NCBI GenBank assembly: GCA_017455065.1
Contig: JAFTBU010000007.1
Coordinates: forward strand, 1 to 33,321
DNA length: 33,321 nucleotides
Reading direction: 5' to 3'
Source of the DNA: Bacteroidales bacterium
Lineage (GTDB): Bacteria > Bacteroidota > Bacteroidia > Bacteroidales > UBA932
In this document: piece after piece, positions 1 to 33,321 of the stretch
How positions within the stretch are numbered: the stretch's first letter is position 1
How the letters are laid out: every line of letters begins with the position of its first letter
Program-made: the position numbers and the translations under genes
Notes under the pieces: generated by a model
The model's database searches: none
The model's input: the letters and a program-made list of their open reading frames with translations, nothing else
Told to the model about the DNA's origin: nothing

Positions 1-1
1 C

Positions 2-289
2 GTGGAGCTGTTCTTCAAATGGGTGAAGCAGCATCTGAAGATCAAGAAGTTCTGGGGAGACTCTGAAAACGCAGTCCGCATCCAGATCTACACCGCGATC
101 ATCTCATACTGCCTGGTCGCCATCGTTCACCACAAGATGAAGCTCAAAGTGTCGGTCTACAACACACTCCAAGTCTTGGGAATCTCACTCACTGATACCA
201 CGCCTCTTGAAGACCTCTTCAACAAATCTAACCTCAATATTGACAAAGAACTTGACGGGTTCTATGAACCCACATTGTTTGATTTTTAA
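2..289 (+). CDS. IS4-type transposase, C-terminal fragment (cut by window edge)
   Basis: This is the last 95 codons of a transposase whose beginning lies before the window. The fragment opens with the pattern E-x6-K (E2, K9 of the visible piece, in ELFFKWVKQ), followed by HLKIKKFWG. That matches the E and K of the YREK signature near the C-terminal end of IS4-family DDE transposases, with the typical following segment about cell-wide mobility of short insertion sequences in Bacteroidales. The rest (SLTDTTPLEDLF) matches the usual tail of this group. The reading frame ends cleanly with TAA. Because the N-terminal two thirds are out of view, I cannot tell whether the element is intact. The family call is fairly firm; the exact IS name is not. 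Confidence 0.8.
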   Translation: MELFFKWVKQHLKIKKFWGDSENAVRIQIYTAIISYCLVAIVHHKMKLKVSVYNTLQVLGISLTDTTPLEDLFNKSNLNIDKELDGFYEPTLFDF

Positions 290-300
290 CTTTTAACTAC

Positions 301-320
301 GTCCACAACTTTTAGTGGAC
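301..320. repeat. Short inverted repeat just after the transposase gene
   Basis: GTCCAC (301-306) and GTGGAC (315-320) form a perfect 6-bp inverted repeat around an 8-base loop, 11 bases after the transposase stop. It could be part of the right end of the insertion sequence or a hairpin insulating the element. No T-run follows, so it is a poor intrinsic terminator. I could not define the IS terminal repeat or a target duplication, because the left end is outside the window. Confidence 0.4.
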
Positions 321-348
321 AGCTATGTTTTATGATAATAATTGCACC

Positions 349-468
349 ATGCGTAAAGTTTTTGTTTCAGTATCAGCTCTTTTGTTCATTCATAAATCTA
401 TCGTTTTAGGATTATCCGTATTGTTCTTGGATGGGAACGGAAATAATTCCAATATTAGGATAGTTTGA
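349..468 (+). CDS. Possible 39-aa peptide, unrecognised
   Basis: An ATG-to-TGA reading frame encodes a 39-residue peptide beginning MRKVFVSVSALLF, with a basic start and a short hydrophobic run like a signal or leader segment, then a polar Asn/Gly-rich tail. It sits between the transposase end and the NVEALA-like gene. It could be a remnant of another leader-type peptide gene or chance. No family is recognised and no ribosome-binding signal is evident, so this is a weak call. Confidence 0.2.
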   Translation: MRKVFVSVSALLFIHKSIVLGLSVLFLDGNGNNSNIRIV

Positions 469-470
469 GA

Positions 471-478
471 TAGATTTG
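471..478 (+). promoter_or_regulatory. Candidate -7 box (TAGATTTG) for the NVEALA/lipoprotein cluster
   Basis: TAGATTTG fits the Bacteroidetes -7 consensus TAnnTTTG, 37 bases before the ATG at 516. I see no TTG at the usual 19-21 bp upstream. A weaker alternative, TATCTTTA, lies at 496-503. One of the two probably starts the cluster transcript. Confidence 0.35.
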
Positions 479-515
479 TCCTGATTACATATAATTATCT
501 TTAAACGTTATTATT

Positions 516-793
516 ATGAAAAAAGGGTTCTTATAATAGCTATAAGTGCTACACTTACAACTATTATTATATGTAGTATTTTACTCATTTCTCGGAAAGA
601 ATCCGATTCTGAGCTTATGTTTCAAAACATCGAGGCTTTATTGCAAACTGAGGGTCATACTTGTACAGCTACCGCGAAGTGTTTTATTCTAGGCACTGAA
701 TACGGATCTATTTCTTGTACAGGAACTATAGCTTGTATTACTGGATATAATATGGTTTGCTGCGATGGTCACAGATCTGAGTGCTTGTACTAA
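516..793 (+). pseudogene. NVEALA-like secreted peptide gene with a -1 frameshift in a poly-A run
   Basis: Translation from ATG 516 gives MKKGFL and then stops at 534-536. Shifting by one base after the A-run (519-524) opens a continuous frame to the TAA at 791-793. The restored product starts MKKRVLIIAIS, has a hydrophobic N-terminal segment and contains NIEALL followed by a Cys-rich tail (CTATAKC, CTGTIAC, VCCDG). That is the layout of the short Bacteroidales NVEALA peptides: leader, N-V/I-E-A-L motif, Cys-rich end. Seven A residues instead of six would restore the frame. This may be a true null, a sequencing error, or an on/off slippage switch. The 3' end overlaps the next gene by 29 bp. 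NVEALA genes are commonly next to propeller lipoproteins, as here. The function of the family is unknown to me. Confidence 0.6.
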
Positions 794-1766
794 ACGTATC
801 GTTAACTTATTACTACTGATATTCGCTGTTTCTTGTGGTCAGCTTTCAGATAGGATTAAACCCGAATCCTTGAATGTGGATTCGTCCATTACTATACTCT
901 CAGATTCTGTATATCTATCTGGCAACAATCCTTGTATCTTTGTTGACCAAGACAGGATTATCGTATCGGATTATTTCCAGGGGATCTTTGAGATAGATGA
1001 TCAAGCAAGGATAACGCATTCATTTGCGAAACCTGGCAACGGCCCTGGAGAAGTGATAGCCTGTGGCCAGTTTTGCGTGACTGAGGATGGAACGATATGC
1101 GTTTTCGATGCAGGACATCATGCAATTCAGTACTATCGGGAAGGTTCTTTCCTTAAAAGAATGAATCTTCCTACCGATTTAAGACTCTCATCAGGGTCAT
1201 GTTTTTTTGAAATCAATGATTCTTTATTCTGCTCCAGTATTGGAGGGGACAATCTTGTGTCCATTATTAAAGATGGAGCTATAATAGGCGGCTTGTGCCC
1301 TTTGTCCAAATATGATGACCCGATGATGCCAACACACTCCGTTCGCAACGTAATAAAAGGTGACAACTCTTTATACGTCATAGCCATCTCTTTACCTGTT
1401 GTCGAAGAGTATTCGTTTTCCGGTGAATTATTGTCTTCATTTGACTTGACTGCTATTCCAGAAAGGGCTACATTGTTTCGCAAGGAGCAATCCATCGTGC
1501 CTAATACTTATTTCGTCGCAACCGGAGACGTATGTTATAATGATGGTTGCCTATTCCTTTTGTCCGCCACGACAATTGGCGGATATCGTTCCAACATTGT
1601 AATTGTCCTGGAAAAAGGAGAGCAAGAATGGAAGCATACAAATACATATGAACTATCGGGAGCTGATATCTACACTTCAATCGCTGTCTCGGACGACGGC
1701 TTTCTCCTTGCACTGAATTACTCAAAGGCATCCATTGACAAATACAAGTTGACTAATGATGAATAG
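765..1766 (+). CDS. 6-bladed beta-propeller (TolB-like) lipoprotein
   Basis: The 333-residue product starts with a lipoprotein signal: basic residues, LLLLIFAVSC, predicted lipidation on Cys24. The mature part has repeated strand-rich units of the kind found in Bacteroidales 6-bladed propeller lipoproteins, including the segment IVSDYFQGIFEID followed by FAKPGNGPGEV, where a Gly-Pro-Gly-Glu motif typical of this family is visible. The protein should be anchored in an envelope membrane. The ATG lies inside the upstream NVEALA-like gene, so translation of the two may be coupled. The next gene overlaps the 3' end by 11 bp, suggesting one transcript. Molecular role unknown; the association with NVEALA peptides suggests a binding or export partner, which is inference. 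Confidence 0.7.
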   Translation: MVTDLSACTKRIVNLLLLIFAVSCGQLSDRIKPESLNVDSSITILSDSVYLSGNNPCIFVDQDRIIVSDYFQGIFEIDDQARITHSFAKPGNGPGEVIACGQFCVTEDGTICVFDAGHHAIQYYREGSFLKRMNLPTDLRLSSGSCFFEINDSLFCSSIGGDNLVSIIKDGAIIGGLCPLSKYDDPMMPTHSVRNVIKGDNSLYVIAISLPVVEEYSFSGELLSSFDLTAIPERATLFRKEQSIVPNTYFVATGDVCYNDGCLFLLSATTIGGYRSNIVIVLEKGEQEWKHTNTYELSGADIYTSIAVSDDGFLLALNYSKASIDKYKLTNDE

Positions 1767-2340
1767 CATTAACAAACTTATCTTAACTACTTGCACAATA
1801 TTAACTGTCAGTTGTAATAGTTTTGTTCGGGTCAATGGAGATATCGCAAAACTCAAATCGGAGGCTATCGTCATTCCCTATGATAAGTTGGTCTGTTTTG
1901 AAGGAAGTAAAACCAAACCAGATGAAACAGTGGGTAGTATACTTGTTTATATTGATAGTTCCGATTGCAGCGTTTGTTCACTTAATAATTTGCCATATTG
2001 GGACCATCTTAATAAAATAATACATGATGAAACTGGATTTCAGTTGCAGATAATCCCTGTTTTCAAACCTGCCAAAGACTATAAAGATGCTTTGCTCTGG
2101 CACGTGAAACGTCAGCAAAACTCATTCGATATATATGTAGACACGCTTGGCGCTTTCTATGCCAGCAACTCACATCTTCCTGATAATAAAGAGCTTCACA
2201 CCTTTTTATTGGATAAAGATAACAATGTAATTCTCGTTGGAAATCCTATCCACAATAAAGAATTACAGTCTTTATACATAGCAACCGCTGCGAAATATAT
2301 CCGACTATTCTCAGGCCAAAGCATGTCCGACCGGGACTAA
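1756..2340 (+). CDS. Thioredoxin-like lipoprotein
   Basis: A 194-residue protein with a lipoprotein signal (LTTCTILTVSC, Cys20 lipidated) followed by a thioredoxin-like region: ILVYIDSSDCSVC carries a C-x-x-C pair (C71, C74) right after a strand, as in redox-active thioredoxin folds. Later VDTLGAFYA and HTFLLDKDNNVILVGNP match the TlpA/redoxin pattern. Likely anchored in the envelope, where it could reduce or isomerise disulfides, perhaps in the Cys-rich peptide encoded upstream; that partnership is inferred from the neighbourhood. The start overlaps the previous gene, and an in-frame ATG three bases downstream (1759) is an equally good start. The stop codon overlaps the stop of the convergent dehydrogenase gene by four bases. 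Confidence 0.65.
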   Translation: MMNSINKLILTTCTILTVSCNSFVRVNGDIAKLKSEAIVIPYDKLVCFEGSKTKPDETVGSILVYIDSSDCSVCSLNNLPYWDHLNKIIHDETGFQLQIIPVFKPAKDYKDALLWHVKRQQNSFDIYVDTLGAFYASNSHLPDNKELHTFLLDKDNNVILVGNPIHNKELQSLYIATAAKYIRLFSGQSMSDRD

Positions 2341-3602
2341 AGCTCCGCGGCGTGGGCGAGGAGGTAATCCTCAGCCTCGACGCACCAGAGGCCCTTGTGG
2401 GCCTTGCAGATGCGGTCCAGCTCCTTATAGACGGCACCTTCCTTCGATCCGAAATCAGCGATCGCGGTCAGAGGCATGTCTATATGGGTATAGATGAGTT
2501 TCTTTCCGCCGGGGATGGAAGGCAGGTTGATGGTGGTGTCGATGACGGCGTTCAGACCGCCGATATGGGTCACAAGACCTGCGGGGTCCATGCCCTTGCC
2601 CATCAGATGCAGAGCCTCCTTCATGTCGTTGGTATTGCCTCCGCTGGTGCCCACGATGTGGGTGGAGGAGTAATGGACGTTGTAGAAATTCACAGACGCT
2701 TTGAAATCCGTACGGCTGGGGCCGGAGAAGAAATTGAGGCAGCCGTCGAAGGCCAGGATGGAATCGGCCTGCTCCACCAGGGCGGGCACGGGAGCCATCA
2801 CCACCACCTCGTCGTAGCCATTGCCTCCGGAGATGCCCATGAGCAGCTCGGTGGCGCCTTCCACTGCGGTGTTGACATAGTGCAGCTCTATGCCGCGGGA
2901 AGCGGCGAACTCCACGGTGTACAGGGAGGCAGCCCTGTCCAGACGGGCCTGGTCGATATCGGTGACCACGAAGAGGGCGGGATGCCTGTCCTCACGGTGC
3001 AGCACATAATTGATGCACGCAAGTCCCATGGGGCCGACTCCTGCGAGCAGGGCCATGCGGCCGCCGTCCTTGATCTCCATATGATGCACATAGGAGCCGG
3101 GAGTGGTGTGGTAGCAGGCGTGCATCGCGCCGATCACGCAGGAAAGGGGCTCGCTCAGGGATGCGGGGTAGAAGCCCTCGCCCTTGTAGGGCAGCAGGCA
3201 GCCCTGCTCCATGACCTCGCGGGGGATCACCACGTAAGTGGCGTCGCCGCCTATGTATTTGTAGGAATATCCGGGAGCCGAATGGACGCCCACGGGGCCT
3301 CCTTCGTAAGTCAGTGCGGGCTGGATGGAAAATTTGTCCCCGGGCTTGAACTCCGAGCTCCATTTGGAACCCACCTCGACTATCTCCCCTGCGAACTCAT
3401 GCCCTATGATGGTAGGGTTGGTGGCTACGTCGTCGGGCACCCTCTTGTGGGCCGCGCCCTGATGGGCAGCCTTGTAGGAGGACATGCAGATGCTGTCGCT
3501 GACCACCTTGGCCAGGATCTCGTCATCCTTTATCTGAGGGAGCTCGAACTCTTCGAGCCTGAGGTCGTTTTCGCCGTAAAGGCGTACTGCTTTGGTCTTC
3601 AT
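2337..3602 (-). CDS. Zinc-type alcohol/polyol dehydrogenase (L-sorbose-1-phosphate reductase-like)
   Basis: A 421-residue medium-chain dehydrogenase. The catalytic zinc ligands are visible: Cys39 (SICMSSYK) and His68-Glu69 (IIGHEFAGE). The nucleotide-binding loop GVGPMG lies in the middle of the chain. The insertions relative to plain zinc alcohol dehydrogenases, and the apparent lack of a four-Cys structural-zinc lobe, resemble the L-sorbose-1-phosphate reductase group. It is the last gene of the minus-strand run, 19 bp after the aldolase/dehydrogenase gene. The natural substrate is not readable from sequence; a sugar phosphate or keto-sugar from the aldolase route is plausible. No terminator is visible at its 3' end, because the stop overlaps a convergent gene, so readthrough would be antisense to the lipoprotein gene. 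Confidence 0.75.
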   Translation of the reverse strand: MKTKAVRLYGENDLRLEEFELPQIKDDEILAKVVSDSICMSSYKAAHQGAAHKRVPDDVATNPTIIGHEFAGEIVEVGSKWSSEFKPGDKFSIQPALTYEGGPVGVHSAPGYSYKYIGGDATYVVIPREVMEQGCLLPYKGEGFYPASLSEPLSCVIGAMHACYHTTPGSYVHHMEIKDGGRMALLAGVGPMGLACINYVLHREDRHPALFVVTDIDQARLDRAASLYTVEFAASRGIELHYVNTAVEGATELLMGISGGNGYDEVVVMAPVPALVEQADSILAFDGCLNFFSGPSRTDFKASVNFYNVHYSSTHIVGTSGGNTNDMKEALHLMGKGMDPAGLVTHIGGLNAVIDTTINLPSIPGGKKLIYTHIDMPLTAIADFGSKEGAVYKELDRICKAHKGLWCVEAEDYLLAHAAEL

Positions 3603-3621
3603 ATGGCTTTGCTGTTTTTCG

Positions 3622-5580
3622 CTAAGAGAGCATCACCTGGCCTCCCGTTACGGGGATGGCCTGTCCGGTCTCGCCGGTCTGCTCCACGGCATAAAGTATG
3701 GCCCTGGTGACATCCAGGGGGCTGCAGCCCTTGCGCATGGGCACCTGGGCGAGGTAATAGTCCTTGACATCCTGCACGGTCTTGGCGCCGGGCACCTTGC
3801 CGGCATTGAGGTACTGGATGAACAGGCCGTTGACGGGATTGCTCCACAGGGGTCCGTCGTAAAAGTTTCCGGGGCAGATGCTGTTGACCTTGATCCGGAA
3901 AGGCGCGAGCTCGAGGGCGAAGGACTGGGTGAGGCCTATGCCGCCGAACTTGCCGCCGGCGTAGGCGAAATTGGCCTTGGAGCCCCTCAGGCCGGACTTG
4001 CTGTTGACCTGGACTATGTCGGCATAGTACTCGGGGTCCCAGGCGGTCTCTATCTTCATCAGATGGCTGACCACCTTGGCGCAGAGGAAATATGCCTTGT
4101 AGTTGATGTTGGTGACGAATTCGAAGTTCTCGGGAGTCATGGCGTCGAGTCCGCCGGCACGCAGGACGCCCGCGTTGCTGACGAAGAGGTCGAGGGCGCC
4201 GAAATTCAGCACGGTCTGGCGGACCAGGTTCTGGAGGCTCCCCAAGTCGGCCACATTGGTCTTCACGAAGATGGCCCTGTTGCTGCCGGCCTCCTCGTTG
4301 AAGGATGCGACAGTCTTGAGACCCACTTCCTCATTGAGGTCGGCGACCACTACATTGGCCCCCTGGCGTATGAGCTCGCGGGCTATGCCCTCGCCGAAGC
4401 CCTGGGCGGCTCCGGTGACGATCACGCTCTTGCCTTCGGCACGGCCGCGGGCGGCGGCAGCGCTCACCTTGCGGCGGTAGTTCTCCACCTCCCAATTGTC
4501 AATGAAATCTATCTGCCTCGAAGTCATGGGATGCTCCCCGCCGAAGGCGGCGGCGCCGCGGGCGACTTTCATGGCATCGTAGAAGACATCGGTGATGATG
4601 GCGGCGTTCTTGGCGCTGTCACCTGCTGCCACGAGGCCTATGCCGTTGATAAGCAGCACCTTGGGAGTGTATCCGTATTTCTCCTCATACTCGGCGATTT
4701 TCTTCTCGGCCTTTTTGAGCAGGTCCCCGGAATCCTTGGGATCGATATAGATGTAGTGCGATTTGCAATAGACTATGCCGTCCGGGGTGAACGGGGCCAG
4801 CACCGGCTTGGCTGCCTGCTGGGAGGCGATGAAAGAAGCGATGAGGGCGTCGTTGGTGACTTTCAGGGTCTTGAGTCCGCGGCCGCCGCGGCTGAGCATC
4901 TGGCGTATGGCCGGGATGGTGTCGCAGACGCAGTCGCACACGGGTGCCTCCCCCGTCGGAAGGGGCTCCATGCAGGATTCGATCTTGGAAAGGACCTCCT
5001 CGTAGATACTCTCTATCTCCTCCGTGGTGTCGGCTCCGACGAAGATGCCGTGGTTCTGGAGGAAGATCACCTGGGGTTCGCTGCCCTTGGCAGCCTTCCA
5101 CTCGCCGATACGGTCATGCACTTTCTTGAAAAGGGTGTAGCCGGGATCGGTGTACTCGATGTACAGGGCGTCGGGGAAAAGCTGGGCGCATTCGGAGGCG
5201 GCGTTGCGCGAGCACATCAGGGCATTGACCGCAGTGGGATGCAGATGCACCACGAAACGGAAGCCCATGCAGTCGTGCAGCGAGGTCTCCACCGAAGGAC
5301 GGCGGCCTTCGCTGATGCATGCGGCGGCGAGGTCGGCCTTGACCTGTTTCTCCCTCAGGACGGTGTCGGAGCTGTATTTCTTGGTCCCCATCGGGGCGAG
5401 CAGGGCCCTGTCGAGCACTGCAAATCCGTCCTCGTCTATGGTGGCGAGGGCGTGCCCGCTGGCTTTGACCCAGAGGCGGGTGGAATCTTTGTATGAAGTA
5501 TTGCCGCCGCCCGCTATCACGAAGCGGGGATCGACGCCGTACAATCTGGAGACTGCTATAAGTTCATCCAATTCTTTCAT
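3622..5580 (-). CDS. Bifunctional class II aldolase / short-chain dehydrogenase
   Basis: 652 residues in two domains. Residues about 1-370 are a class II aldolase/adducin domain: AGGGNTS (23-29), zinc ligands His112 and His114 (HLHP) and His177 (QNHG). Residues about 380-652 are a short-chain dehydrogenase: TGAAQGFGEG nucleotide loop near 387, NAGV, and the Tyr-x-x-x-Lys pair (YAGGK, near 538-542). This domain order is that of the rhamnulose-1-phosphate aldolase/lactaldehyde dehydrogenase fusion used for L-rhamnose in several bacteria. The neighbouring rhamnosidases support a deoxyhexose substrate: retro-aldol cleavage of a ketose phosphate to dihydroxyacetone phosphate plus lactaldehyde, then oxidation of the aldehyde. 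Cytoplasmic. The substrate is inferred, because rhamnose isomerase and kinase are absent from the window and a different sugar phosphate is possible. Confidence 0.85.
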   Translation of the reverse strand: MKELDELIAVSRLYGVDPRFVIAGGGNTSYKDSTRLWVKASGHALATIDEDGFAVLDRALLAPMGTKKYSSDTVLREKQVKADLAAACISEGRRPSVETSLHDCMGFRFVVHLHPTAVNALMCSRNAASECAQLFPDALYIEYTDPGYTLFKKVHDRIGEWKAAKGSEPQVIFLQNHGIFVGADTTEEIESIYEEVLSKIESCMEPLPTGEAPVCDCVCDTIPAIRQMLSRGGRGLKTLKVTNDALIASFIASQQAAKPVLAPFTPDGIVYCKSHYIYIDPKDSGDLLKKAEKKIAEYEEKYGYTPKVLLINGIGLVAAGDSAKNAAIITDVFYDAMKVARGAAAFGGEHPMTSRQIDFIDNWEVENYRRKVSAAAARGRAEGKSVIVTGAAQGFGEGIARELIRQGANVVVADLNEEVGLKTVASFNEEAGSNRAIFVKTNVADLGSLQNLVRQTVLNFGALDLFVSNAGVLRAGGLDAMTPENFEFVTNINYKAYFLCAKVVSHLMKIETAWDPEYYADIVQVNSKSGLRGSKANFAYAGGKFGGIGLTQSFALELAPFRIKVNSICPGNFYDGPLWSNPVNGLFIQYLNAGKVPGAKTVQDVKDYYLAQVPMRKGCSPLDVTRAILYAVEQTGETGQAIPVTGGQVMLS

Positions 5581-5585
5581 TGTCG

Positions 5586-6689
5586 TCAGTTTTCTATAGT
5601 TCGCATTATCACTTCCTCTCCCCTGGCGGCGAGGTCTGCGGGACGGTCGCCCTTGGCATCCAGGCCGGCCTGGTGGGCCGCCACTGCGCAGGCACCCCTC
5701 CAGTTGATCTCGCGGAGTTTGTCGCTGAGATGGTCGCAGTCGCTGGTGCGGAGCCTGACGGGCTCGAGCTTGGGAGTGTTGTGCTCCGAGCCGAAGGTCA
5801 CGATGAAGCCTTCGTCCTCCAGGTAGGAGGCATAGCTTTCGAGCACGGCGGTGGTGTTGCGGGTGGTTATGAATTCGGCGCTGCGTATGCCGCGTTTACG
5901 CAAGATGTCCGCAGCTTTCTGGAGGTCCTCCTCGAAATCGGTGAACTGCCCCTTGGCGTCGTCCCCGAGGAAAGGATAGGTGGGAATGCCTCCTGCGGCT
6001 TCGATGATGCGCTGCACGTCCTGCATGGGCAGGAAGGCCTTGGGATCCTCGGCAACGAAGGCGGCGCCGCCCGATTTGAGCAGACGGCTCCTCAGTTCGT
6101 TCTCCACCGCCGCATTGTCAGCGGGGTCGCTCTTGAGGGGAGCGCCGAGAATGCGCTCGTACATGGCGGCATCCCCGTCCACGGCGATGCGGAGGGCCTT
6201 GGCGAGATGGCGCTCACGTATGGATCCGCGGGTGAGCTCCCTGGCCACTTTCTCGAAGGATATGGTGAATCCTGCCCCCACCGCATCCAGATGGGCGTTG
6301 AGCTTGGCGCACATCGCCGCCACCTGGGCGTTGGACTCGGCCTTCACGGCCGAGAGCTGCTCCTCTTCCCTGCCCCGCAGGATCACGGGATAGGCGAGGC
6401 CCTTGCCGCTGAGGTAGGTCCTGCCGGGGTTGTTGGGGTCGTTGACCCTCACTCCGGCAGCCTGGTCCTCGACGTTCAGGGAGATGAACTCTATGTTGAA
6501 CAGAGGATAGAGGCTGCGCGCCGCGCACTCCTCGCTCCATTCGGCATAGCCGTCCATGGAGTAGAAATCATTGATACCCACCACCCTGACGCCTTCCGAG
6601 GCGGCCATGTCGAGGGCCTGGCGGACATCGCTGAACGCGCTGAAGGAATACGGCGTGTGCAGGTGGGCGTTTACATCGAAGACAGTCAT
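5586..6689 (-). CDS. PHP-domain protein of unknown substrate
   Basis: 367 residues opening with DVNAHLHTPYSFSAF, the H-x-H metal-binding start (His9, His11) of the PHP phosphoesterase superfamily, followed by a GVRVVGINDF segment typical of its second strand. The C-terminal part has FIVTFGSEHNTP, plausibly supplying later metal ligands. Known PHP enzymes hydrolyse phosphate esters using two or three metals. Here it lies 5 bp from the aldolase gene and 3 bp from E1, firmly inside the operon, so a role in sugar-phosphate metabolism (removing a side product or a pathway phosphatase) is likely but unproven. The C-terminal half contains no second domain I recognise. Confidence 0.7.
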   Translation of the reverse strand: MTVFDVNAHLHTPYSFSAFSDVRQALDMAASEGVRVVGINDFYSMDGYAEWSEECAARSLYPLFNIEFISLNVEDQAAGVRVNDPNNPGRTYLSGKGLAYPVILRGREEEQLSAVKAESNAQVAAMCAKLNAHLDAVGAGFTISFEKVARELTRGSIRERHLAKALRIAVDGDAAMYERILGAPLKSDPADNAAVENELRSRLLKSGGAAFVAEDPKAFLPMQDVQRIIEAAGGIPTYPFLGDDAKGQFTDFEEDLQKAADILRKRGIRSAEFITTRNTTAVLESYASYLEDEGFIVTFGSEHNTPKLEPVRLRTSDCDHLSDKLREINWRGACAVAAHQAGLDAKGDRPADLAARGEEVIMRTIEN

Positions 6690-6692
6690 CGC

Positions 6693-9176
6693 CTACACTC
6701 CTTTCTTTGAGCGCAGCACTTTCTGTGCGCAGGTCATGTTGCTCACGGGTACGTAGTCCTTCAGAGGTATCATCTTCTCGTTGATGGCATCCAGGAACCA
6801 GCTGGGCTGGGGGAAGAATGCCTCTTCGAGCTCGTGGCAAGGGGTGATCCAGTTGCGGGAACCCAGCACGACGGGAGCGGCGTCGAGATCGTCGAAGCAG
6901 AGGTCGGCGATGTTGGCCGCGAGGTCGTTGAGATAGGAACCGCGGGCGCAGGCGTCACCGGCTATGATGATGCGGCCGGTCTTCTTGACGGAAGCGATGA
7001 CTTTCTCATAATTGAAGGGGACGAGGGAACGGGCGTCGATGACCTCGGCTTCCAGTCCGTACTTCTCCTTGAGCATGTCGGCGGCTTCGATGGCGCGGTA
7101 CAGGGTGGCACCTATGGTGAGGAAGGTGACATCCTTGCCCTCGCGCTTGATGTCGGGCTCTCCGAAGGGGATCTCGTAGTATCCTTCAGGCACTCCGCCC
7201 TCGTGGAACTCCTCGCCCTTGTCATAGATACGCTGGCTCTCGAAGAACACGACGGGGTCGGTGCCCTGCAGGGCGGCGTTCATGAGACCCTTGGCATCGT
7301 AAGGCGTGGCCGGGAAGGCAACCTTCAGGCCGGGGATGTGGGTGCAGAGCGAAGTCCAGTCCTGAGAGTGCTGGGCGCCGTATTTGCTGCCCACGGAAAC
7401 CCTCACGACGACGGGCATCTTGAGGATGTTGCCGGACATGGCCTGCCACTTGGGCAGCTGGTTGAATATCTCGTCGCCGCAGCATCCGAGGAAGTCGCAG
7501 TACATGATCTCGGGGATCACGCGGCCGCCGCACATGGCGTAACCGATGGCGGTGCCGATGATGGCCGCCTCAGCGATGGGGCTGTTGAACAGACGGTGGT
7601 AAGGGATGGCTTCGGTGAGTCCGCGGTACACGGCGAAAGCGCCGCCCCACTCGCGGTTCTCCTCACCGTAGGCGACCAGGGACGCATCCTTGTAGAAGCG
7701 GTCCGCGATGGCCTCGAAGAGACCGTCCTTGATGTTGTACATCTTCATCTTGGACACTTTGTTGCCCTGGGCGTCGATGTAGAAGCGGGACTTGCCGGCA
7801 ATCTGCTTGACCCTCGGATTTTCCTCCAGAGGCATGAGCACGTCGGGCTTGGCGTCGCTGAGCGAATCGATGCTCTGGTTGGAGAACATCATGTCACCGA
7901 GCAGCTCGGAGTCCTTGACGAGGTCCATGCGGGGTGAAAGGCTGTCGTCGATGGCGAGCTTGTAGCAGGCGAAGATATTGTCATTGACATCCTTGCGGAT
8001 GGCGTCGAGGGCCTCCTGGGTGGCGACACCGGCGTCGATGAGCTTCTTTCCGAAGGCGACGATGCAGTCCTCCGCCTCCCATGCGGCGATCTCCTCCTTG
8101 GTGCGGTAGGAACTCTGGTCACTCGGTGAATGTCCGCTGTAGCGGTAGGTCACGACATCCAGCAGGGCGGGTCCCTTCTTGTCCTCGAGATAGGCCTTCT
8201 TGCGGCGGAATGCGTCGATGACTGCGAGGGGATTGTATCCGTCAACCCTCTCGGCGGCCATGGCGTCGTCCTTGAAGCCTGCGCCGAGCCTTGCGGGGAA
8301 GGTGTAGCCCATGGTCTCGCCCTTGGTCTGGCCGCCCATGGCGTACTGGTTGTCCATCACATTGAAGAGGACGGGCAGGCCGCCTTTCATGTCACCCTCC
8401 CAGAGGGTTTCGAACTGGTCCATGGATGCGAAGGTCATGCCTTCGAGCACGGGGCCGCGGGCCATGGCGCCGTCGCCGAGATTGGCGACCACGATGCCTT
8501 TCTTGCGGTTGACTTTCTTATAGAGGGCGGCGCCCACGGCGATGGAGCCGCTGCCGCCGACGATGGCGTTGTTGGGGTAGATGCCGAAGGGGGTGAAGAA
8601 GGTGTGCATGGAGCCGCCGAGACCCTTGTTGAATCCGGTGACGCGGGCGAAGATCTCAGCCATGGCTCCGTAGAGCAGGAACCTGATGCCGAGTTCCTTG
8701 GTGTCCTTGCCGTCATAAGCCTTCTTCGCCACTTCAAGGGTGGCGCCGCCCCAGAACTCCTTCATAACCTTCTCGAGTTCGGCGTCGGGGAGGATCTGGA
8801 TGGAGCGGAGACCCTTGGCGAGGATCTCACCGTGCGAACGGTGGCTTCCGAAGATGAAGTCGTCGGTGTCGAGGCAATAAGCCATGCCTACCGCGGCCGC
8901 TTCCTGTCCTGCAGAGAGGTGGGCGGGGCCGGGGTTGTTGTAGGCCACTCCGTTGTAGCCGCCGGTGGTCTTGACGAGGTTGAGCATGGTCTCGAACTCG
9001 CGGATATAAGACATGTCGCGGTAGATGCGGAGCAGGTCCTCGGGGGTGAAGTTGCCGTCCTTGATTTCCTGCTTGACGGTTTTGTTGTACTGCATCACGG
9101 GTATGGTGGGGAGCTTCAACTCGTGCTCCTGGGGACGCAGCGTGGCGTTGGGATCGATGTAAAGTGACTTAGGCAT
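6693..9176 (-). CDS. 2-oxoacid dehydrogenase E1, alpha and beta parts fused
   Basis: 827 residues. The first part (to about 420) is an E1 alpha domain with the thiamine-diphosphate motif GDG (234-236) ending at DN (275-276), and the regulatory-loop-like segment YRYSGHSPSDQSSYR. The second part, from about residue 477 (MKMYNIKDGLFEAI), is the E1 beta transketolase-like domain with GEENREWGG and GYAMCGGRVIPEI. The enzyme decarboxylates a 2-oxoacid and passes the acyl group to lipoylated E2. Sequence alone does not decide between pyruvate, acetoin and branched-chain 2-oxoacids. Fusion of alpha and beta in one chain is seen in Bacteroidetes. The start ATG lies 2 bp after the E3 stop. Genes run E2, E3, E1 in transcription order. 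Confidence 0.88.
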   Translation of the reverse strand: MPKSLYIDPNATLRPQEHELKLPTIPVMQYNKTVKQEIKDGNFTPEDLLRIYRDMSYIREFETMLNLVKTTGGYNGVAYNNPGPAHLSAGQEAAAVGMAYCLDTDDFIFGSHRSHGEILAKGLRSIQILPDAELEKVMKEFWGGATLEVAKKAYDGKDTKELGIRFLLYGAMAEIFARVTGFNKGLGGSMHTFFTPFGIYPNNAIVGGSGSIAVGAALYKKVNRKKGIVVANLGDGAMARGPVLEGMTFASMDQFETLWEGDMKGGLPVLFNVMDNQYAMGGQTKGETMGYTFPARLGAGFKDDAMAAERVDGYNPLAVIDAFRRKKAYLEDKKGPALLDVVTYRYSGHSPSDQSSYRTKEEIAAWEAEDCIVAFGKKLIDAGVATQEALDAIRKDVNDNIFACYKLAIDDSLSPRMDLVKDSELLGDMMFSNQSIDSLSDAKPDVLMPLEENPRVKQIAGKSRFYIDAQGNKVSKMKMYNIKDGLFEAIADRFYKDASLVAYGEENREWGGAFAVYRGLTEAIPYHRLFNSPIAEAAIIGTAIGYAMCGGRVIPEIMYCDFLGCCGDEIFNQLPKWQAMSGNILKMPVVVRVSVGSKYGAQHSQDWTSLCTHIPGLKVAFPATPYDAKGLMNAALQGTDPVVFFESQRIYDKGEEFHEGGVPEGYYEIPFGEPDIKREGKDVTFLTIGATLYRAIEAADMLKEKYGLEAEVIDARSLVPFNYEKVIASVKKTGRIIIAGDACARGSYLNDLAANIADLCFDDLDAAPVVLGSRNWITPCHELEEAFFPQPSWFLDAINEKMIPLKDYVPVSNMTCAQKVLRSKKGV

Positions 9177-9178
9177 GG

Positions 9179-10561
9179 TTATTTGAGACTGAAAACGGTT
9201 TCTTTGATGATTTCGGATACTGTGGGATGAGGGAAGACGACTTCCTTGAGCTGCTCCACCGTCATCTCCTGCTCTATGGCAATGCAGGCGCTGTGGATGA
9301 TCTCGGAGCAGGGATTGCCGAGCATGTGGACGCCCAGCACCTCATGGTAACGGGCTCCCACGATGATCTTGCAGATGCCCTCGCCGCCTTCGTTCTCGGC
9401 GACGAACCTTCCGGAATAGGCCATGGGGAGCTTGACGACCTTGAAGTCGATGCCCTTCTGCCTGGCCTCTTCCTCGGTGAGACCGACTCCGGCGACCTCG
9501 GGATTGGTATAGACCACTCCGGGGATGGCGTTGTAGCGCATGTGGTCGGGCTTGCCGAGTATGTTGTTGACGGCCACCTCACCCTCGCGGCTGGCGGTAT
9601 GGGCGAGCATGGAGAAGCCGGTGATGTCGCCAGCGGCGTACACTCCGGGGACGTTGGTGCGCATATGCTCGTCCACCTTGACGCCCACGGGCTTGCCGGC
9701 CTTGTTGGTCAGGAACTCGACGCCCAGTTTCTCCAGGCCGAAGCCCTGGAGGTTGGCGCGGCGGCCCACCGACACGAGTATCTTGTCCCCGGAGACACGG
9801 CAGACCTTGCCTTCGGGATCTTCATATACGACGGTATTGCCCTCCACCCCGGTGACCTTGCACTTGAGGCAGAAGTTGATGCCGCGTTTTTCGTAAATCT
9901 TCTGGAGCAGGGCGCTGATCTCGTCGTCGAGGGGTCCGAGTATCTTGGGCAGCATCTCCACGACGGTCACCTTGGTGCCCAGGGTGCTGAAGAATGCCGC
10001 GAATTCCATTCCGATCACGCCGCCGCCTATCACCACGAGCTCCTTGGGCTGCTCTTTCAGGGCCAGGATCTCACGGTTGGTGACTATCACGTCGCCGGCT
10101 TCCTTGAGGCCGGGGAACGGGGGTACGGCCGCTTCGGATCCGGCGCAGACCAGCAGGTTCCTGGCCTGGTATTTCACTCCGGCGGCTTCGATCTCTATGC
10201 CTTCGGCTCCGCGGCCCTCGATGTGCGCCTCTTCGGAAACCACCTGGACCTTTCCGGCCTTCATCGCGGCCTTGACTCCGCCCACGAGCTTCTTGACGAC
10301 CTTGTCCTTGCGGGCTACGATCTCTTCATATTTGAACGAGGGGTTTTCGGTATAGACTCCGTAGTGGTCGCCGGTGAGAGCATAGTTGTACACCTTGGCG
10401 CTGTACAGGAGGGTCTTGGTGGGGATGCAGCCTTCGTTGAGGCAGACTCCTCCGAGGGATTTCTTTTCAAACAGGACCGTGGAGAGTCCGGCCGCTCCCG
10501 CACGCTCGGCTGCCACGTATCCGCCGGGGCCGCCGCCTATGATCGCTAAATCGTACATCAT
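9179..10561 (-). CDS. lpdA: Dihydrolipoyl dehydrogenase (E3)
   Basis: 460 residues with every signature of the family. The FAD loop GGGPGG is at the N-terminus and the redox disulfide lies in GGVCLNEGCIPTK (Cys40, Cys45). A second nucleotide loop, GGGVIGMEFA, sits in the middle, followed by AAGDITG. The C-terminal active-site histidine segment is HPTVSE (His445). It reoxidises dihydrolipoamide on E2 with FAD and NAD+. Length is normal. It sits between E2 and E1 with gaps of 9 and 2 bp, so it belongs to the complex operon. Two consecutive ATG codons offer alternative starts; the first is given here. Confidence 0.93.
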   Translation of the reverse strand: MMYDLAIIGGGPGGYVAAERAGAAGLSTVLFEKKSLGGVCLNEGCIPTKTLLYSAKVYNYALTGDHYGVYTENPSFKYEEIVARKDKVVKKLVGGVKAAMKAGKVQVVSEEAHIEGRGAEGIEIEAAGVKYQARNLLVCAGSEAAVPPFPGLKEAGDVIVTNREILALKEQPKELVVIGGGVIGMEFAAFFSTLGTKVTVVEMLPKILGPLDDEISALLQKIYEKRGINFCLKCKVTGVEGNTVVYEDPEGKVCRVSGDKILVSVGRRANLQGFGLEKLGVEFLTNKAGKPVGVKVDEHMRTNVPGVYAAGDITGFSMLAHTASREGEVAVNNILGKPDHMRYNAIPGVVYTNPEVAGVGLTEEEARQKGIDFKVVKLPMAYSGRFVAENEGGEGICKIIVGARYHEVLGVHMLGNPCSEIIHSACIAIEQEMTVEQLKEVVFPHPTVSEIIKETVFSLK

Positions 10562-10570
10562 GGTTATCGT

Positions 10571-11980
10571 TTAGAATTCAACTTCGAGGTTTTCGATCTC
10601 GACTGCCACCTGCTTGAGGAAACGGGTGGCCTCGCCGCCGTCTATGGCCCTGTGGTCATAGGTAAGGCTCAGGCCGAGATAAGGCACGAAGGCGTACACT
10701 CCGCCGCCGAGGTCCTTGGGTCTGGGGACTATGGTGCCCACGCCGAGGATGGCGCTCTGGGGCACGTTGATGATGGGGGTGAACCACTCCACTCCGTAGC
10801 CGCCGAGATTGGAGACCGTGAAGGAAGCCGCCTCGCTGGAGAGGAGGTCGGGGTTGATGCTGCCTTTCTTGCAGTCGTCGGCAACCTTCTTGAGCATCTT
10901 GCTGAGGCCTATGATATTGAGGTTTTCAGCGCCCTTGACGGCGGGGACCATCAGGCCGCGCTCGGTATCCACCGCGAGGCCGAGGTTGACCGTATTGAAC
11001 AGGCGCATGGCGTCTCCGAGGCAATGGGAATTGACGTTCGGGAATTTCTGCAGGGCCTTGATGACGGCGAAGCAGACGAAGTCGTTGATGGTGATGTTGG
11101 CGTCGATGCGGCCTTCTTCGAGGGCTTTCTTGGCCTTCTTGCGGAGAGCCTGTATCCTGCGGGCGTCAGCTCCGAGCATATGGGTGAGCTGGGCGCTGTT
11201 CTGCAGGGAGTTGTACATGGACTTGGCAATGAGTTTGCGCATGTTGGAGAGTTTCTCCACCCTGAACTCTTCGCCTTCGCCGGGGATGTCGCTGTGGTTG
11301 GGCTGCCATACCTTGAGGTCGGAACCCTTGACCGCTCCGCCGAGGCCGCTTCCCGCTGCGGGAGCCGCCTTGCCGCCTTCGGCCATCATGGCCTTGGCCA
11401 ATCCTGTCAGGTGCAATCCTGCGGCGGCCGCTTCCACATCGCGGGCGATGATGCGTCCGTAAGGGCCGCTGCCTGCGATCTGGTCGATGCTGAGGCCTTT
11501 CTCAGCGGCGATCCTGCGGGCACGGGGCGATGCCGGGGCACCCGCCACCGGTGCTGCGGAGGCTCCTTCCACCGCTGCTGCCGCGGAAGCTCCTGCCTCC
11601 GAAACCGTCTCGCTACGCTCGACCCCACCGTCCGCTTCGCTGCCGGTCCCCCCTCTTACCATGCCGAGGGTGGCAGGTGTTTCTGAGGCAGAGACCTCCG
11701 CGGCAGCGGCGCAGCCGGGAGCGAACTGCTCGAAGCTCTCGCCGGGCTTTCCTATCACCATCACGTTCGTGAGGACGGGTACTTCATCGCCGGCTTTGAA
11801 GAAGACAGCCAGCACGGTGCCTTCCACCTTGGCCTCTTCATCGAATGAAGCCTTGTCAGTTTCATAGCTGAAAAGTATGTCTCCTACGGCTACCTGGTCA
11901 CCTACATTCTTCTTGAATTCGGTCATTATGCAACTTTCGACCGACTGGCCCTGTTTGGGCATGATCACGACTTCTGCCAT
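10571..11980 (-). CDS. Dihydrolipoamide acyltransferase (E2) carrying an inserted repeat in its linker
   Basis: 469 residues. An N-terminal lipoyl domain (1-85) carries the lipoylated Lys43 in ETDKA. A long Ala-rich linker follows (about 88-150), then a peripheral-subunit-binding domain (about 150-184, SPRARRIAAEKG...GRI). The catalytic acyltransferase domain is C-terminal, with His443 in DHRAIDG. The enzyme transfers the acyl group from lipoamide to CoA and forms the core of the complex. I chose the ATG at 11980, since MAEVVIMPKQGQ is the standard lipoyl-domain start; an upstream in-frame ATG would run into GH78. Residues 102-126 (with GGVERSETV) are encoded by a dispersed DNA element and are unlike the rest of the linker. 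A -7 box lies 27-34 bases upstream. Confidence 0.92.
   Translation of the reverse strand: MAEVVIMPKQGQSVESCIMTEFKKNVGDQVAVGDILFSYETDKASFDEEAKVEGTVLAVFFKAGDEVPVLTNVMVIGKPGESFEQFAPGCAAAAEVSASETPATLGMVRGGTGSEADGGVERSETVSEAGASAAAAVEGASAAPVAGAPASPRARRIAAEKGLSIDQIAGSGPYGRIIARDVEAAAAGLHLTGLAKAMMAEGGKAAPAAGSGLGGAVKGSDLKVWQPNHSDIPGEGEEFRVEKLSNMRKLIAKSMYNSLQNSAQLTHMLGADARRIQALRKKAKKALEEGRIDANITINDFVCFAVIKALQKFPNVNSHCLGDAMRLFNTVNLGLAVDTERGLMVPAVKGAENLNIIGLSKMLKKVADDCKKGSINPDLLSSEAASFTVSNLGGYGVEWFTPIINVPQSAILGVGTIVPRPKDLGGGVYAFVPYLGLSLTYDHRAIDGGEATRFLKQVAVEIENLEVEF
11604..11675. repeat. 72-bp dispersed element, copy 1, in frame inside the E2 linker
   Basis: These 72 bases match 27205-27275 at about nine positions in ten by eye: I count six substitutions and one single-C indel. 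The copy here is a multiple of three long and keeps the E2 frame open. The other copy is in non-coding DNA and its frame is broken. The 5' part (ACCGTCTCGCT) and the central CGCTTCGCT give partial self-complementarity. Confidence 0.8.
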
Positions 11981-12006
11981 AATTTGGTTATATGTGTTAA
12001 ATCTTA

Positions 12007-12014
12007 CAAATATA
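12007..12014 (-). promoter_or_regulatory. -7 box (TATATTTG on the minus strand) for the E2-E3-E1 genes
   Basis: On the minus strand TATATTTG matches TAnnTTTG exactly and lies 27 bases upstream of the E2 start codon, in the 41-bp gap after GH78. The -33 region shows only a TG where TTG is expected. It would let the dehydrogenase genes be expressed without the rhamnosidase gene. I see no terminator for GH78 in the gap, so readthrough is also likely. Confidence 0.5.
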
Positions 12015-12021
12015 ACAATCT

Positions 12022-15000
12022 TTACTTCAAATCCACTGCGAATTCGTAGGAACCTGATTCCAATTCGCAAAGAACCTTTCCTCCGAGGTTGCGCATGGGT
12101 CCTGCACCCTGGGCGCCTTTCAAAATCTTGACATGCCCTTCATCGGGAGCTGCGAGCGAAAGCGAGGCTGTGGTGTTGGCGGGGATGGTCACGCGGTACA
12201 CATATCCTTCAGCCGTCTTCTCCCATCCGCTCTCCACACGGCCGTAAGGAGTCTCGAAGCCTCCACGGGCGAAAGTCTCCTTCCCGCCGACCTTGGGCTG
12301 CAGGAGTATGTGCTTGTACGCAGGATGGTCCTCGTCGCGCTGTATGCCCAGCTGGTGCGAGAACATCCACTCGGCGATGGCGCCGTAGGCGTAGTGGTTG
12401 AAGGAATTCATGTCCACGGGACCGAAACCGTTCTCGATGGTGTACGAATTCCACCTCTCCCACATGGTCGTCGCGCCCTGGAGGACGGGATACAGCCATG
12501 AAGGGTATTTGGTCTGCTCGAAGAGGGTGTAGGCGATGTCATCGCGGCCCGCCTCGGAAAGGGCGGGATTGAGATAAGGCGTACCGATGAAACCGGTGGT
12601 CAGGGTGTTGCCGTGCTCCTCGATATCGGCCACCAGGCGGGCGACGGCCTTGTCGCGGAGTTCCCCGTCCAGCAGCCCGAAATACAGGGGCAATGCGTAG
12701 GAAGTCTGGGTGTCCACGGGCACGGGGTCCCCTGCCTTGGGCTCGTCGGGATTGACCGGCATGCCGGGCCAGCGGAACGGCACGTAGGGCGCCACGGTCC
12801 TGCCGTCTGCATCGATGTACTTGGCGAGGAAGGCCGCCTTGACCTTTTCGTAAAGGGCGGCGTATTTCTGGGCCTCGCGGGTCTTGCCGAGGGCCTGGGC
12901 CATACGGCTCATGAGGTAGGCGTCATAGGCGTAGTAGGCGGTGTTGGTGAGGCCGATGTCGGTGCGTTCGATGGCCAGGTGGTCGCCTATGCCGGAAGTG
13001 ACCTGAGAGCCGTCGGGAGAAGCCTGGCGCTCCAGGTAATCCATATAGCGCACCATCGAATCCCAGTGCTGCTGCAGCACGCGTATGTCCCCGTAGGACT
13101 GCCAGACCTGCCAAGGCACGATGATGCCGGCTTCCATCCAGCCCATCCAGCCGGGATTGTCATTGGCAAACCCGTAGGGAGGACGTCCCGTGACGGGATA
13201 ATAGTTGAAATAGCTGCCGTCGAAGTTCTGGTTGTCCCTCATCGAATAGAACCAGCGGGCGTAGAACTTGTCCACCCAGGGGCTGAAATAAGTGGCGGCG
13301 CGGGCAAAGACCTGGGCGTCCCCGGTCCAGCCCTGGCGCTCATCCCTCTGCGGGCAGTCGGTCGGGATGGACTGGAAATTGTCCCTCTGGCCCCACTGGA
13401 TGTTCTGGAAGAGGCGGTTGATATCCGGATCGGAGCTCTCGTAATCGGCAGTGGTATGGCCTATGCCCTCGAGCACCACGGCCTTGACGGAGGACAGCGG
13501 GAGCGGCTTGTCCAGACCGGTCACGGACACATAGCGGAAGCCGTGGTCGGTGAACAGGGGCTGGTAGGTCTCCCCTTCCTTCTTGCCGCGCATGATGTAA
13601 TTGTCGATGGAAATGGCGCCGCGGTAGTTCTCCACATAGACCTGACCCTTCTTGGCCTTGTACATCTCTATGGTGTACGGCGGGACAGGCTCGGTGGGGA
13701 TGCGCTCGGGGTATATCATCTCGCCGTAGCGGAGGTTCACCACCTGGCCTGAGCGGCCCTTCATGCCCTCCAGACGGGGTACGCCGATGACGTTCTGGCC
13801 GAAATCATAGACGAAGGTGCCCTTGACGGGCTCAGTGACCGAGACGGCGTCGAGGGTTATGTTGTTCTGCACGGGAAGACCGACATAGGCCTGGATCTGT
13901 ACGGTGGGAGCCGGGCGGTCGAAAATGTCGGCGGCATCCCAGGAGGAATCGTCGAAGCCGCCCTCCTTCCAGCCGTCCACTTCCTTGCGGGCGTCGTAGT
14001 CCTCGCCGAACTGGAAGCCGTTGCGCACCACCGGACCGTGGTCATATTTCTTCCAGCTGCCGTCCGTGACAATGACCTGGCTGGTCCCGTCCTCGAAGGT
14101 GAGCAGGATCTTGGCAAGCAGGGACTGCCGTATGCCGTAGGGATCCACGTTGGCGGCGCTGAAGATGTTGAGGTCGCTGTACCAGCCGGCGCCGAGCATG
14201 GCTCCGAAGCCGTTGGCACCCTGTTTCATCATATCGGTGATGTCGTACGAATTGTACATTATGCGGTAGCGGTAGTCGGTCCAGCCGGGGTTGAAATAAT
14301 CGTTGCTGACCCTCCTGCCATTGATATAGAACTCATAGATGCCCCGGGCGGTGACATACAGGCGGGCGTCCTTGAGGGGCTTTTCCAGCACCACTTCCCT
14401 GCGGAGCATGGGGGCTGAAACCTTGCCGTACGGCTCCCACACCTGCAGGCGGCCGTCGCCATTGACTTCATGCCTCTTCACGGGATCGGTGTAGAGGGTG
14501 GTCCCCCAGTTCTCCTCGGAGATGACGATATCGGAGAAAACCGCCTTCTGGCCGCGCGGCTGACGGAATCCTATGCTGTGCAGGCGGGCCCAGTCAGTGA
14601 TATATTCTCCACTGGGATAGGGAGTGATGGTCATCTGGGGAGCGTCCATGCGGCGCCCGTCGACGAAAATGGATAGATTGGATTTGAGGTGATAGCCGGG
14701 GGTGGTGACCTGGAGGCGCACATGGTGAGGAGCGTGCTTGCCTGTATCCTTCACGATGTCGGCGACATTCACTTCGCCCAGATGGCGTATCTCGCCTTCC
14801 ACACAATAGTCTATGATGAATTTCGCACTGTCCTGCACGTTGAACTCGGCAGTGATCCAGTTCTTCTCGTCCTTGACGCTGTAGGCGAAGACGGCACGGC
14901 TGCTGCCCTCGGGTATCTGCACGTCATAATCGACATCGAAGAAGGTGCGGTATTTGGAGGCGCCGACCTCCATGGAGCCTATCCACTGCGCGCGGCTCCA

Positions 15001-15399
15001 GCCGAGGCCCATCAGGCCGGTCTCGAACCAGCTCGGGTCGGACTCCACCAGATGGTTGTCCTGGTCCCAGACCTGGACTTTCCACCAGTAGCGGGTGGCT
15101 CCCCTGAGGGCCGCCCCTTCGTAGGGTATGTTGAGGGACTGGTCGCTGCGGACGAGGCCGGTGTCGAAGACCAGCTCGCCGCTGCCCAGGGCTTCCTCCC
15201 CCGCCGCCACCATCAGGCGGTAGGCCAGCTGGCGGGCTCCGGTGACATCCGAAGACATCTGCCAGCTGAAATAGGGCCGGGGCTCATCGAGTCCCAGGGG
15301 GGTGTCGATAGCTTCGGTGCGGAGATTTACGATACGCGTCTGCGCCTGCGCTGCGAAGCAGGCTGCCAGAGTGCAAAGGATCAGGGCAATTCTTTTCAT
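12022..15399 (-). CDS. Secreted alpha-L-rhamnosidase, GH78
   Basis: 1125 residues. A Sec signal peptide (MKRIALILCTLAACFAAQAQ) is followed by an Ig-like fold (VNLRTEAIDTPLGLDEPRPYFSWQM), typical of family 78. Then come an inserted sandwich domain (about 140-280), the N-terminal rhamnosidase beta domain (ARLYVTARGIYEFYINGRRV), the (alpha/alpha)6 catalytic barrel and a C-terminal sandwich. The barrel carries the family's acidic catalytic stretch DCPQRDERQGWTGDA near residues 681-695. The enzyme releases terminal L-rhamnose from glycans such as rhamnogalacturonan side groups or flavonoid glycosides, in the periplasm or outside. I start at the ATG (15399), because the frame can extend only to an upstream TTG. 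It is divergent from the PL11 gene across 58 bp, which argues for shared control. Confidence 0.9.
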   Translation of the reverse strand: MKRIALILCTLAACFAAQAQTRIVNLRTEAIDTPLGLDEPRPYFSWQMSSDVTGARQLAYRLMVAAGEEALGSGELVFDTGLVRSDQSLNIPYEGAALRGATRYWWKVQVWDQDNHLVESDPSWFETGLMGLGWSRAQWIGSMEVGASKYRTFFDVDYDVQIPEGSSRAVFAYSVKDEKNWITAEFNVQDSAKFIIDYCVEGEIRHLGEVNVADIVKDTGKHAPHHVRLQVTTPGYHLKSNLSIFVDGRRMDAPQMTITPYPSGEYITDWARLHSIGFRQPRGQKAVFSDIVISEENWGTTLYTDPVKRHEVNGDGRLQVWEPYGKVSAPMLRREVVLEKPLKDARLYVTARGIYEFYINGRRVSNDYFNPGWTDYRYRIMYNSYDITDMMKQGANGFGAMLGAGWYSDLNIFSAANVDPYGIRQSLLAKILLTFEDGTSQVIVTDGSWKKYDHGPVVRNGFQFGEDYDARKEVDGWKEGGFDDSSWDAADIFDRPAPTVQIQAYVGLPVQNNITLDAVSVTEPVKGTFVYDFGQNVIGVPRLEGMKGRSGQVVNLRYGEMIYPERIPTEPVPPYTIEMYKAKKGQVYVENYRGAISIDNYIMRGKKEGETYQPLFTDHGFRYVSVTGLDKPLPLSSVKAVVLEGIGHTTADYESSDPDINRLFQNIQWGQRDNFQSIPTDCPQRDERQGWTGDAQVFARAATYFSPWVDKFYARWFYSMRDNQNFDGSYFNYYPVTGRPPYGFANDNPGWMGWMEAGIIVPWQVWQSYGDIRVLQQHWDSMVRYMDYLERQASPDGSQVTSGIGDHLAIERTDIGLTNTAYYAYDAYLMSRMAQALGKTREAQKYAALYEKVKAAFLAKYIDADGRTVAPYVPFRWPGMPVNPDEPKAGDPVPVDTQTSYALPLYFGLLDGELRDKAVARLVADIEEHGNTLTTGFIGTPYLNPALSEAGRDDIAYTLFEQTKYPSWLYPVLQGATTMWERWNSYTIENGFGPVDMNSFNHYAYGAIAEWMFSHQLGIQRDEDHPAYKHILLQPKVGGKETFARGGFETPYGRVESGWEKTAEGYVYRVTIPANTTASLSLAAPDEGHVKILKGAQGAGPMRNLGGKVLCELESGSYEFAVDLK

Positions 15400-15422
15400 A
15401 GCATCCAAAATGGTTATCAGTC

Positions 15423-15453
15423 TTGTAAAGATAATGGAAAATCGTTAGATTTG
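15423..15453 (+). promoter_or_regulatory. Promoter for the PL11/GH106 operon (TTG - 20 bp - TAGATTTG)
   Basis: TTG (15423-15425) and TAGATTTG (15446-15453) match the Bacteroidetes -33 and -7 elements with an exact 20-bp spacer. The -7 box ends four bases before the ATG at 15458, so the expected start of transcription falls on or beside the start codon. Confidence 0.6.
15426..15433 (-). promoter_or_regulatory. Weaker -7-like box (TATCTTTA, minus strand) for GH78
   Basis: TATCTTTA differs from TAnnTTTG at the last base and lies 26 bases upstream of the GH78 ATG. No TTG is seen at 19-21 bp. It falls inside the spacer of the opposing PL11 promoter, so the two could not be occupied together. Confidence 0.35.
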
Positions 15454-15457
15454 GAAT

Positions 15458-18400
15458 ATGAAACGACTCATTCTCGCATTGGGCATCCTGCTGTGCTGCG
15501 GCACCGCCTCCGCCCAGACCCGTTACGACTATCCTTCCATGCAGACAGAGCGGCTCGGACGCGGCGTAGTGGCCGTCCGGAAAAGCCCCTCCGAAGTCTT
15601 CGTGTCGTGGAGATACCTCTCCCAGGACAGCCCCGGCACCACATTCGACGTGTACAGGGACGGAGTGAAACTCACCCGCAAGCCCATTTCCGACGTGACT
15701 TATTTTGTAGATGCCAAGCCCCTCGGCTCCGATGCCACCTACGAAGTCGTCCCCATGGAAAGGCGCCGCCCCACTTCAGCGCCCCGCGGCAGCTTCACCC
15801 TCGCCGCCGATGCCCCGGAAGGTTACATCCCCATTGCCCTGGACATCCCCGCCCCCAGCTTCATGCCGGCAGGAGGACAGGGCGTCTATTCCCCCAACGA
15901 CTGCTCGGTGGGAGACGTGGACGGGGACGGAGAGTATGAGATATTCCTCAAATGGGACCCCTCCAACGCCAAGGACAATTCCCAGGCGGGGTACACGGGA
16001 GAGGTGTACATCGACTGCCTGAAGCTCAGCGGAGAGCGCCTATGGCGCATCAACCTGGGCCGCAACATACGCGCCGGCGCCCACTACACCCAGTTCATAG
16101 TGTATGACCTGGACGGCGACGGCTGCGCCGAGATGGTCTGCAAGACTTCCGACGCCACCGTGGACGGCACCGGCAAGGTCATAGGCGACCCATACGCCGA
16201 CTACCGGGAGCACAACCTCCGCTACACCGGCCACATCAAGAAAGGCAATGAGTACCTGACCGTCTTCAACGGCCGCACCGGAGCAGCCATGGCCACCGTG
16301 GACTATGTGCCGGAGCGCGGCGAGGACGGCTCCTGGGGAGATGTCAAGGCCAATCGCGGTGAGCGCTACCTGGCCGCACTGGCCTTTCTGGACGGCAAGC
16401 ACCCCAGCGTGGTGATGTGCCGCGGCTACTACATCCGCGCCACCCTGGCCGCCTGGGACTGGGACGGCAAGGAGCTGAAACTCAGATGGCTCTTCGATTC
16501 GCACAGCGACCCTTCGCTCGAGGGCTATGACAACCAGGGCAACCACAACCTCCGCGTCGCCGACGTGGACGGTGACGGACGCGACGAAATCGTGTACGGC
16601 TCCTGCTGCATCGACGACGACGGCACCGGCCTCTACACCAACGGCCTCGGCCACGGAGATGCCATGCACATAGGGCAGATGATACCCGGCTCGGACCGCC
16701 TCCAGGTCTGGATAGGCCACGAAAACAAAGGCATAGGCTCCGCCCTCGTGGACGCCGCCACCGGAGAGGTGATATGGCGCCTTCCCGCCAATACCGACGT
16801 GGGCCGCTCCATGGCAGCGGACATCGACCCCACAAATCCCGGCTGGGAGATGTGGTCCTCCGCTTCAGCTGGTCTGCGCAACTGGAAGGGCGAAGTCATA
16901 GGAGAGCAGCCCCGGTCAGTCAATTTCGCCGTCTGGTGGGACGGTGACCTGAGCCGCGAACTGCTGGATGCCAACCGCATCGACAAATTCGACCCCGACA
17001 CCCGCAAGATAGTGAATATCAAGACCTTCGAAGGCGCCCGCAGCAACAACGGCACCAAGTCCACCCCCGCCCTCTCCGGCGACATCCTGGGTGACTGGAG
17101 GGAGGAGGTGCTGCTGCGCTCCGAAGACAACAAGGAACTCCGCCTCTACGTCTCGACGGAGCCCACCTCCTACCGCTTCCACACTTTCCTCGAGGACCCG
17201 GTGTACCGCACCAGCATAGCCGCCGAGAACGTCTGCTACAACCAGCCGCCCGAGACCGGGTTCTACTTCGGCGAGGACATGTTCAAGACCTTCGCCCCGG
17301 CAGAGATCGAATACGGGGTGATCCTGGATTCGCTCAGGTTCCCGGAGGCTCCTCCCCGCCCCCAGGTGCAGCAGCCCGCTGAAGGTCCGGACTCGGCCAC
17401 ATTGGCCCTGACCGCCAGGCCCGTCTCCGGCAGCAGCCGCAAAGGCAGGAATCCCGTGCTCTTCCTCGTCGGTGACTCCACCATGCGCACCGGCACCCGC
17501 GGCAACGGCGACAACGGCCAGTGGGGCTGGGGCTATTATGCTGCCGATTGGTTCGACACCGACCGCATCAGCGTGGAGAACCACGCCCTCGGCGGCCTTT
17601 CCATCCGCACTTTCTACCGCGGCTGGTGGCCCGACGTGCTCAAAGGTATACGCAAGGGCGACTATGTGATCATCCAGCTCGGGCACAACGACAGCGGCCC
17701 CTGGGACTCCCCCTTCGGCCGTTCGTCCATCCCCGGCACCGGCAAGGAGACCGTCGAAGTGACCCGCCCCGACGGCAGCACCGAGACCGTATTGACCTAC
17801 GGCGAATACCTGCGCCGCTTTATCGACGAGGCCAAGGCCAAGGGCGCCAAGCCCATACTTTTCACCCTCACCCCCCGCAACCAGCGGGAGGCCGACGGCA
17901 GCATACGCCGCAAATCCGACAGCTTCAACCCCTGGATACAGCAGGTCGCCAAGGAGAAGAAAGTGCCCGTGGTGGACCTCGAGGACATCTCCGCGAGGGA
18001 TTTCGAGAGTTGGAGCAGCGAAAAGGTGGACTATATGTTCTACAATGACAATATCCACTCCAGTGCCTTCGGAGCAGCCCACAACGCCTGGTGCGCCGCC
18101 CGCGGCATCGCCGCATGCAAGGGCAGCGACCTGGGCAAATACCTCCTTCCCCTGGAGCCGCCCACCCTGGACATCGACCGCAGCAGCGGCAGGCCCGCCC
18201 TCATTGTCACAGGTGACAGCACCATACAGAACACCGATTCCGACCCCGACGGCATGTGGGGCTGGGGCAGCGTGCTCGAGACCGTATTCGACACCACCCG
18301 CATCATCCCCGTCAACGCCGGCAAGGCCGGCCGCAGCGCCCGCACCTTCCTGGATGAGGGCCGCTGGGACAGGGTGTACCACAGCATACGCCCCGGCGAT

Positions 18401-18886
18401 TTCGTGGTCATACAGTTCGGCCACAACGACATGGGCCCGGTCAACCGCCCTCCCTTCAGGGCCGAGCTGCCCGGCGACAGCGATGACAGCGAAAACATTT
18501 TCATGCCGGACAAACTCAAATACCAGGTCATCTACAGCTACGGCTGGTACCTCCGGAAATTCATCGACGACGTCCGGGAGAAAGGCGGCATCCCCATACT
18601 GGTGAGCCTGACTCCCCGGAACGAATGGCCCGGCGGACGGATGGAGCGCAGGGACTACAGCTACGGCATCTGGGTCAGGGACGTGGTGAAACGCACCGGA
18701 GTCGATTTCATCGACATGCACAACATCACCGCCGACTATTACGATTCCATCGGTCCCGAAGCTACCAAGCCTTATTACAAGAACGACCATACCCACACTT
18801 CCCGCCTGGGTGCGGAGCGCAACGCACGTTCCTTCGCCGAAGGACTCCGCAAGGCAGGACATCCACTTGCAAATTATCTTAAATGA
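15458..18886 (+). CDS. Rhamnogalacturonan lyase (PL11) fused to two SGNH/CE12-type esterases
   Basis: 1142 residues with a signal peptide (MKRLILALGILLCCGTASAQ). Residues about 22-640 are a PL11 rhamnogalacturonan lyase: YDYPSMQTERLGRGVVAV start, repeated Ca-binding propeller loops (DVDGDGEYE, DLDGDGCAE, DVDGDGRDE) and the SGDILGDWREEV segment. Then come two tandem rhamnogalacturonan-acetylesterase-like SGNH hydrolases. The first has GDST (Ser674), GHND (742-745) and DNIH (Asp864, His867). The second has GDST (Ser921), GHND (988-991) and DHTH (Asp1110, His1113). Both keep complete catalytic sets. The protein would deacetylate rhamnogalacturonan-I and cleave its backbone by beta-elimination in one chain. 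The next gene starts inside its stop codon (ATGA), so the two are co-translated. Confidence 0.92.
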   Translation: MKRLILALGILLCCGTASAQTRYDYPSMQTERLGRGVVAVRKSPSEVFVSWRYLSQDSPGTTFDVYRDGVKLTRKPISDVTYFVDAKPLGSDATYEVVPMERRRPTSAPRGSFTLAADAPEGYIPIALDIPAPSFMPAGGQGVYSPNDCSVGDVDGDGEYEIFLKWDPSNAKDNSQAGYTGEVYIDCLKLSGERLWRINLGRNIRAGAHYTQFIVYDLDGDGCAEMVCKTSDATVDGTGKVIGDPYADYREHNLRYTGHIKKGNEYLTVFNGRTGAAMATVDYVPERGEDGSWGDVKANRGERYLAALAFLDGKHPSVVMCRGYYIRATLAAWDWDGKELKLRWLFDSHSDPSLEGYDNQGNHNLRVADVDGDGRDEIVYGSCCIDDDGTGLYTNGLGHGDAMHIGQMIPGSDRLQVWIGHENKGIGSALVDAATGEVIWRLPANTDVGRSMAADIDPTNPGWEMWSSASAGLRNWKGEVIGEQPRSVNFAVWWDGDLSRELLDANRIDKFDPDTRKIVNIKTFEGARSNNGTKSTPALSGDILGDWREEVLLRSEDNKELRLYVSTEPTSYRFHTFLEDPVYRTSIAAENVCYNQPPETGFYFGEDMFKTFAPAEIEYGVILDSLRFPEAPPRPQVQQPAEGPDSATLALTARPVSGSSRKGRNPVLFLVGDSTMRTGTRGNGDNGQWGWGYYAADWFDTDRISVENHALGGLSIRTFYRGWWPDVLKGIRKGDYVIIQLGHNDSGPWDSPFGRSSIPGTGKETVEVTRPDGSTETVLTYGEYLRRFIDEAKAKGAKPILFTLTPRNQREADGSIRRKSDSFNPWIQQVAKEKKVPVVDLEDISARDFESWSSEKVDYMFYNDNIHSSAFGAAHNAWCAARGIAACKGSDLGKYLLPLEPPTLDIDRSSGRPALIVTGDSTIQNTDSDPDGMWGWGSVLETVFDTTRIIPVNAGKAGRSARTFLDEGRWDRVYHSIRPGDFVVIQFGHNDMGPVNRPPFRAELPGDSDDSENIFMPDKLKYQVIYSYGWYLRKFIDDVREKGGIPILVSLTPRNEWPGGRMERRDYSYGIWVRDVVKRTGVDFIDMHNITADYYDSIGPEATKPYYKNDHTHTSRLGAERNARSFAEGLRKAGHPLANYLK

Positions 18887-21800
18887 AACCTATGAAACTA
18901 CGGACACTTTTATCTGCGGCGCTCTTGCTGCTCGCGGCTTCCGCCGCCTCCGCCCAGGATACCGGCTGGTACGCCCCCACCCGTGAGAACAAGCCTTTCG
19001 TGCGCTGGTGGTGGCTGGGCAGCGCCGTCGACCGCGAAGGCCTGACCTACAACCTCGAAGAGTTCGCAAAGGCCGGCATCGGCGGCTATGAAGTCACTCC
19101 CATCTACGGAGTCCAGGGCAATGAGGCCAATGACATCCAGTACCTCTCCCCCCAGTGGATGGACATGTACAAATGGCTCGTGGCCGAATCCGCCCGCCTC
19201 GACCTCGAATGCGACCTCAACAACGGCACCGGCTGGCCCTTCGGAGGCCCCCACATCACCCCGGACCTGGCCGCCCAGAAGATGGAGGTGACCCCGGAAG
19301 GGATCAAATCCGTGCAGACCGGCCAGAAAGTCAAACGGGCCGCGCCCGGAGGCGAGGGTTTCGTGATGGACCACTACAACCCCGAAGCCCTGAAAGTCTA
19401 TCTGGAGCGCTTCGACAAGGCATTCGCGCAGAGCGGCGCGACCTGGCCCCACACTTTCTTCAACGATTCCTACGAGGTGTACGGAGCCAACTGGACGCCT
19501 GAATTCGCCAGGATTTTCCAGGAGAGCTACGGCTATGACATCGTCCCCTACCTGCAGCATCCCGAGCCCGGCAAAGACGCCTACGACAGGGCCATCGCTG
19601 ACTACAGGGAATGCCTCGGAGGCCTGCTGGTGACCAATTTCATCAATCCCTGGATAGAGTGGTGCCACTCCCACGGCGCCCTCGTGCGCAACCAGTCCCA
19701 CGGCTCCCCCGCCAATCTGCTGGACGTCTACGCAGCCGTGGACATCCCCGAGTGCGAGACCTACGGCCGCAGTTCATTCGGCATCCCTGGACTCCGCCAG
19801 GATCCTATCGGACGGCCCAACGACGGCGACCCCGCAGTGCTGAAACTCGCCTCTTCCGCAGCCCACGTGGCCGGCAAGAAATACACTTCCAGCGAGACCC
19901 TGACATGGATGACTGAACATTTCCGCACCTCGCTGAGCCAGTGCAAGCCTGAAATCGACCAGATGTTCGCCGCCGGCGTCAACCATGTCTATTTCCATGG
20001 CGCCCCCTATTCCCCCAAAGGCGCTGAATTCCCCGGCTGGATGTTCTACGCCTCCATCAACATGTCCCCCACCGGAGGCATGTGGAAGGATGCCCCGGCC
20101 CTGTTCAAATACATAGAGCGCTGCCAGGCTTTCCTCACCGCAGGCGAGCCGGACGCGGATTTCTATCTGTATTTCCCCGTCTATGACCTGTGGAGCAGCC
20201 GCACCCAGTCGGCCTATATGATGTTCGACATTCACTCGATGGGCCGCACCATGCCCGCGGTCAAAGAGGCCATGAACGGGATCGTGGCGGCCGGATTCGA
20301 CGCCGACTACATCTCCGACAAACAGCTCCTCGAGCACGAGATCACCAAGCCCGTGATAGTCCCCGCAGTCACCCTGATGCCCGTGGAGACCGTCCGCCGC
20401 CTGTCCGAGCTCAAGAAACAGGGCGTGCCCGTGTATTTCATCGACCGCCTGCCCAAGGATGTCCCCGGACTGCACGACCTGGCGGCCCGCCGCAAGGCCT
20501 TCAAGCAGGCAGCTCGCGGCCTTGGCAAACCCACGACCATGCAGAAAGTCTTCGCCGCCTACAAAGCCGAGACTTTCAAGAGCGAGCTCGGCGGACAGAT
20601 GATACGCCGCCGCAACGAGGCAGGAGGCTGGAATTATTTCGCCGCCATGCTCCGCGACAGCAGCGTGGACGGCTGGGTCAAGCTGGCCACCCCTGCCGCA
20701 TCGGCCATGCTCTATGACGCCGTCTCCGGCCGCTCCGGCCGCGCGATGCTGCGCACCGCCGCCGACGGTTGCGCCGAGATCCGCCTGCAGCTTCTGCCCG
20801 GAGAATCCATTCTCATAAAGACCTTCCCCACCCTGGTCGACGCCCCCGACTGGCAGTACGCCGCCTCCTTTGGCGAGCCCGTCCCCATTGACAGGGCATG
20901 GAACATCTCCTTCCCAGAGAGCGACCCTCCCATCCCCGGCAATTTCTTCACCGACAGGCCACAGGATTGGACCAAGCTCAAAGTGAAGGAGGCCAAGGTC
21001 AATTTCGGCACAGCCCTCTACTCTTCCGCCATCGACCTGCTCCACCCCGAGGAGGCCGACGAATGGATACTCGACCTGGGCGACGTGCGTGAAAGCGCCC
21101 GCGTCGTGGTCAACGGACAGGAGGTCGGAACCGTCTGGAGCGTACCTTTCCGCATCCCCATCGGCAAATACCTCAAGCCCGGCATCAACCTGCTGGAAGT
21201 CTGGGTGACCAATCTCCAGTCCAACCGCATCGCCGACTACGACAGGCGCGGAGTGAACTGGCGCATCTTCAAGGATGCCAACGTCAACACCCTGGGGCCC
21301 AAGACTTTCGAGGGCTGGGAGACCGATCCTTCGGGACTCTGCTCCGAAGTCAACCTCATACCCGTCCACTACGATGTGCCGTCCCGCTCCGGAGTCATCT
21401 CCCAGGCCCGCCTTGTGAACGACTATTTCATGCGCAAATTCCCCGACCCGCACCGCGTGGTGCCGTTCCCTTCGCGCCGCAAGGTCTATGAAGGCAACAT
21501 CTGGACCCGAGGAGTGTATTACGAAGGCCTGATGGCCCTCTACGGGGTGGACCCCCAGCAACGCTACCTCGACTACACGATGGACTGGGGCGACAAGTTC
21601 GACTGGGACATGCGCAACGGCCAGACCCTCACGCGCAACGCCGACAACTACTGCTGCTCGCAGGCCTACATCGACATGTACCGCATCTACGGCGAAGACA
21701 AGATGATACGCAACGTCACCGCCTGCATGGAGAACATCCTCGCTTCCGAGGAAGCCGTGGCCGACTGGACCTGGATAGACGCCATCCAGATGGGCATGCC

Positions 21801-22437
21801 CGTGCTCATCAAATACGGCGTGACCATGGACCGGCCGGAGTTCTTCGAAAAGGCCTGGAAGATGTACGAATGGTCCAGGGAGCGCTTCCTCAACAAGGCC
21901 GAGGGCCTGTGGTGGCGCGACAAGGACTTCTGCCCTCCCTACAAGACTCCCGGCGGCAAGGATTGCTACTGGGCCAGGGGCAATGGCTGGGTAGTCGCCG
22001 CCCTAGTGCGGGTGCTGCAGGAACTCCCAGCCTCGGACCCCCACCGCGCCGTCTATGAGCAGGATTTCAAGGATTTCTGCAGCGCTGTCATCAAATACCA
22101 GAGAGCCGACGGCACCTGGAACGCTTCCGTCGCGGATCCCGAAGATTTCGGCGGTCCCGAGGCCACCGGCACTTCCCTCTTCCTCTACGGCCTGGCATGG
22201 GGCATCAACACCGGCAGGCTCGACCCCGCCGTCTATGGCCCCGCGGTCGCCCGCGGCTGGAACGGCCTGAACCGCATCTGCATACACCCCGACGGATTCA
22301 TAGGATATTCCCAGGGTTCGGGCAAGGAACCCAAGGAAGCACAGCCCGTCACCTACGACCGCATACCCGATTTCGAGGACTTCGGCACAGGTTGTTATCT
22401 GCTGGCTGCGAGCGAAGTGTGCAAACTGTGGGAATAA
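18883..22437 (+). CDS. GH106 alpha-L-rhamnosidase fused to GH105 unsaturated rhamnogalacturonyl hydrolase
   Basis: 1184 residues with a signal peptide (MKLRTLLSAALLLLAASAASA). Residues about 25-830 are GH106: FVRWWWLGSAVDREGL, the GIGGYEVTPIYG segment, CDLNNGTGWPFGG, SSETLTWM, and a C-terminal galactose-binding-like sandwich (RVVVNGQEVGTVWSVPFRI). From about residue 836 (SGVISQARLVNDYFM) to the end is GH105: TWIDAIQMGMP with the conserved Asp966, and WARGNGWVVAAL. GH105 hydrates and removes the 4,5-unsaturated galacturonate left by the lyase; GH106 removes the rhamnose exposed next. Having both in one chain suits stepwise trimming of lyase products. The GH106 part is shorter than many members of that family. 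No terminator is evident before nifJ. Confidence 0.9.
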   Translation: MKPMKLRTLLSAALLLLAASAASAQDTGWYAPTRENKPFVRWWWLGSAVDREGLTYNLEEFAKAGIGGYEVTPIYGVQGNEANDIQYLSPQWMDMYKWLVAESARLDLECDLNNGTGWPFGGPHITPDLAAQKMEVTPEGIKSVQTGQKVKRAAPGGEGFVMDHYNPEALKVYLERFDKAFAQSGATWPHTFFNDSYEVYGANWTPEFARIFQESYGYDIVPYLQHPEPGKDAYDRAIADYRECLGGLLVTNFINPWIEWCHSHGALVRNQSHGSPANLLDVYAAVDIPECETYGRSSFGIPGLRQDPIGRPNDGDPAVLKLASSAAHVAGKKYTSSETLTWMTEHFRTSLSQCKPEIDQMFAAGVNHVYFHGAPYSPKGAEFPGWMFYASINMSPTGGMWKDAPALFKYIERCQAFLTAGEPDADFYLYFPVYDLWSSRTQSAYMMFDIHSMGRTMPAVKEAMNGIVAAGFDADYISDKQLLEHEITKPVIVPAVTLMPVETVRRLSELKKQGVPVYFIDRLPKDVPGLHDLAARRKAFKQAARGLGKPTTMQKVFAAYKAETFKSELGGQMIRRRNEAGGWNYFAAMLRDSSVDGWVKLATPAASAMLYDAVSGRSGRAMLRTAADGCAEIRLQLLPGESILIKTFPTLVDAPDWQYAASFGEPVPIDRAWNISFPESDPPIPGNFFTDRPQDWTKLKVKEAKVNFGTALYSSAIDLLHPEEADEWILDLGDVRESARVVVNGQEVGTVWSVPFRIPIGKYLKPGINLLEVWVTNLQSNRIADYDRRGVNWRIFKDANVNTLGPKTFEGWETDPSGLCSEVNLIPVHYDVPSRSGVISQARLVNDYFMRKFPDPHRVVPFPSRRKVYEGNIWTRGVYYEGLMALYGVDPQQRYLDYTMDWGDKFDWDMRNGQTLTRNADNYCCSQAYIDMYRIYGEDKMIRNVTACMENILASEEAVADWTWIDAIQMGMPVLIKYGVTMDRPEFFEKAWKMYEWSRERFLNKAEGLWWRDKDFCPPYKTPGGKDCYWARGNGWVVAALVRVLQELPASDPHRAVYEQDFKDFCSAVIKYQRADGTWNASVADPEDFGGPEATGTSLFLYGLAWGINTGRLDPAVYGPAVARGWNGLNRICIHPDGFIGYSQGSGKEPKEAQPVTYDRIPDFEDFGTGCYLLAASEVCKLWE

Positions 22438-22450
22438 CCGAATTTTATGT

Positions 22451-22458
22451 TATCTTTG
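22451..22458 (+). promoter_or_regulatory. -7 box (TATCTTTG) for nifJ
   Basis: TATCTTTG is a perfect TAnnTTTG match in the gap between the GH106-GH105 gene and nifJ, giving an untranslated leader of roughly 40 bases. The -33 position holds only GTG at 20 bp. With the terminator downstream, nifJ looks like its own transcription unit. Confidence 0.6.
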
Positions 22459-22506
22459 TACGATTGCACATTAACTGATAACCTAAAGACAAATTCAAAT
22501 ATCATT

Positions 22507-25500
22507 ATGGCAAAAGAGAAAAAATTCATCACCTGTGATGGTAACCAGGCCGCGGCAAGCATTGCATACCTTTTCAGCGAGCACGTGGCCATATACCCTA
22601 TCACACCGTCCTCCCCAATGGCGGAAAACATTGACGAATGGGCTGCCCATGGCAAGAAGAACCTCTGGGGCGAGACCGTAAAGGTCACCGAGATGCAGAG
22701 TGAGGCCGGTGCCGCCGGCGCACTCCACGGATCCCTCCAGGCAGGTGCGCTCACCAGCACCTTCACCGCATCCCAGGGTCTCCTGCTCATGATCCCCAAC
22801 ATGTACAAGATCGCCGGCGAGATGCTCCCCGCAGTCTTCCATGTTTCAGCCCGCGCCCTGGCATCCCACGCCCTCTCCATCTTCGGAGACCACCAGGATG
22901 TCATGGCCTGCCGTCAGACAGGTTTCGCGATGCTCGCTTCATCTTCAGTCCAGGAAGCTCAGGATCTCGCAGCTGTGGCTCACCTGTCCACCATCAAGTC
23001 CAGCATTCCTTTCCTCCATTTCTTCGACGGATTCCGCACTTCTCATGAAATCCAGAAGATAGAGACCATCGATGAGGCGGATCTCAAGGCCATGGTCAGC
23101 GACAAGGCCCTGGAGAACTTCCGCCAGAGAGCCCTCACTCCCGAGGCTCCCGTCACCCGCGGTACCGCTCAGAACGGCGACGTGTACTTCCAGGCCGTCG
23201 AGTCCCGCAACCAGGTGTACGACGCAGTACCCGACATCGTAGCCCGCTACATGGGTGAGATCAGCGAGGTCACCGGCCGCACCTACCGTCCCTTCACATA
23301 CTACGGTGATCCCAAGGCAGAGAACATCATCGTCGCCATGGGTTCCGTCACCGAGACCATCAAGGAGACCATCGATTATCTCGCAGCCAACGGCCGCAAG
23401 TACGGTCTTGTCACCGTGCATCTCTACAGGCCCTTCTCAGAAAAATACCTTCTCAAGGTCCTTCCCAAGACCGTCAAGAAGATCGCGGTCCTCGACCGCA
23501 CCAAGGAGCCCGGCGCCCCCGGCGAGCCTCTCTACCTCGACGTGAGGTCCATATTCCAGGGCAAGGAGAACGCTCCCCTCATCGTAGGCGGACGCTACGG
23601 TCTCTCCTCCAAGGACACCTCTCCCGCACAGATCGTCGCCGTGTTCGACAACCTCGAGCTCAAGGCTCCCAAGACCGACTTCACCATCGGTATCGTGGAT
23701 GACGTCACCTTCAAGAGTCTCCCTGTCAAGGAGGAGATCTCCATCGTGAAGGCCGGCACCACCGAGTGCAAGTTCTACGGTCTCGGCTCCGACGGTACCG
23801 TGGGTGCCAACAAGAACACCATCAAGATCATCGGAAGCCACACGGACAAATATTGCCAGGCCTACTTCGACTACGATTCCAAGAAGTCCGGCGGATACAC
23901 CTGCTCTCACCTCCGTTTCGGCGACCTGCCCATCAAGGCCCCCTATCTGGTGTCCACCCCCGACTTCGTGGCCTGCCACGTGCCTTCATATCTCGAGAAA
24001 TATGACGTGCTGAAGGGCATCAAGGAAGGCGGCAGCCTCCTGCTCAACTCCCTGTGGGACGAGAAGGAGACCCTCGAGCGCATCCCTGACCATGCCAAGT
24101 CAGTCATCGGCAAGAAGCACATCAAGCTCTATATCATCAACGCCACCAAGATCGCCCGTGAGATCGGCCTCGGCGGAAGGACCAACACCATCCTCCAGAG
24201 TGCATTCTTCAAGATCTCCGGCATCATCCCTTACGAGGACGCCGTCAAGTACATGAAGGACGCCGCTCTCAAGAGCTACGGCAAGAAGGGTGAGAATGTG
24301 GTCAACATGAACTACGCTGCCATCGACCGCGGCGGTGAGTACACCGAGGTCGCCGTCCCCGCAGAGTGGGGCAAGATTTCCGCCAAGTTCACCAACCCCA
24401 ACGCAGGCCGTCTCGCCACTCCTTTCGTGAAGGAGATCGCCGACGTGGTCAACGCTCAGTGCGGCGACACCCTGCCCGTCAGCTCTTTCCTCCCTTACCA
24501 GGATGGTACCATGCCCGCAGGCACCGCTGCTTATGAGAAGCGCGGAGTTTCCGTGAGCGTGCCCGTATGGAACCCCGAGAGCTGTATCCAGTGCAACACT
24601 TGCGCATTCGTCTGCCCTCACGCAGCCATCCGTCCTTTCATCCTCGATGAGAAGGAAGCTGCCGCAGCACCCGAAGGCACCAAGATTGCCGACGGAAAGG
24701 CTCTGCTCAAGGAGTACAAGTTCGCCATCGCCGTCTCAGTGGACGACTGCACCGGTTGCGGCAACTGTGTCGACGTATGTCTCGCCAAGGAGAAGGGCGC
24801 CCTCAGCATGGCTTCCTACGAGGAGCACAAGGCTGACCAGGCCGGCTTCGACTACTTCAACTCCAAGGTGGGTTACAAGAAGATCTTCGATCCCAAGTCC
24901 AACATGAAGAACGCCCAGTTCGCACAGCCTCTGTTCGAGTTCTCAGGTGCCTGCGCAGGCTGCGGCGAGACTCCTTACATAAAGAACATCACCCAGCTCT
25001 TCGGTGACCACATGATGATCGCCAACGCTACCGGTTGTTCTTCCATCTACGGAGCTTCATTCCCTGCATCTCCTTACTGCACCAACGCCGAGGGACATGG
25101 TCCCGCCTGGCAGAACTCCCTGTTCGAGGACTTCTGCGAGTTCGGTCTCGGTATGCATCTCGGTTCCGACCGTATGCGTGAGACTGTGGCCGCATGGATG
25201 GAGAAGGGTCTGAATTGCCCCAACTGCACCGACGAGATCAAGGCTCTCTACCGCAAGTGGCTCGACGCACGCAACGACTACGCTGTGACCCGCGAGGTCT
25301 GCGACCAGCTCATCCCTCTCCTCGAGGCTTGCAATTGCGAGAGCTGCAAGGCTCTGCTCGGCCTCAAGAAGTTCATCCCCAGCCGCAGCCAGTGGATCTT
25401 CGGTGGTGACGGCGCAAGCTACGATATCGGTTACGGTGGACTCGACCACGTGCTGGCCAGCGGCGAGAACGTGAACATCCTCGTACTCGACACTGAGGTT

Positions 25501-26034
25501 TACTCCAACACCGGCGGTCAGTCTTCCAAGGCTACCCCTGCAGGTGCCATCGCCAAGTTCGCCGCTTCTGGCAAGAAGATCCGCAAGAAGGATCTCGGCA
25601 TGATGGCTATCAGCTACGGTTATGTCTATGTGGCTCAGGTGGCCATGGGTGCAAGCCCTGTCCAGTACATGAATGCCATCAAGGAGGCTGAGGCTTACGA
25701 TGGTCCTTCACTGGTGATCGCTTACGCTCCTTGTATCAACCATGGTCTCAAGGCCGGTATGGGTCTGAGCCAGAGGGAGGAGAAGCTCGCAGTGGAGTGC
25801 GGTTACTGGCATCTGTTCCGTTACAATCCTACTCTCGAGGGAACTGACAAGAATCCGTTCTCCCTGGACAGCAAGGAGCCTGACTGGAGCAAGTTCCAGG
25901 ATTTCCTCAAGAGCGAGGTCCGCTTCGCTTCTCTGTACAAGCTCTTCCCTGACAAGGCTGATGAGTTGCTGCAGAAGACTGAGGAGTTCGCCAAGATCCG
26001 TCTCGGAACTTACAAGAGGCTTGCCGGCAAGTAG
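22507..26034 (+). CDS. nifJ: Pyruvate:ferredoxin (flavodoxin) oxidoreductase
   Basis: 1175 residues, the usual length of the single-chain enzyme. The N-terminal pyrimidine-binding domain starts KFITCDGNQAAASIAYLF with YPITPSSPMAE. The ferredoxin-like domain carries two 4Fe-4S motifs (CIQCNTC from Cys693; CTGCGNC from Cys748). The thiamine-diphosphate domain begins with the proximal-cluster cysteines (CAGCGE, Cys816) and includes GGDGASYDIGYGG. It oxidises pyruvate to acetyl-CoA and CO2 with reduced ferredoxin, the main anaerobic pyruvate route. I chose the ATG at 22507, because an in-frame ATG 60 bases upstream would overlap the promoter box and adds an unrelated leader. Codon choice looks highly biased, consistent with strong expression. 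Confidence 0.96.
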   Translation: MAKEKKFITCDGNQAAASIAYLFSEHVAIYPITPSSPMAENIDEWAAHGKKNLWGETVKVTEMQSEAGAAGALHGSLQAGALTSTFTASQGLLLMIPNMYKIAGEMLPAVFHVSARALASHALSIFGDHQDVMACRQTGFAMLASSSVQEAQDLAAVAHLSTIKSSIPFLHFFDGFRTSHEIQKIETIDEADLKAMVSDKALENFRQRALTPEAPVTRGTAQNGDVYFQAVESRNQVYDAVPDIVARYMGEISEVTGRTYRPFTYYGDPKAENIIVAMGSVTETIKETIDYLAANGRKYGLVTVHLYRPFSEKYLLKVLPKTVKKIAVLDRTKEPGAPGEPLYLDVRSIFQGKENAPLIVGGRYGLSSKDTSPAQIVAVFDNLELKAPKTDFTIGIVDDVTFKSLPVKEEISIVKAGTTECKFYGLGSDGTVGANKNTIKIIGSHTDKYCQAYFDYDSKKSGGYTCSHLRFGDLPIKAPYLVSTPDFVACHVPSYLEKYDVLKGIKEGGSLLLNSLWDEKETLERIPDHAKSVIGKKHIKLYIINATKIAREIGLGGRTNTILQSAFFKISGIIPYEDAVKYMKDAALKSYGKKGENVVNMNYAAIDRGGEYTEVAVPAEWGKISAKFTNPNAGRLATPFVKEIADVVNAQCGDTLPVSSFLPYQDGTMPAGTAAYEKRGVSVSVPVWNPESCIQCNTCAFVCPHAAIRPFILDEKEAAAAPEGTKIADGKALLKEYKFAIAVSVDDCTGCGNCVDVCLAKEKGALSMASYEEHKADQAGFDYFNSKVGYKKIFDPKSNMKNAQFAQPLFEFSGACAGCGETPYIKNITQLFGDHMMIANATGCSSIYGASFPASPYCTNAEGHGPAWQNSLFEDFCEFGLGMHLGSDRMRETVAAWMEKGLNCPNCTDEIKALYRKWLDARNDYAVTREVCDQLIPLLEACNCESCKALLGLKKFIPSRSQWIFGGDGASYDIGYGGLDHVLASGENVNILVLDTEVYSNTGGQSSKATPAGAIAKFAASGKKIRKKDLGMMAISYGYVYVAQVAMGASPVQYMNAIKEAEAYDGPSLVIAYAPCINHGLKAGMGLSQREEKLAVECGYWHLFRYNPTLEGTDKNPFSLDSKEPDWSKFQDFLKSEVRFASLYKLFPDKADELLQKTEEFAKIRLGTYKRLAGK

Positions 26035-26055
26035 GCGCCTCTCCCATTTCCTTCA

Positions 26056-26088
26056 GAGGATGACCCTTCCCGGTCATCCTCTTTTTTT
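26056..26088 (+). terminator. Strong intrinsic terminator of nifJ
   Basis: A perfect 10-bp stem (GAGGATGACC, 26056-26065, with GGTCATCCTC, 26072-26081) and a 6-base loop are followed by seven T residues, 21 bases after the nifJ stop. Confidence 0.9.
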
Positions 26089-26277
26089 CTCTCCTCTGCC
26101 GGTCCCTTTCGCCCTGTCACCCTCCCTGCCGCCGCCCTTCTACCCTTCCGCCCTCCCCGGAGCCTCTCACCGTCAACGTCGTCATCGCTGCGCGATAACT
26201 TGCTGCCAGTGGCTTGAACGTGAAATTCGGTGGCTGAGTGAATCGGCCTTCCAGGGCACTCCTGGGTAGGTCAATCC

Positions 26278-26359
26278 CGCCATCGAGGCCAAAAAGGGGT
26301 CGATGGCGGAGCCGACCGCGCTTGTACGCATTTCTGTTGGGGGTACGCTCCGCCATCGA
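26278..26359. repeat. Three-arm inverted repeat (competing hairpins)
   Basis: CGCCATCGA (26278-26286) can pair with TCGATGGCG (26300-26308). The same middle arm, extended to TCGATGGCGGAGC (26300-26312), is a perfect 13-bp complement of GCTCCGCCATCGA (26347-26359). The middle arm can therefore choose between two partners. Confidence 0.7.
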
Positions 26360-26421
26360 TTTTCCAGCCGCCCCCACCGGGCCACGCTTTTCTTCCCCTG
26401 CTATTCTCCCAGGCCCTTCGC

Positions 26422-26507
26422 GCTCCTACCGTCCCCGAACCTGCGGGAGAAAGCGCGTTTCCCGCCTATATCGCTCCCACCGTCCCCGATCTATGGACGG
26501 TAGGAGC
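26422..26507. repeat. 13-bp perfect inverted repeat with a related direct repeat
   Basis: GCTCCTACCGTCC (26422-26434) and GGACGGTAGGAGC (26495-26507) are exact complements. A near copy of the left arm, GCTCCCACCGTCCCCGA, begins at about 26473 inside the loop. Confidence 0.65.
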
Positions 26508-26588
26508 ACCTGCCTACCACCACCGACACGCTGCGCCGTCAGCGGGAATTTCAGCCCTTGGGCCAGGGCATCCTCGCGGCCGATAGCA

Positions 26589-26638
26589 ACGGGCGGGCGA
26601 GGAGAGCACTCAAACATAGCTCACCGCAGCCCGCCCGT
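26589..26638. repeat. 10-bp perfect inverted repeat
   Basis: ACGGGCGGGC (26589-26598) and GCCCGCCCGT (26629-26638) are exact complements around a 30-base loop. Confidence 0.6.
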
Positions 26639-26640
26639 AA

Positions 26641-26716
26641 CCGCCGCAGGGCGTATATTGCGGCGGTGGTGCCGTGGCGTGACTCGCCGCCGCATCGCGT
26701 ATACTGCGGCGGCGAG
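26641..26716. repeat. Tandem pair of GC-rich hairpins sharing a loop sequence
   Basis: First hairpin: CCGCCGCA (26641-26648) with TGCGGCGG (26659-26666). Second: CTCGCCGCCGCA (26683-26694) with TGCGGCGGCGAG (26705-26716). Both loops are 10 bases and contain GCGTATA, so the two look like copies of one short palindromic unit. Confidence 0.7.
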
Positions 26717-26732
26717 GGCCTGTTTTGACATT

Positions 26733-26790
26733 CGTCAGCCCACCGACCATGGCTTCTACGGCCCTCCAGAGGGGTTCCGCTGGGCTGACG
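26733..26790. repeat. 10-bp perfect inverted repeat
   Basis: CGTCAGCCCA (26733-26742) and TGGGCTGACG (26781-26790) are exact complements. A further CGTCAGCCC follows near 26808. Confidence 0.6.
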
Positions 26791-27204
26791 CCCCCAGTTT
26801 GGCCTCGTCAGCCCGGTCACTCTTGCTTCCAGGCACTTCTGTTGGGGGTACGGCGGTCCTCTGTATTTCGAGTTGAACCTAATGTTTGAGTTAAACCTTA
26901 ATGAACATCACGGGAGCACGAGGGTGCCAAAGAGCGGCCTCCAGGGGGTGGTCGCGCTCCCGGTCTCGGCTCCGACCCGACACCTGGAGCACGGGGATGC
27001 CCTACAGCGCACTCTGGGAGGGGGTGGCGCTCCCGCCCCGTTCATTAACGGCAGTACCGGTTAAGCAGCGCCCTTAAGGAGATGGAACTGCGGCCGTACC
27101 GCCCTGGGATGCTGCCAGGGCGCGACGCATGGCACATTCCGGAGGAGGCCGTCGGGGACTGGACAGGCAGGCTGAGGCTGAGACGGGGCAGCCCGGGGCC
27201 GGGG

Positions 27205-27275
27205 ACCGTCTCGCTGCGCTCGACCCCACCGTTCGCTTCGCTCACGGTCCCCCTCTTACGTTGCCGAGGGTGGCA
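27205..27275. repeat. 71-bp dispersed element, copy 2, intergenic
   Basis: Near copy of the segment inserted in the E2 linker, one C shorter in a C-run, so the peptide frame is broken here. GGGGACCGT (27201-27209) and ACGGTCCCC (27244-27252) form a perfect inverted repeat spanning most of the element. Imperfectly complementary flanks (AGGCTGAGGCTG... near 27170 and ...CCCAGCCCCAGCCT near 27310) make a larger palindrome around it. Confidence 0.8.
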
Positions 27276-27371
27276 CGGGTCCCGGCCCCGACTGCCCAGC
27301 CCCAGCCTCTCCTTCCCATCCTATTCGCCCGGACACCCACCAGTCTATATTATTGCCAGGATGGCCAGAAG

Positions 27372-27403
27372 GTAAAAGAAAAAGAGCGAGTCCGCAGACC
27401 CGC
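27372..27403 (-). terminator. Intrinsic terminator of the tracrRNA
   Basis: Read on the minus strand: stem GCGGGTC / GACTCGC with one G-U pair and loop TGCG, then TCTTTTTCTTTTA. The hairpin is probably also part of the functional tracrRNA tail. Confidence 0.8.
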
Positions 27404-27460
27404 CCTTAATGTTTTCACAACGGAATAATCCTTATTGTGAATGGCTCATTTTTTCATCTG
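27372..27460 (-). ncRNA. tracrRNA of the type II-C CRISPR system
   Basis: On the minus strand, 27460-27434 is an anti-repeat. Its complement matches the start of the CRISPR repeat as TTGTGAATGGCTC, a 2-base gap, ATTTTTTC, a 1-base gap and ATCT, giving a bulged duplex as in known crRNA:tracrRNA pairs. Right after it comes AATAAGGATTATTCCGTT, which has the layout of the lower stem exit and nexus of Cas9 guide RNAs (AAGG...TTCC stem). The RNA ends in a 7-bp hairpin (GCGGGTC/GACTCGC, loop TGCG, 27403-27386) and a U-rich tail. Predicted length is about 85-90 nt; the 5' end is uncertain by several bases. It is transcribed away from cas9. Confidence 0.88.
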
Positions 27461-27490
27461 CTAATATAAATACAATTATTGGAAAAACAA
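27461..27490 (-). promoter_or_regulatory. Candidate tracrRNA promoter (TTG - 19 bp - TATATTAG, minus strand)
   Basis: Minus strand TTG (27490-27488) and TATATTAG (27468-27461) are 19 bp apart. The -7 box matches TAnnTTTG at all but one fixed position. Transcription would begin near 27455, at the upstream edge of the anti-repeat. Confidence 0.5.
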
Positions 27491-27494
27491 TTAT

Positions 27495-27502
27495 TATATT
27501 TG
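27495..27502 (+). promoter_or_regulatory. -7 box (TATATTTG) for cas9-cas1-cas2
   Basis: TATATTTG is a perfect TAnnTTTG match 26 bases before the cas9 ATG. A TTG lies 13 bp upstream, too close for the usual spacing. It is divergent from the tracrRNA promoter. Confidence 0.5.
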
Positions 27503-27528
27503 AATAGTTAACCAGCAACACTATACTT

Positions 27529-30500
27529 ATGAAGAAAATACTTGGACTTGACCTTGGGACTGCCAGTATCGGCTGGGCTGTCGTCAATTCAGCGGACAAA
27601 TCCGATGAGAAGTCTAGCATCATAGCATGTGGTTCACGTGTCATTCCACTGACAGTGGATGAAAAGGATAGCTTTGAAAAAGGCAAAGCTATAACGACTA
27701 ATGCTGACCGTAGGCTTAAACGCGGAATGAGGCGCAACCTCCAAAGGACTAAGCAGCGGAGAGACAATCTTGTGGAAAGGATGATCAAGGAAGGATGGAT
27801 CGAATCCTCAAAAGCACTGAGTGAAAAAGGCCCAGGAAGCACGTATGAGACAATTCGCCTGAGGGCCCATGCTGCATCTGAAGAAATAACTCTCCAAGAT
27901 TTGGCCAAAGTTCTGCTTTCTATAAGTAAGAAACGCGGATACAAGAGTTCTCGCAAGACTGATTCAAGTGAAGATGGCCAATTGATTGATGGTATGCAGA
28001 TTGCAAAGGAGTTGCACTCATCTGGCATGACCCCGGCGCAATACTGCGAACAGGCCATGTCAAAAGGGAAATCACCTCGTTTTGACTTTTATCGATCTGA
28101 TCTTGAACAGGAATTTTCACGTATATGGGATTTCCAAAAGACTTTTTATCCTGAAACCCTGACAGATGAATTCAAGAAACAACTGGAAAGACAAGGAAAA
28201 GCTGGAACGTCGAAAATCTTCCTTGCCAAGTATGGGATATTCTCGGCAGATAATAAGGGTAAGGATAGGAAAAAGACTTCTATAGAGTGGCGAATCGCGG
28301 GATTAAGCCAGAAGCTGACTCCAGATGTACTTGCATACGTAGTCTCTGATCTGAGAGGCGAAATAGCAAAATCGAGCGGATATCTAGGGGAAATAAGCGA
28401 CCGTAGTAAAGAAATTTTCTTTAACGGAGAGACCGTCGGTCAATATATCTACCGAAATATACAGGCAAACCCACATTTCAGCACAAAAAACAAAGTCTTT
28501 TATCGTCAAGATTATATTGATGAGTTTAACAAGATTTGGGAAACGCAATCCCATTATCATCCCGAATTGACTTCAGAATTACGGAAAGATATCTCGGATA
28601 CTATTCTATTCTATCAACGTCCTCTGAAATCTCAGAAAGGGCTGGTATCATTCTGCGAATTTGAGAGTCACCCCATCCAGGTAATAGTTGACGGGAAGAA
28701 GAAGACCAAAATGACGGGAAGCCGGGTCGCACCAAGATCCTCTCTTATGTTCCAGGAGTTCAAGATTTGGCAGATTCTTAATAACATCAGGATATATGAT
28801 GGATTGAACGAAAATGAGCGCCCTTTGTCTCGAGATGAAGCTAACTCATTATCAAGAAGCCTGTCGATTAAATCCAAAATGACACAAACGGAGGTTCTTA
28901 AGTCACTAGGACTGAACCCCAGAAGGTATAAACTGAATTATAAGGAAATCGAGGGAAACACAACGTTAAACGCTTTCTACACTAAGTATCTCGAAATAGT
29001 CGACATCTCGGGTCATGGAGAATACGATATCAACAAAATGGCTTATGACGAATTGATTTCCCTGGTCAAAGATGTTTTCTCTGCCCTTGGATGCAGGGCA
29101 AATATCTTTACATTTAATACTGAGTTACGAAAGGAAGAGTATGAGCAGCAGCCTCTGTTCAAGTTATGGCACTTGGCGTACTCATACGAGGGTGATAATT
29201 CCAATACCGGAAATGAATCTCTTACAAGAAAAATATCTGCTATAACAGGACTCGATCCGGAATATGCAAAAATTCTATCAAGTATCTCTTTCAAGGAAGA
29301 CTATGCGTCTGTAAGCCATAAGGCTATTTCTAAGATTCTTCCTTTTTTAAAAGAAGGTTATAAGTATAGCGAAGCATGCCAGATGGCTGGGTATAACCAC
29401 TCTCACTCACTTTCTGCTGAAGAACTTGAAAAGAAAGAATTACAGGAAAGACTTGAATTGCTTCCAAAGGGCAGCCTTCGTAATCCGGTAGTAGAAAAGA
29501 TCATTAATCAGATGATCAATGTTGTCAATGCGGCTGCTGAGACGTTTGGCAAACCCGATGAGATACATATAGAATTAGCACGAGAACTCAAACAGAATGC
29601 CAGGGATAGGGAGAAAGCCACGGCTGATATTCAGTCCAATAATAAACGGAATGAGGAAATAAGCAATATTCTCAGGGAGCAGTTTGGTCTGAAGAGTGTC
29701 AGAAAAACAGATATTCTGAGATATCGGCTTTACGATGAACTTAAGGAGAACGGTTACAAGACCCTTTATTCAAATAAATACATATCACCTGGACAATTGT
29801 TCTCGAAGGATATTGATATTGAGCACATCATTCCTCAGGCGCTGCTATTTGATGATTCTTTTGCAAACAAAACTCTCGAGTTTAAAGACATCAATATCGA
29901 GAAAGGGAGCAGGACAGCCAACGACTTCGTTAAAGACAAATACGGAGATGATTATTATACCCAATACCGATTACGTATTGATGATCTCGTCAATAGAAAC
30001 GTTATCAGTGAACGGAAACGCAAACTTCTCTTGATGACCGAAGCTGATATCCCCTCCGGATTTATCGACAGGGACTTAAGGGATTCACAATATATTGCGA
30101 AGAAATCCCGTGAACTTTTGCAGGATTATGTAAAAGTCGTAATGCCTACAACAGGTTCTGTTACCAGCAGGCTCAGGGAGGAATGGCAGTTGGTCGATGT
30201 CATGAAGGAGATCAACTATGCCAAATATGATAAAGCTGGGAAGACATATCTGGAAGAAGATCAGGATGGAAGAATAATCCCTAAAATTTCAGACTGGACA
30301 AAGAGGAATGATCATCGACATCATGCCATGGATGCTATCACTATCGCATTCACAAAACCTGAGCATATTAGGATTCTTAATCATCTTAACGCAAAGACGG
30401 ATAAGGATTCATCGTATTATGGGTTATGGCAAAATCAAACGACCATCCTTGCAAATAAAAAGCGGATATTCACGCCTCCCATGCCTCTTGATGATCTTAG

Positions 30501-31650
30501 AAAGGAAGTCAAGATGCATCTTGATTCCACCCTCGTTTCTATCAAAGCCAAGAATAAGGTTGTCACTAAGAATATTAACAAAACAATGTCTGCCGATGGC
30601 GTCAGGCGCGTCGTAGAACTGACACCTCGCGGTGCCCTACACAAAGAACAAGTATATGGACAGCGCAAAAGATATAAGACATACGATGTGCCTGTCGGAG
30701 CAAAAATGACGCATGATGTAATCACGACCATTGCTTCGCAGAAAATCAGAGAAGCTCTTCAGGCAAGACTCGAGTCTTTTGGTGGCGATCCCCAAAAAGC
30801 CTTTACTGGCAAAAATGCACTTGACAAGAATCCGGTTTATATTGATGATTCTCATTCACAAGTGGTTCCATCCAAAGTTAAGTGCGTCTGCTTCGAGACA
30901 TACTACAGTATACGAAAGGAGATTGGCCCTGATTTAAGTGTCGATAAGATAATAGACAAAAAAGCCCGCACCAGGATAAAAGAAAGAATTGCTGAATACA
31001 ATGGTGATGTACGGAAGGCCTTGTCCAATCTTGAAGAGAATCCAATCTATCTTGATGACGAAAAGACGATACCCATCAAAAGGGTTTCGATTCGTGAAAA
31101 TTTCGATTTGTGTGCTATCAGGAGCAAACGCGATAACAACGGTGAACTGATTACAGACTCGGACGGGAATCCAATACCCAATGACTTCGTAAACCTCCGA
31201 AACAATCACCATGTCGCCCTATATAAAGATGAGAGCGGTCGTATTCAGGAAGTAGTCGTGTCTATGTTTGAGGCATTGAACCGTATCAATCTCGGGATGC
31301 CCATCGTTGACAAGGACTATCATTCGGATTTGGGATGGTCATTCTTGTTCAGCATGAAAGTCAACGAGATGTTCGTATTCCCTGATGACAAAACTGGATT
31401 TGACCCGAGAGAGATAGACCTTTTAGATTCCAAGAATGCGGCAATAATAAGTCCGCATCTATTCAGGGTCCAGAAATTGAGTAGCAAGGATTATTGGTTT
31501 AGGCATCATCTTGAGACCCAGATTGTTGATGATAAAGCGCTTCGGGAAATCACATGGAAACGCATTATAAGTAGTCAATTGATGGAGAGAGTAGTCAAAG
31601 TTAGAATTGATCACCTTGGACAAATCGTCTCAATAGGAGAATATGATTAA
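27529..31650 (+). CDS. cas9: Cas9, type II-C effector nuclease
   Basis: 1373 residues. RuvC-I is at the N-terminus (LGLDLGTASIGWA, Asp8), followed by the arginine-rich bridge helix (ADRRLKRGMRRNLQRTKQRR, about 59-80). RuvC-II has Glu682 in IHIELARE. The HNH domain has His766 in IEHIIPQALLFDDSFANKTL, and RuvC-III has His932 and Asp935 in RHHAMDAITIAFT. All catalytic positions are kept, so it should cut both DNA strands, guided by crRNA:tracrRNA. The absence of csn2 and cas4 and the cas9-cas1-cas2 order make it type II-C. The chain is longer than the compact Neisseria-type enzymes but fits the large Bacteroidetes group. The 3' end overlaps cas1 by 8 bp. Base composition is clearly more AT-rich than the metabolic core. 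Confidence 0.96.
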   Translation: MKKILGLDLGTASIGWAVVNSADKSDEKSSIIACGSRVIPLTVDEKDSFEKGKAITTNADRRLKRGMRRNLQRTKQRRDNLVERMIKEGWIESSKALSEKGPGSTYETIRLRAHAASEEITLQDLAKVLLSISKKRGYKSSRKTDSSEDGQLIDGMQIAKELHSSGMTPAQYCEQAMSKGKSPRFDFYRSDLEQEFSRIWDFQKTFYPETLTDEFKKQLERQGKAGTSKIFLAKYGIFSADNKGKDRKKTSIEWRIAGLSQKLTPDVLAYVVSDLRGEIAKSSGYLGEISDRSKEIFFNGETVGQYIYRNIQANPHFSTKNKVFYRQDYIDEFNKIWETQSHYHPELTSELRKDISDTILFYQRPLKSQKGLVSFCEFESHPIQVIVDGKKKTKMTGSRVAPRSSLMFQEFKIWQILNNIRIYDGLNENERPLSRDEANSLSRSLSIKSKMTQTEVLKSLGLNPRRYKLNYKEIEGNTTLNAFYTKYLEIVDISGHGEYDINKMAYDELISLVKDVFSALGCRANIFTFNTELRKEEYEQQPLFKLWHLAYSYEGDNSNTGNESLTRKISAITGLDPEYAKILSSISFKEDYASVSHKAISKILPFLKEGYKYSEACQMAGYNHSHSLSAEELEKKELQERLELLPKGSLRNPVVEKIINQMINVVNAAAETFGKPDEIHIELARELKQNARDREKATADIQSNNKRNEEISNILREQFGLKSVRKTDILRYRLYDELKENGYKTLYSNKYISPGQLFSKDIDIEHIIPQALLFDDSFANKTLEFKDINIEKGSRTANDFVKDKYGDDYYTQYRLRIDDLVNRNVISERKRKLLLMTEADIPSGFIDRDLRDSQYIAKKSRELLQDYVKVVMPTTGSVTSRLREEWQLVDVMKEINYAKYDKAGKTYLEEDQDGRIIPKISDWTKRNDHRHHAMDAITIAFTKPEHIRILNHLNAKTDKDSSYYGLWQNQTTILANKKRIFTPPMPLDDLRKEVKMHLDSTLVSIKAKNKVVTKNINKTMSADGVRRVVELTPRGALHKEQVYGQRKRYKTYDVPVGAKMTHDVITTIASQKIREALQARLESFGGDPQKAFTGKNALDKNPVYIDDSHSQVVPSKVKCVCFETYYSIRKEIGPDLSVDKIIDKKARTRIKERIAEYNGDVRKALSNLEENPIYLDDEKTIPIKRVSIRENFDLCAIRSKRDNNGELITDSDGNPIPNDFVNLRNNHHVALYKDESGRIQEVVVSMFEALNRINLGMPIVDKDYHSDLGWSFLFSMKVNEMFVFPDDKTGFDPREIDLLDSKNAAIISPHLFRVQKLSSKDYWFRHHLETQIVDDKALREITWKRIISSQLMERVVKVRIDHLGQIVSIGEYD

Positions 31651-32563
31651 AAGAACCCTGTACTTCGGAAATCCGGCCTACCTCTCTTTGAGAAATGGAC
31701 AATTAGTCATCTCCAGACCCGATGACGGAGATCTTCTTCCGGATGACATAAATAAAATAATCAAGACCATCCCGATTGAAGATATCGGGGTGGTCATTTT
31801 GGATAACAGGCAGATTACGCTGACCTCACTTGTTGTCTCAGCTCTTCTTGAGAATAATGTAGCCGTAGTCAGTTGTAATGATAAATCTATGCCTACAGGA
31901 CTGCTTCTTCCTCTTGACGCAAATGGAATACAGAGTGAACGTTTCAGAGATCAGATTGACGCCTCCCTGCCCCTGCGCAAACAGCTATGGCAACAGACGG
32001 TCGAGGCCAAAATACGGAACCAAGCCGCAGTGTTGAAATATGTATCCGGAGAAGATGCCAGGAATATGCTTATATGGGCAGGCAGCGTGAGGAGCGGAGA
32101 TTCAGATAACATGGAAGCGAGAGCTGCTGCTTTCTACTGGAAGAATGTTTTCCCGGAGCTAGAGTCTTTTACCAGAGATCGCTTTGGTCAATCACCCAAT
32201 AATCTGCTAAATTATGGTTACGCTATCCTGCGAGCCGTTGTCGCCCGCTCTCTTGTTGGATCAGGACTGCTTCCGACCATGGGCATACATCACCACAACC
32301 GTTATAATGCATATTGCCTCGCAGATGACATCATGGAGCCTTACCGTCCATACGTCGACCGGCTTGTCGTTGATATAGTAGCAAAAAATCCATGTCCTCA
32401 ATTGACTAAAGAGACCAAGACCACTCTGCTCAGCATTCCTGTTCTCGATGTCGAGATTGATGGCCATACCAGCCCTTTGATGATTGCCGCAACCACAACA
32501 TCTTCCTCTCTTTGCAAGTGTTTCTCTGGAATCAGCAGGAAAATACTATATCCAGAACTATGA
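31643..32563 (+). CDS. cas1: Cas1 integrase
   Basis: 306 residues, typical length for type II Cas1. The N-terminal beta domain (MIKRTLYFGNPAYLS, then LVVSALLENNVAVVSCND with the usual 'which allele was seen' turn) leads into the helical catalytic domain. The metal ligands are recognisable: Glu158 in NMEARAAAFYW, a His in GIHHHNRYN (about 217), and the acidic pair in LADDIMEPYRP (about 228 and 232). With Cas2 it inserts new spacers. It starts inside the end of cas9 and shares its stop with the start of cas2 (ATGA), so the three genes form one translationally coupled unit. Confidence 0.95.
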   Translation: MIKRTLYFGNPAYLSLRNGQLVISRPDDGDLLPDDINKIIKTIPIEDIGVVILDNRQITLTSLVVSALLENNVAVVSCNDKSMPTGLLLPLDANGIQSERFRDQIDASLPLRKQLWQQTVEAKIRNQAAVLKYVSGEDARNMLIWAGSVRSGDSDNMEARAAAFYWKNVFPELESFTRDRFGQSPNNLLNYGYAILRAVVARSLVGSGLLPTMGIHHHNRYNAYCLADDIMEPYRPYVDRLVVDIVAKNPCPQLTKETKTTLLSIPVLDVEIDGHTSPLMIAATTTSSSLCKCFSGISRKILYPEL

Positions 32564-32895
32564 ATACCCGATTAAGTGAATATCGCGTAATGTGGGTACT
32601 TGTTTTTTTTGATCTTCCGACCGATACGAAGAAAGAACGCAAGGCGGCTGCAAAATTTCGGAAGGACCTCATCAGCGATGGCTTCTCTATGTTTCAGTTC
32701 TCTATCTACATAAGGAATTGTCCCTCTGTAGAGAACGCAAAAGTCCACATCCGGCGTATAAGGGGTCTTCTTCCTGAATATGGCAAGGTCGGAATAATCA
32801 GCATCACTGAAAAGCAGTTCGACAATATGGAATTGTTTGTTGGTAAAAAGAATTCTGAATTGCCTAAGGTCGAGCAACAATTAGAGCTTTTCTAA
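32560..32895 (+). CDS. cas2: Cas2, spacer-acquisition subunit
   Basis: 111 residues from the ATG overlapping the cas1 stop (ATGA). It has the ferredoxin-like Cas2 start VMWVLVFFDLPTDTKKERK with the conserved Asp after the first strand, then FSMFQFSIYIRNC and GIISITEKQFDNM. Length and position are typical. An in-frame upstream ATG at 32512 would add 16 residues translated from inside cas1 and is less likely. The role is structural, bridging two Cas1 dimers. Confidence 0.93.
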   Translation: MNTRLSEYRVMWVLVFFDLPTDTKKERKAAAKFRKDLISDGFSMFQFSIYIRNCPSVENAKVHIRRIRGLLPEYGKVGIISITEKQFDNMELFVGKKNSELPKVEQQLELF

Positions 32896-32932
32896 CTTCT
32901 TTTTTTTATTCCTGAAAACAAATCACAACACC
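32896..32932 (-). repeat. Degenerate inverted copy of the CRISPR repeat between cas2 and the array
   Basis: Read on the minus strand from 32932, this stretch begins GGTGTTGTGATT, identical to the start of the array repeats on the plus strand. It then follows the repeat loosely (GTTT, CA, GATA and A-run positions recognisable with small indels) until the end of cas2. It therefore faces the array, with 28 bases (32933-32960, nearly a spacer length) between the 12-bp perfect arms. The intervening segment holds TTCCT-C-AGGAA. Confidence 0.6.
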
Positions 32933-32961
32933 CTATTCCTCAGGAACTTACCGGGAATGTG

Positions 32962-33321
32962 GTGTTGTGATTGTTTCAAAGATAGAAAAAATGAGAGCCA
33001 TTCACAACGTGCTCCCGGAAGAAACCCCAGCTCACGTTGGTGTTGTGATTGTTTCAAAGATAGAAAAAATGAGAGCCATTCACAACTGCGGTACTTTGTC
33101 TTCTTTTTTACCGGGTGGTGTTGTGATTGTTTCAAAGATAGAAAAAATGAGAGCCATTCACAACTGCAGCGTATTAGATTCTATTTGAGCCAGGAGGTGT
33201 TGTGATTGTTTCAAAGATAGAAAAAATGAGAGCCATTCACAACTGCTCTTGCTAAGACTGCTTCTGCTGCTGCGGTGTTGTGATTGTTTCAAAGATAGAA
33301 AAAATGAGAGCCATTCACAAC
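32962..33321 (-). CRISPR. Type II-C CRISPR array: five repeats, four spacers, runs off the window end
   Basis: Five identical 47-bp repeats begin at 32962, 33040, 33118, 33197 and 33275, leaving spacers of 31, 31, 32 and 31 bases. A G precedes every copy, so the true unit may be 48 bp with 30-31 base spacers. Repeat ends are near-palindromic (GTTGTGATTG on one side, CATTCACAAC on the other). The tracrRNA anti-repeat shows that crRNA is transcribed on the minus strand, starting GTTGTGAATGGCTC. The window stops on the last base of repeat 5, so the array is probably longer. Spacer targets cannot be assigned here. Confidence 0.96.

Follow-up and report, generated by a model that had tools for sequence, protein, structure and literature searches.

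The closest described counterparts of the element reported here are the Rickettsia palindromic elements (RPEs), which the sections of the literature drawn on portray as units of about 100-150 bp that fold into a long stem-loop and occur both between genes and, in frame, within them (Ogata et al. 2000, 2002, via PMC2229807, PMC10969869, PMC3767692). In R. conorii, nearly half of the RPEs are described as inserted into ORFs (PMC10969869), and truB and uvrB carry RPE or RPE-type REP inserts (PMC3733652). In Rickettsia, each orthologue is described as carrying its insert at the same locus (PMC3767692). A second group, the CGTC REPs, is reported from the Bacteroidetes as a phylum and lacks a dedicated transposase (Di Nocera 2013, PMC3733652). 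According to the same excerpt, REPs measure 20-40 bp, and those of the CGTC type comprise a single stem of 8-9 bp with a loop of 4-5 bases and, in most cases, a CCA tail. Furthermore, template switching is documented, in the part of the source used, to homogenize the arms and invert the spacers of inverted repeats in yeast genes, and is known from bacteria and phages (PMC8604942).

Here, we analyzed a window of 33,321 nucleotides (the whole stretch of DNA under study) from a Bacteroidales genome, together with related genomes. The repeat found in it is very probably a non-autonomous, protein-invading palindromic element of ~130 bp, which resides mainly in one genus of gut Bacteroidales, resembles RPEs, and has arms that are kept complementary by template switching. 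A literature search limited to open-licence papers returned no description of such an element in Bacteroidales, including among intragenic repeats of rumen Bacteroidales.

The likeness to RPEs, drawn already in the initial annotation of this DNA, holds for size, for the stem-loop with inverted ends, and for in-frame insertion into unrelated genes; the comparison is one of published descriptions, as far as excerpted, and not of sequences. Host gene types in common with RPEs and intragenic REPs are uvrA, polA, and truB. The Bacteroidales element differs in occurring in another phylum, in having empty sites in E2, UvrA, and XerC among congeners (in E2, both orientations as well), and in its copy-specific, self-complementary arms that sometimes extend into host codons, a feature absent from the RPE descriptions consulted. 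We thus liken it to RPEs in its way of working, set it apart by its arms and its site polymorphism among congeners, and do not assign it to them.

With the CGTC and GTAG REPs, as far as the excerpt describes them, it has in common dispersed palindromes and intragenic copies, many of them in replication and repair genes (PMC3733652). Its core starts with a mostly conserved CGTC, which lies inside the arms, while the tag of CGTC REPs is terminal and unpaired. A unit of ~130 bp with several helices departs from the 20-40 bp, single-stem, CCA-tailed form described for the CGTC type, and in the 29 Y1_Tnp loci searched the element does not flank a RAYT gene in the manner of GTAG REPs. The template-switching source (PMC8604942) deals with short inverted repeats in yeast genes, whereas the repeat studied here is brought in by a dispersed element. 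Long inverted repeats in protein-coding genes, with both arms coding, are also described from the mitochondria of Nematomorpha, but these are organellar and the excerpt mentions no mobile core (PMC6649704).

Two copies of the element in the window

The window holds two copies of the element (Table 1). Positions 11604-11675 and 27205-27275, annotated initially as a 72-base repeat with six substitutions and one indel, do differ in the alignment by exactly 6 substitutions and 1 gap. The first copy is read in frame by the gene for the E2 acyltransferase, whose protein contains the Pfam domains Biotin_lipoyl (residues 4-75), E3_binding (149-183), and 2-oxoacid_dh (238-466). As the annotation had proposed, the insert lies in the linker between the lipoyl and E3-binding domains, where the core is translated from the minus strand as ATLGMVRGGTGSEADGGVERSETV. 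A covariance model of the element matches this copy over 11576-11708 with an E-value of 3.7e-33. The second copy was likewise correctly taken as non-coding, being intergenic with no ORF running through it with at least 40 aa on each side.

Table 1. Features of the two element copies in the window
Feature	Position	Strand	Evidence or remark
Host gene of copy 1: E2 (2-oxoacid dehydrogenase acyltransferase), 469 aa	10574..11980	-	Pfam
Element core, copy 1	11602..11680	+	own-genome DNA search, nhmmer E 3e-19
Left arm, copy 1 (also E2-coding)	11562..11605	+	75% complementary to 11679-11722
Right arm, copy 1 (also E2-coding)	11679..11722	+	inverted repeat with 11562-11605
Element core, copy 2 (intergenic, upstream of cas9-like ORF 27529-31650)	27204..27280	+	DNA search
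Left arm, copy 2	27174..27202	+	76% complementary to 27281-27309
Right arm, copy 2	27281..27309	+	inverted repeat with 27174-27202

The arm complementarity of the E2 copy reaches a score of 23, whereas the maximum in 2000 synonymous-codon reshuffles was 22 (0/2000 reach 23). The folding of the single strands, each taken alone, was unremarkable against shuffles (z -1.81 to -0.55). The repeat is dispersed, as first described, but the 72 bases alone do not make up the palindrome; they are its inner part, and the palindrome is formed by copy-specific arms around them.

Downstream of the second copy, at window positions 27529-32563, a Cas9-like ORF of 1373 aa is followed by an ORF of 306 aa, by eye probably a type II CRISPR locus.

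Architecture of the element

The element of ~130 bp consists of a conserved core of ~80 bases flanked by arms of ~20-25 bases or more that form inverted repeats. The core contains small predicted hairpins; sequence and length are variable in the middle one, while the last one (CCCTC...GAGGG, followed by TGGCA) is conserved. Most copies keep a CGTC motif at the 5' side of the core, located within the arms.

Outside the source genome, the arms are mostly complementary within a copy and different from copy to copy. More specifically, a perfect match of at least 10 bases between a copy's own arms was present in 73 of 109 distinct copies, compared with 59 of 2163 cross-copy pairs (2.7%). In a comparison of the arms of 28 copies of other genomes, the medians were 18.0 within copies and 8.0 across copies. 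In the source genome, such own-arm matches occur in 15 of 24 copies, compared with 131 of 552 cross-copy pairs, which indicates that the arms there are partly common to the copies, a pattern that an ordinary repeat burst would produce. Since the inner arms are also alike within some genomes, the element probably takes part of the arm along when it moves. Arm matches of at least 10 bases that lie more than 25 bases away from the core were found in 7/109 copies (cross-copy pairs, 32/2163, 1.5%), so that an extension of the arms into the host is a minority trait.

In six copies of the source genome (L015, L016, L022, L023, L030, L035), the 5' arm appears by eye to be repeated upstream of the core in a slippage-like manner. 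This genome also carries other dispersed repeat families, such as a palindrome around ACGGGCGGGC...GCCCGCCCGT and a tandem repeat of ~53 bases with CCCTTCGGTAGC. Repeat families of this kind adjoin element copies at window positions 26155-27154, L016 2186-3202, and L040 2399-3378, several of them near contig ends.

In-frame copies in other host genes

The initial annotation had proposed to look for copies inside further genes, and many were found in Pfam-supported ORFs. We surveyed 30 genomes at their best locus, together with another 40 loci from five genomes, for spanning ORFs, defined as ORFs that cross the element and continue for at least 40 residues to either side of it; a Pfam family was accepted at E <= 1e-5. 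Of 60 spanning ORFs submitted, 50 matched a family (39/40, 10/10, and 1/10 by batch); the 10/10 batch comprised nine ORFs from other genomes and the DnaX of the source genome. The ten ORFs with no family were L360, L367, and eight of the source genome, in which only E2 and DnaX are supported as hosts among the spanning ORFs put to Pfam. In the 40-locus sample, a Pfam-supported ORF spans the main copy at 32 loci, an ORF with no Pfam match was found at two, the main copy is not spanned by any ORF at five, and at one a methyltransferase ORF (L365) spans a partial match alone; this sample was taken from the top of a score-sorted list, and its in-gene share may therefore be too high.

The host proteins include DNA polymerase I, DnaX, UvrA, an XerC-like tyrosine recombinase, RNase R, and FtsK. 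Others are methionine synthase (MetH), chorismate synthase, TruB, MiaA, PurH, QueH, DsbD, glycosidases of families GH3 and GH92, a sugar-nucleotide dehydratase, and rRNA methyltransferases. The finer gene names (XerC, IspE, HemW, MtaB, GltD) go beyond the matched Pfam families, which are broader, and were assigned by eye. Insertions inside genes occur in both orientations, and the reading frames of the core tend to be open (on average 4.5 of 6, compared with 3.7 for shuffled cores). Judging from the reading frames, the inserted DNA is probably translated and extra protein stretches are made, and the encoded peptide is most likely neutral baggage.

Two ORFs contain two copies each: the methionine synthase of L359 (1378-1460 and 2437-2519), and an ORF of L311 (1528-1606 and 1720-1799) that resembles the TldD-like protein of L329.

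The E2 linker across congeners

From 90 E2 loci, 85 linkers were obtained (L077, L083, L154, L155, and L164 gave no usable linker). Each was compared with the core at the DNA level and against 200 codon shuffles of its own. In this comparison, 28 of the 85 linkers (26 of 80 distinct ones) exceed all shuffles; in 16 of them the element is oriented as in the window gene, and in 12 it is reversed. The inserts are read in different frames, giving peptides such as ATLGTVRGG..GGVERSETV, SGHPRPDKREG.., TVSLRSTPP..PPLNVPRVA, and RPLPPAEPAG..GRGWPEV. The E2 linkers of other congeners are free of the element, many of them Ala/Pro-rich, and thus represent the empty sites that the annotation had suggested looking for.

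A quick LG+G4 tree was calculated from 65 E2 sequences with the linker removed. Fifteen far relatives were left out, L071, L073, L070, L072, and L075 were removed as their linkers duplicate named loci, and L135, L139, L144, and L151 were unscored. L104 was scored as a carrier from its protein, and the six B+ entries were assigned by protein motif, of which only L138 and L122 exceed all DNA shuffles. On this tree, presence of the element needs at least 10 changes, and orientation among the 30 scored carriers at least 8; by themselves, these counts do not separate gain from loss. A single clade of all carriers was rejected on the quick tree (AU p 4e-37), as was holding together the carriers of either orientation (AU p 2e-49 and 5e-50). 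The element did enter E2, but a single event, as originally implied, does not seem to fit carriers that are scattered over the tree in both orientations and several frames. L099 has a near-consensus copy, while the five sequences that form a clade with it are element-free, which favors a recent gain there.

Alternatively, the differences in orientation and frame at E2 and other common sites might reflect in-place inversions of one old insertion and not repeated insertions, a reading that we consider possible but somewhat improbable. Template switching inverts spacers between arms, according to the section of PMC8604942 used, and the sites in PolA, an IspE-like protein, and QueH are occupied in both orientations in different species. 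Furthermore, the sister E2 genes L113 and L152 (SH-aLRT 100) carry the element in opposite orientations with arm motifs that, by eye, are common to both. Against this, the two genes contain different inner hairpin variants, which makes a plain inversion insufficient there, and arms compared across orientations are scarcely more similar within clades (9.5 and 10.8) than between clades (8.3).

Distribution and the question of a mobilizing enzyme

A search of the complete source genome, another suggestion of the annotation, yielded 33 matches at E <= 3e-6, partial ones included, in 2.10 Mb on 64 contigs, a number far above chance expectation. Most of the copies there are intergenic; the gene-dwelling habit is visible in relatives. 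At the DNA level, the element was detected in the source genome and 18 of 36 congeners, and in 0/24 genomes of other families of the order. The covariance model detected it in 95 of 121 genomes of the genus (the source genome included), in 4 of 247 in the order (besides the source genome, one from a different genus of its family and two belonging to other families), and in 1 of 395 in the phylum (the source genome), where the counts of the large searches are lower bounds due to stricter filters and the scoring of only some candidates per genome. Carriage by viruses was rejected on the basis of exact matches to a 24-letter pattern, which were absent from viral contigs (0 matches).

Two genomes of other families of the order, G298 and G328 (loci L394, L395, L398, L399, and L401), contain 12 and 3 model matches, respectively, which may reflect transfer between families. 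Where E2 relatives have named records, these are for the most part MAGs with the title uncultured Bacteroidales or Bacteroidia, and many come from the rumen or other gut sites; among the carriers, one record (L120) bears the title Clostridiales.

This spread could also be that of a classical REP or MITE moved by a resident RAYT or other HUH transposase, with the arms as its terminal repeats. Y1_Tnp/RAYT-like proteins of ~300 aa are encoded in 15 of 22 congeners by the Pfam model (E <= 0.001) and in 19 of 22 by protein query, and the size and hairpins of the element suit a folded single-strand substrate. However, outside the source genome the arms are not terminal inverted repeats common to all copies, as those of MITEs are, and the source genome combines its 33 matches with just two weak RAYT-like matches, none by the Pfam model at E <= 0.001. 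Neither a transposase of the element nor a donor intermediate was found. In 29 Y1_Tnp loci (98 kb; 19 loci from the genus), a single element copy, ~0.9 kb from a RAYT-like ORF (L292), amounts to no enrichment and does not flank the gene, and a RAYT gene flanked by the element was rejected on this basis. Overall, we regard this explanation as unlikely.

Long Y1_Tnp/RAYT-like proteins (about 300-370 aa) are present in most congeners searched, in some cases several per genome (L279, L283, L284-L295).

Possible selection on an RNA fold

A further reading holds that the element is a structured RNA family whose arms and hairpins are kept by selection on the RNA fold, with the copies in genes as by-products. 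The architecture is conserved, and of 20 pairs predicted by RNAalifold on the element, 11 show compensatory changes on both sides. Mismatches in the arms speak against it: G-T and A-C mismatches are about equally frequent (29/26, 24/21, and 16/23), so that neither strand tolerates wobble pairs and there is no sign of one strand being kept as RNA. Likewise, the pairs of the outer stem switch from GC to CG with few GU steps, and copies lie inside genes in both orientations. The window contained no Rfam match at gathering score, and ten loci contained none at E <= 1 over the element; the only Rfam hit, suhB, fell below its cutoff and lies upstream of the copy in L013. Selection on an RNA fold was rejected as the main cause in view of the balanced mismatches, and we consider an RNA family very unlikely.

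Empty sites and the origin of the arms

Pairs of filled and empty genes from related genomes bear on where the arms come from. The UvrA gene is filled in G027 and empty in G023 (89% identical over the larger part), and the gene of the XerC-like recombinase is filled in G008 and empty in G015 (88% identical over the matched part). Best palindrome scores at the empty UvrA and XerC sites are 7 each, compared with 25.5 and 19.5 in the filled genes. The outer left arm in UvrA contains 14 bases that exactly reverse-complement the right-side codons for the conserved host residues SSRF. Together with the missing palindrome at the empty site, this indicates that the outer arm was copied from the host.

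The remaining cases are less direct. The arm in one GH92 gene (L349) mirrors, at 19 of 20 bases, the codons for RQQFQV. A second filled GH92 gene with a different arm (L313) shares R, Q, F, and Q of these residues, and the arm in L349 was probably derived from host codons. For XerC, 11 arm bases mirror the other side, and since only S and the first base of E are alignable with the empty relative, a host-derived arm is suggestive there. In RNase R, filled and empty linkers were both seen, and the flank is too variable to tell a host arm. Extension into host codons is therefore clear in one gene only, UvrA.

The same sites bear on whether the arms were copied at all, as the element might instead insert preferentially into the loops of existing palindromes. 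Most copies do lie between inverted repeats, but the palindrome-free empty sites of UvrA and XerC contradict this for both genes and leave the idea highly improbable. Finally, the repeat might be a protein motif common to two genes or an artefact of assembly. Nothing speaks for this beyond the common peptide GGVERSETV, and it is refuted and practically without probability given intergenic copies, copies on both strands and in several frames, and many separate assemblies, in agreement with the annotation's view of mobile or amplifying DNA. Neither of the outcomes it had named against itself, that all orthologues are filled with no further copies or that the repeat is an assembly artefact, came true.

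Proposed mechanism and meaning

We return to the reading of a protein-invading palindromic element with arms kept complementary by template switching. Such an element would move as a folded single strand mobilized in trans by an enzyme, and its insertions would persist if they leave the reading frame open and fall into a loop or linker that tolerates them, such as those of E2, PolA, and DnaX. After insertion, polymerase template switching across the hairpin would homogenize the arms and might now and then carry the palindrome further into the host gene. Such switching could also invert the core and thereby explain part of the orientation changes. Template switching covers the arms changing in step and their reach into the host; the spreading of the element lies beyond it. 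A more far-reaching version, which we put forward only tentatively, is that the hairpin copies adjacent host codons into its own opposite arm, that the palindrome grows into essential genes, and that the core is flipped or exchanged within standing arms, which would amount to a recurrent, transposase-free rewriting of linkers throughout the genus.

As a whole, palindromic in-frame gene invasion, best known from the obligate intracellular Rickettsiales, occurs here in gut Bacteroidales, where it can be traced site by site across many related species. Due to filled, empty, and reversed sites lying side by side among related species, the mode of insertion, the upkeep of the arms, and the cost to the protein become testable, as does the question of whether such insertion is a route to new linkers and loops in essential bacterial proteins.
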